Assembly: GCF_014779715.1 (NCBI RefSeq)
Contig: NZ_JACXYU010000001.1
Location: 186,001 to 250,000, forward strand
Length of the DNA stretch: 64,000 bases
Origin: Streptomyces chumphonensis
Lineage (GTDB): Bacteria > Actinomycetota > Actinomycetes > Streptomycetales > Streptomycetaceae
Reading direction: 5' to 3'
Every line of letters starts with the position of its first letter. Within the stretch, counting starts at the first letter, position 1. Shown in pieces: positions 1 to 64,000 of the stretch. Made by a program: the position numbers and the translations under genes. The notes beneath the pieces were generated by a model. It had not been told where the DNA came from and searched no databases. It saw only the letters and a list, made by a program, of their open reading frames with translations.

Positions 1-316
1 CGAGGTCCCTGCCCGCGACACCACCGGTGACGGCGTGCGGAGTGAGCGAGGCCACCGTCCCGCCGTCCTCGTCGAGGAAGGTCAGTCGGCGCAGGTCGAT
101 GTGCGCCTCCCGCAGTCGCGGCAGGATTCCCATCCTGCGGACGACCTCTAGTGCGGTGCCGCGGACATCTACGGGATAGCCACCGTCCCGCGGTGCGCGG
201 GCCTTCTCGACCACCGTCACCCGGAATCCACCGCGGCTGAGCCAGTACGCGAGGGCGGGCCCCGCGACGCCGGCCCCCGATACCAGGACCGTACCCCTCG
301 GCGTGACGCGGGTCAT
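1..316 (-). CDS. FAD-dependent monooxygenase, N-terminal part (cut by window edge)
   Basis: Only the first 105 or so residues are in the window. They show a Rossmann FAD-binding fold with GAGVAG at residues 14-19 and an acidic end of beta-2 (VVEKA), followed by a YPVDVRG stretch typical of class A flavoprotein hydroxylases of the TetX/PgaE type. Such enzymes use NAD(P)H and O2 to hydroxylate aromatic or polyketide substrates. The ATG overlaps the TGA of the upstream MFS gene by 4 nt (ATGA at 313-316), so the two are probably translationally coupled and TetR-controlled. A role in modifying a toxic small molecule is inferred from context. The substrate cannot be told. Confidence 0.8.
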   Translation of the reverse strand, partial: MTRVTPRGTVLVSGAGVAGPALAYWLSRGGFRVTVVEKARAPRDGGYPVDVRGTALEVVRRMGILPRLREAHIDLRRLTFLDEDGGTVASLTPHAVTGGVAGRDL

Positions 317-1710
317 TCCTTGACTCCTTCGCTCATGGTCCGGGCGACCAGCAGGGACAGCGCCGTGACGGCACCGGCGATGACGAAGCCGATGACGAAG
401 GCCGATTCGTCGGGGACCCCCGACCCGGAGGGGGTTCCGACGGTGAGGAGCGCGCCACCGACCTGCACACCCACGGCGTAGCCGATCACACGCGTCACCA
501 GGACCAGGCCGGTGGCGATGCCGGTGTCACGCTGGTCCACGGACGTGGCGGTGCTCGTCACCAGCGCCGTGACGCACAGGCCGTTGGCGAGCGCGATGAC
601 CACCTTGCCGACGACGAGGTGCCAGACCTCGGTGTGCACCGCCGCCAGGGCGAGCAGGGCAGTGCTGACCATGGCGATTCCGGCGGTGACCACCGCACGT
701 GAGCCGAAGCGCCGCGCACCGATCCCGGCGAGCGGACCGGCCAGCGACGCCGCCAGGGCGCCGGGCAGCAGGAAGAAGCCGATCTCGGTGGCCCCGGCTC
801 CGAAGCCGTGGGTGCCGGCGGAGACGTCGAGGAGTTGCGGGACGAGATGGACCGCCACCGACGTGCCGACGCAGACCATGAACGTCAGCACACACGCCTT
901 CCACATCGCGGGGCGCGCCAGCATGCGCAGATCGACGATCGGGGAGGCCGCACGGCGCTCCACGGCTGTCCACGCGGTGGCGAAGGCGCCCAGCGCCACG
1001 AGCAGGGCGCCGAGGAGGAGCGGCCGCGAGCCGATGAGGGGGGCCAGCGCGAGCGCGAGCATGAGGGTGGCGAGCGACGCGCTCAGGAGGCCCAGGCCGG
1101 GCCAGTCGAACCCCACGTCGTCCGGCCGGCCCGGCGGATCGTGCGGCATCAGCCCGGCCACCAGCGTCGTGGCCCCGATGACCGCGATCGTCGGCAGCGC
1201 GAACATCCAGTGCCGGGAGAGCCCCTCCGCCACGGGCCCCGCCGACAGCGTGCCCACCATCGTGCCGCCCACGAAGAGCCCGCTGACCACCCCGATGGCC
1301 ACCTTCGCCGCGTCCTCGGGGAGGTGTTTGCGCACCACGATGAACGACAGGGGCAGCGCGCCCACCATCGCCCCCTGCAATATCTGGCCGAGCAACAGCA
1401 CGGGCAGGTTCGGTGCCAGGGCGGACACCAGCCCGCCGGCCGAGACCACGGCCATCAGCCGGATCAGGACGCGCTTCCCGCCGTGGCGGTCGCCGAGCCT
1501 CCCCGCGACCGGCGTGGTGAGGGCGCCGGTGATGAGGAGCACGACGCTGAGTAACGCGCCTTCGGCGGGGCTCATATCCAGCTCGCGTTGCAGGAGCGGG
1601 AGCGTGGGCGCCACCACCGATTCGAGCGCGCCGGTGGCGACGGCCAGGGTGCCGAGGGCCCCTACGGCGGTTCTGCTCATGCGGACCGGGGGAGCCAGGG
1701 TCGCGGTCAT
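313..1710 (-). CDS. MFS efflux transporter, drug:H+ antiporter type
   Basis: This 465-residue integral membrane protein has many hydrophobic segments and the MFS motif A loop at about residues 70-80 (GRLGDRHGGKR). Length and layout suit a DHA2-like exporter with up to 14 helices. A GGAGAGGA ribosome-binding site lies about 7 nt before the ATG. The gene is divergent from a TetR regulator across a palindromic operator and overlaps the downstream FAD monooxygenase by 4 nt, which points to an inducible detoxification operon. Residue Leu53 is encoded by TTA (1552-1554), the rare codon read by the bldA tRNA in Streptomyces, so expression of full-length protein may be limited to later growth. The exported compound is unknown. 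Confidence 0.85.
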   Translation of the reverse strand: MTATLAPPVRMSRTAVGALGTLAVATGALESVVAPTLPLLQRELDMSPAEGALLSVVLLITGALTTPVAGRLGDRHGGKRVLIRLMAVVSAGGLVSALAPNLPVLLLGQILQGAMVGALPLSFIVVRKHLPEDAAKVAIGVVSGLFVGGTMVGTLSAGPVAEGLSRHWMFALPTIAVIGATTLVAGLMPHDPPGRPDDVGFDWPGLGLLSASLATLMLALALAPLIGSRPLLLGALLVALGAFATAWTAVERRAASPIVDLRMLARPAMWKACVLTFMVCVGTSVAVHLVPQLLDVSAGTHGFGAGATEIGFFLLPGALAASLAGPLAGIGARRFGSRAVVTAGIAMVSTALLALAAVHTEVWHLVVGKVVIALANGLCVTALVTSTATSVDQRDTGIATGLVLVTRVIGYAVGVQVGGALLTVGTPSGSGVPDESAFVIGFVIAGAVTALSLLVARTMSEGVKE

Positions 1711-1760
1711 GGATGTCCTCTCCGTCGTGGCTGGGCGGGGCGGTCGGGGATGGACCCAAG

Positions 1761-1783
1761 CTACACTACACCGTGCAGTGTAG
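1761..1783. promoter_or_regulatory. TetR-type palindromic operator
   Basis: A 23-bp palindrome with outer half sites CTACACT and AGTGTAG and ten of eleven base pairs symmetric. It lies in the 90-nt gap between the divergent MFS and TetR genes, where it would cover promoter elements of both. A TAGGAT -10-like hexamer (1789-1794) follows, 6 nt before the TetR ATG, so the TetR transcript may be leaderless. Size and position are typical for autoregulated TetR repressors. Confidence 0.8.
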
Positions 1784-1800
1784 AAAGATAGGATGGGTCG

Positions 1801-2433
1801 ATGCCCACCACGAAGACACTCCGCGAGGGGTCCACGCGGAAGCGCGCCGCCATCCTCTCGGCGGCCCGGGAACTGTTCCTCACCGACGGCTTCGACCGGA
1901 CGAGCGTGGACGCGATCGCCGCACGGGCGGAAGTGTCCAAGCGGACGGTCTACGACTACTTCGGCGACAAGCAGACGCTGCTGCGCGCGGTGCTCGACGC
2001 CGTCGGCCAGTCACTGATCACCACGATCCGGCGCACCCTCGACGACACCCTCTCCGAGGTCACCGAAGCCGCCGACCTCGAGGACGCCCTGGTCGCGTTC
2101 TCGATGAACATCGCCACGGACATGCTCGGCTCGGCGGAGTACGCGACGCTGCAACGGCTGGTCCGGGCGGAACCCGGTCACCCACCGCACCGGGGCTACA
2201 ACTCCATGGCCGACACCCCGGACGAAGCACTCGCCGAGCGGTTCGCCGCACTCGCCGCCGCCGGGCTGCTCGACGTCCCCGACCCCCGGCTCGCGGCCGA
2301 CCAGTTCGTCGCGCTGACCTTCGGCGTCGCGCTGGACAGGCTCGGCTCCGCGAACGCCGCGCGGGACACCCGGGTCCAACCCCTCGTCATCGAGGGAGTG
2401 CGCACGTTCCTCCGGGCGTACCGCACCACGTGA
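1801..2433 (+). CDS. TetR family transcriptional regulator
   Basis: This 210-residue protein has an N-terminal helix-turn-helix domain at about residues 14-60 (RAAILSAARELF, then SVDAIAARAEVSKRTVYDYF), the normal TetR signature. A helical ligand-binding domain follows, with a C-terminal part like the TetR_C_7/AefR-type domains. It is divergent from the MFS/monooxygenase operon and sits 18 nt from the palindromic operator, so it very likely represses that operon and itself until an inducer binds. No clear ribosome-binding site precedes the ATG. The -10-like hexamer is so close that leaderless translation is likely. Confidence 0.88.
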   Translation: MPTTKTLREGSTRKRAAILSAARELFLTDGFDRTSVDAIAARAEVSKRTVYDYFGDKQTLLRAVLDAVGQSLITTIRRTLDDTLSEVTEAADLEDALVAFSMNIATDMLGSAEYATLQRLVRAEPGHPPHRGYNSMADTPDEALAERFAALAAAGLLDVPDPRLAADQFVALTFGVALDRLGSANAARDTRVQPLVIEGVRTFLRAYRTT

Positions 2434-2499
2434 GACGGTCCGGACCCGGGCGCGGGCTCCACCGGTACGCCGCGTCCTCGCCGACCGCCGGAACGACCG

Positions 2500-3282
2500 C
2501 TAGGCCGGCGGGGCCCGGAAGCCCTCCGGGAGTCGGGCGGCGGCTGCCTCGTCCAGCAGCCACAGGGTGCGTGACCGGCCGTACGCGCCGGCCGCCGGGG
2601 CCTGCACCTCGCCGGCCCCGGTGAGGGCCACCGCCACGGCCCGCGCCTTGTCCTCCCCGGCCGCGAGCAGCCACACCTCGCGGGCCGCCCGGATCGCGGG
2701 CAGCGTCAGCGACACGCGGGTGGGCGGGGGCTTGGGGGCGCCGTGGACGCCGACGACGGTGCGCCCCGTCTCCCGCACCCCCGGCAGCTCCGGGAACAGC
2801 GAGGCCACGTGGGTGTCCGGACCGACGCCGAGCAGGAGCACGTCGAACGACGGCACCGGGCCGTGGTCCTCCGGACGCGACGCGGCGTCCAACTCGGCCG
2901 CGTACCCGGCCGCCGCCGCGTCGGCGTCGTCGCCGAAGGCGCCGCCGGACGGTTCCATCGGGTGGACGCGCGCCGGGTCGAGCGGGACGGCGTCCAGCAG
3001 GGCGGCCCGGGCCTGCGTCTCGTTGCGCTCCGGGTCCCCGGCGGGCAGGAAGCGCTCGTCGCCCCACCACACGTCCAGGCGGGCCCAGTCGACCGCGTCC
3101 CGGGCGGGTGAGGCGGCCACTGCGTGGAGCAGGGCGATGCCGTTGCGCCCGCCGGTCAGCACGACGGACGCGGTGCCCCGGTCGGTCTGGGCGGCGACGA
3201 GCGTGGTGACGAGGCGGGCCGCCGTGGCCCGCACCATCTCGTCCTTGGTGCGGTGGACGACGACCTGGGGGGTCGTGGTCAT
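2500..3282 (-). CDS. pgl: 6-phosphogluconolactonase
   Basis: This 260-residue cytosolic enzyme hydrolyses 6-phosphogluconolactone to 6-phosphogluconate in the oxidative pentose phosphate pathway. GGRNG at residues 44-48, WGDERFL at 73-79 and the later GVGPDTHVASLFP stretch match the SugarP-isomerase/DevB fold. The last motif differs slightly from the common form (PDGHxAS). The reading frame continues far upstream, but the ATG at 3282 is chosen because it overlaps the opcA stop as ATGA and the family begins here. It is the last gene of tkt-tal-zwf-opcA-pgl, directly after the enzyme that makes its substrate. Confidence 0.93.
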   Translation of the reverse strand: MTTTPQVVVHRTKDEMVRATAARLVTTLVAAQTDRGTASVVLTGGRNGIALLHAVAASPARDAVDWARLDVWWGDERFLPAGDPERNETQARAALLDAVPLDPARVHPMEPSGGAFGDDADAAAAGYAAELDAASRPEDHGPVPSFDVLLLGVGPDTHVASLFPELPGVRETGRTVVGVHGAPKPPPTRVSLTLPAIRAAREVWLLAAGEDKARAVAVALTGAGEVQAPAAGAYGRSRTLWLLDEAAAARLPEGFRAPPA

Positions 3283-4307
3283 CGTGCGGCGGCCTTCCGT
3301 GCGGGCGCCTTGCGCCGGGACTCCCGGCCGGCGGCGGGCGGGTCGGACGGCCCGGCGGGCGCCTTCTCGGCGCCGAGGTTGGCCAGGCCGTGGCACAGGG
3401 CGTGGTGGTAGGCCTCGTCCGGGTCGAGGCGGCGCAGCTCCTCGGCGATCAGCTCCGCCGTGGTGCGGCGGTGGAGGGCGACGTGCCGGTCCGGCTGCCC
3501 CGGCACGGCGAGCAGGGCCAGCCGCCCGTCGGGCCGGTCCAGGCAGATCTCGCCCTCGGGCGTGGCGAGCCGGACGGCCGTGATGCCGGGGCCCTCGGAC
3601 AGGGCGCGCGTCACCGGGACGCCCAGCCGGTCGGCCAGCCACAGGGCCAGCAGTTCCGTGCTGGGGTTGTGCTCCTCGCCCTCGACGACGGCGCCGGTGA
3701 CGGTGGTCTGCCGCTGTCCGACGGCCCGCTGGTCCATCGCCGCCGCCAGGACGCTGCGCCAGGGCGTGATGCGGGTCCAGGCCAGGTCGGTGTCCCCCGG
3801 CGCGTAGGTCTCCGCCCGGCGGGCGAGCGTGCCGGCCGGGTCCTCGGTACGGGCGGCGTCGGTGATGCGGCGCTGGGCGAGGGCGCCCAGCAGGTCCTTG
3901 GACGGCACGGCCGGGCTGTCCTCGGGCCACCAGACGACGACGGGCGCGTCCGGCAGGAGCAGTGGCAGCACGACGCTGGAGGCGTGGCCCGCCAGCTCGC
4001 CGTGCAGCCGCAGCAGGACGGTCTCGCCGGTGCCGGTCTCGCCACCGAGCCGCACCTCGGCGTCGAGCCGGGCCTGGGCGCGGTCCCGGGGGGAGCGGCC
4101 GGGGCGGCGGATGACGACGAGGATGCGGGAGGGGTGCTCGCGGGAGGCGTCGCTGGCCGCCTTGAGCGCGTCGTAGTGGTTGCCCTCGTCGGTGACGATG
4201 ACCAGGGTGAGGACCATGCCGACGGCCGGGAAGCCCGCCGCCCGCCGGGCCTTGACCAGCGCCGCGTTGACCTGGCTGGACGTGGTGTGGGTGAGGTCGA
4301 TGTTCAT
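3279..4307 (-). CDS. opcA: Glucose-6-phosphate dehydrogenase assembly protein OpcA
   Basis: This 342-residue protein belongs to the OpcA family, known from cyanobacteria and actinobacteria as an allosteric effector or assembly factor of glucose-6-phosphate dehydrogenase. The N-terminal part contains a Rossmann-like stretch (MVLTLVIVTDE) and a VVVWWPEDSPA motif shared by the family. The C-terminal tail is rich in Lys, Arg and Ala. Its start overlaps the zwf stop and its stop overlaps the pgl start, each by 4 nt, so zwf, opcA and pgl are translationally coupled. This fits OpcA acting with Zwf. Confidence 0.93.
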   Translation of the reverse strand: MNIDLTHTTSSQVNAALVKARRAAGFPAVGMVLTLVIVTDEGNHYDALKAASDASREHPSRILVVIRRPGRSPRDRAQARLDAEVRLGGETGTGETVLLRLHGELAGHASSVVLPLLLPDAPVVVWWPEDSPAVPSKDLLGALAQRRITDAARTEDPAGTLARRAETYAPGDTDLAWTRITPWRSVLAAAMDQRAVGQRQTTVTGAVVEGEEHNPSTELLALWLADRLGVPVTRALSEGPGITAVRLATPEGEICLDRPDGRLALLAVPGQPDRHVALHRRTTAELIAEELRRLDPDEAYHHALCHGLANLGAEKAPAGPSDPPAAGRESRRKAPARKAAAR

Positions 4308-5851
4308 GGGCGCCGCCAGCTCCTACCGTCGCGTGCCAGCATCTCGTCGGCCGCCTTGGGGCCCCAGGTCCCGGCGGTGTACGGCTCGGGTTTGCCGTGC
4401 CGCTCCCAGTGCTCCTCGATCGGGTCGAGGATCTCCCAGGAGCGTTCGACCTCCTGGTGGCGCGGGAAGAGGTTCGCGTCGCCGAGCAGCACGTCGAGGA
4501 TCAGCCGCTCGTACGCCTCCGGGCTGGACTCGGTGAACGACTCGCCGTAGGCGAAGTCCATCGTCACGTCCCGGATCTCCATGGAGGTGCCGGGCACCTT
4601 GGAGCCGAACCGGATCGTGACGCCCTCGTCCGGCTGCACCCGGATGACCAGGGCGTTCTGCCCCAGCTCCTGGGTGTCGGTGGTGTCGAACGGCGAGTAG
4701 GGGGCGCGCTGGAAGACGACGGCGATCTCGGTGACCCGGCGGCCCAGCCGCTTCCCGGTGCGCAGGTAGAAGGGCACGCCCGCCCAGCGCCGGTTGTCGA
4801 TCTCCAGCTTGATCGCGGCGTAGGTGTCCGTCTTGGACTTCGGGCTGATGCCCTCTTCCTCCAGGTAGCCGAGCACCTTCTGACCGCCCTGCCAGCCGGC
4901 CGTGTACTGGCCGCGGACGGTGTGCTTGCCGAGGTCGGCGGGGAGCCGGACGGCGTTGAGCACCTTCAGCTTCTCCGTGACCAGTGCCTTGGCGTCGAAG
5001 GAGGAGGGCTCCTCCATCGCGGTGAGGGCCAGCAGCTGGAGGAGGTGGTTCTGGATGACGTCCCGGGCCGAGCCGATGCCGTCGTAGTAGCCGGCCCGGC
5101 CGCCGATGCCGATGTCCTCGGCCATCGTGATCTGCACGTGGTCGACGTAGGAGCGGTTCCACAGCGGTTCGAACATGGTGTTGGCGAACCGCAGGGCGAG
5201 GATGTTCTGGACCGTCTCCTTGCCCAGGTAGTGGTCGATGCGGAAGACCTGGCTGGCGCGGAAGACGCCGTGGATGACCTCGTTGAGCTCCTGGGCGCTC
5301 GTCAGGTCGTGGCCGAAGGGCTTCTCGACGACGGCGCGCCGCCAGGAGCCCTCGGGCGCGTCGGACAGGCCGTGCTTCTTCAGCTGCTGCACGACCGTGG
5401 GGAAGAACTTGGGCGGGACGGACAGGTAGTAGGCGAAGTTCCCGCCGGTGCCCCGGGCCTTGTCCAGCTCCTCGATGGTCGTCTTCAGCGTGTCGAACGC
5501 CGTGTCGTCGTCGAAGACGCCGGGCACGAACCGCATGCCCTGGGCCAGCTGCTGCCAGACCTCCTCGCGGAACGGCGTCCTGGCGTGCTCCTTGACGGCC
5601 TCGTGCACGACGTCCGCGAAGTCCTCGTGCTGCCAGTCGCGGCGCGCGAAGCCGACGAGCGAGAAGCCCGGCGGCAGCAGTCCGCGGTTGGCGAGGTCGT
5701 ACACGGCGGGCATGAGCTTCTTGCGGGACAGGTCTCCCGTGACGCCGAAGATGACCAGGCCCGACGGCCCCGCGATGCGCGGGAGCCGCCGGTCCTGTGC
5801 GTCACGCAGCGGATTGCCGTCGCCTGCCTGGCCTGCTGCGGGGCTCGTCAC
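4304..5851 (-). CDS. zwf: Glucose-6-phosphate 1-dehydrogenase
   Basis: This 515-residue enzyme oxidises glucose 6-phosphate to 6-phosphogluconolactone with NADP+, the entry step of the pentose phosphate pathway. The coenzyme-binding GVTGDLSRKK motif is at residues 36-45 and the catalytic RIDHYLGKE motif near residue 205. The start is GTG, preceded by GGAGG inside the end of tal, only 5 nt downstream of the tal stop. Length is normal for the family. It lies between tal and opcA in an NADPH-supplying operon. Confidence 0.96.
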   Translation of the reverse strand: MTSPAAGQAGDGNPLRDAQDRRLPRIAGPSGLVIFGVTGDLSRKKLMPAVYDLANRGLLPPGFSLVGFARRDWQHEDFADVVHEAVKEHARTPFREEVWQQLAQGMRFVPGVFDDDTAFDTLKTTIEELDKARGTGGNFAYYLSVPPKFFPTVVQQLKKHGLSDAPEGSWRRAVVEKPFGHDLTSAQELNEVIHGVFRASQVFRIDHYLGKETVQNILALRFANTMFEPLWNRSYVDHVQITMAEDIGIGGRAGYYDGIGSARDVIQNHLLQLLALTAMEEPSSFDAKALVTEKLKVLNAVRLPADLGKHTVRGQYTAGWQGGQKVLGYLEEEGISPKSKTDTYAAIKLEIDNRRWAGVPFYLRTGKRLGRRVTEIAVVFQRAPYSPFDTTDTQELGQNALVIRVQPDEGVTIRFGSKVPGTSMEIRDVTMDFAYGESFTESSPEAYERLILDVLLGDANLFPRHQEVERSWEILDPIEEHWERHGKPEPYTAGTWGPKAADEMLARDGRSWRRP

Positions 5852-5856
5852 CGGCC

Positions 5857-6975
5857 TTACGCCTCCTTCGGGGCGAGACGCTTGAGCTCGGCTTCGGTGG
5901 AGGTGAGCAGGTCCGTCCAGGACTTCTCGAACTTCTCGACGCCCTCGTCCTCCAGCAGCCGCACGACCTCGTCGTAGGAGATGCCGAGTGCCTCGATGGC
6001 GTCCAGGTCCGCGCGCGCCTGCTCGTAGGTGCCGCGCACGGTGTCACCGGTGATCTTCCCGTGGTCCGCCGTGGCGTCCAGGGTGGGCTCCGGCATCGTG
6101 TTGACGGTGTGGGGCGCGACCAGCTCGGTGACGTAGAGGGTGTCCGGGTAGGCCGGGTCCTTCACGCCCGTGGAGGCCCACAGGGGGCGCTGCACGTTGG
6201 CGTTCTTGGCCTCCAGCGCCTTCCAGCGGTCGGAGGCGATGACCTCCTCGTACGCCTGGTAGGCGAGCCGTGCGTTGGCGAGGGCGGCCTTGCCGCGCAG
6301 CGCCGCGGCCTCCTCCGTCCCCAGCGCGTCGAGGCGCTTGTCGATCTCGCTGTCCACGCGGGAGACGAAGAAGGACGCCACCGAGTGGATCCGGGAGATG
6401 TCCAGGCCCTTCGCGTCGGCCCGCTCCAGCCCCGTCAGGTAGGCGTCCATCACCTGGCGGTAGCGCTCCAGCGAGAAGATGAGCGTGACGTTCACGCTGA
6501 TGCCGGTGGCGATGGTCTCGGTGATCGCGGGGAGCCCGGCCAGGCTGGCGGGGATCTTGATCAGGGTGTTGGGCCGGTCGACGAGCCAGGCGAGCTGGCG
6601 TGCCTCGGCGACGGTCGGCCGGGTGTGGTGGGCCAGCCGGGGGTCGACCTCGATGGAGACCCGCCCGTCCCGGCCGCCGGTCGCCTCGTACACCGGACGG
6701 AGGATGTCCGCCGCGTCCCGCACGTCGGCCGTGGTGATCATCCGCAGCGCCTCCTCGACGGAGACGCGGCGGGCGGCGAGGTCGGTGAGCTGCTGCTCGT
6801 ACCCCTCGCCCTGGGAGATCGCCTTCTGGAAGATCGACGGGTTGGTCGTGACGCCGACGACGTGCAGCTGGTCGATCAGCTCGGCGAGGCCGCCGGACGT
6901 GATGCGCTCGCGCGACAGGTCGTCCAGCCAGATCGCGACGCCCTCGTCGGAGAGGCGCTTGAGTGCGTCTGTCAT
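5857..6975 (-). CDS. tal: Transaldolase
   Basis: This 372-residue enzyme of the non-oxidative pentose phosphate pathway transfers a dihydroxyacetone unit from sedoheptulose 7-phosphate to glyceraldehyde 3-phosphate. The Schiff-base lysine lies in NTLIKIPAS, followed by SVNVTLIFS, and [10 protein letters not shown] is also conserved. The length fits the longer actinobacterial transaldolases. An open frame extends upstream, but the ATG at 6975 has a good AGGAGA site and matches the family start (MTDALKRLS). It is 40 nt from tkt and 5 nt from zwf. It is one of the few genes here ending in TAA. Confidence 0.95.
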
Positions 6976-7015
6976 AGGAATTGCATCTCCTGCTTGTCGC
7001 TTGTCGGGCAGTGGG

Positions 7016-9100
<2,085 letters not shown>

Positions 9101-9485
9101 CCTGGCTCAGGGCTCCTCTCCGCATACGAAAAGCCGGTGACCTGTCCCTCACCGCGCGCTGCCGAGCCTACCGCCGCGCGCGTCGGCTGCCCGCCGGTGT
9201 GCGGCCCGCGGTCACGATCCCGGTGACCCCGTGTCGGGGGAACCCTCACGTTCGCCCCGATATTTCCCGCCCGGCCGCGCGGGACGCCGCCCCTCCCGCC
9301 GCGGACGGCGTCCCGCGCGGCCGGGCGCATACCGGCCCAACACGGCCACCCCCCGCAGTCGGGCCGCGTACGGCCGCCGTCTAAAGTGGCGTGGTACGTG
9401 CGAGACGTCGCCGGACGCGTCGTCCGGCCCTCGCTTGTTCCCACGCGGTGTGAGCCGCGGATGTCGCTTGTGATCAGGGGTGTTC
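9101..9485. other. Divergent intergenic region tkt/ctaB
   Basis: About 385 bases with no supported gene. It must hold the promoters of the tkt operon (leftward) and ctaB (rightward), but I could not identify convincing -35/-10 pairs. Its main visible structure is a long perfect inverted repeat (9268-9327), annotated separately. The ctaB ribosome-binding site (AGGGG) is at the right end. Confidence 0.6.
9268..9327. repeat. 22-bp perfect inverted repeat
   Basis: Arms at 9268-9289 and 9306-9327 are exact reverse complements with a 16-nt spacer. The stem is almost entirely G and C. It resembles an intrinsic terminator in strength, yet it sits between two divergent genes and so cannot end either of them. 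It may act as a boundary element, cruciform, leader hairpin of one gene, or terminator of an unseen short transcript. Confidence 0.85.
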
Positions 9486-10442
9486 GTGACGGCCGTCGAA
9501 TCCCGTCCCGCGGGGAGTATCGCGCCTGCCCCCGGCGGCGAGACGCAGTCGGGCCCGCCGGTCATGGCGCGGGTCAAGGCGTTCGTGGCCCTCACCAAGC
9601 CCCGCATCATCGAGCTGCTGCTCACCACCACCATTCCGGTGATGTTCCTGGCCGCGCAGGGGGTCCCCGACCTGCTGCTCGTGCTGTGGACCTGCGTCGG
9701 CGGCTACCTGTCGGCCGGTGGGGCGAACGCCCTGAACATGTACATCGACCGTGACATCGACGCCCTGATGGCCCGCACCGCGCAGCGGCCGCTCGTCACC
9801 GGCCTGGTCTCCCCCCGCGAGGGGCTGGTCTTCGGCCTGACGCTCGCCGTCGGCTCGACGCTGTGGTTCGGCCTGCTGGTCAACTGGCTCTCGGCCGCCC
9901 TCTCCCTGGGCGCGCTCCTCTTCTACGTCGTCGTCTACACGATGCTGCTCAAGCGGCGCACCGCGCAGAACATCGTCTGGGGCGGCATCGCGGGCTGCAT
10001 GCCCGTCCTGATCGGCTGGTCGTCGGTCACGAACGAGGTCAGCTGGGCCGCGGTCGTGCTGTTCCTCGTCATCTTCTTCTGGACGCCGCCGCACTACTGG
10101 CCGCTGTCGATGAAGGTCAAGGACGACTACGCCCGGGTGGGCGTGCCGATGCTGCCCGTCATCGCGTCGAACCGCGTCGTGGCCCGGCAGATCGTCTGGT
10201 ACAGCTGGGTCATGGTGGCCGTGTCGCTGGCCCTGTACCCGCTGGGCTACGTGGGCTGGTTCTACACGGCCGTCGCCCTGGCCGCCGGCGGCTGGTGGCT
10301 GTGGGAGGCCCATGCCCTCCAGTCCCGCGCCAAGGCCGGCGCCACGGGGACCAAGCTCAAGGAGATGCGGCTGTTCCACTGGTCGATCACCTACGTGACG
10401 ATCCTCTTCGCCGCCGTCGCCATCGACCCGTTCCTGCGCTGA
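9486..10442 (+). CDS. ctaB: Protoheme IX farnesyltransferase (heme O synthase)
   Basis: This 318-residue UbiA-family prenyltransferase farnesylates protoheme IX to heme O, the precursor of heme A in cytochrome c oxidase. The first Asp-rich site is [15 protein letters not shown], followed by a RTAQRPL loop. The second is [13 protein letters not shown]. About eight to nine hydrophobic helices place it in the cytoplasmic membrane. GTG at 9486 is preferred because AGGGG lies 5 nt upstream; an in-frame GTG at 9480 would overlap that site. ctaA, the next enzyme of the pathway, lies nearby on the opposite strand. Confidence 0.95.
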
Positions 10443-10478
10443 CCCCGTCCCGCGCCGACCTGCTCCCGTCCTGACGCA

Positions 10479-10512
10479 CCGCCCCGGGCCGCACCGCCGC
10501 GGCCCGGGGCGG
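10479..10512 (+). terminator. Intrinsic-type terminator after ctaB
   Basis: A 14-bp perfect GC-rich stem (10479-10492 and 10499-10512) with a 6-nt loop, 37 nt after the ctaB stop. There is no T-run, as is common for Streptomyces terminators. Confidence 0.7.
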
Positions 10513-10548
10513 CCGCGCGTCGGCGCGCGAACCGTGGCGCGACCCACG

Positions 10549-10578
10549 GTGACCTGCTGGCCTACCCGGCGGTAGCCT
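10549..10578 (+). promoter_or_regulatory. Promoter of the conserved small gene, leaderless type
   Basis: GTGACC (10549-10554), an 18-nt spacer and TAGCCT (10573-10578), ending 6 nt before the ATG at 10585. The spacing predicts a transcript that begins at or next to the start codon. Confidence 0.5.
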
Positions 10579-10584
10579 TGCGCT

Positions 10585-10950
10585 ATGGCAGAGACGCAGA
10601 GCAGCGAGACCCCCGCGCCGCGCGAGAGCGCGGCGGACGGCAAGGCGCAGCGGCAGGCCGCGCGGCTGGCCAAGCACATCACCGCGTTCGCCCGGCGCCA
10701 CGGCGGCAGCGCCGAGGGACAGCTGGCCTACCTCGGGCAGCGGGGCGTGCGGATCGTCCTGGTCGGCGCGGACGGCGGCTGGGGCGACCTGGTGGCCACC
10801 AGCCACGCCGTCGCCCAGCTGGCCGTGGAGCGGGCCGGGATCACCGTCCGGGAGACGTTCGACGGGGAGATGGCCGCCAAGGTCCGCACCGGCCCGTACG
10901 AGTGGAGCCGGATGGCCGGCATGCAGATCGGCGGCCCCGCCAACCCGTGA
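10585..10950 (+). CDS. Conserved hypothetical protein in the heme A locus
   Basis: A 121-residue, apparently cytosolic protein without a signal peptide or membrane segment. The first 45 residues are charged and Ala/Gln-rich. The rest alternates beta and alpha patterns (VRIVLVGADGGWGDLVATSHAV, then ITVRETFDGEMAAKV) and ends in an EWSRMAGMQIGG tail. I do not recognise a named family. Its place between ctaB and the convergent ctaA suggests a link to heme A or oxidase assembly, but that is only positional. It appears to have its own leaderless promoter and ends at a strong shared terminator. Confidence 0.75.
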   Translation: MAETQSSETPAPRESAADGKAQRQAARLAKHITAFARRHGGSAEGQLAYLGQRGVRIVLVGADGGWGDLVATSHAVAQLAVERAGITVRETFDGEMAAKVRTGPYEWSRMAGMQIGGPANP

Positions 10951-10956
10951 GCACCA

Positions 10957-11006
10957 CCGGGGCGCGCCGCACGGCCCGGCCCCGACCGGCGTGCGGCGCG
11001 CCCCGG
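10957..11006. terminator. Bidirectional terminator between convergent genes
   Basis: A perfect 16-bp stem (10957-10972 and 10991-11006) with an 18-nt loop, 7 nt after one stop codon and 15 nt from the ctaA stop. It can serve transcripts from both sides. Confidence 0.75.
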
Positions 11007-11020
11007 AAGGCGATCCCCCG

Positions 11021-12034
11021 CTACGCGCTGGGGACCGGTGCCTCGGGACGGGCGGCGGCACGGCCGACCGCCTCCGGGGGCGCGGACGCGGTCGGCACCG
11101 GGGCCGTGCCGCGCTCGCGCAGGGAGAGCACGACGCGCAGGACGGCGATCCACACCAGGGTCGAGCCGAGCAGGTGCACGGCGACGAGCAGTTCCGGCAC
11201 GTCCGTCAGGTACTGCGCGTAGCCGACCACGATCTGCGAGGCGAGGACGACCGTGAGGTCGCGGGTGCGGGCCCGGGGCCCGTCGGGGGCGTCCACGACA
11301 CGCAGGAACACCCACAGGGCCAGCGTCAGCGCGACGACCAGCCAGGCGGTCGCGGCGTGCACCCGGGTCACGGAGTCCCAGTCCAGCGGGATGCGGGGGA
11401 CGTCGCTGCTGTCGCCGGCGTGCGGACCGGCGCCGGTGACGACGGTGCCGACCGCGATCAGCACCGCCGAGGCCGCCAGCAGCGCCGCCCCGAGCTGCCG
11501 GACGCGGGGGCCGACGAGCGGACGCGGCGGACCGTCGCCCTCCCGGGCCCGGTGCCAGGTGAGCACCGTGACGGTGATCAGTGCGGTGGCCAGCAGGAAG
11601 TGCCCGGCCACGGAGTAGGGGTTCAGCCCGGTGAGCACGGTGACGCCGCCGAGCACCGCGTTGGCCACGACGATGAAGAACTGCGTCCAGGCGAGCCGGG
11701 TGAGGCCCCGGCGGCGCGGCTCGGTGCTCCGGGCGGCGACGATCGCCCAGCCGACGGCCGCGCACAGGACGTACGTCAGCATGCGATTGCCGAACTCGAT
11801 GGCGCCGTGCAGGCCCATCTCCTGGGTGGCGATGAGGCTGTCGCCGGTGCACTTGGGCCAGGTGTCGCAGCCCAGCCCGGAGCCCGTCAGGCGGACGGCG
11901 CCGCCGGTGACGACGATGACGACGCTCATGACCACCGCGGTGAGGGTGGCCCGCTGGAGGGTGCGCTGGGACGGCGTCCAGCGGCTGGCGACGTACGCGA
12001 GGGGGTTACGCGCGGCTTTGAGCATGTTCGGCAC
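11021..12034 (-). CDS. ctaA: Heme A synthase (COX15/CtaA family)
   Basis: This 337-residue membrane protein converts heme O to heme A for cytochrome aa3 oxidase. It has about eight transmembrane helices, a GLGCDTWPKC cysteine pair in the first external loop, and heme-ligand regions HGAIEFGNR, HFLLATAL, HAATAWLVV and HLLGSTLVW. The start is taken as GTG 12034 (MPNMLKAARN). ATG 12025, with a GCGGGG stretch about 8 nt upstream, is equally possible. It lies downstream of pgi but behind a terminator-like structure, so it is probably transcribed separately. Confidence 0.93.
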   Translation of the reverse strand: MPNMLKAARNPLAYVASRWTPSQRTLQRATLTAVVMSVVIVVTGGAVRLTGSGLGCDTWPKCTGDSLIATQEMGLHGAIEFGNRMLTYVLCAAVGWAIVAARSTEPRRRGLTRLAWTQFFIVVANAVLGGVTVLTGLNPYSVAGHFLLATALITVTVLTWHRAREGDGPPRPLVGPRVRQLGAALLAASAVLIAVGTVVTGAGPHAGDSSDVPRIPLDWDSVTRVHAATAWLVVALTLALWVFLRVVDAPDGPRARTRDLTVVLASQIVVGYAQYLTDVPELLVAVHLLGSTLVWIAVLRVVLSLRERGTAPVPTASAPPEAVGRAAARPEAPVPSA

Positions 12035-12077
12035 CCCGCCATGGTAAGCGGGTGCTTGTGCGAGTTTTCACGAGGGT

Positions 12078-12123
12078 CCCGGCCGGGGACACGGGCCGCG
12101 CCCGGCCCGCTCCCCCGGCCGGG
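12078..12123 (-). terminator. Terminator-like structure after pgi
   Basis: An outer 11-bp stem (12078-12088 and 12113-12123) encloses a second small GC hairpin. It sits within 52 nt of the pgi stop and upstream of ctaA in the leftward direction. Confidence 0.55.
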
Positions 12124-12128
12124 TGCGC

Positions 12129-13787
<1,659 letters not shown>

Positions 13788-13880
13788 CTGCGCTGTCAGC
13801 CCATCCTTGTCGTCCGTTCCCCGCCGGAGACGACCCTATCGGGGCCGGATGGACCGATCCGCGCACCGGGAGCGGAACGA

Positions 13881-14216
13881 CTAGATCTCGCCCCGGAGTT
13901 TGGCGAGGGCCTCGGCGAGGATCGCCTCGCCGTCCGCGTCGGACCGGCGTTCGCGCACGTAGGCCAGGTGCGTCTTGTACGGCTCCGTGCGCGGCGGGTC
14001 CGGGGGGTTGTCCTGGTCCGTGCCCGCCGGGAAGCCGCAGCGCGGGCAGTCCCAGGTGTCGGGAACCTGCGCGTCGCTGGCGAAGCTCGGCTTGGTCTCG
14101 TGTCCGTTGGAGCACCAGAAGGAGATGCGCAGGCGCGGCGCGGACTCACCGCGCTCGGCCTCACCCATCGGCCCCGCCCCGACCCTGCTGCCCCGGATCG
14201 CGTTGCCACCTGCCAC
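13881..14216 (-). CDS. rbpA: RNA polymerase-binding protein RbpA
   Basis: This protein of about 111 residues belongs to the actinobacterial RbpA family, which binds the principal sigma factor and core RNA polymerase, stimulates transcription and lowers rifampicin sensitivity. Zinc ligands expected in the family are visible as Cys35, His39, Cys57 and Cys60 (WCSNGHE and DCPRCG). The C-terminal sigma-interacting segment (RSDADGEAILAEALAKLRGEI) is conserved. GTG 14216 is chosen because AGGGAG lies 8 nt upstream and the protein then begins like known RbpA (MAGGNAIRGSR). It may be RbpA itself or the paralogue RbpB. Whole-genome context would be needed to decide. Confidence 0.9.
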   Translation of the reverse strand: MAGGNAIRGSRVGAGPMGEAERGESAPRLRISFWCSNGHETKPSFASDAQVPDTWDCPRCGFPAGTDQDNPPDPPRTEPYKTHLAYVRERRSDADGEAILAEALAKLRGEI

Positions 14217-14389
14217 GGTCGTAACTCCCTGCCTCAAGGTGCTGCGAAGTCGCCCTAGTGTACGTAGGGCCCAACGCGCGTCCCCGTCCGGGAGTTACCC
14301 CGCGAGGTGGAACGCGGTCCTCATGATAGGCAGCAAGGTGGCGTCCCTGTCAGCGGTGCGGCACCGGCCGGGCGGCGCCGGGGACCGCC

Positions 14390-14623
14390 TCAGGAGGACT
14401 TCATCATGATGCCGAGGGCGACGATGATCGCGAACCAGATGATCCCGACCACGATGGTGATGCGGTCCAGGTTGCGCTCGGCCACCGAGGAGCCGCCGAC
14501 GGAGGACTGCATGCCGCCGCCGAACATGTCGGAGAGGCCGCCGCCCTTGCCCTTGTGCATCAGCACCAGCAGCATCAGCAGCGCGCTGAAGACGAGCAGG
14601 GCGATCGACAGACCCAGTTCCAC
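14390..14623 (-). CDS. secG: Preprotein translocase subunit SecG
   Basis: A 77-residue membrane protein with two hydrophobic helices separated by the family loop (MHKGKGGGLSDMFGGG, then GGSSVAERNLDR). SecG joins SecYE to speed Sec-dependent export. GTG 14623 is the likely start. The larger open frame upstream is not coding, as it runs through a terminator hairpin. The gene lies 167 nt downstream of tpiA, the usual actinobacterial neighbourhood. Confidence 0.93.
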   Translation of the reverse strand: MELGLSIALLVFSALLMLLVLMHKGKGGGLSDMFGGGMQSSVGGSSVAERNLDRITIVVGIIWFAIIVALGIMMKSS

Positions 14624-14710
14624 GGTTGGACCAACTCTCGGACTACGGAAAACGGACGGTGGGGGTGGCGCCGCTCCGGCGCCGGGTGCACCGGTGGGTG
14701 CGGGCCCGGG

Positions 14711-14747
14711 GTGCGGGACCGGATCGCAGCGTGATCCGGTCCCGCAC
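14711..14747 (-). terminator. Terminator of pgk-tpiA
   Basis: A perfect 15-bp stem (14711-14725 and 14733-14747) with a 7-nt loop, 44 nt after the tpiA stop in the direction of transcription and before secG. No T-run. Confidence 0.75.
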
Positions 14748-14790
14748 AGCCTACGACGGGAACGCCCCGCGGGCCCAGCCCGGCGGTGGG

Positions 14791-15567
14791 CTACTGGTCG
14801 CGGAAGCGGACGATCTTGACGAACTCGTCCACGTCCAGGGAGGCGCCGCCGATGAGCGCGCCGTCCACGTCCGGCTGGGCCATGATCGCGCCGACGTTGC
14901 CCGACTTGACCGAGCCGCCGTACTGGATGCGGACCTTGTCGGCCAGCTCGGTGTCGTACAGCTCGCCGAGACGTCCCCGGATCGCGTGGCAGACCTCCTG
15001 CGCGTCCTCCGGCGTGGCGACCTCCCCGGTACCGATGGCCCACACCGGCTCGTAGGCGATGACGAGGGTCTCCGCGTCGGCGGCGGGGACGTCGGCGAGG
15101 GCGCCGTCGAGCTGCGCGAGGGTGTGCGCGACGTGGTTGCCCGCCTTGCGGACGTCCAGGCCCTCACCGACGCACAGGATCGGGGTCAGGCCGTGCTTGA
15201 AGGCCGCCTTGACCTTCGCGTTGCACAGGGCGTCGTCCTCGTGGTGGTACTGCCGCCGCTCGGAGTGGCCGACGACGGCGTAGCTGCACTTCAGCTTGGC
15301 CAGCATCGGGCCGCCGACCTCGCCGGTGTAGGCGCCGGAGTCGTGCGCGGAGATGTCCTGGGCGCCGTAGGTGATCTTCAGCTTGTCGCCGTCGACCAGG
15401 GTCTGCACGGAGCGCAGGTCGGTGAAGGGCGGCAGGACGGCGACGTCGACGCCGTCGTAGTCCTGGTCCGAGAGGGCGAAGGCGAGCTTCTGGACGTGCG
15501 CGATGGCCTCAAGGTGGTTGAGGTTCATCTTCCAGTTGCCCGCCATGATGGGCGTGCGGGAACTCAT
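14791..15567 (-). CDS. tpiA: Triosephosphate isomerase
   Basis: This 258-residue TIM-barrel enzyme interconverts dihydroxyacetone phosphate and glyceraldehyde 3-phosphate. The electrophile His101 lies in GHSERR, the catalytic base Glu173 in [11 protein letters not shown], and the N-terminal GNWKMN motif carries Lys13. It starts 6 nt after the pgk stop, and its ribosome-binding site (CTGGAGGA) overlaps that stop codon, so pgk and tpiA form a coupled pair. Confidence 0.97.
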
Positions 15568-15573
15568 GGTGGT

Positions 15574-16797
15574 TCAGTCCTCCAGTGCGGCGAGGCCGGG
15601 GAGCGTCTTGCCCTCGAGGTATTCGAGGCTGGCGCCGCCACCGGTCGAGATGTGGCCGAAGGCGTCGTCGGCGAAGCCGAGCGTGCGCACGGCGGCGGCG
15701 CTGTCACCGCCGCCGACGACCGTGAAGGCCGGGCTGTCGGTGAGCGCCTGGGCGACGGCCCGGGTGCCTCCGGCGAAGTCCGGGTGCTCGAAGACGCCCA
15801 TGGGCCCGTTCCAGAACACGGTCGCGGCGTCGGCGAGCTTCGCCGCGTACAGCTTCTGCGACTCGGGGCCGATGTCCAGCCCCATCCGCTGCGCGGGGAT
15901 GGCGTCGGCGGCGACCGTGACCGGGTGCGCGGGGGCCTTCGTCGCCAGGTCGGGGAAGGCGTCGGCGGCCACGACGTCCACGGGGAGGACGAACTCCACC
16001 CCGCGCTCCTTCGCCCGCTCCAGATAGCCGCGCACGGCCGGGATCTGGTCCTCCTGGAGCAGCGAGTCGCCCACGTCGTGGCCCTGCGCCCTGAGGAAGG
16101 TGTAGGCCATGCCGCCGCCGATCAGGATGCGGTCGGCCTTCTCCAGCAGCTGTTCGATGACGGCGAGCTTGTCGGAGACCTTCGCGCCGCCGAGGACGAC
16201 CGCGTAGGGCCGCTTGACGTCGTCGGTGAGCTGCTTCAGCACACCGACCTCGGTGGCGACCAGCCCGCCGGCGGCGTGCGGCAGCCGTCGGGGCAGGTCG
16301 TAGACGGAGGCGTGCTTGCGGTGCACGGCACCGAAGCCGTCGCCCACGTAGGCGTCGGCCAGGGCGGCCAGCTCGTCGGCGAACGCGGCGCGCTCGGCGT
16401 CGTCCTTGCTCGTCTCGCCGGGGTTGAAGCGGAGGTTCTCCAGCAGCGTGACCTCGCCGTCGCCCAGAGCGGCGACGGTGGCCTTCGCGCTGTCCCCCAC
16501 GGTGTCGGCGGCGAACGTCACCGCTCCCCCGCCGGTGCCGGCCAGCAGCTCGCCCAGCCGCCGCGCGACGGGGGCGAGGGAGAAGCGCGCCTCGGGCGCC
16601 CCCTTCGGACGGCCCAGGTGCGAGGCGACGACCACCCGCGCACCGGCGTCGGCGAGCTTCAGGATCGTCGGCACGGCGGCGCGGATGCGGCCGTCGTCGG
16701 TGATGGTGTCCCCCGCGAGCGGGACGTTGAGGTCGGCGCGGACGAAGACCCGCTTCCCGGCGACCCCTTCGGTGACGAGTTCGTCGATCGTCTTCAT
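15574..16797 (-). CDS. pgk: Phosphoglycerate kinase
   Basis: This 407-residue monomeric kinase makes ATP from 1,3-bisphosphoglycerate. The N-terminal signature [12 protein letters not shown], the hinge GGAKVSDKL region and the C-terminal nucleotide site ([25 protein letters not shown]) are intact. The strong hairpin between gap and pgk implies that pgk-tpiA has its own promoter or depends on read-through from gap. The gap, pgk, tpiA order is the common actinobacterial arrangement. Confidence 0.97.
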
Positions 16798-16835
16798 ACG
16801 GTGATGTGGCTCCTTGGAGTTCGGCCCTGCGACAT

Positions 16836-16883
16836 GGAACGAGGCCCGTGCGGCGCGCCGGTGCGCCGCACGGGCCTCGTTCC
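16836..16883 (-). terminator. Strong hairpin between gap and pgk
   Basis: A perfect 21-bp stem (16836-16856 and 16863-16883) with a 6-nt loop, 39 nt after the gap stop. This is the most stable simple hairpin seen in a same-strand gap of this window. Confidence 0.8.
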
Positions 16884-16921
16884 GGTCACTACTTCTCGGT
16901 GCCTGAAGGACCGCGGCGGTC

Positions 16922-18004
<1,083 letters not shown>

Positions 18005-18108
18005 CTACCGCGCCGATGTGGCCCCGGTGACATCGACCGGCCCCGCACCGTGGCGATCCGGCCCTCGCCGGGCCCCGCCGGGGCGGTGACCCGTACGACC
18101 GGCCGGCG

Positions 18109-19086
18109 TCAGCCGACCATCTCCTCGGTCAGCGTGGATTCCGTGCCCGGCAGTCCGAGATCCGAGGCGCGCTTGTCGGCCATCGCGAGCAGCCGCCGGA
18201 TGCGCCCGGCCACGGCGTCCTTCGTCAGCGGCGGGTCGGCGAGGGCGCCCAGCTCCTCCAGCGACGCCTGCTTGTGCTCCATCCGCAGCCGCCCGGCGGC
18301 GGCCAGGTGCTCGGGCACCTCCTCCCCGAGGATCTCCAGAGCCCGCTGCACCCGCGCGCCGGCCGCCACGGCCGCGCGCGCCGAACGCCGCAGGTTGGCG
18401 TCGTCGAAGTTGGCCAGCCGGTTCGCGGTGGCGCGGACCTCCCGGCGCATCCGGCGCTCCTCCCACGCCAGCACGGACTCGTGCGCGCCGAGCCGGGTGA
18501 GCAGCGCCCCGATGGCGTCGCCGTCGCGGACGACGACACGGTCCACGCCCCGCACCTCGCGGGCCTTCGCGCCGATCTGCAGCCGGCGCGCCGCGCCGAC
18601 GAGCGCGAGCGCGGCCTCCGGGCCCGGGCAGGTGACCTCCAGCGAGGACGAGCGGCCCGGCTCCGTCAGCGAGCCGTGGGCGAGGAACGCACCGCGCCAG
18701 GCGGCCTCCGCGTCGCACGTGGCGCCGGAGACGACCTGCGGCGGCAGTCCGCGGATGGGGCGGCCCCGGCCGTCGACGAGGCCGGTCTGCCGCGCGAGCT
18801 GGTCACCGCCCGCGACCACCCGGACGACGTAGCGGCTGCCGCGCCGAAGCCCACCGGGAGCCATCACCACCAGGTCGGACTTGTGTCCGAAAATCTCCTC
18901 GATGTCTCTGCGCAACCGCCGCGCGGCGATGGCGGTGTCCAGCTCGGCCTCGATGACGATGCGCCCGCTGACCAGGTGCAGCCCGCCCGCGAAACGCAGC
19001 ATGGAGGAGACCTCCGACTTGCGGCAGCAGGTCCGGGTCACGTGGAGCCGGGAGATCTCATCCTTCACCGCTGCCGTCATCGCCAT
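18109..19086 (-). CDS. whiA: Sporulation/cell division regulator WhiA
   Basis: This 325-residue DNA-binding protein is required with WhiB for sporulation septation in Streptomyces, activating ftsZ and related genes. The N-terminal two thirds match a degenerate LAGLIDADG homing-endonuclease fold without endonuclease activity in the family. The C-terminal part has the helix-turn-helix ([24 protein letters not shown]). The start [10 protein letters not shown] matches known WhiA and overlaps the yvcK stop by 10 nt. It is the last gene of uvrC-rapZ-yvcK-whiA, a widely conserved order. Known whiA autoregulatory promoters would lie inside upstream genes; I did not detect one. Confidence 0.95.
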
Positions 19087-20099
19087 GGGCCGATCCTTCC
19101 GTGCATCCGAAAAATACGGTCGTACGCCGCGGCCAGCCGTACCGGGTCGTGGCGGGCGTCGCTGTCCTGCGCGGCCACCGCCGCCAGCTCCACCGTGCCG
19201 CCCAGCCGCTCGGCGGCCTCGCGCAGACTCTGCTGGTCGGGGACTGCATCCTGGTCCGCCAGCACGACGTCGAAAGCGAGTTTAGGGGCGTGTCGGGCCA
19301 AAACCTCCAAATGACGCTGCGGGGAAAAGCCTGCGGTCTCCCCGGGCTGGGGTGCCAGGTTCAGCGACAGGACGCGCCGCGCCCGGGTCTCGGAGAGGGC
19401 CTGGAGCAGCTCGGGCACGAGGAGGTGGGGGATCACCGAGGAGAACCAGGAACCGGGGCCGACGACGACCCAGTCGGCGTCCAGGACGGCCTCCACGGCC
19501 TCCGGGACGGCCGGCGGGTCGGCCGGGACGAGCCGCACCTCCCGCACCTCGCCGGGGGTGAGCGCGACGGTGGCCTGGCCCACGACGGTGCTCGTCTCGT
19601 CGGGACGGTGCGGATCGTGCCCGCGCACCTGCGCCTGGAGCCGGAGCGGCACGGCCGACATGGGCAGGACGCGGCCGTGCGCGCCCAGCAGCTTGCCGAC
19701 GAGGTCGAGCGCGGCCACGTGATCGCCCAGCTGCTCCCACAGCGCGACGATCAGCAGGTTGCCCACGGCGTGTCCGTTCAGGTCGCCGCAGCCCGCGAAG
19801 CGGTGCTGGACGACGCGCGCCCACGTCCGGCCCCACTCGTCGTCCCCGCACAGCGCGGCGAGCGCCTTGCGCAGGTCGCCCGGGGGAAGGACGTCCAGCT
19901 CGGAGCGGAGCCGGCCGCTGGAACCGCCGTCGTCCGCCACGGTGACGACGGCGGTGAGGTCACCGGTGATCCGCCGCAGCGCGGTCAGCGAGGCGGACAG
20001 CCCCATGCCGCCGCCGAGCGCGACGACCTTGGGCTGCCGCTTGCCGGAAAGGAGCCCGCGCCTGCGCAGCCGCAGCGAACGGCCGGTGACCGCGCTCAT
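19077..20099 (-). CDS. yvcK: YvcK/CofD-like uridine diphosphate-sugar-binding protein
   Basis: This 340-residue protein is of the YvcK (gluconeogenesis factor, CofD-like) family, which binds UDP-sugars and affects cell shape and carbon flux in other bacteria. [10 protein letters not shown] near residue 25, [23 protein letters not shown] and GPGSWFSS are the family nucleotide/sugar-binding loops. ATG 20099 overlaps the rapZ TGA (ATGA). The same frame stays open upstream inside rapZ but is a shadow there. It is coupled to rapZ and whiA. Confidence 0.93.
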
Positions 20100-21040
20100 T
20101 CCCGTCCCATGTCCCGGTGTACGACGACCGTCTCCACCCCTTCGGCGGACAGCCGCCGCCCCAGGCGCTCGCTCACCGCGACGCTGCGGTGCTTGCCGCC
20201 GGTGCAGCCGATGGCGATCGTGACGTAGCGCTTGCCCTCCCGGCGGTACCCGGTGGCGATGAGCTGGAGCAGCTCCGCGTAGCGGTCCAGGAACTCCTTG
20301 GCACCGGGCTGGTCGAAGACGTAGTCGGCGACCTCGGGGCTGGTGCCGGTGAAGGGCCGCAGCTCGGGCACCCAGTGCGGGTTGGGCAGGAAGCGGCAGT
20401 CGGCGACCAGGTCGGCGTCGACCGGCAGGCCGTACTTGTAGCCGAACGACATCACCGTGGCCCGCAGCTCGGGCTCCTCCTCCCCGGCGAACCGGGCGTC
20501 CATCTTGGCGCGCAGCTCGTGCACGTTGAGCCCGGAGGTGTCGATGACCAGGTCGGCGTCGCCGCGCAGCTCGCGCAGGAGGTCCCGCTCGGCCTCGATG
20601 CCGTCGACGATCCGGCCGTCCCCCTGGAGCGGGTGCGGGCGTCGCACGGACTCGAAGCGGCGCACCAGCGCGTCGTCGGACGCCTCCAGGAAGACGGTGC
20701 GGCGGGTGACGTGCTTGGCCTCCAGGGTGGCCAGCGACTCCTTGAGCGCGTCGAAGAAACGCCGACCGCGGACGTCGACGACGACCGCGATGCGGGCGAC
20801 GTTGCCCTGGGAACGGGCGCCGAGGTCGACCATGGTGGGGATCAGTGCGGGCGGCAGGTTGTCCACGACGAACCAGCCCAGGTCCTCCAGGCACTTCGCG
20901 GCCGTGCTGCGGCCGGCCCCGGACATGCCGGAGATGATGACCAGTTCGGGGACGGTCAGGTCCTCCGCGCCGTTGCCCTCGGCCGGCGTGCCCGCGTTCA
21001 CGTGTGCTCCCGTGTCGTTCTCTGTGCGCTGCTGGTCCAT
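20096..21040 (-). CDS. rapZ: RNase adapter protein RapZ (P-loop nucleotide-binding)
   Basis: A 314-residue protein of the RapZ/YvcJ family. The N-terminal P-loop GMSGAGRS (residues 38-45) has Arg where most P-loop proteins have Lys, as in other actinobacterial members. WFVVDNLPP follows. The C-terminal domain ends with the conserved CTGGKHRSV motif. In E. coli RapZ guides RNase E to a small RNA controlling glucosamine-6-phosphate synthase; the actinobacterial role is unsettled. ATG 21040 is preferred because GGGGGAGAG precedes it directly. ATG 21091 or 21094, overlapping uvrC, lack a ribosome-binding site. Confidence 0.9.
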   Translation of the reverse strand: MDQQRTENDTGAHVNAGTPAEGNGAEDLTVPELVIISGMSGAGRSTAAKCLEDLGWFVVDNLPPALIPTMVDLGARSQGNVARIAVVVDVRGRRFFDALKESLATLEAKHVTRRTVFLEASDDALVRRFESVRRPHPLQGDGRIVDGIEAERDLLRELRGDADLVIDTSGLNVHELRAKMDARFAGEEEPELRATVMSFGYKYGLPVDADLVADCRFLPNPHWVPELRPFTGTSPEVADYVFDQPGAKEFLDRYAELLQLIATGYRREGKRYVTIAIGCTGGKHRSVAVSERLGRRLSAEGVETVVVHRDMGRE

Positions 21041-21080
21041 GATCTCTCCCCCGGTCTCGGTGCTGCGGGCGGGTGCGCCC

Positions 21081-23066
21081 TCACCGTTCATCATCGTCGA
21101 TGATTTCGCCCGTGGTGGTGTTGACGGCGGGAACGGGCCGTGACGAGCCGGCGAGCGCGGCGGCCACGGTCTCGGCGGTCTTGCGGCCTATCCCGGGGAC
21201 CTCGCAGATCTGTTCGACGGTGGCGGCGCGCAGCTTCCTGACCGACCCGAAGTGCTTCACCAGCGCCTGTTTGCGGGCCTCGCCCAGGCCCGGCACGGCG
21301 TCCAGCGGCCCCTCCTTCAGCGCCTTGGAGCGCTTGCCGCGCTGGTAGCGGATGGCGAAGCGGTGCGCCTCGTCACGCACCCGCTGCAGCAGGTAGAGCC
21401 CCTCGCTGCTGCGCGGCAGCACCACCGGGTCGTCGTCGCCCGGCACCCACACCTCCTCCAGCCGCTTGGCCAGCCCGCAGACGGCGACGTCGTCGATGCC
21501 CAGCTCGTCCAGGGCCCGGCGGGCGGCGGCGACCTGCGGCTGACCGCCGTCCACGACGACGAGCTGCGGCGGGTAGGCGAACCGCTTCGGCCGCCCGTCG
21601 ACACCGCGCGAACCCGTCTCCGGCGGCTCGTCGTCCTCCTCCGGGACCGCCCACTCGCCCGTCTCCCGGCGCTCGGCGAGATAGCGGCGGAAGCGGCGGC
21701 CGACGACCTCGTGCATGGCGCGGACGTCGTCCTGCCCGGCGAAGGACTTGATCTGGAAGCGGCGGTACTCGCTCTTGCGGGCCAGCCCGTCCTCGAAGAC
21801 GACCATGGAGGCCACGACGTCGTCGCCCTGGAAGTGCGAGACGTCGAAGCACTCGATGCGCAGGGGGGCCGACGCCAGGTCCAGCGCCTCGGCGATCTCC
21901 TCCAGGGCGCGGGAGCGGGTGGTGAGGTCGGAGGCCCGCTTCGTCTTGTGCAGGGCCAGGGACTGCTGCGCGTTGCGCTCGACCGTCTCCATCAGGGCGC
22001 GCTTGTCGCCGCGCCGGGGGACGCGGAGGCTGACGCGCGCGCCCCGGCGGCCGGTCAGCCACTCGGCGACGGGCTCGACCGGCTCCGGCAGCGCCGGGAC
22101 GAGCACCTCCCGGGGCACGGCCTCTCCCCGCTCCTCGCCGTAGAGCTGCTGGAGGGCGTGCTCGACGAGGTCGGCGCTGCTGAGCGCCTCCACCTTGTCG
22201 GTCACCCAGCCGCGCTGGCCGCGCACCCGCCCGCCGCGCACGTGGAAGATCTGCACGGCGGCCTCCAGCTCGTCCTCGGCCAGGGCGATCAGGTCGGCGT
22301 CGGTGGCGTCGGTGAGGACGACGGCCTGCTTCTCCATGGCCCGCCGCAGGGCCCCGATGTCGTCCCGCAGCCGCCCGGCCCGCTCGTACTCCATCTCCTC
22401 GGCGGCCTCGTGCATCCGCTGCTCCAGGCGCCGCAGGTAGGTGCCGGTGCGGCCGGCCACGAAGTCGCAGAAGTCCTCGGCGAGGTCGCGGTGGTCCTCG
22501 GCGCTGATCCGGCCCACGCAGGGCGCCGCGCACTTGCCGATGTACCCCAGCAGACACGGCCGTCCGATCTGCGCGGAGCGCTTGAAGACGCCGGCGCTGC
22601 ACGTGCGCACGGGGAAGACGCGCAGCAGCAGGTCCACCGTCTCGCGGATGGCCCAGGCGTGCCCGTAGGGGCCGAAGTAGCGCACGCCCTTCTTCTTGGC
22701 GCCGCGCATGACCTGGACGCGGGGGAACTCCTCGTTCATCGTCACCGCGAGGAACGGATAGCTCTTGTCGTCGCGGTACTTGACGTTGAAGCGGGGGTCG
22801 AACTCCTTGATCCAGGTGTACTCCAGCTGGAGCGCCTCGACCTCGGTGCCGACCACCGTCCACTCCACGGAGGCCGCCGTCGTCACCATCGTGGCGGTGC
22901 GCGGGTGCAGGTTCGCCACGTCCTGGAAGTACGACGAGAGCCGCTGCCGCAGGCTCTTGGCCTTCCCGACGTAGATCACCCTGCGGTGCTCGTCACGGAA
23001 GCGGTAGACGCCCGGGGACTCGGGGATCTGCCCGGGCGACGGCCGGTAGCTGGACGGATCTGCCAT
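21081..23066 (-). CDS. uvrC: Excinuclease ABC subunit C
   Basis: This 661-residue nuclease makes both incisions in nucleotide excision repair. It has an N-terminal GIY-YIG domain (about residues 16-95, GVYRF and [10 protein letters not shown]), a UvrB-binding UVR region ([17 protein letters not shown]), an RNase H-like C-terminal nuclease ([32 protein letters not shown]) and a terminal helix-hairpin-helix pair. ATG 23066 is chosen because the in-frame GTG at 23075 lies within a TAGGGT -10 element. That element lies 7 nt upstream and suggests leaderless transcription from a damage-type promoter. It is the first gene of uvrC-rapZ-yvcK-whiA. Confidence 0.96.
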
Positions 23067-23073
23067 GCCGTCC

Positions 23074-23096
23074 ACCCTACGTGCGCACGGTGACAG
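23074..23096 (-). promoter_or_regulatory. Degenerate RecA-NDp/PafBC-type promoter of uvrC
   Basis: Reading leftward: CTGTCACCG (23088-23096), 8 nt, TAGGGT (23074-23079), then 7 nt to the ATG. The consensus is TTGTCRGTG-N8-TANNNT. Six of nine upstream positions match, and the spacer and -10 fit exactly. A match this partial could be chance. The identical geometry at uvrB, polA and ogt raises confidence. Confidence 0.45.
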
Positions 23097-23141
23097 GACC
23101 GGTGCGTCCCGTCCCGCCCCACGGCCGGCCGGGGCGGGCCC

Positions 23142-23798
23142 TCACCAGCCGCGTTCGCGCCACTCGGCGAGGTGGGGGCGCTCGGCGCCGAGCGTCGTGT
23201 CGGCGCCGTGGCCGGGGTAGACCCAGGTCTCGTCGGGCAGTTCGGCGAAGAGCCTGGTCTCCACGTCGTGCAGCAGTGACGCGAAGTGGTCCCGGTTCCC
23301 GAAGGTGTTGCCCACGCCACCGGGGAAGAGGCAGTCGCCCGTGAAGAGGTGCGGGTGGCCGTGGGGGTCGTCGTAGACCAGGGCGACCGAGCCGGGGGTG
23401 TGGCCGACGAGGTGGCGGGCGGTCAGCCGGAGCGCTCCGAAGGAGACGGTGTCGCCGTCCGCGAGGGGCACGTCGGTCGGGACGGGGATGCCCTCGGCGT
23501 CGTCCCGGCCGGCGTAGGTGCGCGCGCCGGTGGCCTCCACCACCTCGGCGAGCGCCTGCCAGTGGTCGCCGTGCCGGTGGGTGGTGACGACGCCGGTGAC
23601 GCCGTCGGCCCCGATGAGGCCGAGCAGCGTGCCGGGCTCGTTGGCGGCGTCGATGAGGAGCTGTTCGCCGGTGGCACGACAGCGCAGCAGGTAGGCGTTG
23701 TTGTCCATGGGCCCGACGGCGGCCTTGGAGATGATCAGATCGGCCAGTTCGTGGACGTCGGCCGGGCCGCCGACCGTGACCTTTCCGGTGTAGGACAT
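23142..23798 (-). CDS. MBL-fold metallohydrolase (glyoxalase II-like)
   Basis: This 218-residue enzyme has the metallo-beta-lactamase zinc motif THRHGDH (His74, His76, Asp78, His79), HTPGSVALVY with the next metal His, TGDCLFPGG with the bridging Asp, and YPGHGADTTLG with the last His. The fold is used by hydroxyacylglutathione hydrolases. In mycothiol-using actinobacteria it may act on mycothiol thioesters. The neighbouring mycothiol-dependent enzyme family member supports this weakly. The substrate is not determined by sequence. Confidence 0.85.
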   Translation of the reverse strand: MSYTGKVTVGGPADVHELADLIISKAAVGPMDNNAYLLRCRATGEQLLIDAANEPGTLLGLIGADGVTGVVTTHRHGDHWQALAEVVEATGARTYAGRDDAEGIPVPTDVPLADGDTVSFGALRLTARHLVGHTPGSVALVYDDPHGHPHLFTGDCLFPGGVGNTFGNRDHFASLLHDVETRLFAELPDETWVYPGHGADTTLGAERPHLAEWRERGW

Positions 23799-23865
23799 GT
23801 GGACTCCTGTGCGGCGGGGCCACGGCCGGTGGGGGCTGCGGCCGGTGGGCGGGGGCGGTGGGCGG

Positions 23866-24618
23866 TCAGAGGGGCGGCAGGACGGGCAGCGTGCCGGTCG
23901 AGGCGGTGAGGCCGGTGCCGGGGGTGCGGCCCGCGAGCCAGCACGCCAGGGCGGTGGCGGAGCCGGTGACCACGACGGGACCGGTGGCGTCGCCCAGGCC
24001 GTCGGGCCCGCCCGGCTCCGCCGCCCGGCCGGTGCGCCGGGAACGGCCGTCGTCGGTGCGCAGCTCGGTGGCGGGGACCTCGGCGTTGCCGGAGAAGCGC
24101 CGGGCCAGGTAGGCGATCAGGCGCTCGGTGAAGGCGGCCGGCAGGGCGTCCGGGCCGTGGCCGAGACCGAGGTCGAGGTGGTGCAGCTCGACCTCGACCT
24201 GGCGGCGGAAGGGGATGGCGCCGACGCGGTCGGTGACGCCGTTGCGGAGTTCGACGGTCCGCTCCCAGGCGTCGCCGTCGCCGCCCGCGTAGCGGGCGAG
24301 GACCTCGTCCAGGCGCCGGGCGGTGTCCCGCAGGTCGTCGAGGTGGGCGGCCAGGGGGCGCGGGGCGTCCCGCTCGATGTCGGCGTCCCGTGCCTCGGCG
24401 CTGACGTACATGGGCCGGCCTTCGAGGACGTTGACGAGGGCGTCGGCGTTGCGGGCGAGGTGGGCGAGGACGTGGCCGCGCGTCCAGCCGGGCAGGCGGG
24501 AGGGCTCGGTGAGGAGCGCGTCCGGGCCGGTGGGCCCGTCGGCGTGCTTCTCGAGCGCGGCCAGGAGCGTGTCGGTGGACTCGCGGAGTGCGGCGACGTC
24601 GTGCTGTGGCGAAGTCAT
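23866..24618 (-). CDS. Maleylpyruvate isomerase family / DinB-like mycothiol-dependent enzyme
   Basis: A 250-residue protein with an N-terminal DinB-like four-helix metal-binding domain (LPGWTRGHVLAHLARNADAL, later FRRQVEVELHHLDLGLG), the two His-containing segments expected to bind a divalent metal. A smaller C-terminal alpha/beta segment follows (VVVTGSATALACWLAGR). The family includes mycothiol-dependent maleylpyruvate isomerase, but most genomic members have unknown substrates. A TTCACC-N17-TAGCGT promoter ending 6 nt before the ATG suggests leaderless expression. It is divergent from uvrA. Confidence 0.8.
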   Translation of the reverse strand: MTSPQHDVAALRESTDTLLAALEKHADGPTGPDALLTEPSRLPGWTRGHVLAHLARNADALVNVLEGRPMYVSAEARDADIERDAPRPLAAHLDDLRDTARRLDEVLARYAGGDGDAWERTVELRNGVTDRVGAIPFRRQVEVELHHLDLGLGHGPDALPAAFTERLIAYLARRFSGNAEVPATELRTDDGRSRRTGRAAEPGGPDGLGDATGPVVVTGSATALACWLAGRTPGTGLTASTGTLPVLPPL

Positions 24619-24740
24619 GATCCAACGCTAGCGCCGCCCCACGTTCGGGTGAAGTCGGCTCCCGGAGCCGCGGACGGCCGAAAATCGAATGTGCGTGCTA
24701 TAAGGTCGCGGTAGCGGCATCCCGAAGACATTCCGGCGGC

Positions 24741-24766
24741 GGCCCCCATACCCTGGTACGGGGGCC
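24741..24766 (+). promoter_or_regulatory. Hairpin in the uvrA upstream region
   Basis: Arms GGCCCCCATA and TACGGGGGCC (nine of ten paired) with a 6-nt loop, 42 nt before the uvrA start. An upstream TATAAG or TAAGGT near 24698-24705 may be the -10, which would place this hairpin in the transcript leader. Confidence 0.4.
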
Positions 24767-24808
24767 GGCCGTCCGGACCCCCACTCCACACGAAAGGTGC
24801 CAATCGGC

Positions 24809-27775
24809 GTGGCCGACCGTCTCATCGTCCGTGGCGCTCGCGAGCACAATCTGAAGAACGTCTCGCTCGACCTCCCGCGCGACTCCCTCATCGTCTTCAC
24901 CGGGCTCTCGGGGTCGGGGAAGTCCTCGCTCGCCTTCGACACGATCTTCGCGGAGGGTCAGCGCCGCTACGTGGAGTCGCTGTCGTCCTACGCACGGCAG
25001 TTCCTCGGGCAGATGGACAAGCCGGACGTCGACTTCATCGAGGGCCTGTCGCCCGCGGTCTCCATCGACCAGAAGTCGACCTCGCGCAACCCGCGCTCGA
25101 CGGTCGGCACGATCACCGAGGTGTACGACTACCTCCGGCTGCTGTTCGCGCGCATCGGCAAGCCGCACTGCCCCGAGTGCGGCCGTCCCATCGCGCGGCA
25201 GTCGCCGCAGGCCGTCGTGGACAAGGTGCTCGGCCTGGAGGAGGGCAGCCGGTTCCAGGTGCTCTCGCCGCTGGTGCGCGAGCGCAAGGGCGAGTTCGCC
25301 GACCTCTTCTCGGATCTCCAGACCAAGGGCTACAGCCGGGCCCGCGTGGACGGGCGGACGGTCCAGCTCTCCGACCCGCCGAAGCTCAAGAAGCAGGAGA
25401 AGCACACGATCGAGGTGGTCGTCGACCGCCTCACCGTGAAGGACAGCGCCAAGCGGCGGCTGACGGACTCCGTGGAGACGGCGCTGGGGCTGTCCGGCGG
25501 CATGGTCATCCTCGACTTCGTCGACCTCGACGAGGACGACCCGCAGCGTGAGCGGATGTTCTCCGAGCACCTGTACTGCCCCTACGACGACCTGTCGTTC
25601 GAGGAGCTGGAGCCGCGGTCGTTCTCCTTCAACTCCCCCTTCGGCGCCTGCCCCCAGTGCACCGGCATCGGGACGCGCATGGAGGTCGACCCGGAGCTGA
25701 TCGTCCCCGACGAGGACAAGTCGCTGGACGAGGGCGCGATCCACCCGTGGTCCCACGGGCACAACAAGGAGTACTTCGGGCGGCTGATCGGCGCCCTGGC
25801 CGACGCGCTGGGCTTCCGCACCGACATCCCCTGGGCCGGGCTGCCGCTGCGGGCCAGGAAGGCCCTGCTGAACGGCCACCGGACGCAGATCGAGGTCAGC
25901 TACCGCAACCGCTACGGCCGCGAGCGCTCCTACACGACCGCCTTCGAGGGCGCGGTGCCGTTCGTGCGGCGCCGGCACTCGGAGGCCGAGTCCGACTCCA
26001 GCCGGGAGCGCTTCGAGGGCTACATGCGCGAGGTGAACTGCCCGACCTGCGAGGGCACGCGGCTCAAGCCGATCGTCCTCGCGGTCACGGTGAAGGGGCG
26101 GTCCATCGCGGACGTCGCGGCCATGTCCATCAGCGAGTGCGCCGACTTCCTGCGGGAGATGACGCTGACCGCGCGGGAGAAGAAGATCGCCGAGCGGGTC
26201 CTCAAGGAGGTCAACGAGCGGCTGCGGTTCCTCGTCGACGTCGGCCTGGACTACCTCTCGCTCAACCGCGCGGCGGGGACGCTGTCCGGGGGCGAGGCGC
26301 AGCGCATCCGGCTGGCCACCCAGATCGGCTCCGGTCTGGTGGGCGTCCTGTACGTGCTGGACGAGCCGTCGATCGGCCTGCACCAGCGGGACAACCACCG
26401 GCTCATCGAGACGCTGGTGCGGCTGCGGAACCTGGGCAACACCCTGATCGTCGTCGAGCACGACGAGGACACGATCCGCACCTCGGACTGGGTCGTGGAC
26501 ATCGGGCCCGGCGCCGGTGAGCACGGCGGCAAGGTGGTGCACAGCGGGCCGCTGGCCGAGCTCCTGGGCAACGAGCAGTCGATGACGGGCCAGTACCTGG
26601 CCGGGAAGAGGCAGATCCCGACCCCGCAGGAGCGCCGTGAGACCGACCCGGACCGCAGGCTGACGGTCGTGGGCGCGCGCGAGAACAACCTCCGCGACAT
26701 CGACGTCGACTTCCCGCTCGGCGTCCTGACCGCCGTGACGGGCGTCTCGGGCTCCGGCAAGTCCACGCTGGTCAACGACATCCTCTACACGCACCTGGCA
26801 CGGGAGCTCAACGGCGCCAAGGCGGTGCCGGGCCGCCACACCCGGGTGACGGGTGACGACCAGGTCGACAAGGTGGTGCACGTCGACCAGTCGCCGATCG
26901 GCCGCACCCCCCGTTCCAACCCGGCCACCTACACCGGGGTGTTCGACCACGTGCGGCGGCTGTTCGCCGAGACGATGGAGGCCAAGGTCCGCGGCTACCT
27001 GCCCGGCCGGTTCTCCTTCAACGTCAAGGGCGGCCGCTGCGAGAACTGCTCGGGCGACGGCACGATCAAGATCGAGATGAACTTCCTGCCGGACGTGTAC
27101 GTCCCGTGCGAGGTCTGCCACGGCGCCCGCTACAACCGGGAGACGCTGGAGGTCCACTACAAGGGCAGGAACATCGCCGAGGTGCTGGACATGCCGATCG
27201 AGGAGGCGATGGACTTCTTCGAGGCCGTTCCCGCCATCGCCCGGCACCTGCGCACGCTCAACGACGTGGGGCTCGGGTATGTGCGGCTGGGCCAGTCGGC
27301 GCCGACGCTCTCCGGGGGCGAGGCGCAGCGCGTCAAGCTCGCTTCGGAGCTCCAGAAGCGTTCCACCGGCCGCACGGTGTACGTGCTCGACGAGCCGACG
27401 ACGGGGCTGCACTTCGAGGACATCCGCAAGCTGATCACGGTCCTGGAGGGCCTGGTCGACAAGGGGAACACGGTCATCGTCATCGAGCACAACCTGGACG
27501 TCATCAAGACGGCGGACTGGGTGGTGGACATGGGCCCCGAGGGCGGCGTCGGCGGCGGGCTGGTCGTCGCCGAGGGGACGCCGGAGGAGGTCGCCGCCGT
27601 CCCCGCCAGCCACACCGGCAAGTTCCTGCGGGACCTGCTGGGCGAGCGGGTCAGCGACGCCTCGGTGAACGGCGGCACGGCGCGCCGGAAGCCGGCGAGG
27701 AAGGCCGCCGCGAAGGCGCCGGCCAAGAAGGCCGCCACCTCGCGTACCCGCAAGGCCGGTGCGAAGCGCGCCTGA
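24809..27775 (+). CDS. uvrA: Excinuclease ABC subunit A
   Basis: This 988-residue ABC-class ATPase finds DNA damage with UvrB. It has two P-loops (GLSGSGKS at 32-39 and GVSGSGKS near residue 647), two LSGGEAQR signatures, and zinc-binding Cys sets in the first signature domain (CPECG, CPYDD...CPQC) and the second (CENCSGDG...CEVCHG). The last 30 or so residues form a Lys/Ala/Arg-rich tail, common in actinobacterial UvrA. GTG 24809 gives the family start [18 protein letters not shown] 24797 is a less likely alternative. No SOS box or clean damage promoter was found upstream. Confidence 0.96.
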
Positions 27776-27796
27776 GCCGCACGTAGGGTGGCCCGC

Positions 27797-28234
27797 GTGA
27801 CACGTGACGAACAGCGACACCCCCGCCGCCGTACCGCGCTGCGCGGGGCGGCGGCCGGGGCGGCCCTGGCCGCCGGGGGATCCGCCCTCTCCGGCTGTGG
27901 CCGCCCCGGCGAGACCGCCACGCCTCCGCCGTCGACCCCGACGGCCCCCGTGGAGCTGGGTGCCGCGGACGAGGTGCCGGTGGGCGGTGCCCACGCCTTC
28001 CGCGACGCCAAGGTCGTCGTGTCGCAGCCCGAACCGGGCCGGTACAGGGCGTTCAGCGCCGTGTGCACGCACGAGGGCTGCGCCATGTTCGCCCTGCGGG
28101 AGTCGGCCATCGTCTGCTCCTGCCACGGCAGCAGCTTCGACACGACGACCGGCGAGGTGCTCACCGGACCGGCCCGCGAACCGCTGCCCGAGATTCCCGT
28201 CCGGGTGGAGGGCGACGGGCTGGTCGCCGGCTGA
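27797..28234 (+). CDS. Rieske [2Fe-2S] lipoprotein with Tat signal
   Basis: A 145-residue exported protein. The N terminus has a twin-arginine run (RRR at 10-12, then TALRGAAAG) followed by a lipobox ending at Cys34 (ALSGC), so it is probably folded in the cytosol, exported by Tat and lipid-anchored outside. The cluster ligands are in CTHEGC and CSCHGSSF, the normal Rieske pattern. No oxidase partner gene is adjacent; it begins 21 nt after uvrA. GTG 27797 is favoured by AGGG 8 nt upstream over GTG 27788. The electron-transfer partner is unknown. Confidence 0.88.
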   Translation: MTRDEQRHPRRRTALRGAAAGAALAAGGSALSGCGRPGETATPPPSTPTAPVELGAADEVPVGGAHAFRDAKVVVSQPEPGRYRAFSAVCTHEGCAMFALRESAIVCSCHGSSFDTTTGEVLTGPAREPLPEIPVRVEGDGLVAG

Positions 28235-28362
28235 CCTCGCGTCACGCCGCGTGCGCCGAGCCGGTGCCGACGCCGCGCCGGTGACCGCCACGGGGGCGGT
28301 TTCCCGCCGCGTCCGGCCCCGCGTCCGCCGCCGTCACCGCCGGGCCCTGCCACGCTGCGTGC

Positions 28363-30864
28363 GTGAGGCTCCCCCGACGTACGACCCGCGCCCTGCTGGG
28401 GGCGGCGGTCTCGCTGCTGCTCGGACCGGCTCTCGCGGCGCCGGGCACGGGGGCCGCCGGAGGTGCGGCCCCCGCTCCCCCGGCGGCCGTCCTCGCGGCG
28501 TCCGCCGGGGCGGCGCCGCGTCCGGCGGGCGGAGCGGACCCGGACCGTGTCCCGGAGCGCGGCGAGCGACCGGTCGCTCCCGGGGTGAGGCTCACCTCGT
28601 TCAGCGAGCCGCACGCCGAGGGGTGGGTGCGGGGCGACGTGCTGAGCGTGGATCTCGCCGGTGACGTCCGCGTCGACTACCTCGCCTCCGGCACGGTGAC
28701 GCGGCGGCGGACCGTCAGCGAACTGGTGGCCCGGCACGAACCCGGGGCCGGACGGCGCACCGTCGCGGCCGTCAACGCCGACTTCTTCGACATCAACGGC
28801 ACCGGTGCGCCCCTCTCGGCCGGGCTGCGGGACGGCAGGCTGACGCAGTCGGGGTCGCCGGACCCGTCCCCGGTCGCGGGATTCGGGCCGCGGGGAGCGG
28901 GCCGCATCCTGGAGCTCCTCTTCGAAGGGACCGTGCGGCTGCCCCGGGGGACGCGGCCGCTGGCGGGGTACAACGCCGCCGACCTCCCCCCGGGCGGCAT
29001 CGGGCTCTACACGCCGGACTGGGGCGGCGCCGACCGGGCGCCGACCACGCACGGCGCCCGCTCCGCCGAGGTCACGGTGGCGGACGGTGTGGTCACCGCC
29101 GTCCACGGCGAGGGGGGCACCGGGCCGGTCCCCGCCGGGACGACCGTCCTGCGCGGCCGTGAGGCCGGAGCGGACGCCCTGGCGGCCCTCGTCCCCGGAG
29201 ACCGGGTGGCGGTGCGGTACGCGGTCCGCGCCGGGGACGGCGGACCGCTGCCCCACACCGCGGTCGGCGGCCGGGAGCCCCTGGTCGTCGACGGCGAGCC
29301 CCGGGACTGGACAGGCCTGCCCAACAACGCCGCCGCGCCCCGGACGGCCCTCGGCCTCTCCGCCGACGGCGCGACGCTGCACCTCCTCACCGTCGACGGA
29401 CGCCAGGCGGCGTCCGGGGGCGTGACCCTCACCGCGCTCGGCCGCATGATGCGGGATCTGGGCGCGTACCAGGCCCTCAATCTCGACGGCGGCGGCTCCG
29501 CCACCCTGCTGGCCCGGGAGCCCGGCGCGGCGCGTCCCCGGGTGGAGAACGCGCCGTCCGACGGCGCCGAGCGGCCGGTGCCCAACGGACTGGCGGTCAC
29601 CGTGCCGCAGGGCAGCGGACGACCGGTCGGCTACCGGGTGCGGCCCGCGCTGGAGCCGGAGCGGACGCCGGTCTTCTCCCCGGGCCGCGACGGTCGCACG
29701 GACCGGGTCTTCCCGGGGCTGACGCGGCGGCTGACCGCCGTGCCGTTCGACGAGACCTACGGGCCCGCCGGCGGGAGCCCCCGGTGGAGCTCCGCCCGGC
29801 CCGCGCTGGGCACCGTGGACGCGGAGGGCACGTTCCGGGGCCTGCGGACCGGCCGGGTCACGGTGACGGCCGCCTCGGTCCACCCGGGCACCGGGCTCGT
29901 CCGGGGGCGGACGCGGCTGGAGGTGCTCGGCGCGCTGGAGCGGCTGCGGCCCACCACGGCCCGCGTCGCGCTCGCGGCGGAAGGGGACAGCGCGACGTTC
30001 GGGCTGGTCGGGGAGGACGCCGACGGGGCCCGCGCCCCCGTCGCCCCGAAGGACGTGACCCCGCTCTACGACGCGAGCCTGTTCGACGTGTCGGCCGACC
30101 CGGACGACGGCACGTTCACCGTCACCGCGCGCACCGCGGCGGCGTCCGGCCGGGTGGAGCTGTCGGTGGCGGGCCGGACGGCCACGGTCGCGGTCACCAC
30201 CGGCCTCACCGAGCGCACCGTGGCGGACTTCTCGGACGCCGGGAGGTGGCGGTTCAGCGGCGCCCGCGCCACGGGGGCGCTGCTCCCGGAACCGGCCGGA
30301 CGGACCGGGCCGGGGCTGCGGATGCGCTACGACTTCAGCGGCTCGACCGCCACCCGGGCCGCGTACGCGGACCCGCCGGTGCCCGTCCCGGTACCGGACC
30401 GGACCCGGCGCCTCACCCTGTGGGTGTACGGGGACGGCCACGGGGCCTGGCCCTCGCTGCACCTGACCGACGCGCGGGGCGCGGGGCACGTCCTGCGCGG
30501 CCCGCACGTGCGGTGGACGGGCTGGCGGCGGCTCACGTTCGAGGTGCCCCCGCGCGCGGCGCACCCGCTCACGGTGCGCCGGATCTATCTGGCCGAGACG
30601 CGGCCCGGCGCGCGGTACCGGGGGGAGGTGGTCCTCGACGAGCTCGCCGCGCACGTCCCGCCGGATTCCGCGGCGGACACGCCGGGAGCCCGGCCGCGCG
30701 GTGCGGCCGGGCTCCCGTCCGGTCGTTCAGGGCGTGCCCCCGCGCGGCCCGCGCGTCGGCGGAAGGCCTGCGGGAGCGGGGTCAGCGCGCCGCGACGTCG
30801 CTGTCCTCCTCCTGCGGGTCCGCTCCGTCCGCCGCCTGCGCACTCTGCTTCCTGGCGGCCATGA
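28363..30864 (+). CDS. Secreted phosphodiester glycosidase (NAGPA-like) family protein
   Basis: An 833-residue open frame with a signal peptide in the first 26 residues or so. The central part matches the phosphodiester glycosidase/NAGPA domain, with VNADFFDING, AAPRTALGLSADG and LNLDGGGSATL signatures. Beta-rich modules follow, including an Ig-like repeat region (TVDAEGTFRGLRTGRVTVTA) and a C-terminal carbohydrate-binding-like domain (LTLWVYGDGHG...RRIYLAETRPG). It probably acts on extracellular or cell-wall glycans. The frame has no stop after the last domain. It runs through a terminator hairpin (30683-30717) and overlaps the convergent terC by 83 nt, so the last 55 residues or so look non-native. 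Confidence 0.8.
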   Translation: MRLPRRTTRALLGAAVSLLLGPALAAPGTGAAGGAAPAPPAAVLAASAGAAPRPAGGADPDRVPERGERPVAPGVRLTSFSEPHAEGWVRGDVLSVDLAGDVRVDYLASGTVTRRRTVSELVARHEPGAGRRTVAAVNADFFDINGTGAPLSAGLRDGRLTQSGSPDPSPVAGFGPRGAGRILELLFEGTVRLPRGTRPLAGYNAADLPPGGIGLYTPDWGGADRAPTTHGARSAEVTVADGVVTAVHGEGGTGPVPAGTTVLRGREAGADALAALVPGDRVAVRYAVRAGDGGPLPHTAVGGREPLVVDGEPRDWTGLPNNAAAPRTALGLSADGATLHLLTVDGRQAASGGVTLTALGRMMRDLGAYQALNLDGGGSATLLAREPGAARPRVENAPSDGAERPVPNGLAVTVPQGSGRPVGYRVRPALEPERTPVFSPGRDGRTDRVFPGLTRRLTAVPFDETYGPAGGSPRWSSARPALGTVDAEGTFRGLRTGRVTVTAASVHPGTGLVRGRTRLEVLGALERLRPTTARVALAAEGDSATFGLVGEDADGARAPVAPKDVTPLYDASLFDVSADPDDGTFTVTARTAAASGRVELSVAGRTATVAVTTGLTERTVADFSDAGRWRFSGARATGALLPEPAGRTGPGLRMRYDFSGSTATRAAYADPPVPVPVPDRTRRLTLWVYGDGHGAWPSLHLTDARGAGHVLRGPHVRWTGWRRLTFEVPPRAAHPLTVRRIYLAETRPGARYRGEVVLDELAAHVPPDSAADTPGARPRGAAGLPSGRSGRAPARPARRRKACGSGVSAPRRRCPPPAGPLRPPPAHSASWRP
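30683..30717. terminator. Shared hairpin between convergent genes, inside an open frame
   Basis: A perfect 15-bp stem (30683-30697 and 30703-30717) with a 5-nt loop, about 65 nt beyond the terC stop in the terC direction. It lies inside the glycosidase-like frame, near where that protein would be expected to end. Probably a bidirectional terminator. Confidence 0.7.
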
Positions 30865-31786
30865 GGCTGGTGACGGTGGTGACCACCAGCACGCCGCAGA
30901 TGACGCCGAGCGACACCGGGGTGCTGATCACCGGGACGTGGACGCCGGTCTCGTGCAGGGCGTGGAGGACGAGCTTGACCCCGATGAAGCCGAGGATGAC
31001 GGACAGCCCGTAGGAGAGGTGGACCAGCTTCTTCAGCAGGCCGCCGATGAGGAAGTACAGCTGCCGCAGACCCATCAGGGCGAAGGCGTTGGCGGTGAAG
31101 ACGATGTACGGGTCCTGGGTGAGGCCGAAGATGGCCGGGATCGAGTCCAGGGCGAACAGGACGTCCGTGGTGCCGATGGCCAGCATGACGATGAGCATCG
31201 GGGTCATCAGGCGACGCCCGTTCTCCACGATCGTCAGGCGGGTGCCGTGGTACTGGTCGGTGGAGGGGAAGCGCTTCTCCACCATCTTCAGGAAGCGGTT
31301 CTCCTCGAACTCCTCGTCCGTCTCGTCGGCGCGGGCCTCCTCGATCAGCTTCCACGCGGTCCAGATGAGGAAGGCGCCGAAGATGAAGAAGACCCAGGAG
31401 AACTGCGAGATGATCGCGGCGCCGGCCGCGATGAAGCCCGCGCGCAGCACCAGCGCGATCAGCACGCCGATCATCAGCACCCGCTGCTGGTAGATGGCGG
31501 GTACGGAGAACTTCGCCATGATGAGCACGAAGACGAAGAGATTGTCGACGCTCAGCGACTTCTCGGTGATGTAACCGGCGAAGAACTCGCCGGAGGACTT
31601 CGTGTCGCCGAACAGCAGCAGGCCGAGTCCGAACAGGACGGCGAGGGCGACCCAGACGGCCGACCAGATGCCCGCCTCCTTGATGGAGACCTCGTGGGGT
31701 TTGCGGCCGCCGATGAAGAAGTCGACGGCGATGAGGGCACAGAGAACGAGAATCGTCACGGCCCAGGTGGTCCAGGTTACGTCCAC
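30782..31786 (-). CDS. terC: TerC family integral membrane protein
   Basis: A 334-residue membrane protein of the TerC/Alx family with about nine hydrophobic helices. Acidic residues inside helices (SLSVDNLFVFVLIM, IGTTDVLFALDSIPAIFG) form the conserved core. TerC proteins are linked to tellurite resistance, and several members are Mn2+ exporters that metallate or protect secreted proteins. GTG 31786 has GGAGGAG about 6 nt upstream; the frame above it is leader. The leader resembles a yybP-ykoY manganese riboswitch, which strongly suggests Mn2+-controlled expression. TerD-type genes follow on the same side of the locus. Confidence 0.92.
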   Translation of the reverse strand: MDVTWTTWAVTILVLCALIAVDFFIGGRKPHEVSIKEAGIWSAVWVALAVLFGLGLLLFGDTKSSGEFFAGYITEKSLSVDNLFVFVLIMAKFSVPAIYQQRVLMIGVLIALVLRAGFIAAGAAIISQFSWVFFIFGAFLIWTAWKLIEEARADETDEEFEENRFLKMVEKRFPSTDQYHGTRLTIVENGRRLMTPMLIVMLAIGTTDVLFALDSIPAIFGLTQDPYIVFTANAFALMGLRQLYFLIGGLLKKLVHLSYGLSVILGFIGVKLVLHALHETGVHVPVISTPVSLGVICGVLVVTTVTSLMAARKQSAQAADGADPQEEDSDVAAR

Positions 31787-31800
31787 GCAGCACTCCTCCG

Positions 31801-31916
31801 GCTGTGGTCGCCGGAGGTCTCTTCCGCCCGGGGCAGTGCCGCAGGCCGATGCCCCGGGGCCGAATGGTCGGCCCGTACTGACGGGAACATCGCAGGTGGG
31901 AATACTCCCCTCCGCA
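31801..31916 (-). ncRNA. Probable yybP-ykoY manganese riboswitch in the terC leader
   Basis: The terC leader begins about at the predicted transcription start and contains GCGGAGGGGAGTA followed by a series of GC-paired stems and then AGAGACCTCCGGCGACC. GGGGAGUA and GAGACC are the conserved loop sequences of the yybP-ykoY aptamer as I recall it, and terC is its commonest target gene. The segment ends 15 nt before the GTG and could expose or hide the GGAGGAG site. This is pattern recognition, not a covariance-model hit. Confidence 0.6.
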
Positions 31917-31922
31917 AAAACC

Positions 31923-31951
31923 ACCCTATGGGAAGGTCAAGGAATCACCAA
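31923..31951 (-). promoter_or_regulatory. terC promoter
   Basis: TTGGTG (31946-31951), a 17-nt spacer and TAGGGT (31923-31928). The predicted start falls near 31916, exactly at the 5' end of the riboswitch-like leader. Confidence 0.55.
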
Positions 31952-32055
31952 GCGCCCGGGCGGAGTTGTCGCCCACGTCACATACCGCACGGGAGAGCGC
32001 CCGGTGACGCGGTGGACCCGCCGGGCCTGCGGACGGTCCGACCGCCCGACGGCCC

Positions 32056-33903
32056 TCAGCGGCCTCCCAGGCGGGCGCGGGCGGCGGCGAGCGCCCCGAG
32101 CACCTGGGGCAGGATCGCGCTCCCGGGCGGTACGTGGGGTGGTTCGTACGTCCAGACCTGACGGACCCACGGGTCGGCGATGTGGTCGTCGGGAACGGGG
32201 GTGATCCGCAGCAGGGACCGCCACAGCGGGTCCAGCAGCGGACCGTACGCGGCGGCGTCCTCGCGGTCCGCGACCATCAGCAGGTGCACGCCGACGGACG
32301 GGCCCTCGTCGGCCAGATACCGCAACCGGGTCACGGCGCGGTCGTCGAAACCGTGCGGGAAGTCGTGGACGACGAGGAGCTGTTCGCTCGTGTCCAGGCC
32401 GGGCGGCAGCGCGTCGGCGGCCCCGCTGCGGACGGCCATCTGCACGAGGTCCACCCGCTCGGTCAGCCGTTCCAGGACGGCCGCCACCCCGGCGGCGCCC
32501 CGGGCGGGCGGCTCCGCCAGCACGCCCGAGTCCACCAGCGGGCGCAGCGTGTGCGCGGCCGAGCCCGCCGGGTCGATCACCCGCACGGTGAAGCGGCCCG
32601 GCGGGTGCACGGCGAGGAGCCGTCCGGCGACGGCCGTCGCCAGCAGCCCGGCCTCGCGGCGCAGCTCACCGCCGTCCAGGACGGTGGTGGCCGGCCCGTC
32701 GCCACGGCCCGCGTCGATCCACAGGCCCCGCTCCAGCGGTAGCCGGACCAGCATCGGGATGCGCAGGCCGATGCGCTCCGGCAGGCTCAGATCGCCCAAC
32801 CGCAGGGCCAGGGGCGCCTGCTCGGGAACGCGGTAGCCGTGCCAGACCGGGTTGTCCCACCGGGCGAACGCCGGTGGGAGCGCCGGTTCCACCACGGCGG
32901 CCTCGGCCGTCAGCTGGTCCAGGTCCCGGTCGAGGGCGGCGCGGGCGCGGGCGATCAGCTCGCCCTGCCGGGAGCGGGCCCGCTCCCGTGCCCGGTCGGC
33001 GGCCGGACCGGTGCGGGTGCGCGGGTCGGCGAGCACCCCGTCGATCTCCCGCTCCAGCCGGTCGTCGGCGAAGGAGACGGCGCCGCGGTAGGCCGCGACC
33101 GCGCGGGCCAAGTCCTCGAACATGCCCCAGACCTGGTTGTGCAGCCGCTCCTCCATGGACCAGCCCGAGGCGTCGCCCGCGACGGGCGGGGGCGGCGCGG
33201 CGGGCTCGCCGGAGGACGGCCGGGGCTCGGGCCGGGCCGGACGGCCGGGGTGGGTGACGTCCACGGCAGGACCCACCCTCCCGGCGCGGCCCGGGTGCCG
33301 GTAGTCGACGCGACCGGGTTGCGGGGCGGGCTCCTCCTGCGGCGGCGGCGCGCTCTCCCGCGTCCCCGCCGCCGAGGAGGCCAGGACCCGACGGGCGAGC
33401 GTCGCCGCGTCGGGAAGGCCGTGGTCGGCGCAGAGCGCCGCCAGCCCTCCCGCGTACCCCTGCCCCACGGCACGCACCTTCCACGCGCCGGCCCTGCGGT
33501 AGAACTCGACGGCCGTGACCGCGCTCTCGGCGGCGAGCCCGCCGAGGGTGTGGGCCAGCCGAGCGGCACCGGCCGCTTCGCCGACGACCACGCGCGGTGC
33601 ACCCGCCGCCGCGAAGGAGGCGGGCCCGGCGGACGGGAGTGCCAGCCAGACCCGGACCGTGCGGGCCCCCTCGGGCAGCCGGGCGAGATCGACGCGCAGG
33701 TCGTGCGCGGGGGCGGGACGCCCGGGGGCGAGGAGCCCGGGAAGACTCAGGGCGTCGCCGTGGACGAGCCAGCCCTCGCGGCCGCGTCCGTCCGCGTCGG
33801 CCAGGGTCATCCCGGCGAGGACGGGGAGCGCGGCCTCGACGCGGACCGTCAGGTCCGTGCCCGGCAGCGCGTGGTTCTGTCCGCGCACCAGCTCGGCCGT
33901 CAT
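32056..33903 (-). CDS. TerD-domain protein fused to a degenerate FtsK/HerA-like domain
   Basis: A 615-residue protein. Residues 1 to about 175 form a TerD/CABP domain (ELVRGQNHALP, VRVWLALPS, VEFYRRAGAWKVRAVGQGY). A Pro/Gly-rich linker and a coiled-coil-like charged helix (RLEREIDGVLADPRTRT) follow. The second half, from about residue 330, resembles FtsK/HerA ATPases: VRVIDPAGS is Walker-B-like, and LLVVHDFPHGFDD followed by VGVHLLMVADR matches their late strand pattern. No GxxxxGK[ST] P-loop is present, so ATPase activity is unlikely. ATG 33903 has GGGGGAG upstream. It lies 30 nt after terD in the same direction and probably works with it. Confidence 0.72.
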   Translation of the reverse strand: MTAELVRGQNHALPGTDLTVRVEAALPVLAGMTLADADGRGREGWLVHGDALSLPGLLAPGRPAPAHDLRVDLARLPEGARTVRVWLALPSAGPASFAAAGAPRVVVGEAAGAARLAHTLGGLAAESAVTAVEFYRRAGAWKVRAVGQGYAGGLAALCADHGLPDAATLARRVLASSAAGTRESAPPPQEEPAPQPGRVDYRHPGRAGRVGPAVDVTHPGRPARPEPRPSSGEPAAPPPPVAGDASGWSMEERLHNQVWGMFEDLARAVAAYRGAVSFADDRLEREIDGVLADPRTRTGPAADRARERARSRQGELIARARAALDRDLDQLTAEAAVVEPALPPAFARWDNPVWHGYRVPEQAPLALRLGDLSLPERIGLRIPMLVRLPLERGLWIDAGRGDGPATTVLDGGELRREAGLLATAVAGRLLAVHPPGRFTVRVIDPAGSAAHTLRPLVDSGVLAEPPARGAAGVAAVLERLTERVDLVQMAVRSGAADALPPGLDTSEQLLVVHDFPHGFDDRAVTRLRYLADEGPSVGVHLLMVADREDAAAYGPLLDPLWRSLLRITPVPDDHIADPWVRQVWTYEPPHVPPGSAILPQVLGALAAARARLGGR

Positions 33904-33933
33904 CGACCGCTCCCCCTCGTCCACGTCCGGCCC

Positions 33934-34512
33934 CTACAGGTGCTGCGCTATGGCGGGCATCAGGTCCTGGAAGGTGCGGCCTTCGGCGGGGGCGCCGATG
34001 GCGGTCATGGACCAGCCGCCTCCCTGCCGGTGCACCTTCGCCATGATCTGCGCGGTGTAGGAGCCGCCACCGGTCAGGGTGTAGCGGGCCAGCTCGGTGG
34101 CGGTGTTCTCGTCCAGCAGGCGGCAGAAGGCGTTCTCGACCTCGGCGAACGTCTGGCCCGTGAAGGAGTTGACGGTGAAGACGATCTGGTCGATGTGGAC
34201 CGGAACCCGCTGGAGGTCCACCAGGATCGCCTCGTCGTCCCCGCCCTGCCCCGCGCCGCCGACGAGGTTGTCGCCGGTGTGGGTCACCGAGCCGTCGTCG
34301 CTGCGCAGGTGCTGGAAGAAGACCACGTCCACGGGCTGCCCCTCGGCGAACAGCACCGCCGAGGCGTCGAGGTCGATCTCCTTGCTGCGCCGGCCGAAGA
34401 GGCCGCGCCGCGCCGCGGCCTGCCAGCCCAGGCCCATGCGCACCGCGGACAGGGTGCCCCCCGCGGCCTTCTCCAGGCTGATCGCCTGCCCCTTCGACAG
34501 ATTGACCGTCAC
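33934..34512 (-). CDS. terD: TerD family protein
   Basis: A 192-residue single TerD domain starting VNLSKGQAISLEKAAGG with the family Ca-binding loops (EIDLDASAVLF, DDGSVTHTGDN, GDDEAILVDLQRVP). TerD proteins bind calcium and associate with membranes in tellurite/stress-response complexes together with TerC. The start is GTG, with a GGAGAGGA site 6-10 nt upstream. The stop is 30 nt before the TerD/FtsK-like fusion, so the two form an operon next to terC. Confidence 0.93.
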   Translation of the reverse strand: MTVNLSKGQAISLEKAAGGTLSAVRMGLGWQAAARRGLFGRRSKEIDLDASAVLFAEGQPVDVVFFQHLRSDDGSVTHTGDNLVGGAGQGGDDEAILVDLQRVPVHIDQIVFTVNSFTGQTFAEVENAFCRLLDENTATELARYTLTGGGSYTAQIMAKVHRQGGGWSMTAIGAPAEGRTFQDLMPAIAQHL

Positions 34513-34688
34513 GTCTCGTCCTCTCCGGTGGTGTACGGCGCCGCGAACGCGGAGGCCGCTTCGAACCCTACGCAGTGCTCCGCGCGGCGTGCACGGGGAT
34601 ACCCGCGGTTTGTGGCGGTCCTGCGACAGTCCGGCCACGCCCGGGCCCGTCGGCGCCGCCCCCCGGGCCCGTGCTGGTCAGGCACGCG

Positions 34689-36833
<2,145 letters not shown>

Positions 36834-36840
36834 GCTCACC

Positions 36841-36863
36841 ACCGTACGGCGCGGCACCGACAA
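36841..36863 (-). promoter_or_regulatory. Exact RecA-NDp (PafBC-type) DNA-damage promoter of uvrB
   Basis: Reading leftward: TTGTCGGTG (36855-36863), 8 nt, TACGGT (36841-36846), then 7 nt to ATG. This is a full match to the described LexA-independent damage promoter TTGTCRGTG-N8-TANNNT of mycobacteria and relatives, which the PafBC regulator activates. Transcription should start at or beside the start codon. Confidence 0.8.
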
Positions 36864-37036
36864 CGTTCAGCTCGTCGTCATCAGGCACCCGTTTGGCGCC
36901 CATGCCGAGGCCGCCCGCACTGGAAAGGGTTCTTCACGGCCGCGTTGCCGACGCAGCGCGACGGAACGTCGACACAACGCGACACCGCTCGTTGACCAGA
37001 GCGGTGCCGCCGCTGTCCCTCACGTGAGGAGCCCCT

Positions 37037-37990
37037 GTGTCCCTTCGCCCCACCGCCCTGCTCGGCCCGCTGCTGGGTGCCTTCGCCCTCGTGCTCACCG
37101 CCGCCCCGGCCCCGGCCCGGCCCGCGCCCCTGGCGGATCCGGTCCCCCCCTCCCCGGCCGCCCACGCGGCCGGGCACCCCGCCGCCGTGCGGGACGTGGT
37201 GGCGATCGCGCACCGCGGCGCCTCCGCCTACAGCCCCGAGAACACCCTCGCCGCCGTCGACGCGGCACGTGACCTGGGCATCATCTGGGTCGAGAACGAC
37301 GTCCAGCGCACCAGGGACGGCGAACTCGTCGTGCTGCACGACCCGACGCTGAGCCGGACGACGAACGTCGAGGAGGTCTTCCCCGACCGCGCACCGTGGA
37401 ACGTCGCGGACTTCACGGCCGCCGAGATCGCGCGGCTGGACGCCGGCAGCTGGTTCGGCCCGCGGTACGCGGGCGAGCGGGTGCCGACGCTCGCGCAGTT
37501 CCTGGACCGGATCTCCGACCACCACCAGAAGCTGCTGCTGGAGATCAAGAAGCCCGAGCTGTATCCCGGGATCGAGCAGGACATCCTCGACACGCTGCGC
37601 GAGGAGGGGTGGCTGGACGCCTACCACGTGCGCCGCCAGCTGATCGTCCAGTCCTTCAGCGCCGACGCCCTGCGCCGGGTGCACGCGCTCAAGCCCGCCG
37701 TCAAGACGGGCTTCCTCGGCACACCGGACCCCGACGAGCTGTCCGCGTACGCGCGGTTCGCCGACCAGATCAACCCCCGCTACACCACCGTGACGTCCGA
37801 GTACGTCGACGCGGTGCGGGCCGTGCGGGGCCCGCACGGACGTCGGCTGGAGATGTTCACCTGGACCGTCGACGACGGCCCCACGGCGGCGCGGATGGCG
37901 GACCTGGGCGTCGACGGCGTCATCAGCAACCGTCCGGACGTCGTCCGCGACGCGGTCAGTGCGGGGGACGGAGCCGGCGACTGGCGCTGA
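37037..37990 (+). CDS. glpQ: Secreted glycerophosphodiester phosphodiesterase
   Basis: A 317-residue enzyme with an N-terminal signal peptide (about 30 residues, Ala/Pro-rich, followed by a linker). The catalytic domain has IAHRGASAYSPENT with the catalytic His-Arg and Glu, then ENDVQRTRDGELVVLHD with metal-binding Glu/Asp and the second His, and LEIKK later. It releases glycerol 3-phosphate from glycerophosphodiesters or wall teichoic acids outside the cell. The start is GTG with GAGGAG. Position next to uvrB matches, from memory, S. coelicolor glpQ2. No clear PHO box was seen. A 12-bp palindrome overlaps the ribosome-binding site. Confidence 0.88.
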   Translation: MSLRPTALLGPLLGAFALVLTAAPAPARPAPLADPVPPSPAAHAAGHPAAVRDVVAIAHRGASAYSPENTLAAVDAARDLGIIWVENDVQRTRDGELVVLHDPTLSRTTNVEEVFPDRAPWNVADFTAAEIARLDAGSWFGPRYAGERVPTLAQFLDRISDHHQKLLLEIKKPELYPGIEQDILDTLREEGWLDAYHVRRQLIVQSFSADALRRVHALKPAVKTGFLGTPDPDELSAYARFADQINPRYTTVTSEYVDAVRAVRGPHGRRLEMFTWTVDDGPTAARMADLGVDGVISNRPDVVRDAVSAGDGAGDWR

Positions 37991-37994
37991 CGCG

Positions 37995-38017
37995 CTGTCG
38001 GCGGGGCCCCGTAGGCT
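37995..38017 (+). promoter_or_regulatory. RecA-NDp/PafBC-like promoter of ogt
   Basis: CTGTCGGCG (37995-38003), 8 nt, TAGGCT (38012-38017), then 7 nt to the ATG. Seven of nine upstream positions and the whole -10 and spacer fit TTGTCRGTG-N8-TANNNT. It lies just after the stop of the preceding gene. Confidence 0.55.
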
Positions 38018-38024
38018 CGCCCCC

Positions 38025-38570
38025 ATGACCGCCACGTACGCGCAGCCGGCCTGGACGGTGGTGCCGGCGCCCGTCGGCCCGCTGCTGCTCCTCGCCACGG
38101 ACACCGGGCTGGCGGCCGTCGGCTTCCACGCCGAGGGGCCGGCGGTGCCGCGCGCCCTGGACCGGTTCGCCGGGCCGCTGGGCACCGAGCCCGTCGAGCG
38201 GGCCGGGCACCCGGTGCTGCGCCGGGCCGCGCGGGAGCTCGACGGATACTTCGCCGGCCGGCTGCGCACCTTCGGGGTGCCGCTGGACTGGTCGCTGACC
38301 GGGGGGTTCACCGCGCGGGTGCTGCACGCCCTGGCCGCCACCGTGCCGTACGGCGCGGTGGCCACCTACCAGGACCTGGCCGACGCCGTCGGGGAACCCG
38401 GGGCCGCCCGGGCGGTCGGCGCGGCCATGGGCGCCAACCCGCTGCCCGTCGTCGTGCCCTGCCACCGCGTCGTCGCCTCGGGAGGCGGCATCGGCGGGTT
38501 CGGCGGCGGCCTGGAGGCCAAGCGCACCCTGCTCGCGCTGGAGGGCGTGCTTCCCGCTCCGCTGTTCTGA
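38025..38570 (+). CDS. ogt: Methylated-DNA--protein-cysteine methyltransferase
   Basis: This 181-residue DNA repair protein removes alkyl groups from O6-methylguanine in a suicide reaction. The acceptor is Cys146 in PCHRV (145-149), preceded by the DNA-binding helix (TVPYGAVATYQDLADAVG) and followed by the GGFGGGLEAKRTLLALEG tail. ATG 38025 fits the family and a leaderless promoter. A frame extending upstream overlaps the GDPD gene and is not used. Its damage-type promoter matches its repair role. Confidence 0.95.
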   Translation: MTATYAQPAWTVVPAPVGPLLLLATDTGLAAVGFHAEGPAVPRALDRFAGPLGTEPVERAGHPVLRRAARELDGYFAGRLRTFGVPLDWSLTGGFTARVLHALAATVPYGAVATYQDLADAVGEPGAARAVGAAMGANPLPVVVPCHRVVASGGGIGGFGGGLEAKRTLLALEGVLPAPLF

Positions 38571-38600
38571 GTGCGGGGGCCTGCTGACACACTGCCGAGT

Positions 38601-39965
38601 GTGAACCCGCCGCACGAGCCCGGCGACGCCACGGCGTCCCCCGGCGCCCCGCCCGCGATATCCCCGACCGCCCCCGTCCTCGCCAAGGCCACGCCCGACC
38701 CCGCCGCGCCCGCCGTGCCGGACGCCGCCCGGCTCGCGGAGATCCGGCGGCGGATCACGCTGGTGCTCGTCGTCAGCCAGGTCCTCGGCGGCCTCGGCGT
38801 GGCGACGGGCATCGCGCTGGCCGCCGTGCTGGCCGAGGAGATCAGCGGCTCCGAGGCGCTCTCCGGGCTGGCCCTGACGTCCTCGGTGATCGGCACCGGG
38901 CTGCTCTCGCTGCCGTTCGCCGCGCTGATGGCGCGGCGCGGACGGCGTCCGGGGCTCACCCTCGCCTACCTCGTGGCGGCGGCCGGCGGCGCGCTGGTGG
39001 TGGCCGCGTCCGTCATCGGGAGCTTCCCCCTGCTGCTCGTCGGCATGGCGGTCTTCGGCGCGGGGTCGTCCGCCAACCTCCAGGCCCGGTTCGCCGCCGC
39101 CGACCTGGCCGCGCCCGAGCGGCGCGCCCGCACCATCTCCCTCGTGGTGTGGGCCACCACGCTCGGAGCCGTCGCGGGACCGAACCTGGCGGGCCCGGCC
39201 GGACGCAGCCTGTCCGGATTCGGTGTGCCCGATGCGGCCGGGCCGTTCCTGTGGGGTGCGGTCATCTTCCTCGTCGCGGGGGTCCTCGTCTGGATCCTGC
39301 TGCGGCCCGACCCGCTGCTGACGGCCCGTGCGCTGGCGGCCTCCTCGGCGGACGGCGGCGGGACCGAGGAGCGTTCCCTGCGCGCGGGCCGGGCGGCCGT
39401 GTTCGCCTCGCCACGGGCCCGGCTGGCCCTGGTCGCCGTCGCCGGCTCGCACACGGTGATGGTGTCGGTGATGGTGATGACGCCCGTCGACCTGAGCCAC
39501 CACGGCGCCGACCTGGAGCTGATCGGTCTCGTCATCAGCGGGCACATCGCGGGCATGTACGCCTTCTCCCCGGTGATGGGCTGGCTGGCGGACCGCCTCG
39601 GACGGGTCGCCGTCATCGGCCTGGCCGTGGGCCTGCTGGCCTGTGCGACGGTCCTGGCGGGGACCTCCGACGGGGATCACGCCCGCAGCGCGGCCGGTCT
39701 CTTCCTGCTGGGGCTCGGCTGGTCCGCCGGCCTGGTGGCCGGTTCCGCCCTGCTCACCGACTCGGTGCCGCAGAGCGCCCGGGCCGCCGCGCAGGGCCTG
39801 TCGGACCTGACGATGAACGCGGCGGCCGGGGTCGGCGGCGCGCTGGCGGGGCTCGTCGTCGCGCAGGCCGGGTACGGCTGGCTGAACGCCCTGGCCGCCA
39901 CGCTGCTGCTGCCGGTGGCGGCCCTGGCGCTGCTGGGCCGCGCCGGGCGCGCGTCCGACGGCTGA
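38601..39965 (+). CDS. MFS transporter
   Basis: A 454-residue membrane protein with a 50-residue Pro/Ala-rich cytosolic N terminus and about 12 helices. The motif-A-like loop LMARRGRRPGL lies between the second and third helices. The middle cytosolic loop is long and charged (SADGGGTEERSLRAGR). GTG 38601 follows a CACACT -10-like element by 7 nt, suggesting leaderless expression. The frame is open back to 38571 but has no other good start. It is 30 nt after ogt. The substrate is unknown. Confidence 0.85.
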   Translation: MNPPHEPGDATASPGAPPAISPTAPVLAKATPDPAAPAVPDAARLAEIRRRITLVLVVSQVLGGLGVATGIALAAVLAEEISGSEALSGLALTSSVIGTGLLSLPFAALMARRGRRPGLTLAYLVAAAGGALVVAASVIGSFPLLLVGMAVFGAGSSANLQARFAAADLAAPERRARTISLVVWATTLGAVAGPNLAGPAGRSLSGFGVPDAAGPFLWGAVIFLVAGVLVWILLRPDPLLTARALAASSADGGGTEERSLRAGRAAVFASPRARLALVAVAGSHTVMVSVMVMTPVDLSHHGADLELIGLVISGHIAGMYAFSPVMGWLADRLGRVAVIGLAVGLLACATVLAGTSDGDHARSAAGLFLLGLGWSAGLVAGSALLTDSVPQSARAAAQGLSDLTMNAAAGVGGALAGLVVAQAGYGWLNALAATLLLPVAALALLGRAGRASDG

Positions 39966-40032
39966 GCCCCGGGCGCCGCGTCCGGTCCCGGAGATCCGGC
40001 ACGGCGCCGCGTCCGCTCGGCGGCGCTTCTCC

Positions 40033-40797
40033 TCAGCAGGGGTGGAGGCGGAACCCGACGCCCCGGCGGCCGCCGTTGCGCTCGGCGATACCGTCCATCA
40101 CGCCGGTGATGAAGGTGCGGGCGTAGGTCTCGGGGTCCTCGTCGCTGAGTGCGGTGAGGTAGGCCCGGTGCTCGGCGAGGGAGGCGACGGCCCGGTCGAC
40201 GTCCCGTTCCCCGACCTCCTGCACGTGGGTGGTCCCGGTGGGCGCGGTGACGGCCACCCAGCGCACGCCGTCCCACCGCTGGAGGGCTCCGTCGGCCAGC
40301 TGTTCGGGGAAGATCCAGCGGTTCCCGGCGTCCGCGACGGCGTCGAGGGTGGCCCGGCCGACGGCCTTGTGGTCGGGGGTGTTCCAGTACCCGCCGGGCC
40401 AGGTCTCGTCGAAGCTGAGGGTGACGACCAGTTCGGGCCGGTGGCGCCGGATCGCGGCGGCCAGGTCGCGGCGCAGGTCGACGCCGTACTCGATGACGCC
40501 GTCGCGGTGGGCGAGGAAGTCCACGTCCCGCACCCCGACGACGGCGGCGCTGGCCCGCTGCTCGGCCTCCCGGACGGGCGCGGCCTCGGCGGGCGACAGG
40601 GTGTCGATCCCGGCCTCGCCGCGTGTCACCAGCAGGTAGGTGACCTCCTTGCCGGCGTCCGTCCAGTGCGCGACGGCGGCGGCGGCCCCGTACTCCAGGT
40701 CGTCCGGATGGGCCACGACGGCCAGGGCCCGTTGCCAGTCCTCGGGCATCTGTGCCAGTTCTTCCGCCACGCGGGCCTCCCGTCGGTCGTTACGCAT
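40033..40797 (-). CDS. PIG-L family deacetylase
   Basis: A 254-residue LmbE/PIG-L fold enzyme with the metal site VAHPDDLEYG (His-Pro-Asp-Asp) and the later NTPDHKAVG His. The family includes GlcNAc-inositol deacetylase MshB and mycothiol conjugate amidase Mca. This protein is shorter, so a general N-acetyl sugar or amide deacetylase is the safer call. VTLSFDETWPGGYWNTPDH is similar to several actinobacterial homologues. It converges with the MFS gene and is divergent from a methyltransferase. Confidence 0.85.
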   Translation of the reverse strand: MRNDRREARVAEELAQMPEDWQRALAVVAHPDDLEYGAAAAVAHWTDAGKEVTYLLVTRGEAGIDTLSPAEAAPVREAEQRASAAVVGVRDVDFLAHRDGVIEYGVDLRRDLAAAIRRHRPELVVTLSFDETWPGGYWNTPDHKAVGRATLDAVADAGNRWIFPEQLADGALQRWDGVRWVAVTAPTGTTHVQEVGERDVDRAVASLAEHRAYLTALSDEDPETYARTFITGVMDGIAERNGGRRGVGFRLHPC

Positions 40798-40835
40798 CCC
40801 GACCGATCCTCACACAGCCCATGCCGCGGAGGGCC

Positions 40836-40871
40836 CCTTTCACCGGTTCGCCCCCGCGCACCGGTGAAAGG
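40836..40871 (+). promoter_or_regulatory. 12-bp inverted repeat covering a ribosome-binding site
   Basis: Perfect arms at 40836-40847 (CCTTTCACCGGT) and 40860-40871 with a 12-nt spacer. The right arm contains AAAGG, the only candidate ribosome-binding site for the gene starting at 40880. It could be a translational hairpin or an operator in the divergent promoter region. Confidence 0.55.
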
Positions 40872-40879
40872 CGCTTCCC

Positions 40880-41656
40880 GTGTCCCGACGGCTGCACACC
40901 GACCGTTCCTCCCTGGCCCACCGGCTCCGGTACGCCCTGCGGCATCCGACGCGGGTGCCTCCCTACCTGCGGCGGTTCGTCCGCGACCTGCGTCTGCGGC
41001 GGATGACGGGCGGCGACCACGTGGCCTACTACCGGGCGGTGATGAAGGACGACACCGCCCGCAACCCCGAGTCGGCGGTCGGCAGCGCCACGCACGAGCG
41101 GTGGCTCGCCCTGGGCGAGATGCAGTTCGACTACCTGGTGCGGCACGGCCTGAGCCCCGAGGACCGGATGCTGGAGATCGGTTGCGGGAACCTGCGGGCG
41201 GGTCGGCTGTTCATCGCCTACCTGGATCCCGCGCACTACCACGGCACGGACATCTCGCCGGAGATCCTCCTGTCGGCGCGGGAGACGCTCGTGCGGCACG
41301 GGCTGCAGGCCAAACTGCCGTACCTGACGCTGGTCGACGACCTGCGGCTGGCGCACCTGCCGGACGGGCACTTCACCGTCGTGCACGCGCACAGCGTCTT
41401 CTCGCACTCGCCCGTGCAGGTGATCGACGAGTGCCTGCGACACGTGGGCCGCGTCCTCGCGCCCGGCGGGTTCTTCGACTTCACCTACAACCGGACGCTC
41501 GGCGCCGAGCACCAGGTCCTGCGGGAGGACTTCTACTACCGCACCGAGACGCTCGTGCGGCTCGCGGAGTCGCACGGGCTGACGGCCCGCCCGATGGACG
41601 ACTGGGAGGAGCTGCCCCACCGGCAGTCGAGGATCCGGGTCACGCACCGGGGGTGA
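40880..41656 (+). CDS. SAM-dependent class I methyltransferase
   Basis: A 258-residue cytosolic protein. After a basic N-terminal region comes a Rossmann methyltransferase domain: MLEIGCGNLRAGR is motif I, YHGTDIS is the acidic end of strand 2, and VVHAHSVFSHSPV and VLAPGGFFDFTYN are later motifs. The substrate is not evident. The GTG start is preceded by AAAGG within an inverted repeat. No pathway partner is adjacent. Confidence 0.85.
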   Translation: MSRRLHTDRSSLAHRLRYALRHPTRVPPYLRRFVRDLRLRRMTGGDHVAYYRAVMKDDTARNPESAVGSATHERWLALGEMQFDYLVRHGLSPEDRMLEIGCGNLRAGRLFIAYLDPAHYHGTDISPEILLSARETLVRHGLQAKLPYLTLVDDLRLAHLPDGHFTVVHAHSVFSHSPVQVIDECLRHVGRVLAPGGFFDFTYNRTLGAEHQVLREDFYYRTETLVRLAESHGLTARPMDDWEELPHRQSRIRVTHRG

Positions 41657-41710
41657 CGCCCGTCCGGCCGGTGGCCGAGAGCCCGGACCGGGCCTGAACG
41701 AGTGGTTCCG

Positions 41711-41746
41711 CGCCGCCATCCCGGCGACCCACCGGGGGTGGCGGCG
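41711..41746 (+). terminator. Terminator after the methyltransferase
   Basis: Arms CGCCGCCA (41711-41718) and TGGCGGCG (41739-41746), with further partial pairing inside, 55 nt after the stop codon. Confidence 0.55.
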
Positions 41747-41769
41747 TTCGGACACGCCACGCCGTGTCA

Positions 41770-41801
41770 ATGAGTGTGATTGTCGTACTAATCATACTCA
41801 T
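41770..41801. promoter_or_regulatory. AT-rich operator palindrome upstream of the CapA gene
   Basis: Half sites ATGAGTGTGATT (41770-41781) and AATCATACTCAT (41790-41801), eleven of twelve bases symmetric around an 8-nt centre. It is markedly AT-rich for this genome and lies 19 nt before the start codon, over the expected promoter. It looks like the binding site of an unlinked dimeric regulator. Confidence 0.65.
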
Positions 41802-41820
41802 ATGACTACGGAGCGGTACC

Positions 41821-42990
41821 TTGAGGCACCACACCCGACACCGTGCGGCCACCGTGCCCCTCGCCCTCGCCCTGCTGGTCCCCCTCGCAGGCTGCGGCGG
41901 CGGCAGCGCCGAGCCGTCCGCGCCGGCGAACGGCCGCACCCCGGCCTCCGCGACCGACGCGCGCAAGCCCTTCACCCTGGTCGCCACCGGCGACATCCTC
42001 AGCCACGACTCCGTCATCCGGCAGGCCGCCGCCGACGCCGACGCCGGGGGCGGCCACGACTTCCGCCGGATGCTCGCCGGCGCCGAACCCGTCGTGGCCG
42101 GCGCCGACCTGGCCATCTGCCACCTGGAGACGGTCCTGGGCGCGGACGACGGCCCGTTCAGCGGGTACCCCATGTTCCGCACGCCCCCGCAGGTCGCCCA
42201 GGCCATCGCGGAGACCGGCTACGACTCCTGCTCCACCGCGTCCAACCACACCCTCGACGCCGGCGCCGACGGCGTCACCCGGACCCTGGAGGCCCTGGAC
42301 GCGGCCGGTGTCCGGCACGTCGGCTCCGCCCGCAGCGCGGCCGAACGCGACCGGCCCGCCCTCATGGCGGCCGGCGGCGCCCAGGTGGCCCAACTGGCCT
42401 ACACCTACGGGACCAACGGCATCCCCGTCCCCGAGGACCGGCCCCACCTGGTCAACCTCACCGACCCCGAGCGCATCATCGCCGACGCCCGCGCCGCCCG
42501 AAAGGCCGGAGCCGACGTCGTCGTGGTGAGCATGCACTGGGGCACCGAGTACCAGGAGGCGCCCGACGACCGGCAGCTCGCCCTCGCCGAGGAGCTCACC
42601 GCCGCCCGCACGGACGGACGCCGCGCCATCGACCTCCTCCTGGGCACCCACGTCCACGTCCCCCAGCCCTACGAGAAGGTCAACGGCACCTGGGTGGTGT
42701 ACGGCATGGGCGACCAGGTGGCGGGCGTCATGAACGACCCGCGCGGGCAGATGGGCTCGGCGGCCCGCTTCACCTTCGTCCCGCCGCGGCGGGAGGGCGG
42801 GGCCTGGCGGGTCCGCACGGCGGAGTTCGTCCCGCACGTCATGGACAACGACCCGCTGCGCGTGGTGAACCTCCCCCGCGCCCTCGGGGAGCGGCCCGAC
42901 CACGCGCCCTACACCCGGGCCCTGGACGTCATCCGCGACGCGGCGCTGAGCCGGGGCGCCGAGGAGGACGGGCTGCGCATGGGCCGATGA
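41821..42990 (+). CDS. CapA/PgsA-type metallophosphatase-fold lipoprotein
   Basis: A 389-residue protein with a lipoprotein signal (LVPLAGC, Cys25) and a PGA_cap/calcineurin-like domain: TGDILSHDSVI, ICHLETVLG, TASNHTLDAG, VSMHWGTEY and LLGTHVHVPQP carry the metal-site residues. Such proteins act in capsule or poly-gamma-glutamate assembly in bacilli. In actinobacteria the substrate is unknown. The start is TTG with GGAG 8 nt upstream. The gene stands alone, behind an AT-rich palindrome, suggesting control by a specific regulator. Confidence 0.85.
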   Translation: MRHHTRHRAATVPLALALLVPLAGCGGGSAEPSAPANGRTPASATDARKPFTLVATGDILSHDSVIRQAAADADAGGGHDFRRMLAGAEPVVAGADLAICHLETVLGADDGPFSGYPMFRTPPQVAQAIAETGYDSCSTASNHTLDAGADGVTRTLEALDAAGVRHVGSARSAAERDRPALMAAGGAQVAQLAYTYGTNGIPVPEDRPHLVNLTDPERIIADARAARKAGADVVVVSMHWGTEYQEAPDDRQLALAEELTAARTDGRRAIDLLLGTHVHVPQPYEKVNGTWVVYGMGDQVAGVMNDPRGQMGSAARFTFVPPRREGGAWRVRTAEFVPHVMDNDPLRVVNLPRALGERPDHAPYTRALDVIRDAALSRGAEEDGLRMGR

Positions 42991-43008
42991 GGCCCGGTGC
43001 CACGGGCC
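42991..43008 (+). terminator. Small hairpin directly after the CapA stop codon
   Basis: Arms GGCCCG (42991-42996) and CGGGCC (43003-43008) with a 6-nt loop, immediately after the TGA. It is a weak terminator candidate between convergent genes. Nothing else is visible in the 196-nt gap up to 43186. Confidence 0.4.
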
Positions 43009-43186
43009 ACGCGATGACCGACCGGACGGACGACGGCGAGCCGGAGTTCCGCGTCGCCGGGGAGCCGCGCCGCCGGTCCTGCGCCCGCGTGGACCGGCGC
43101 GGCGCACACGGCGGACGGCTGGAGGCCACCGTCGCCGCCGCCGAACCGCCCTGCGGCACGCGGACTGACACCGACTCCGCCGGACG

Positions 43187-44161
43187 TCAGCGGGTCTCGC
43201 CGGTACGGCCCCGGGCCTTGAGCCGGACGGTGGGGAGAGCCGGGGCGGGCAGCGGGGCGTCCGTGCAGTGCGCGACGGTACCGAAGCGGTCACCGGCCTC
43301 CCAGTCGTCCCGGGCGCGCACGATCTCCTCGTGGGTGCGCCCGACGAAGTTCCACCACATGACGAGCGGCTCCTCGAACGGCGTGCCGCCGAGCAGGAAG
43401 AGACGGGCCGGTGCGGCGGCCTCGACGGTCACGTCGCTTCGGCCCCGGCCGAGGTGGAGCAGGGCGCCGGGCGCCAGCTCCGTCCCGGCGATCGTGGCCG
43501 TGCCCGACAGGACGAGGACCCCGGTCTCGAAGGCGGGGTCCACCGGAAGCCGCAGGGTGCCGGGGCCGTCGAAGCTCACCTCGGCGCCGAGGAGGGGGCT
43601 GTGCACCCGGGCGGGCGACCGGGCCCCGGCCAGCTCGCCGACGACGACCGTCACCGTCGCCGCGCCGTCCCGCACGGTCGGCAGGTCCGCGTGGTGCTCG
43701 AAACGCGGCGGCTGGTGCCGCGCCTCGTCGGGCAGGGCGATCCACAGCTGGAGTCCGTGCATCACGGGCGGGTGGTCCGGCGGCGACTGCTCGGAGTGGG
43801 AGATCCCGTGCCCGGAGGTCATGAGGTTCAGTGCGCCCGGCACGATCGGCTGAAGGCTGCCGAGGCTGTCGGCGTGCACGATCTCGCCCGCCACCAGCCA
43901 GGTGACGGTCTGGAGCCCCGTGTGGGGGTGGGGTGCGATCTGCATGCCGGGGCGCTCGGCGACGTCGTCGGGGCCGAAGTGGTCCGCGAAGCACCACGCG
44001 CCGACCATCCGCCGCTCCCGGTGCGGCAGCAGCCGCCGCACCGTCGTGTACCGGCCCAGCGGTACGTCGTGGCCGGGGAGGAGCAGGCTGTCCGGCTCCT
44101 CGGCGGCCCCCAGCGTGCACCCGTACACGGCCGTTCCGGTCCGCGCTGCGTCCTCGCTCAT
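43187..44161 (-). CDS. Pirin family protein
   Basis: A 324-residue bicupin. The N-terminal cupin has the metal motif HPHTGLQTVTWLVAGEIVHADSLG and the HGISHSE motif. The C-terminal pirin domain follows (GTATIAGTELAPGALLHL). Bacterial pirins include quercetin dioxygenases and redox-linked regulators, and the role here is open. A TAGGGT element 7 nt before the ATG suggests leaderless expression. A much longer frame upstream runs antisense to the HNH gene region and is not coding. Confidence 0.9.
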   Translation of the reverse strand: MSEDAARTGTAVYGCTLGAAEEPDSLLLPGHDVPLGRYTTVRRLLPHRERRMVGAWCFADHFGPDDVAERPGMQIAPHPHTGLQTVTWLVAGEIVHADSLGSLQPIVPGALNLMTSGHGISHSEQSPPDHPPVMHGLQLWIALPDEARHQPPRFEHHADLPTVRDGAATVTVVVGELAGARSPARVHSPLLGAEVSFDGPGTLRLPVDPAFETGVLVLSGTATIAGTELAPGALLHLGRGRSDVTVEAAAPARLFLLGGTPFEEPLVMWWNFVGRTHEEIVRARDDWEAGDRFGTVAHCTDAPLPAPALPTVRLKARGRTGETR

Positions 44162-44244
44162 GGCCCCGACCCTACGACGCCGCACCCGGCTTCGGACGGG
44201 TCGGCGCGAGGGCCGGAGCGATGGGGCCGCGGCGGGGGCGGGCG

Positions 44245-44958
44245 TCAGTCGGGGGCGGAGAACTCGGGGGGTGCGGTGGTCGGGGTGTCGCCCTGCGGCA
44301 GCTCGGTGTCGGGGCAGTCGCCGAGGATGCGGGCCAGCGCCTGCTTCTCCGCTTCGGTGACCCACAGTTCGTACTTCTGCTTGACGGCGACCTGGGCGGC
44401 CGCGTAGGTGCAGCGGTAGGGCTGGTGGGACGGGAGCCAGGTGGCGGCGTCGGCGTCGCCCTTCTGCCGGTTGGCGCCGGCGTCGACGGCCAGCAGGTTC
44501 AGGGGGTCGTTGGCGAGGGCGATGCGCTTCGCCGGTTCCCAGGTGCGCGCGCCCTTCTGCCAGGCGTCGGAGAGGGCCACGAGGTGGTCGATGTCGACCT
44601 CGCTGGGGCCGCCGCGTACGAAGTCGATGGTCGCGCCGGTGAACGGGTCCTCGGTGAGGGTGCCGGACTCGACGGTGCAGCCGTCCTCGTCCCGCGTGAC
44701 GTCGTCGAGGTCGCGGGCGAGGATGTCGTCGCGGGTGCCGCAGTCGTTGCCGTCGACGTCGGGCCAGGGGCTGCCGAACATGCGGCGGTCGTAACCGTCG
44801 CGTCCGGCACGGCCCTTGACCGTGAGGTCGTCGAGGGCGGCCAGGGCGGGCCGCCCGTCGCCTGCGGGAGCCTGGCCGTCGGTGACGTCGTCGACGGTGC
44901 AGGAGGTGGCGGCGAGGAGAACGAGGACGCAGGTGGCACGAACGCGGCGCGATATCAC
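44245..44958 (-). CDS. Secreted HNH/DUF1524-type endonuclease lipoprotein
   Basis: A 237-residue protein with a short signal and probable lipobox Cys20 (LAATSC). The mature part has a His-Me finger nuclease signature, DIDHLVALSDAW with the catalytic His, then NLLAVDAGANRQKGDADAATWLP and CTYAAAQVAVKQKYELWV. This matches the common actinobacterial family annotated as HNH endonuclease or DUF1524. It should act outside the cell, perhaps in DNA scavenging. The start is GTG behind a TAGGGT element. Confidence 0.85.
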   Translation of the reverse strand: MISRRVRATCVLVLLAATSCTVDDVTDGQAPAGDGRPALAALDDLTVKGRAGRDGYDRRMFGSPWPDVDGNDCGTRDDILARDLDDVTRDEDGCTVESGTLTEDPFTGATIDFVRGGPSEVDIDHLVALSDAWQKGARTWEPAKRIALANDPLNLLAVDAGANRQKGDADAATWLPSHQPYRCTYAAAQVAVKQKYELWVTEAEKQALARILGDCPDTELPQGDTPTTAPPEFSAPD

Positions 44959-45071
44959 GGGGGACGACCCTATCGGCCGACGGCCGTGCCGGGCAGGGCC
45001 CCTGCGCGCCCTTCCCGGCGCCGGACCCGGCCGGACGCCCCGTCACACGGCGACCGGCCGGGCGGGCGGCG

Positions 45072-45434
45072 TCAGATGCTCTCGAACCGGGCGGCCTCGA
45101 CGTAGTCCGGACGCGGGTCCAGCGCGGCGGCGAGACGGAAGTGACGGCGGGCCTCGCCGGTGCGCCCCGCGCGCTCCAGCGTCCGCGCCAGCGCGAAGTG
45201 CGCGAAGGCGTTGTCCGGCTCCCGCTCGATGACGAGCTGGAACTCCAGCTCGGCGGAGCGCAGCTGGGCGGAGTGGAAGAACGCGCGGGCCCGCAGGAGC
45301 CGGGCCGCCGTGTTCTCCGGGTGCGCGGTGATCAGCGGATCGAGCAGCTTGACCGCACCCCGCGGGTCCTTCGCTTCGAGCAGCTTCTCCGCGGCACGGA
45401 AGTCGATCACGTTCGTCTGGGGCGTTCGGGACAT
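45072..45434 (-). CDS. Tetratricopeptide repeat protein
   Basis: A 120-residue protein of about three TPR units (AEKLLEAKDPRGAVKLLDPLI, then AARLLRARAFFHSAQLRSAELEFQLVI, then AFAHFALARTLERAGRTGEARRHFRLAAAL), a protein-interaction fold. ATG 45434 is chosen for the GGAGG site; the frame above has none. It lies 61 nt after coaE on the same strand, a frequent pairing in Streptomyces. The partner is unknown. Confidence 0.85.
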   Translation of the reverse strand: MSRTPQTNVIDFRAAEKLLEAKDPRGAVKLLDPLITAHPENTAARLLRARAFFHSAQLRSAELEFQLVIEREPDNAFAHFALARTLERAGRTGEARRHFRLAAALDPRPDYVEAARFESI

Positions 45435-45495
45435 CTGGGCGCCTCCTTCGGCCGGGACAACAGCCGGGTGACCGGAAGCATTCCCCCGCAGCGGG

Positions 45496-46089
45496 TCAGG
45501 CACGCTTCCGGAGCTGCTCCCACACCTCGCGCACCCGGGCCTGGAGTGCCTCCAGCGGGCCCTCGTTGTCGATGACGTGGTCGGCGACGGCCAGCCGCTC
45601 CGCCCGGGTGGCCTGGGCCGCCATCCGGGAACGGGCCTCGTCCCGCGGCATGCCGCGCAGCCGCACGAGGCGGTCCAGCTGCGTCTCCGGGGAGGCGTCG
45701 ACCACCACGACGACGTCGTAGCGGGGGGCCAGGCCGTTCTCCGTGAGGAGCGGAACGTCGTGGACGACGACGGCGTGCTCGCCCGCCGCCTCCTGGAGCT
45801 CGGCGGAGCGGGCGGCCACCAGCGGGTGCACGATGGCGTTCAGCGCGGCGAGGCGCTCGGGGTCGTTGAAGACGACGCGGCCGAGGGCCGGCCGGTTCAG
45901 GGCGCCGTCCGGCAACAGCACCGAGTCACCGAACTCCGCGACGACGGCGGCGTGCCCCTCGGTCCCGGGCTCGACGACCTCGCGGGCGATGCGGTCGGCG
46001 TCGACGATCACCGCGCCGTGGGAGGCGAGGAGGCGTGAGACCTCGCTCTTGCCCGCCCCGATGCCTCCGGTCAGTCCCACAGTCAGCAT
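45496..46089 (-). CDS. coaE: Dephospho-CoA kinase
   Basis: This 197-residue P-loop kinase performs the last step of coenzyme A synthesis. GGIGAGKS is at residues 8-15, [13 protein letters not shown] is the substrate-binding segment, and [13 protein letters not shown] and [29 protein letters not shown] form the lid region. A TAGGGT element ending 7 nt before the ATG suggests a leaderless transcript that starts within the short gap after the PAC2 gene. Confidence 0.96.
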
Positions 46090-46111
46090 GCCCGCAACCC
46101 TACGGGCCGTC

Positions 46112-47068
46112 TCACGCGTCGGGCTCGCCGGTGTCGCGTTCGCGGTCCGCGAGGAACCGCTCGAAGACGGCGCCCAGCTCCTCCGCCGAGGGCAGTTCGT
46201 TCGGCTCGGCGACCAGGCTGCCCCGGCTCGCCGCGCCGGCCACCGCGTCGTACTGCTGCTCCAGGCCCCGGACGACGGCGACGAGCTCGCCGTCCCCGTC
46301 GGCCAGCTGCCGCTCGATCTCCGTCTGCGTGGTGTGGGCGCGTCCGCGCAGGGTGTGGGCGATGGCCGGCAGGACCAGCCCGGTCGCGGCGGTGATCGTC
46401 TCGACGACGACGAGCGGGGCGTCCGGGTACGGGGAGCGGGCGACGTAGTGCGGGACGTGCGCGGCGACCCCCAGGACGTCGTGCCCGGCCTCGATCAGCC
46501 GCAGCTCCAGGAGGGAGGCCGCGCTGCCCGGCACCTGCGCCTCGTCGAACAGGCCGGGGCGGCCCGGGACGAGGTCGGCGCGGCTGCCGTGCGGGGTGAG
46601 GCCGACCGGGCGGGTGTGCGGCACCCCCATGGGGATGCCGTGGAACGTCACCGAGAGCCGGACGTTCAGCCGCTCGACGATCTCCTGCACCGCCGCGGTG
46701 AACGCCTCCCACTGGACGTCCGGTTCGGGACCGCTGAGCAGGAGGAACGGGCTGCCGGTGGCGTCCCGCAGCAGCTTCAGCTCCAGGGCCGGACGGTCGT
46801 AGGAGACCCAGCGGTCGCGCCGGAACGTCATGACGGGGCGCCGCGCCCGGTAGTCGACGAGGCGGTCCACGTCGAAGCGGGCCACCGTTGTGTGGGGGCG
46901 CCCCTCCAGCAGCAGGTCGGTGATCTGCTCGCCGGTCGCCCCGGCGTCGATGAAGCCCTCGAAGTGGTACAGCAGCACGAGACCGGCGCCGACACCCTGG
47001 TCGATGATCTCGTCCACCGACCGCAGGCCGCTCGGATCCCATTCGTACAGCTCACGCGGCTTCAACAC
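46112..47068 (-). CDS. PAC2 family protein
   Basis: A 318-residue protein of the PAC2 (proteasome assembly chaperone 2-like, ATP-grasp-related) superfamily, shown by the N-terminal [14 protein letters not shown], the [15 protein letters not shown] stretch, [12 protein letters not shown], and [20 protein letters not shown]. Actinobacterial members occur in proteasome-bearing lineages but their function is not established. GTG 47068 has GGGAG upstream. It lies between rpsA and coaE, the usual position in Streptomyces. Confidence 0.88.
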
Positions 47069-47182
47069 GTTCTCCCTGCCCCTCCGTCGAGCGCTTCCGC
47101 CTGTGCCAACGCCCTTGCCCCGCGCGGAATTCCCTCGTCCGCCTCGTGGCGGTCGGGGCCGCCGGAGCGGGACGCCCCGACG

Positions 47183-47222
47183 CGGAAGGGCCCGCCCCCC
47201 GAGCGGGGAGCGGGCCCTTCCG
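47183..47222 (-). terminator. rpsA terminator
   Basis: A perfect 13-bp outer stem (47183-47195 and 47210-47222) with additional internal C/G pairing, 44 nt after the rpsA stop and 114 nt before the PAC2 start. Confidence 0.75.
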
Positions 47223-47266
47223 TACCGTCGTGCACCGAACCGGCCGGGCCTCGGCCCGGCGCGGAA

Positions 47267-48775
47267 TCAGCTCTGGCCGCCGGCCAGCTTCTCGCGGAGC
47301 GCGGCGAGGGCCTCGTCGGAGGCCAGCGCACCGGAGTCCTCGCCGGAGTCCGACGAGTAGGAACCGCCACCGCCGCCGCCACCCTGGCTGCTCGGGGCGG
47401 GACCGGCACCGGCGCCCTCGGCCTCGGCCTGGGCGTCCTGCTCGCGGGACTTGACGACCTGCGCCTGGTGCTGCTCGAAGCGCGCCTGGGCGACCGCGTA
47501 CTGGTTCTCCCACTCCTCGCGCTGCTTCTCGTACCCCTCCAGCCAGTCGTTCGACTCGGGGTCGAAGCCCTCGGGGTAGATGTAGTTGCCCTGGTCGTCG
47601 TAGGACGCCGCCATGCCGTACAGCGTGGGGTCGAACTCGACGGCCATCGGGTCGGCGCCGAAGGACTCGTTGGCCTGCTTCAGCGAGAGGCTGATGCGGC
47701 GGCGCTCCAGGTCGATGTCGATGACCTTGACGAAGATCTCGTCGTTGACCTGGACGACCTGCTCCGGGATCTCGACGTGGCGCTCGGCCAGCTCGGAGAT
47801 GTGGACCAGACCCTCGATGCCCTCGTCGACGCGGACGAACGCGCCGAACGGCACCAGCTTGGTGACCTTGCCGGGCACGACCTGGCCGATCTGGTGCGTG
47901 CGGGCGAACTGCTGCCACGGGTCTTCCTGGGTCGCCTTCAGCGACAGGGAGACGCGCTCGCGGTCCATGTCGACGTCCAGGACCTCGACCGTGACCTCCT
48001 GGCCGACCTCGACGACCTCGGAGGGGTGGTCGATGTGCTTCCAGGACAGCTCCGAGACGTGCACCAGACCGTCGACGCCGCCCAGGTCCACGAAGGCACC
48101 GAAGTTGACGATCGAGGAGACGACGCCGGAGCGCACCTGACCCTTCTGGAGGGTGGTGAGGAAGGTCTGACGGACCTCGCTCTGCGTCTGCTCCAGCCAG
48201 GCACGGCGGGACAGGACCACGTTGTTGCGGTTCTTGTCCAGCTCGATGATCTTGGCCTCGAGCTCCTTGCCGACGTACGGCTGGAGGTCGCGGACACGGC
48301 GCATCTCGACCAGGGAGGCGGGGAGGAAGCCCCGGAGGCCGATGTCGAGGATGAGACCACCCTTGACGACCTCGATGACGGTACCGGTGACGATCCCGTC
48401 CTCTTCCTTGATCTTCTCGATGGTGCCCCAGGCGCGCTCGTACTGGGCGCGCTTCTTGGACAGGATGAGGCGGCCTTCCTTGTCCTCCTTCTGGAGGACC
48501 AGGGCCTCGATCTCGTCACCGACGGCGACGACCTCGTTGGGGTCGACGTCGTGCTTGATCGACAGCTCACGGGAAGGGATGACGCCCTCGGTCTTGTAAC
48601 CGATGTCGAGCAGGACCTCGTCCCGGTCGACCTTCACGATGACGCCGTCGACGATGTCGCCGTCGTTGAAGTACTTGATCGTCTCGTCGATCGCGGCGAG
48701 GAAGGCTTCCTCGGAACCGATGTCGTTGACCGCAACCTGCGGGGTGGTCACGGTGGTCTCGGTGCTGCTCGTCAT
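47267..48775 (-). CDS. rpsA: 30S ribosomal protein S1
   Basis: A 502-residue protein with four S1 RNA-binding domains (about residues 38-108, 122-190, 208-278 and 293-363), each with a G-x-V/I...F/Y...GLVHxSEL pattern. The last 140 residues are charged and end in a Gly run and Ser/Asp-rich tail. It binds mRNA on the small ribosomal subunit. ATG 48775 fits the family; the longer frame upstream runs into the promoter. GGAG is 11 nt upstream and is paired in a leader hairpin. A strong housekeeping promoter lies 196 nt upstream. Confidence 0.96.
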   Translation of the reverse strand: MTSSTETTVTTPQVAVNDIGSEEAFLAAIDETIKYFNDGDIVDGVIVKVDRDEVLLDIGYKTEGVIPSRELSIKHDVDPNEVVAVGDEIEALVLQKEDKEGRLILSKKRAQYERAWGTIEKIKEEDGIVTGTVIEVVKGGLILDIGLRGFLPASLVEMRRVRDLQPYVGKELEAKIIELDKNRNNVVLSRRAWLEQTQSEVRQTFLTTLQKGQVRSGVVSSIVNFGAFVDLGGVDGLVHVSELSWKHIDHPSEVVEVGQEVTVEVLDVDMDRERVSLSLKATQEDPWQQFARTHQIGQVVPGKVTKLVPFGAFVRVDEGIEGLVHISELAERHVEIPEQVVQVNDEIFVKVIDIDLERRRISLSLKQANESFGADPMAVEFDPTLYGMAASYDDQGNYIYPEGFDPESNDWLEGYEKQREEWENQYAVAQARFEQHQAQVVKSREQDAQAEAEGAGAGPAPSSQGGGGGGGSYSSDSGEDSGALASDEALAALREKLAGGQS

Positions 48776-48781
48776 GTGGTA

Positions 48782-48835
48782 AAGGGCTCCGGTACGGACA
48801 CAGAAGTCGTAGGTACTGCTACGCCGTGAGCCCTT
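48782..48835 (-). promoter_or_regulatory. rpsA leader hairpin pairing the ribosome-binding site
   Basis: Outer arms at 48782-48789 and 48828-48835 are perfect 8-bp complements, with ACGG/CCGT pairing further in. The rpsA GGAG (complement of 48787-48790) falls largely in the arm nearer the gene. This is the arrangement expected for translational self-control by S1, which is known in other bacteria but not shown here. Confidence 0.5.
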
Positions 48836-48970
48836 ATCGCACCGCCGAAGCCGGACAGCCTGGGAGGTACTTCCCGAAACGCGAAAGCACCTCGACAACC
48901 GAGAGGACATACAACAGATGCGAGCGCGACCTGCTCCGTCCGAGGCGCGCAGGCCCGCAGCGCAACTTGT

Positions 48971-48999
48971 AGCATACGGCCGCAGCCGGGCAGGGTCAA
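48971..48999 (-). promoter_or_regulatory. rpsA housekeeping promoter
   Basis: TTGACC (48994-48999), a 17-nt spacer and TATGCT (48971-48976), close to the HrdB consensus. The predicted start near 48964 gives a leader of about 190 nt. Confidence 0.75.
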
Positions 49000-49170
49000 T
49001 GCACGTTTGCGACACGTGGGACGGATGGGGCGAAAGCCGCCCGCTCCGCCGCGTGTTCCGCGTCGGCAGACGTACACCGCAGTGTGCTCATCGCACGCCG
49101 CATGCACAAGATTTCCCACAGCCTATCGTTACGGTCGCCACACGAGTGCGACAGGGGTGCGAAGACGAGG

Positions 49171-49977
49171 ATGAGTGCCGACGAGGGCGACGCCGTACGG
49201 CGCGGGGCCGACGAGGCCGAGAGCCGGCGGGCGAGCCGGCTGTGGTGGGACCGCAACGCGGACGACTACCAGAACGAACACGGCGCCTTCCTCGGGGACG
49301 ACCGCTTCGTCTGGGGCCCCGAGGGGCTCACCGAGGACGAGGCGCGGCTCCTGGGCGACCCGGAGCGGCTGGCCGGAGCACGCGTGCTGGAGATCGGCGC
49401 GGGCGCGGCGCAGTGCTCGCGCTGGCTGGCCGCCCGCGGCGCCCGCCCGGTCGCCCTGGACGTCTCCCACCGCCAACTCCAGCACGCCCTGCGCCTGGGC
49501 ACCGACGGCGTCACGCTGGTCGAGGCCGACGCCGGGGCGCTGCCCTTCGCGGACGCCTCCTTCGACCTGGCCTGCTCGGCCTACGGCGCCGTCCCCTTCG
49601 TCGCCGATCCCGTGCGCGTCCTCCGCGAGGTGCGGCGCGTCCTGCGACCGGGCGGACGGTGGGTGTTCTCCGTGACGCACCCCCTGCGCTGGGCCCTGCC
49701 CGACGAGCCCGGGCCCGAGGGACTGACCGTCTCCGCGTCCTACTTCGACCGCACCCCCTACGTCGAGCAGGACGAGGAGGGCCGCGCCCTCTACGTCGAG
49801 CACCACCGCACCCTGGGCGACCGGGTGCGGGACGTCGCCGCCGCCGGGCTGCGCCTCACCGACCTCGTCGAACCGGAGTGGCCGGCGTGGAACCGGCAGG
49901 AGTGGGGCGGTTGGTCCCCGCTGCGCGGGGCGCTGATCCCCGGCACGGCGATCTTCGTGTGCGAGCGGGACGCATGA
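49171..49977 (+). CDS. SAM-dependent class I methyltransferase
   Basis: A 268-residue protein with VLEIGAGAAQCSRWLAARG (motif I), ALDVSHRQL (strand 2), ADAGALPFADASFDLACSAYGA and VLRPGGRWVFSVTHPLRW, a UbiE/Methyltransf_11 type fold. The N-terminal segment ASRLWWDRNADDYQNEHGAFLGDDRFVWGPEGL is typical of a conserved actinobacterial group of unknown substrate. Its stop overlaps the hrpB start (ATGA at 49974-49977), so the pair is coupled. The ATG at 49171 fits homologues, although its ribosome-binding site is weak. Confidence 0.87.
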   Translation: MSADEGDAVRRGADEAESRRASRLWWDRNADDYQNEHGAFLGDDRFVWGPEGLTEDEARLLGDPERLAGARVLEIGAGAAQCSRWLAARGARPVALDVSHRQLQHALRLGTDGVTLVEADAGALPFADASFDLACSAYGAVPFVADPVRVLREVRRVLRPGGRWVFSVTHPLRWALPDEPGPEGLTVSASYFDRTPYVEQDEEGRALYVEHHRTLGDRVRDVAAAGLRLTDLVEPEWPAWNRQEWGGWSPLRGALIPGTAIFVCERDA

Positions 49978-52526
49978 CGGCCGCCGCACGGGAGCGCGCG
50001 CTCGACCTGCCGGTGCGGGAGGCGCTGCCCCGGCTGCGCGACGCCCTGGACCGGGCGGGCACCGCCGTGCTCTGCGCCCCGCCGGGGTCGGGCAAGACGA
50101 CGCTGGTGCCGCTGGAGCTGGCCGGTCTGGCACCGGGTGCCGGGGAGGACCGAACGCGCCGCCCCCGGCGCGTCCTGGTCGCCGAACCCCGGCGGATCGC
50201 CGCCCGGGCCGCCGCCCGCCGGATGGCGTGGCTGCTGGGGGAGGACGTGGGCGACCGCGTGGGCTTCACCGTGCGCGGCGAGCGCCGCGTCGGGCCGGGG
50301 ACGTGCGTGGAGGTCGTCACCACCGGCGTGCTCCTCCAGCGGCTCCAGCGCGACCAGGAGCTGGCGGGCGTCGACGTCGTCATGCTCGACGAGTGCCACG
50401 AGCGGCACCTCGACGCCGACACCGCCGCCGCCTTCCTGCTCGACGTGCGGCACACCCTGCGTCCGGAGCTCCGGCTCCTGGCCGCCTCCGCGACCACCGA
50501 CGCCGAGGGCTGGGCCCGGCTGCTGGACGCCCCCGTGGTGGAGGCGCCGGGCGTCGCCCACCCCGTCGAGACGGTGTGGGCGCCCCCGCCCACGCCCGTC
50601 GCGCCGCCGCACGGCCTGCGCGTGGACCGCGCGCTGCTCGCGCACGTCGCCGCCGTCGTCCGGCGCGCACTGGCGGAACGGGAGGGGGACCTCCTGTGCT
50701 TCCTGCCCGGCGTCGGCGAGATCGCCCGGGTGGCGGCGGCGCTGGAGGGCGCGGACGCCGACGTCCTCCAGGTGCACGGCCGCGCCCGCGCCGAGACCCA
50801 GGACGCCGTCCTCGCCGGGCCGGACCCGCACGGACGCCGCCGGATCGTGCTGGCCACCGCCGTGGCGGAGTCCAGCCTCACCGTGCCCGGGGTGCGGATC
50901 GTCGTCGACGCCGGGCTGGCCCGGGAGCCGCGCACCGACCACGCGCGCGGGCTCAGCGCCCTGACCACCGTGTGGGCCTCCCGGGCGGCGGCCCGGCAGC
51001 GTGCGGGGCGGGCCGGACGCGAGGCGCCGGGCACCGCCTACCGGTGCTGGGCGCAGGGGGAGGACGGCCGCAGGCCCCGCTTCCCGCAGCCCGAGATCGC
51101 CGTCGCCGACCTCGGCGCGTTCGCCCTCCAGGCGGCCTGCTGGGGCGCCCCCGGCGCCGAGGGCCTGGCCCTGCTCGACCCGCCGCCCGCCGGGGCCATG
51201 GCGGCGGCCGGTGCGGTCCTGACCGCCGTCGGCGCCGTGGACGGCGTCGGCCGCGCCACCGCGCGCGGCGAGGCCATGGCCCGGCTGGGCCTCCACCCCC
51301 GGCTGGCCCGGGCCCTGCTGGACGGCGCCCGCCTCGTCGGACCGAGAGCCGCCGCGGAGGTCGTCGCGCTGCTCAGCGAGGAGCCGCCGCGCGAGCTGGG
51401 GCAGGACCTGGGCGACGTCCTGCGGGCCGTCCGCCGCTCCCCCCGCGAGGCGTACGCCGCCCGGTGGCGGCGCGAGGTCGACCGGCTGCGCAGGGCGCTG
51501 CCGAAGGACGCCGCATCCCAAGACGGCGTGGACGGCGGCGTGGACGGCGGCCCGGACGCCCCCGGCGGCGTGGACGGGGCCGCGGGCCTCGTGGTCGCCC
51601 TCGCCCACCCGGAGCGGGTGGCGCGGCGGCAGGGCGGGACCGGCGCCTACCTGATGGCCTCCGGCACCCGGGCCGAGGTGACGAGCGGGCACGGCGGCGC
51701 ACCCTGGCTCGCCGTCGCGGTGGCCGACCGCCCGGCGGGCGCCCCCGCGGCCCGGGCCCGGCTCGTCGCCGTCATCGACGAGGAGACCGCCCGGGTGGCC
51801 GCCGCCGCCCTGCTGCGGGAGGACGAGGAGGTGGCCTACGACGCCGGGCGCGGCGTCGTCACCGCGCAGCGCGTCACCCGGCTCGGCGCGATCGCCCTGG
51901 GCGGCGAGACCGTGCGGCACCCCGACCCGGAGCAGGTGCGCCGGGCGCTCCTGGAGGCGGTGCGCCGGGGCGGGACGGATCTCCTGCGCTGGCCGGAGCA
52001 GGCCCGGTCGCTGCGTCGGCGCATGGCCTTCCTCCACCGCACGCTGGGCGAGCCCTGGCCCGACGTCGGCGACGACGCCCTCCTCGCCCACGCCGCCACC
52101 TGGCTGACCGGCGACCGGCTGGACGCCGTCGACACCCTCGCCCTGCTGCGCGGCCTGCTCCCCTGGTCGAGCGGTGCGGCGGCCCGGCTGGAGGAGCTCG
52201 CCCCCGAACGCGTCGAGGTCCCCTCCGGCTCGCGGGTGCGCGTCGACTACACCGGCGACCAGCCGGTGCTCGCCGTCAAACTGCAGGAGCTCTTCGGCTG
52301 GACCCAGGCGCCCCGGCTCGCCGACGGGCGGGTGCCCCTGCTGGTGCACCTGCTCTCCCCCGCCGGGCGGCCCGCCGCCGTCACCGCGGACCTGGCGTCG
52401 TTCTGGGCCGAGGGCTACCGCGCCGTGCGGGCCGAACTGCGCGGGCGCTACCCGCGGCACCCGTGGCCGGACGATCCGACCACGGCGGTGCCCACCCGCC
52501 GGGCCGCCCCGCGCCGAGGGCGGTAG
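49974..52526 (+). CDS. hrpB: ATP-dependent helicase HrpB
   Basis: An 850-residue DEAH-type RNA helicase. PPGSGKT at residues 36-42 is Walker A and DECHERHLD the DEAH-like box (DECH). Motif III SATTD and the motif VI region QRAGRAGRE are present. The C-terminal part contains the HrpB-specific domain (VRVDYTGDQPVLAVKLQELFGW). A short tandem DGVDGG repeat insert (near 51529-51579) looks recently expanded. Biological substrates of HrpB are poorly known. It is translationally coupled to the methyltransferase, which may hint at RNA modification, but only by position. Confidence 0.93.
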   Translation: MTAAARERALDLPVREALPRLRDALDRAGTAVLCAPPGSGKTTLVPLELAGLAPGAGEDRTRRPRRVLVAEPRRIAARAAARRMAWLLGEDVGDRVGFTVRGERRVGPGTCVEVVTTGVLLQRLQRDQELAGVDVVMLDECHERHLDADTAAAFLLDVRHTLRPELRLLAASATTDAEGWARLLDAPVVEAPGVAHPVETVWAPPPTPVAPPHGLRVDRALLAHVAAVVRRALAEREGDLLCFLPGVGEIARVAAALEGADADVLQVHGRARAETQDAVLAGPDPHGRRRIVLATAVAESSLTVPGVRIVVDAGLAREPRTDHARGLSALTTVWASRAAARQRAGRAGREAPGTAYRCWAQGEDGRRPRFPQPEIAVADLGAFALQAACWGAPGAEGLALLDPPPAGAMAAAGAVLTAVGAVDGVGRATARGEAMARLGLHPRLARALLDGARLVGPRAAAEVVALLSEEPPRELGQDLGDVLRAVRRSPREAYAARWRREVDRLRRALPKDAASQDGVDGGVDGGPDAPGGVDGAAGLVVALAHPERVARRQGGTGAYLMASGTRAEVTSGHGGAPWLAVAVADRPAGAPAARARLVAVIDEETARVAAAALLREDEEVAYDAGRGVVTAQRVTRLGAIALGGETVRHPDPEQVRRALLEAVRRGGTDLLRWPEQARSLRRRMAFLHRTLGEPWPDVGDDALLAHAATWLTGDRLDAVDTLALLRGLLPWSSGAAARLEELAPERVEVPSGSRVRVDYTGDQPVLAVKLQELFGWTQAPRLADGRVPLLVHLLSPAGRPAAVTADLASFWAEGYRAVRAELRGRYPRHPWPDDPTTAVPTRRAAPRRGR

Positions 52527-52565
52527 ACGGGGCGGGCTCCGGCGTGACGCGTTCGCCGGTGCCGG

Positions 52566-54128
52566 CTACTCGACGCGGGCGGCGTCCTCGGGACGGGCGG
52601 CGGTGTCGTCACCGGACGAGCCGTCACCGCCTCCGGGCTCCCCGTCGTCCTGCGGCGTGCCGCTTTCGTCCCCGTCCGGCTCCTCGCCGTCGTCACACGG
52701 GTCGGCGGGGTCCTCGGCGTCCGGGTCCTCGGCGTCGGTGGCCTCGCCGTCCTCGCCCTCGGCGTCCTCAGCGTCCTCAGCGTTTTCGGAGGGGTCGGTG
52801 TCGTCGCTGTCCGCCGGGTTCTCCGACTCCTCCCCGTCGACGGCGTCCTCGTCGTCCGTCGGCTCCTCGGTACCGGGCTGCGGCTCCTCCGGCTCCTCGG
52901 GCTCCCCCGGGTCCACCGGGCACTCCCCCGGCTCCTCGCCGGGCTCCTCGGGGTCGGTGGGCTCCTCCGGCTCCTCGGGGTCGGTCGGCTCCTCCGGCTC
53001 CTCCGGGTCGGTCGGCTCCTCGTCCTTGCCGTCGTCCGGGGCGGGGCCGTCGCCGTCGGGGTCCTCGCCGGGCGGCGGCACGATGACGTTGTGGTCGTCG
53101 TCCACGGCGGGCGGCCTCGGCCGGGGGGTCTCGCCGCCCTCGCCCGGCTCGTCCCCGGCGGGGTCCTCGGGCTTCGCGGGCTTTTCGGGCTTTTCGGGCG
53201 GGTCGGTGTCCTTCTCGCCGGAGGGCCGGTCGGACGCGGGACGCCGCTGGGGCTCCTCGGCGACCGGGTCGGGCTTCGGCTTCTTCGGGTTGCCCGGCCC
53301 CGGCGAGTCGGGCAGTTGGCCGGTGCCGTCGGGGACCTCGTGGACGCCCTTGCGGTAGAACTCCAGCCACGACAGCACCGTGTTCAGGTACTCCCGCGAG
53401 GGGTTGTAGCTGAGGAGGGCGCGCTCCAGGTCGGCCGGGTCCGCCAGGTCCCGGCCGGCGGCGCACAGGTAGCGGCCCGCCGCGAGGGCGGCGTCGAAGA
53501 TGTTGTCGGGGTCCTTGGCGCCGTCACCGTTGCCGTCGGCACCCCACGCCGCCCACGTGGAGGGGATGAACTGCATGGGGCCGACGGCCCGGTCGTGCAC
53601 GGTGTCGCCGTCGTAGGCGCCGTTGTCGGTGTCCGAGATGTCGGCGAAGCCGTTGCCGTCCAGCTTGGGGCCGCGGATCGGGGAGAGCGTGGTGCCCTCT
53701 GCGTCGAGGGCACCACCGCGGGCCTGCCCGGACTCCACCTTGCCGATGGCGGCGAGCAGTTGCCACGACAGGTTGCAGCGGGGCTGCTCGCTCCGCAGCG
53801 TGCTCTCGGCCTGTCGGTAGGCGGCCAGGACCGTCGCGGGCACGCCCGCTTCGGCCGGGCCGGTCACCAGCGGGCCGTCGCCGTCCAGCTCACGGGAGCT
53901 GTCCGGCATGTCCGGCGTCTCCAGCGGGGGCAGCTCGGTGTGGTAGGGGGCATCGCCCCCGGTCGCCGGCGCGTCGTCCGCTCCGAGCGCCGGATCGTCC
54001 GCCGTGGGACTGGGCGGGGGCAGGGAGAGGCCGGGCGCCTGAGACGCGGTCAGGGCCACCATCGCGGCGGCCGCCACGGCCGTCGCGCTCACGCCCCTGC
54101 GGAGCCTGCCACCGGTACGACCCGTCAT
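52566..54128 (-). CDS. Secreted lytic transglycosylase with long acidic tail
   Basis: A 520-residue protein with a signal peptide (first 30 residues or so) and an SLT-type lysozyme-like domain at about residues 95-265: LLAAIGKVESG carries the likely catalytic Glu132, and AVGPMQFIPSTWAAWGADGNGDG is the family GPMQ...W region, with a calcium-site-like DGNGDGAKD. From about residue 275 to the end, some 245 residues are a Pro/Asp/Glu-rich, apparently disordered tail with three tandem EEPTDPEEP-type units. The domain cleaves peptidoglycan. The tail may act as a wall spacer. GGAGGA precedes the ATG. Confidence 0.88.
   Translation of the reverse strand: MTGRTGGRLRRGVSATAVAAAAMVALTASQAPGLSLPPPSPTADDPALGADDAPATGGDAPYHTELPPLETPDMPDSSRELDGDGPLVTGPAEAGVPATVLAAYRQAESTLRSEQPRCNLSWQLLAAIGKVESGQARGGALDAEGTTLSPIRGPKLDGNGFADISDTDNGAYDGDTVHDRAVGPMQFIPSTWAAWGADGNGDGAKDPDNIFDAALAAGRYLCAAGRDLADPADLERALLSYNPSREYLNTVLSWLEFYRKGVHEVPDGTGQLPDSPGPGNPKKPKPDPVAEEPQRRPASDRPSGEKDTDPPEKPEKPAKPEDPAGDEPGEGGETPRPRPPAVDDDHNVIVPPPGEDPDGDGPAPDDGKDEEPTDPEEPEEPTDPEEPEEPTDPEEPGEEPGECPVDPGEPEEPEEPQPGTEEPTDDEDAVDGEESENPADSDDTDPSENAEDAEDAEGEDGEATDAEDPDAEDPADPCDDGEEPDGDESGTPQDDGEPGGGDGSSGDDTAARPEDAARVE
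52942..53022 (-). repeat. Three tandem 27-bp repeats in the transglycosylase tail
   Basis: Units at 52942-52968, 52969-52995 and 52996-53022 differ at only a few bases and encode EEPTDPEEP-type nonapeptides. The number of units may vary between strains through slippage. Confidence 0.85.
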
Positions 54129-54205
54129 ACGGCCGTTCCTCCCCTTGTCCCCGAATGGTCGCGACGCCCGTCATGTACCTGACTCCCGACAGGGCGGCGA
54201 AGGTG

Positions 54206-54235
54206 ACGATACGACACGCGACGGCTTCCGGTCAC
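54206..54235 (-). promoter_or_regulatory. Promoter of the lytic transglycosylase gene
   Basis: GTGACC (54230-54235), an 18-nt spacer and TATCGT (54206-54211), in the 132-nt gap after polA. The predicted leader of about 70 nt has a stem of GCCCTGTC with GACGGGC. It is too short for a full ydaO-type riboswitch. Confidence 0.5.
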
Positions 54236-54260
54236 GCCTTTCGCGGCACGACCCCGTCGG

Positions 54261-57023
54261 TCAGTGGGCCGCCGACTCCCAGTCCGGGCCCACCCCCACC
54301 GACACGTCCAGCGGGGCCCGCAGTTCCACCGCACCGGCCATTTCGGCGCGCACCAACTCCTCCACCGCGTGCCGCTCGCCCGCGGCGACCTCCAGCACGA
54401 TCTCGTCGTGCACCTGGAGCAGCATGCGCGAGGTGAGATTCCGCTTCCGCAGCTCGGCGTCGACCCGCAGCATGGCGATCTTCACGATGTCGGCGGCCGT
54501 GCCCTGGATCGGCGCGTTCAACGCCATGCGCTCGGCCATCTCCCGGCGCTGCCGGTTGCTGGAGTTGAGATCCGGCAGGTAGCGGCGGCGGCCCAGCATC
54601 GTGCTGGTGTAGCCGACGGCGCGCGCCTCCTCCACGGCACGGTGCAGGTAGTCCCGCACGCCGCCGAACCGCTCGAAGAAGGTGTCCATGAGCCTGCGGG
54701 CCTCCTCCGGGCTGATGCCCAGCTGCTGGGACAGCCCGAACGCGGAGAGGCCGTAGGCCAGACCGTAGGACATCGCCTTGATCTTGCGGCGCATCTCGGG
54801 GTCGACCTGGTCCTTGTCGACGCCGAACACCTGCGAGGCGACCGTGGTGTGCAGGTCCTCACCGGAGGTGAACGCCTCGATGAGCCCGGCGTCCTCCGAC
54901 AGGTGCGCCATGACCCGCAGCTCGATCTGGCTGTAGTCCGCCGTCATCAGCGACTCGAAGCCCTCGCCGACGACGAACGCGCGGCGGATCGCCCGGCCCT
55001 CGTCGGTGCGTACCGGGACGTTCTGCAGGTTCGGGTCGGTCGAGGACAGCCGGCCGGTGGAGGCGACCGTCTGGCTGAACGTGGTGTGGATCCGGCCGTC
55101 CGCCGCGATCGTCTTGATCAGCCCCTCGACGGTGGCGCGCAGCTTGGACTGCTCCCGGAACCGCAGCATCAGTACCGGCAGTTCGTGGTCCGTCTGCGTC
55201 GCCAGCCACGCCAGCGCGTCGGCATCGGTGGTGTAGCCCGTCTTGGTCTTCTTCGTCTTCGGCAGCCCGAGCTCACCGAACAGCACCTCCTGGAGCTGCT
55301 TGGGCGAGCCGAGGTTGAACTCGTGCCCGACGGCCGCGTGCGCCTCCCGCACCGCCTGCTGGGCCGCGTCGGCGAACTGCTGCTCCAGACCACCCAGCCA
55401 CGCGCGGTCCGCCGCGATACCGGCCCGCTCCATGCGCGACAGGACCTCGGAGACGGGCAGCTCCATGTCGGCCAGCAGCTCCGCCGCACCCACCTCGGCC
55501 AGCCGCCCGGTGAACGCCTCCCCCAGGTCCAGCACCGTACGGGCCTGCCCCATCAGGGCGTCGGCCTGCGCCTGCTCGTCCGCCCCCAGCGCCAGCTGGC
55601 CCGAACCGCTCTCGGCGGGCTGCGGCAGCTCACGGCCGAGGAACTCCACGCTCAACGCGTCCAGCGCGAAGCTGCGCCGGCCCGGCTGCACGAGATAGGC
55701 GGCCAGCGCGGTGTCCGAGACGATCCCCTCGATCCGCCAGCCGTGCTCGGCGAACACCCGCTGCGTCGCCCGCGCGTTGTGCACCGTCTTCGGCCGTTCC
55801 CCGTCGGCCAGCCAGGCCGCGAACGCCTGCTCGTCGGGGGCGTCCAGCTCCGCCGGGTCGAACCAGGCCGCGGGGCCCTCACCGGTGGCCAGCGCGATCT
55901 CGTTCACCCGCCCCGCGCCCAGGTGCCAGTCGTCCACCGACGCCAGGCCCAGCGGACGTCCGCCCGCCGCCGCGTGCTCGGCCAGCCACGGCCCCAGCTC
56001 GCCCGCCTCCAGCACCCGGCCCGCCACCTCGACCCCGGCCGCCGGGGGCTCCGCGTCCGCCTCGGCGGCGGCCGGGTCGGCGGCGAACAGCCGCTCGCGG
56101 AAGTTCGGGTTGCGGATCTCCAGCACGTCCAGCAGCGACGTCAGCGTCTCGCGGTCGTAGGCGACCCGCTCCAGCTCCGCCGGACCGCAGGGCAGCTCGA
56201 CGTCCCGCACCATCTCCGTCAGCCGCCGGTTGAGCTTGACCGACTCCAGGTGGTCCCGGAGGTTCTGCCCCGCCTTGGTCTTGATCTCGTCCACCCGCGC
56301 GACCAGCTCGTCGAACGAGCCGAACTGGCTGATCCACTTGGTGGCCGTCTTCTCCCCCACCCCCGGAATGCCGGGGAGGTTGTCCGACGGGTCACCGCGC
56401 AGTGCCGCGAAGTCCGGGTACTGGGCCGGCTCCAGCCCGTACTTCTCCCGCACCTTCTCCGGCGTGAACCGCGTCAGCTCCGAGACGCCCTTCGTCGGGT
56501 ACAGGACCGTGACGCGGTCCGAGACGAGCTGGAAGCAGTCCCGGTCGCCGGTGACGATCGACACGTCGTACCCGGCGGCCTCGGCCTGCGTCGCCAGCGT
56601 GGCGATGACGTCGTCCGCCTCGAAGCCCTCCACCGCGAAGCGCTTGACGCGCATCGCGTCCAGCAGCTCCCCGATCAGCTCCACCTGCCCCTTGAAGCCG
56701 TCCGGCGTCTTGGAGCGGTTCGCCTTGTACTCGGTGAACTCCTGCGCCCGCCACGTCTTGCGCGAGACGTCGAACGCGACCGCGAAGTGCGTCGGCGCCT
56801 CGTCACGCAACGTGTTCGACAGCATCGACACGAAGCCGTACACCGCGTTCGTCGTCTGCCCCGTGGTCGTGGAGAAGTTCTCCTCCGGCAACGCGAAGAA
56901 CGCCCGGTAGGCCAGCGAATGCCCGTCCATCAGCAGGAGCTTGCCCCCACCGCCCTGCTCCGCCCGCTCCGATGCCGTCTCCACCACGCCGTCCGCCACG
57001 CCGATCTGCTCGTCCTTTGCCAC
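54261..57023 (-). CDS. polA: DNA polymerase I
   Basis: A 920-residue polymerase with an N-terminal 5'-3' exonuclease domain (LLLMDGHSLAYRAFFAL, GFEADDVIATLA, GDRDCFQL, GDPSDNLPGIPGVG), a middle 3'-5' exonuclease-like domain that appears to lack the acidic catalytic motifs, and the polymerase domain (TADYSQIELRVMAHLS, RRKIKAMSYGLAYG, LQVHDEIVLEV). It processes Okazaki fragments and fills repair gaps. GTG 57023 matches the family length. Its position 7 nt after a CAGGAT element implies leaderless transcription from a damage-type promoter. Confidence 0.97.
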   Translation of the reverse strand: MAKDEQIGVADGVVETASERAEQGGGGKLLLMDGHSLAYRAFFALPEENFSTTTGQTTNAVYGFVSMLSNTLRDEAPTHFAVAFDVSRKTWRAQEFTEYKANRSKTPDGFKGQVELIGELLDAMRVKRFAVEGFEADDVIATLATQAEAAGYDVSIVTGDRDCFQLVSDRVTVLYPTKGVSELTRFTPEKVREKYGLEPAQYPDFAALRGDPSDNLPGIPGVGEKTATKWISQFGSFDELVARVDEIKTKAGQNLRDHLESVKLNRRLTEMVRDVELPCGPAELERVAYDRETLTSLLDVLEIRNPNFRERLFAADPAAAEADAEPPAAGVEVAGRVLEAGELGPWLAEHAAAGGRPLGLASVDDWHLGAGRVNEIALATGEGPAAWFDPAELDAPDEQAFAAWLADGERPKTVHNARATQRVFAEHGWRIEGIVSDTALAAYLVQPGRRSFALDALSVEFLGRELPQPAESGSGQLALGADEQAQADALMGQARTVLDLGEAFTGRLAEVGAAELLADMELPVSEVLSRMERAGIAADRAWLGGLEQQFADAAQQAVREAHAAVGHEFNLGSPKQLQEVLFGELGLPKTKKTKTGYTTDADALAWLATQTDHELPVLMLRFREQSKLRATVEGLIKTIAADGRIHTTFSQTVASTGRLSSTDPNLQNVPVRTDEGRAIRRAFVVGEGFESLMTADYSQIELRVMAHLSEDAGLIEAFTSGEDLHTTVASQVFGVDKDQVDPEMRRKIKAMSYGLAYGLSAFGLSQQLGISPEEARRLMDTFFERFGGVRDYLHRAVEEARAVGYTSTMLGRRRYLPDLNSSNRQRREMAERMALNAPIQGTAADIVKIAMLRVDAELRKRNLTSRMLLQVHDEIVLEVAAGERHAVEELVRAEMAGAVELRAPLDVSVGVGPDWESAAH

Positions 57024-57030
57024 GGCACCG

Positions 57031-57053
57031 ATCCTGCCACGGCCCACCGACAC
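57031..57053 (-). promoter_or_regulatory. RecA-NDp/PafBC-like promoter of polA
   Basis: Reading leftward: GTGTCGGTG (57045-57053), 8 nt, CAGGAT (57031-57036), then 7 nt to the GTG start. Eight of nine upstream positions fit TTGTCRGTG; the -10 has C instead of T at its first position. Confidence 0.6.
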
Positions 57054-57135
57054 TCCCGCGACGCGGCGTCCCCGCGCCGCGGACGTCCCGGCCCGCGCCC
57101 GCCCGGCCCGCCGCCCGGCGTGGGAGGATCGCACC

Positions 57136-59421
57136 ATGACGCGCGCCACTCCGTCCTCCTCCGGCGACCCCGTCCAGGACGCCCCCCAGGTCCGCCCGCC
57201 GCGCCGCTCCGCCGCCGGGCTGCCCGCCGTCGGCCACGCCCTGCGCATGGCCCACCGCGAGATGGGCGTCAAACGCACCGCGCTCACCCTCCTGCGCGTC
57301 AACCAGAAGGACGGCTTCGACTGCCCCGGCTGCGCCTGGCCCGAGGAGGCCGACCGGCACACGGCGGAGTTCTGCGAGAACGGCGCCAAGGCCGTCGCCG
57401 AGGAGGCCACCCGCGCCCGCGTCACCCCCGCCTTCTTCGCCCACCACTCCGTCGCCGACCTCGCCGAACGGTCCGGCTACTGGCTCGGCAAGCAGGGCCG
57501 CCTGACCCAGCCCGTCTACCTCGCCCAGGGCGCCGACCACTACTCACCCGTCAGCTGGACCCAGGCCCTGGGGATCATCGCCGACGAACTGCGCGCCCTG
57601 CCCTCCCCCGACGAGGCCGTCTTCTACACCTCGGGGCGCACCAGCAACGAGGCCGCGTTCCTCTACCAGCTCTTCGCCCGCGAGTTCGGCACGAACAACC
57701 TGCCCGACTGCAGCAACATGTGCCACGAGTCCTCCGGCACGGCCCTCACCGAGACCATCGGCGTCGGGAAGGGGAGCGTCCTCCTCGAAGACCTCCACCA
57801 GGCCGACCTGATCATCGTCGCCGGACAGAACCCCGGCACCAACCACCCGCGCATGCTCTCCGCCCTGGAGAAGGCCAAGCACAACGGCGCGAAGATCATC
57901 ACCGTCAACCCGCTCCCCGAGGCGGGCCTGGAACGGTTCCGGAACCCGCAGACCCCCCTCGGTCTCGCCGGCCCCGGCACCCCGCTCACCGACCTCTTCC
58001 TCCAGGTCCGTCTCGGCGGCGACCAGGCCCTCTTCCGGCTGCTGAACAAACGGGTCATCGAGACCGAGGGCGCCGTCGACGAGGCGTTCGTCGCCGAGCA
58101 CACCGACGGGTTCGCCGCGTTCGCCGACGCCGCCCGCACGGCCGACTGGGACGCCACCCTGGCCGCCACCGGCCTCGACCGCGACGCCGTCGAGGAGGCC
58201 CTGCGCCTGGTCCTCGCCTCGCGGCGCACCGTCGTGTGCTGGGCCATGGGCCTCACCCAGCACAAGCACGCCGTCGCCACCATCCGCGAGGTCGTCAACT
58301 TCCTCCTGCTGCGCGGCGACATCGGCCGACCCGGCGCCGGCCTGTGCCCCGTCCGCGGCCACAGCAACGTCCAGGGCGACCGCACCATGGGCATCGTCGA
58401 ACGCCCGGCCCCCGAACTGCTGGACGCCCTGGGGCAGGAGTTCGGCTTCACCCCGCCCCGGGAACACGGCTACGACACCGTCGAGTCCATCCGCGCCCTG
58501 CGCGACGGCCGCGTCCAGGTCTTCTTCGCCCTCGGCGGCAACTTCGTCGCCGCCTCCCCCGACACCGCCGTCACCGAGGACGCCATGCGCCGCGCCCGGC
58601 TCACCGTCCACGTCTCCACCAAGCTCAACCGCTCCCACGTCGTCACCGGCGCCCGCGCCCTCATCCTCCCCACCCTCGGCCGCACCGAGCGGGACGTCCA
58701 GGCGAGCGGGGAGCAGTTCGTCACCGTCGAGGACTCCATGGGCATGGTGCACGCCTCCCGCGGCACCCTCGAACCGGCCTCGGAACACCTGCTGTCCGAA
58801 CCCGCCATCATCAGCCGGCTCGCCCGCAGGGTCCTCGGGCCCACCAGCACCACGCCCTGGGAGACCTTCGAGCAGGACTACGGGCACGTACGGGACCGCA
58901 TCGCCCGCGTCATCCCCGGCTTCGAGGACTTCAACACCCGCATCGCCCATCCCGGCGGCTTCACCCTCCCCCACGCCCCCCGCGACGAACGCCGCTTCCC
59001 CACCGCCACCGGCAAGGCCCGCTTCACCGCCGCCCCCGTCGAGCACCCCGAGATCCCCCCGGGCCGCCTCCTCCTGCAGACGCTCCGCTCGCACGACCAG
59101 TACAACACCACCATCTACGGCCTCGACGACCGCTACCGCGGCATCAAGGGAGGCCGCCGCGTCGTCCTCGTCCACCCCGACGACGCCGCGGCACTCGGCC
59201 TGGCCGACGGCGGCTACGCCGACCTGACCAGCGAATGGCACGACGGCACCGAGCGCACCGCCCCCGGCTTCCGCGTCGTGCACTACCCCACCGCCCGGGG
59301 CTGCGCCGCCGCCTACTACCCCGAGACCAACGTCCTCGTCCCCCTCGACGCCACCGCGGACGGCAGCAACACGCCCGCGAGCAAGTCCGTCGTGATCCGA
59401 CTCACCCCCACCCGACCGTGA
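57136..59421 (+). CDS. FdhF/YdeP family molybdopterin oxidoreductase
   Basis: A 761-residue protein of the YdeP branch of the molybdopterin (bis-MGD) oxidoreductases. The N-terminal FDCPGCAWPE is the short Cys pair of this branch. SGRTSNEAAFLYQLFAREFGTNN, GQNPGTNHPRM and RPGAGLCPVRGHSNVQGDRTMG are cofactor-binding segments, and a C-terminal molydop-binding domain (LQTLRSHDQYNTTIYGLDDRYRG) closes the protein. No formate dehydrogenase accessory subunits are nearby. Substrates of this family are mostly unknown; E. coli YdeP is linked to acid resistance. The ATG has GGGAGG upstream. Confidence 0.9.
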   Translation: MTRATPSSSGDPVQDAPQVRPPRRSAAGLPAVGHALRMAHREMGVKRTALTLLRVNQKDGFDCPGCAWPEEADRHTAEFCENGAKAVAEEATRARVTPAFFAHHSVADLAERSGYWLGKQGRLTQPVYLAQGADHYSPVSWTQALGIIADELRALPSPDEAVFYTSGRTSNEAAFLYQLFAREFGTNNLPDCSNMCHESSGTALTETIGVGKGSVLLEDLHQADLIIVAGQNPGTNHPRMLSALEKAKHNGAKIITVNPLPEAGLERFRNPQTPLGLAGPGTPLTDLFLQVRLGGDQALFRLLNKRVIETEGAVDEAFVAEHTDGFAAFADAARTADWDATLAATGLDRDAVEEALRLVLASRRTVVCWAMGLTQHKHAVATIREVVNFLLLRGDIGRPGAGLCPVRGHSNVQGDRTMGIVERPAPELLDALGQEFGFTPPREHGYDTVESIRALRDGRVQVFFALGGNFVAASPDTAVTEDAMRRARLTVHVSTKLNRSHVVTGARALILPTLGRTERDVQASGEQFVTVEDSMGMVHASRGTLEPASEHLLSEPAIISRLARRVLGPTSTTPWETFEQDYGHVRDRIARVIPGFEDFNTRIAHPGGFTLPHAPRDERRFPTATGKARFTAAPVEHPEIPPGRLLLQTLRSHDQYNTTIYGLDDRYRGIKGGRRVVLVHPDDAAALGLADGGYADLTSEWHDGTERTAPGFRVVHYPTARGCAAAYYPETNVLVPLDATADGSNTPASKSVVIRLTPTRP

Positions 59422-59480
59422 GCGAACGCTTAGCATCAGGACCGCCAAGCAGAGCCGCCAGCGATCGGAGCCGAACGACC

Positions 59481-59933
59481 ATGGGCGAGAACACCGCCAC
59501 CGTCTTCCCCCAGGAGATCCTCGACCAGTGGGCCGGGCTCGGCATCGACCTGCCGTCCCTCTTCTCCGCCGGACACCTCGGGGAGCGGATGGGGCTGAAG
59601 ATCCTGCACGCCGCACCCGACCGCGTCGTCGGGACCCTGCCCGTCGAGGGCAACACCCAGCCCTACGGACTCCTCCACGGCGGCGCCTCCGCCGTCCTCG
59701 CCGAGACCCTCGCCTCGGTCGGTGCCATGCTCCACGGCGGCCCCGGCAAGGTGGCCGTCGGCGTCGACCTCAACTGCACCCACCACCGCGGTCTGCGCTC
59801 CGGCCTCGTCACCGGCACCGCCACCCCCGCCCACCTCGGCCGGACCACCGCCGCCTACGAGGTCGTCATCACCGACGAGCAGGACCGCCGCGTCTGCACC
59901 GCCCGCCTCACCTGCCTGCTGCGCGACGCCTGA
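59481..59933 (+). CDS. Hotdog-fold PaaI-type thioesterase
   Basis: A 150-residue acyl-CoA thioesterase of the PaaI/4-hydroxybenzoyl-CoA type. LLHGGASAVLAETLASVGA contains the conserved HGG and acidic catalytic residue, and VDLNCTHHRGLRSGLVTGTATPAHLGRTT follows. Such enzymes hydrolyse aromatic or short acyl-CoA esters. It lies 59 nt after the YdeP-like gene. The ATG has GGAG 11 nt upstream. A strong hairpin with the convergent livF ends the transcript. Confidence 0.9.
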   Translation: MGENTATVFPQEILDQWAGLGIDLPSLFSAGHLGERMGLKILHAAPDRVVGTLPVEGNTQPYGLLHGGASAVLAETLASVGAMLHGGPGKVAVGVDLNCTHHRGLRSGLVTGTATPAHLGRTTAAYEVVITDEQDRRVCTARLTCLLRDA

Positions 59934-59945
59934 GCACCACCACAC

Positions 59946-59987
59946 GTCGAAGGGCCGGCCACCCCACGGGTGGACCGGCCCCTCGAC
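59946..59987. terminator. Bidirectional terminator between thioesterase and livF
   Basis: A long near-perfect hairpin: GTCGAAGGGCCGG with CCGGCCCCTCGAC, plus CCACCC/GGGTGG, with one bulge and one mismatch. It fills the gap between the convergent stops. Confidence 0.7.
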
Positions 59988-60001
59988 CTCCGCCGCCGGG
60001 A

Positions 60002-60765
<764 letters not shown>

Positions 60766-60769
<4 letters not shown>

Positions 60770-61725
60770 GCCTCGTCCTTCCCCGGACCGTCCTGCGCCG
60801 CGCGCTCGTCGGTCACCTCACCGTCACGGGCCTGCGGCACGCCGCCGCCGTCGGTGCCGTCCGCACCCTCGGCGGCCTCCTCGGGCTCGGCCGACGCACC
60901 CAGGTACGCCTCCACGACCGCCGGATCACGCTGCACCTGTGAGGGAGACCCCTCGGCGATCTTCTTGCCGAAGTTCAGCACCATCACCCGGTCCGCCACC
61001 GACATCACCAGCCGCATGTCGTGCTCGATCAGCAGCACGCTCACGCCCAGCTCCCGGTTGATCCCCCGGATCAGCTCCTCCAGCTCCAGCTTCTCCGTCG
61101 GGTTCGTCCCCGCCGCCGGCTCGTCCAGCAACAGCACCTGCGGATCCGTCGCCAACGCCCGGGCGATCTCCAGCCGCCGCTGGTCGCCGTAGCTCAACGA
61201 CCCGGCGAGCTCGTTCAGCTTCGCCGCGAGTCCCACGAAGTCCAGCACCTCGTGCGCCCGCCGGTCACTCGCCCGCTCGGCCCGTCGCGCGTTCGGCAAC
61301 CCCAGCATGATCGACACCGGGTCCGACTTCAGCCGCGTCTCCGCCGCGATCTTCACGTTCTCCAACGCCGTCAACGCGCCGAACAACCGGATGTTCTGGA
61401 ACGTCCGCGCCAGGCCCAGGTGATTCACCAGATGCGGCTTGCGCCCCCGCAGCTCGTGTTCGCCCCCCGCACGCGGCCGGTAGGTGATCCGGCCCTCCTG
61501 CGGCACGTACGCGCCGGTCAGCGAGTTGAACAACGACGTCTTGCCCGCACCGTTCGGACCGATCACCGCGAGGATCTCCCCACGGCGCATGCTCAGCTCG
61601 ACGCCGTCCAGACTCGTCACACCGCCGAAGCGCAGCGTCACCCCGCTCGCGTCCAGCACCAGGTCGCCGGCGTCCGGCTCCGGCCGGCCCCCGGGCCCCT
61701 TGCCCTTGATCAGCTCCGTCGTCAT
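60766..61725 (-). CDS. livG: Branched-chain amino acid ABC transporter, ATPase LivG
   Basis: A 319-residue ABC ATPase with Walker A GPNGAGKTS, the LivG-typical long helical insert (ETRLKSDPVSIMLGLPNARRAERASDRR), signature LSYGDQRRLEIARAL, Walker B LLLDEPAAGTNP and VLLIEHDM. The last 45 residues are an acidic, probably disordered extension beyond the usual LivG end. It pairs with LivF and the LivHM channel. Both gene ends overlap neighbours by ATGA. Confidence 0.94.
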
Positions 61726-63086
61726 GACAGCCTGCCTCCCGCCGGCTCCGTCATCGCATCGGCGTCCGACTCACCGGACTCCGACAGCTTCAGCTCCCGC
61801 GCACGACGCCGCGACGGAATCACACCCTGCGGCCGGTAGATCATCATGATCACCAGCAGCACGCCCAGGTACATGTACCGGTCCTTGGGGTCCACGAAGT
61901 CCCGCAGCGCCTCCGGCAGCCACACCAGGAACGCGGCACCGAACAGCACACCGGCGATCGAACCCATACCACCGAAGATCACGTACGCCAGTACCAGCAC
62001 CGACAGCAGGATGACGAAGTTCTCCGAGTTGATGTAGCCCACCTTCGACGCGTACGCGACACCCGCGACGCCCGAGGTCGACGCACCGATGGCGAACGCC
62101 ATCAGCTTGAAGCGCACGGTGTTCACACCCGTCGACGCCGCCGCGACCTCGTCCTCACGGATCGCCGTCCACGCCCGGCCGACCTTCGAGTGCTCCAGCC
62201 GCCAGAAGAAGAACACCACGACCGCGATGAACACCAGCAGCAGGTAGTAGTACGGCATCGGGTCGATGACGCCCCACTCGTACGACCAGAACCCCAGGTC
62301 CAGCGAGAACCGCTCCACCTTGACGCCACCCGTGCCCCCGGTGACGTCGTCCAGGTTCTTCGCCGTCAGGTACACGATCTCGTGGAAGCCCAGCGTCACG
62401 ATGGCCAGGTAGTCACCGCGCAACCGCAGCGTCGGCGCGCCCAGCAGCACACCCGCCAGCAGGCACGTGACGATCGCCACCGGGATGACCGCGAAGTTGT
62501 TCAACTCCATCGGCGGCTGCACGGGCAGCGCGCCCGTCCAGTACGCCGCGCTGTAGGCACCGATCGCGAAGAACGCGATGAAGCCGAGGTCCAGCATCCC
62601 GGCCCAGCCGATGACCACGTTCAGGCCGATCGCCACCAGGACGTAGATCGCGATCTGGTCCACCAGCACCGTCTGCCAGTACCGCTCCAGACCCGACGGC
62701 AGGAAGACCGCCGCCGCCACCAGAGCGCCCAACGCACCCCAGCGCAGCCACTTCTCCTCGCGCCAGGCACGCCGCAGCTTCCCGCGCGGCTCCTCGACCA
62801 CCGACCGGTAGCCGTCCGAGACGGCCTTCACCTGCGGCGAGAGGAACTCCCTGACCGCCCACACCCCGACCGTCAACGCCAGCCACACCAGCAGCAGCGG
62901 CGAGGTGAGGTTCTCCTCCAGGGCGTAGAACAGGTCCCGCTGCGTGCCCTGCACGCCCGTCACCATCACCGCGAGGACCGCGAGCGCGATCATCGCGCCC
63001 AGCCGCTTCCAGCGCGGCCGCTGGTACCAGCGCACCGTCCTCAGCCGCTCCGCGGCCCGGCCGCGGACCAAAGCCTCCGCACTCAT
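61722..63086 (-). CDS. livM: Branched-chain amino acid ABC transporter, permease LivM
   Basis: A 454-residue permease with roughly ten hydrophobic segments. The C-terminal two thirds are the BPD_transp_2 domain (IYVLVAIGLNVVIGWAGMLDLGFIAFFAIGAYS and the cytosolic EAA-like loop GRAWTAIREDEVAAASTGVN). An N-terminal extension of about 130 residues carries two further helices. ATG 63086 overlaps the livH stop (ATGA). The longer frame above lies within livH. Confidence 0.93.
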   Translation of the reverse strand: MSAEALVRGRAAERLRTVRWYQRPRWKRLGAMIALAVLAVMVTGVQGTQRDLFYALEENLTSPLLLVWLALTVGVWAVREFLSPQVKAVSDGYRSVVEEPRGKLRRAWREEKWLRWGALGALVAAAVFLPSGLERYWQTVLVDQIAIYVLVAIGLNVVIGWAGMLDLGFIAFFAIGAYSAAYWTGALPVQPPMELNNFAVIPVAIVTCLLAGVLLGAPTLRLRGDYLAIVTLGFHEIVYLTAKNLDDVTGGTGGVKVERFSLDLGFWSYEWGVIDPMPYYYLLLVFIAVVVFFFWRLEHSKVGRAWTAIREDEVAAASTGVNTVRFKLMAFAIGASTSGVAGVAYASKVGYINSENFVILLSVLVLAYVIFGGMGSIAGVLFGAAFLVWLPEALRDFVDPKDRYMYLGVLLVIMMIYRPQGVIPSRRRARELKLSESGESDADAMTEPAGGRLS

Positions 63087-64000
63087 GCGGTCCTCCCCAG
63101 ACGCTCGCCCAGCAGACCCGTCGGCCGGAACATCAACACCACGACCAGCACGGCGAAGCCCGCCACGTAGCGCCACTCCTCACCCCAGAAGTACACGGTG
63201 AGGGTCTCCACGATGCCCAGCAGCATGCCGCCGAGCATGGCCCCGCGCACGTTGCCGATGCCGCCCAGCACCGCCGCCGCGAACGCCGTGATCCCCGGCA
63301 GGAAGCCCATCGTGTACACGACCTTGTTGTTCACTCCGAAGAGGAACCCCGCCGCACCACCGAGCAGACCACCGATCACGAACGTCCGCGAGACCACCTT
63401 GTCGATGTTCACGCCCATCAGCGACGCCACCTCGGGGTCCTGCGCCACCGCGCGGATACTCGACCCCAGCTTCGTCCGGTTCACCACGTAGTCCAGACCG
63501 ATCATCATGCCCACCGCGGACACGACGATCAGGATCATCGTCACGCTCAGCTCCGCACCGAAGAACGAGAACACCCTCTTGTTCTCGTACATGTCCGGCA
63601 TCGACAGCGAGTTGCGGCCGAACAGCTTCCCCGCCAGGTTGTAGAGGAAGAACGACGCGCCGATGGCCGTGATGAGGAACACCAGTCGTGGCGCTTTATG
63701 TCGCCGCAAAGGCCGGTAGGCGACCTTCTCCAACCCGTACGCGACCACACCACCGAACGCCGCACCCGCGAGCATTCCGACCACGACGTACAGGACCGAC
63801 TGCGCACCCGACGGGTCAGGAGCCGGAGCCCACACCGTCAGCGCCATCAGACCGCCGAAACCACCGAACATGAACACTTCGCTGTGCGCGAAGTTCAGAA
63901 GCTGAAGCACGCCGTAGACGAGCGTGTAACCGATGGCGATGACGGCATAAAGACAGCCGAGCACCACCCCTAGGACCAAGAAGTCCCAGAAAGCGTTGAG
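63083..64000 (-). CDS. livH: Branched-chain amino acid ABC transporter, permease LivH (5' end beyond window)
   Basis: At least 305 residues of a BPD_transp_2 permease: GYTLVYGVLQLLNFAHSEVFMFGGFGG is the LivH signature near the N terminus and GSSIRAVAQDPEVASLMGVN the cytosolic ATPase-coupling loop. The reading frame is open to the last base of the window (LNAFWDFLVLG...), so the true start and probably a substrate-binding protein gene lie beyond. A TTG at 63979 is not taken as the start. Confidence 0.93.
   Translation of the reverse strand, partial: LNAFWDFLVLGVVLGCLYAVIAIGYTLVYGVLQLLNFAHSEVFMFGGFGGLMALTVWAPAPDPSGAQSVLYVVVGMLAGAAFGGVVAYGLEKVAYRPLRRHKAPRLVFLITAIGASFFLYNLAGKLFGRNSLSMPDMYENKRVFSFFGAELSVTMILIVVSAVGMMIGLDYVVNRTKLGSSIRAVAQDPEVASLMGVNIDKVVSRTFVIGGLLGGAAGFLFGVNNKVVYTMGFLPGITAFAAAVLGGIGNVRGAMLGGMLLGIVETLTVYFWGEEWRYVAGFAVLVVVLMFRPTGLLGERLGRTA

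Follow-up and report, generated by a model that had tools for sequence, protein, structure and literature searches.

The window analyzed here, a stretch of 64,000 nucleotides from Streptomyces chumphonensis, carries uvrB on its minus strand behind a promoter of the RecA-NDp type, the parts of which are arranged as follows.

36863..36841, minus strand: uvrB promoter, TTGTCGGTG-CCGCGCCG-TACGGT, where CCGCGCCG is the N8 spacer
36855..36863, minus strand: PafBC-type -26 element TTGTCGGTG with the core TGTCGG, read from the sequence; the same block is present at 60 uvrB starts of the genus
36841..36846, minus strand: -10 hexamer TACGGT, 8 nt after TTGTCGGTG, read from the sequence
36834..36840, minus strand: GGTGAGC, the 7-nt gap between the -10 and the ATG, read from the sequence; 6 or 7 nt in 60/60 members of the genus
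34689..36833, minus strand: uvrB, excinuclease ABC subunit B, 714 aa (NCBIfam TIGR00631)

The uvrB product matches TIGR00631 with 1069.9 bits against an NCBIfam cut-off of 750.1 and is 88% identical to the UvrB of a Streptomyces tendae record (L086). The ATG start codon occupies 36833..36831 on the minus strand. The first-pass annotation had described an exact RecA-NDp motif before uvrB with a -10 ending 7 nt ahead of the ATG, and this was confirmed in the sequence. The site is the sole exact match to TTGTCRGTG-N8-TANNNT in the 64-kb window, and it has the form by which RecA-NDp promoters are recognized, TGTCRG, 10 nt and TANNNT pointing at the gene. At a 17-nt spacing upstream of the -10 lies TGAACG, which by eye agrees with TTGACA at 3/6 positions.

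With 6-7 nt between the -10 and the ATG, the mRNA would be expected to start at the start codon or one base before it. The predicted +1 is the last base of the 7-nt gap or the A of the ATG, a position that would leave no space for a Shine-Dalgarno leader, and leaderless uvrB is on this geometry a well supported prediction. Two other starts were rejected, only the ATG being conserved (in 60/60 members of the genus): a longer open reading frame from the TTG at 36863 would begin with the first bases of the promoter itself, and a GTG in frame, two codons upstream of the ATG, lies only 1 nt past the -10.

With up to two mismatches allowed, TTGTCRGTG-N8-TANNNT gave five matches in the window, compared with an average of 1.20 over 100 shuffles. 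We defined the strict promoter-plus-start arrangement as TGTC[AG]G-N9..11-TANNNT-N5..8-[AG]TG; the window has just two such arrangements, one before uvrB and one before ogt, where block shuffles predict 0.045. The second occurrence belongs to a DNA-repair methyltransferase gene.

37996..38017, plus strand: second PafBC-type promoter, TGTCGGCG-N8-TAGGCT, 7 nt ahead of the ogt ATG
38025..38570, plus strand: ogt, methylated-DNA-protein-cysteine methyltransferase, 181 aa (NCBIfam TIGR00589)

The Ogt protein scores 96.9 bits against a TIGR00589 cut-off of 46.4. The gene is divergent from uvrB, with a glycerophosphodiester phosphodiesterase gene between the two, and the GTG at 37959 would give too long an open reading frame. 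When 36 loci were searched with tblastn, 14 had an ogt-like gene in full or in part, and the strict arrangement stood at its start in 11 of these, or in 8/11 when our own locus and two loci fetched through the motif were excluded.

Conservation of the promoter and the genes behind the motif

To place the uvrB site among its relatives, 61 sampled genomes of the genus were searched, of which 60 gave a uvrB gene; genome G001 (79% complete) fell below the threshold used. The promoter is kept at 60/60 of these uvrB starts with at least 10 of the 12 consensus positions. Among the first 30 starts, 27 agree at 12/12 positions and 3 at 11; among the second 30, 18 agree at 12/12, 11 at 11 and one at 10, the 18 including one site (L219) with a 7-nt spacer. 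The PafBC-type promoter at uvrB is real and strongly conserved. Because the 59 aligned genus rows, like the 47 class rows described below, were picked by a pattern that needs the TGTC, RG and -10 letters, invariance of those letters is uninformative; the CG directly before the -10 and the G two bases after it are columns outside the selecting pattern, and both are invariant in the 59 genus rows. No TTGACA-like -35 block was found upstream of the TGTC in the 59 genus or the 47 class rows.

The motif was also counted at the genome level. S. chumphonensis has seven exact matches, against none for the reversed control, and this is the fewest among the 61 genomes, every one of which has the motif (7 to 44 exact matches per genome, median 22). 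Together they hold 1482 exact matches, as opposed to 6 for the reversed control. Some of these are coding coincidences; L002 and L253, for example, apparently fall within one and the same coding region of a conserved protein. In the fetched loci, a plausible start codon follows 5-9 nt past the -10 at 27/55 distinct exact sites, compared with 21/187 background TANNNT sites of our own genome, so leaderless spacing is common, though not general, among exact RecA-NDp sites.

Beyond the genus, 80 of 102 genomes with a uvrB match formed the class sample, which omits truncated genes and some extra members of genera already represented; actinobacterial members of a separate set of 80 loci spanning many phyla serve as examples only and stand outside the class counts. 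When the motif position was bounded, 47 of the 80 uvrB starts had the strict form, 14 a loose form and 19 neither, compared with 0 strict and 9 loose of 4000 in a shuffled null. The position bound missed motifs ahead of N-terminally longer starts in three class members and in one Streptomyces locus (L233); without the bound, and with the start codon required to be in frame and open into uvrB, 50/80 starts were strict. The 47 strict rows have gaps of 6 nt (25 rows), 7 nt (18) or 8 nt (4) between the -10 and the start codon, which is ATG in 25 and GTG in 22. This fixed distance in most motif-bearing class members suggests that leaderless initiation at uvrB itself may be under selection. In the class rows aligned on the -10, the C that directly precedes the hexamer and a G two positions after it stand out, and these conserved columns, with the missing TTGACA-like block, fit the activator-dependent sigma adaptation described for PafBC (PMC11804915).

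Variants of the arrangement were also seen. In one family (f20; L136, L142, L174, L176, and L179), the uvrB promoters have TGTCGG followed by a TGTNCT-type -10, a start codon 7 nt behind it, and TTCGAAC a few codons inside the gene. Four loci outside Streptomyces (L141, L177, L075, and L088) have TGTCAC instead of TGTCRG at the uvrB site, and TGTCAC is a reported variant of the PafBC motif in Mycobacterium tuberculosis (PMC8151990).

The genes behind the motif were catalogued in one complete genome (G021), where all of the 21 exact sites except that of uvrB (20/21) were fetched and the genes named from NCBIfam; several of the proteins are truncated at the edge of the fetched sequence and hence score under full-length cut-offs. 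Repair or replication genes lie behind 11/21 sites: uvrB, ung, ruvC, uvrA, ogt, recD2, pcrA, dnaN, recA, a dinG/yoaA-type helicase and another DNA helicase. The motif also precedes genes for a RecD2 HHH-domain protein, ribosomal protein S6, GmrSD, SUKH-4 and SWIM proteins, a sigma-70 family factor, an LppU family protein and two unmatched proteins; at one exact site there is no open reading frame by the criteria used. The gene for ribosomal protein S6 is usually followed by ssb. The distance from the -10 to the first plausible start codon downstream ranges from about 5 to 78 nt.

Several individual loci deserve mention. Upstream of the dnaN-type gene of G021 (L287), an inverted copy of the motif follows it directly (GTCAGTGGTCGCGG...CCGCGACCACTGAC), so that the promoter is covered by an inverted repeat. 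At recA (L007 1501-1523; L261; L288), an in-frame GTG lies 7 nt past the RecA-NDp -10; the usual ATG follows 33 nt (L007) or 36 nt (L288) farther on, and a longer leaderless form of RecA may start at the GTG. In two genomes, a protein of about 104 aa is encoded behind an exact motif with the ATG 7-8 nt beyond (L004 1501-1523; L262); the L004 copy has no Pfam match, and it is possible that this is a new damage-response protein. In our own genome, exact motifs also precede genes for a DUF3224 protein and a WGR-domain/PQQ-repeat protein (L005 and L006).

Early codons of uvrB and a candidate LexA half-site

The first codons of uvrB contain a further candidate control element.

36801..36814, minus strand: candidate LexA half-site TCGAACGCAAGGTG, left half TCGAAC perfect, right half poor

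The TCGAAC itself occupies 36814..36809 on the minus strand and begins at base 20 of the open reading frame, within codons 7-9. The first-pass annotation had stated that no LexA-type palindrome is present, and this stands for the full palindrome: neither TCGAAC-N4-GTTCGA nor a near form of it is found at uvrB, and the left half alone is perfect. The statement misses the half-site inside the gene, which is conserved at the same position in 58/60 members of the genus; the two exceptions (CAA in L211, CCA in L229) keep the A and lose TCGAAC. Codon 8 is GAA in 32/32 coding sequences, compared with 80/1536 cells in the other 48 columns of invariant Glu. The codons around it are mostly G/C-ending (2, 3, 5, 7, and 9), and codon 4 (GTT/GTA) is an even stronger rare-codon outlier than codon 8.

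One account of these codons holds that GTT/GTA at codon 4 and GAA at codon 8 aid translation of the leaderless message and have nothing to do with LexA, so that uvrB would answer to PafBC only. Early GAA is elevated in other leaderless-type genes behind the motif, where it accounts for 9/21 early Glu codons, against 6/33 Glu codons at codons 6-10 of Shine-Dalgarno-type genes, and codon 4 accepts A or T with no single fixed base, as a translational effect would allow. The G/C-ending neighbors, however, argue against a general AT shift, and GAG is found in the same-promoter uvrB genes of other lineages (L051, L053, L055, L150, L185, and L186). Replacing GAA by GAG moves the predicted unpaired fraction of bases 1-15 merely from 0.44 to 0.38, an effect so small that RNA folding was rejected as a discriminator for the GAA codon. 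On balance we give this account an even chance.

Alternatively, uvrB could be under dual control, activated by PafBC and repressed by LexA through TCGAAC in codons 7-11, and would then belong to both regulons, like recA. We scored the site with a LexA matrix built from 17 published Streptomyces venezuelae SOS boxes, on which the training sites score 3.6-17.3. The uvrB half-site scores 11.8, a value equalled or exceeded by the best site in about 2% of random 160-nt background windows of our own genome; it lies under the best boxes of our own lexA (17.3) and recA (14.9), and its right half is poor. The genome encodes LexA, and its recA has a RecA-NDp site preceded, at a distance of 106 nt, by an SOS-type box. 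Dual control would also account for the near-universal position of TCGAAC, for the strength of the GAA bias at codon 8, and for three loci (L227, L231, and L233) in which the N-terminus diverges right afterwards, yet GATCGAAC is kept. Against it, the stronger outlier at codon 4 and the early GAA of other leaderless-type genes suggest a general early-codon effect, and the two exceptional loci retain the A without TCGAAC. The idea that TCGAAC generally accompanies RecA-NDp sites was rejected, since the hexamer is barely enriched near exact sites (7/55, compared with 8.5% of background windows). The main text of the S. venezuelae LexA study does not name uvrB (PMC9380542).

A LexA operator in the first codons of leaderless uvrB, kept through the rare GAA right behind the PafBC promoter, is accordingly put forward as a doubtful candidate, and dual control as a whole seems to us unlikely. 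If true, activation and repression by the damage response would converge within about 60 bp on one start site, and a LexA operator would be written in the protein-coding sequence of uvrB. With LexA encoded, TCGAAC conserved just inside uvrB and a matrix score of this size, the earlier claim that induction follows the PafBC route and "not the classical SOS route" was too strong.

PafB and PafC and the proposed regulation of uvrB

The genome encodes both subunits of PafBC in adjacent genes.

L234 6533-7483: PafB gene, domains WYL and WCX
L234 7489-8457: PafC gene, domains HTH_PafC, WYL and WCX

The best PDB match of PafB is 7p5x chain AY (E 3.3e-58), and that of PafC is chain AX of the same entry, which is named PafC (E 6.8e-52). 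We take 7p5x to be the M. smegmatis PafBC initiation complex. Further strong matches of the two proteins are 9fnd and 6sj9, a PafBC fusion. HTH_PafC was found at E <= 1e-12 in 109/118 genomes of the class and above cut-off in 21/21 relatives from the genus and order; the match in G001 is weak.

The uvrB site is very probably a RecA-NDp-type promoter served by PafBC and firing a leaderless mRNA or one with a 1-nt leader. The assignment to this promoter type, made in the first-pass annotation, is upheld by the sequence and spacing, the lack of a TTGACA-like -35, the conservation, the repair genes behind the motif and the presence of pafBC; the PafBC dependence of uvrB itself we infer from these. 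In an undamaged cell, the housekeeping RNA polymerase would meet a -10 without a -35 and initiate rarely. Upon damage, single-stranded DNA would activate PafBC, as mycobacterial work suggests, and PafBC would link the polymerase to the TGTCGG element and thereby allow transcription of uvrB, the contact and the induction both being modeled on the mycobacterial system. The geometry of the promoter predicts that the resulting mRNA, starting at the start codon or one base before it, would be read as a leaderless message.

The distribution of PafC was compared with that of the motif. In the class sample of 80 genomes, PafC (HTH_PafC at E <= 1e-12) and the strict in-frame uvrB motif show no association (47/75 genomes with PafC, 3/5 without), a comparison in which the PafC-negative genomes are few and some of them incomplete. 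Those that retain the strict motif are G126 (L165, 78% complete), G136 (L187, 91%) and G146 (L197, 98%). Absence of PafC was rejected as a sign that uvrB has lost the motif, as 3/5 negatives keep the motif and 28/75 positives are without the strict form. It was also rejected genome-wide, where G176, G182, and G078 have PafC and 0 matches; PafC-negative G096 and G146 have 1 and 0. PafC is present without a strict motif at uvrB in G099, G106, G110, G113, G143, and G180, and G104, G165, and G176 combine PafC with a weaker motif 40-53 nt from the first in-frame start.

This lack of association makes the PafBC reading slightly less certain and a different regulator of the same promoter, such as ClgR, slightly likelier, as the three PafC-negative genomes with the motif leave room for one. 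ClgR was proposed for the motif in mycobacteria in a 2011 paper discussed in PMC5656591, but later work maps PafBC to the motif and treats PafBC as the regulator (PMC6789036, PMC8223512), and we consider another regulator quite improbable. A chance match to a degenerate pattern, which the coding coincidences among the exact matches might bring to mind, is refuted by conservation at 60/60 starts with fixed geometry, 1482 matches against 6, and 0/4000 strict arrangements in shuffles.

Comparison with known damage-response promoters

The RecA-NDp motif was described for recA of Streptomyces rimosus (Ahel 2002; PMC2375139) and in 2016 for SCO6735 (PMC5087735). These recA and SCO6735 promoters share the TTGTCRGTG and TANNNT boxes with the uvrB site, belong to DNA-damage genes and are described as UV-inducible (PMC5087735, PMC2375139); the present case differs in the gene, uvrB, and in the 6-7 nt that separate the -10 from the ATG. 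In 2008, the motif was proposed for Streptomyces coelicolor genes, with uvrB named alongside ung, dinG, and dnaN in the SIGffRid motif list. This concerns the same gene and the same motif family, and the SIGffRid passage ties S. coelicolor uvrB neither to PafBC nor to leaderless translation (PMC2375139). Among the open-licence papers searched, we found none that links Streptomyces uvrB to PafBC or calls it leaderless, and no mapped uvrB transcription start for Streptomyces or M. tuberculosis.

The PafBC regulon of M. smegmatis and M. tuberculosis shares the motif TGTCGG/TGTCAG/TGTCAC-N10-TANNNT with the site described here (PMC8151990). In M. smegmatis, PafBC acts through this motif (PMC6789036, PMC8223512); UvrABC is among the mycobacterial PafBC targets (PMC8223512), and uvrB mRNA is down 37% in M. 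smegmatis without pafBC (PMC5656591). PafBC control is thus experimental for the mycobacterial regulon, whereas for uvrB here it is predicted by analogy. LexA targets of S. venezuelae include recA and possibly uvrA, uvrB being unnamed in the main text, and some SOS boxes in Table 1 of that study pair a good TCGAAC half with a poor other half, like the uvrB site (PMC9380542).

In the same study (Stratton 2022; PMC9380542), the M. smegmatis PafBC motif seemed from a preliminary search not to be conserved in S. venezuelae, and the existence of a PafBC-type, LexA-independent damage response in Streptomyces was left open. The counts from our 61 genomes, among which S. venezuelae was not singled out, speak against that remark. 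Because the motif occurs in 61/61 genomes, at 60/60 uvrB genes and before many repair genes of G021, uvrB would make a clean reporter for the PafBC question in Streptomyces. Compared with the earlier descriptions, the promoter type and the motif at S. coelicolor uvrB are known, and the details of the start and the possible second control site are new.
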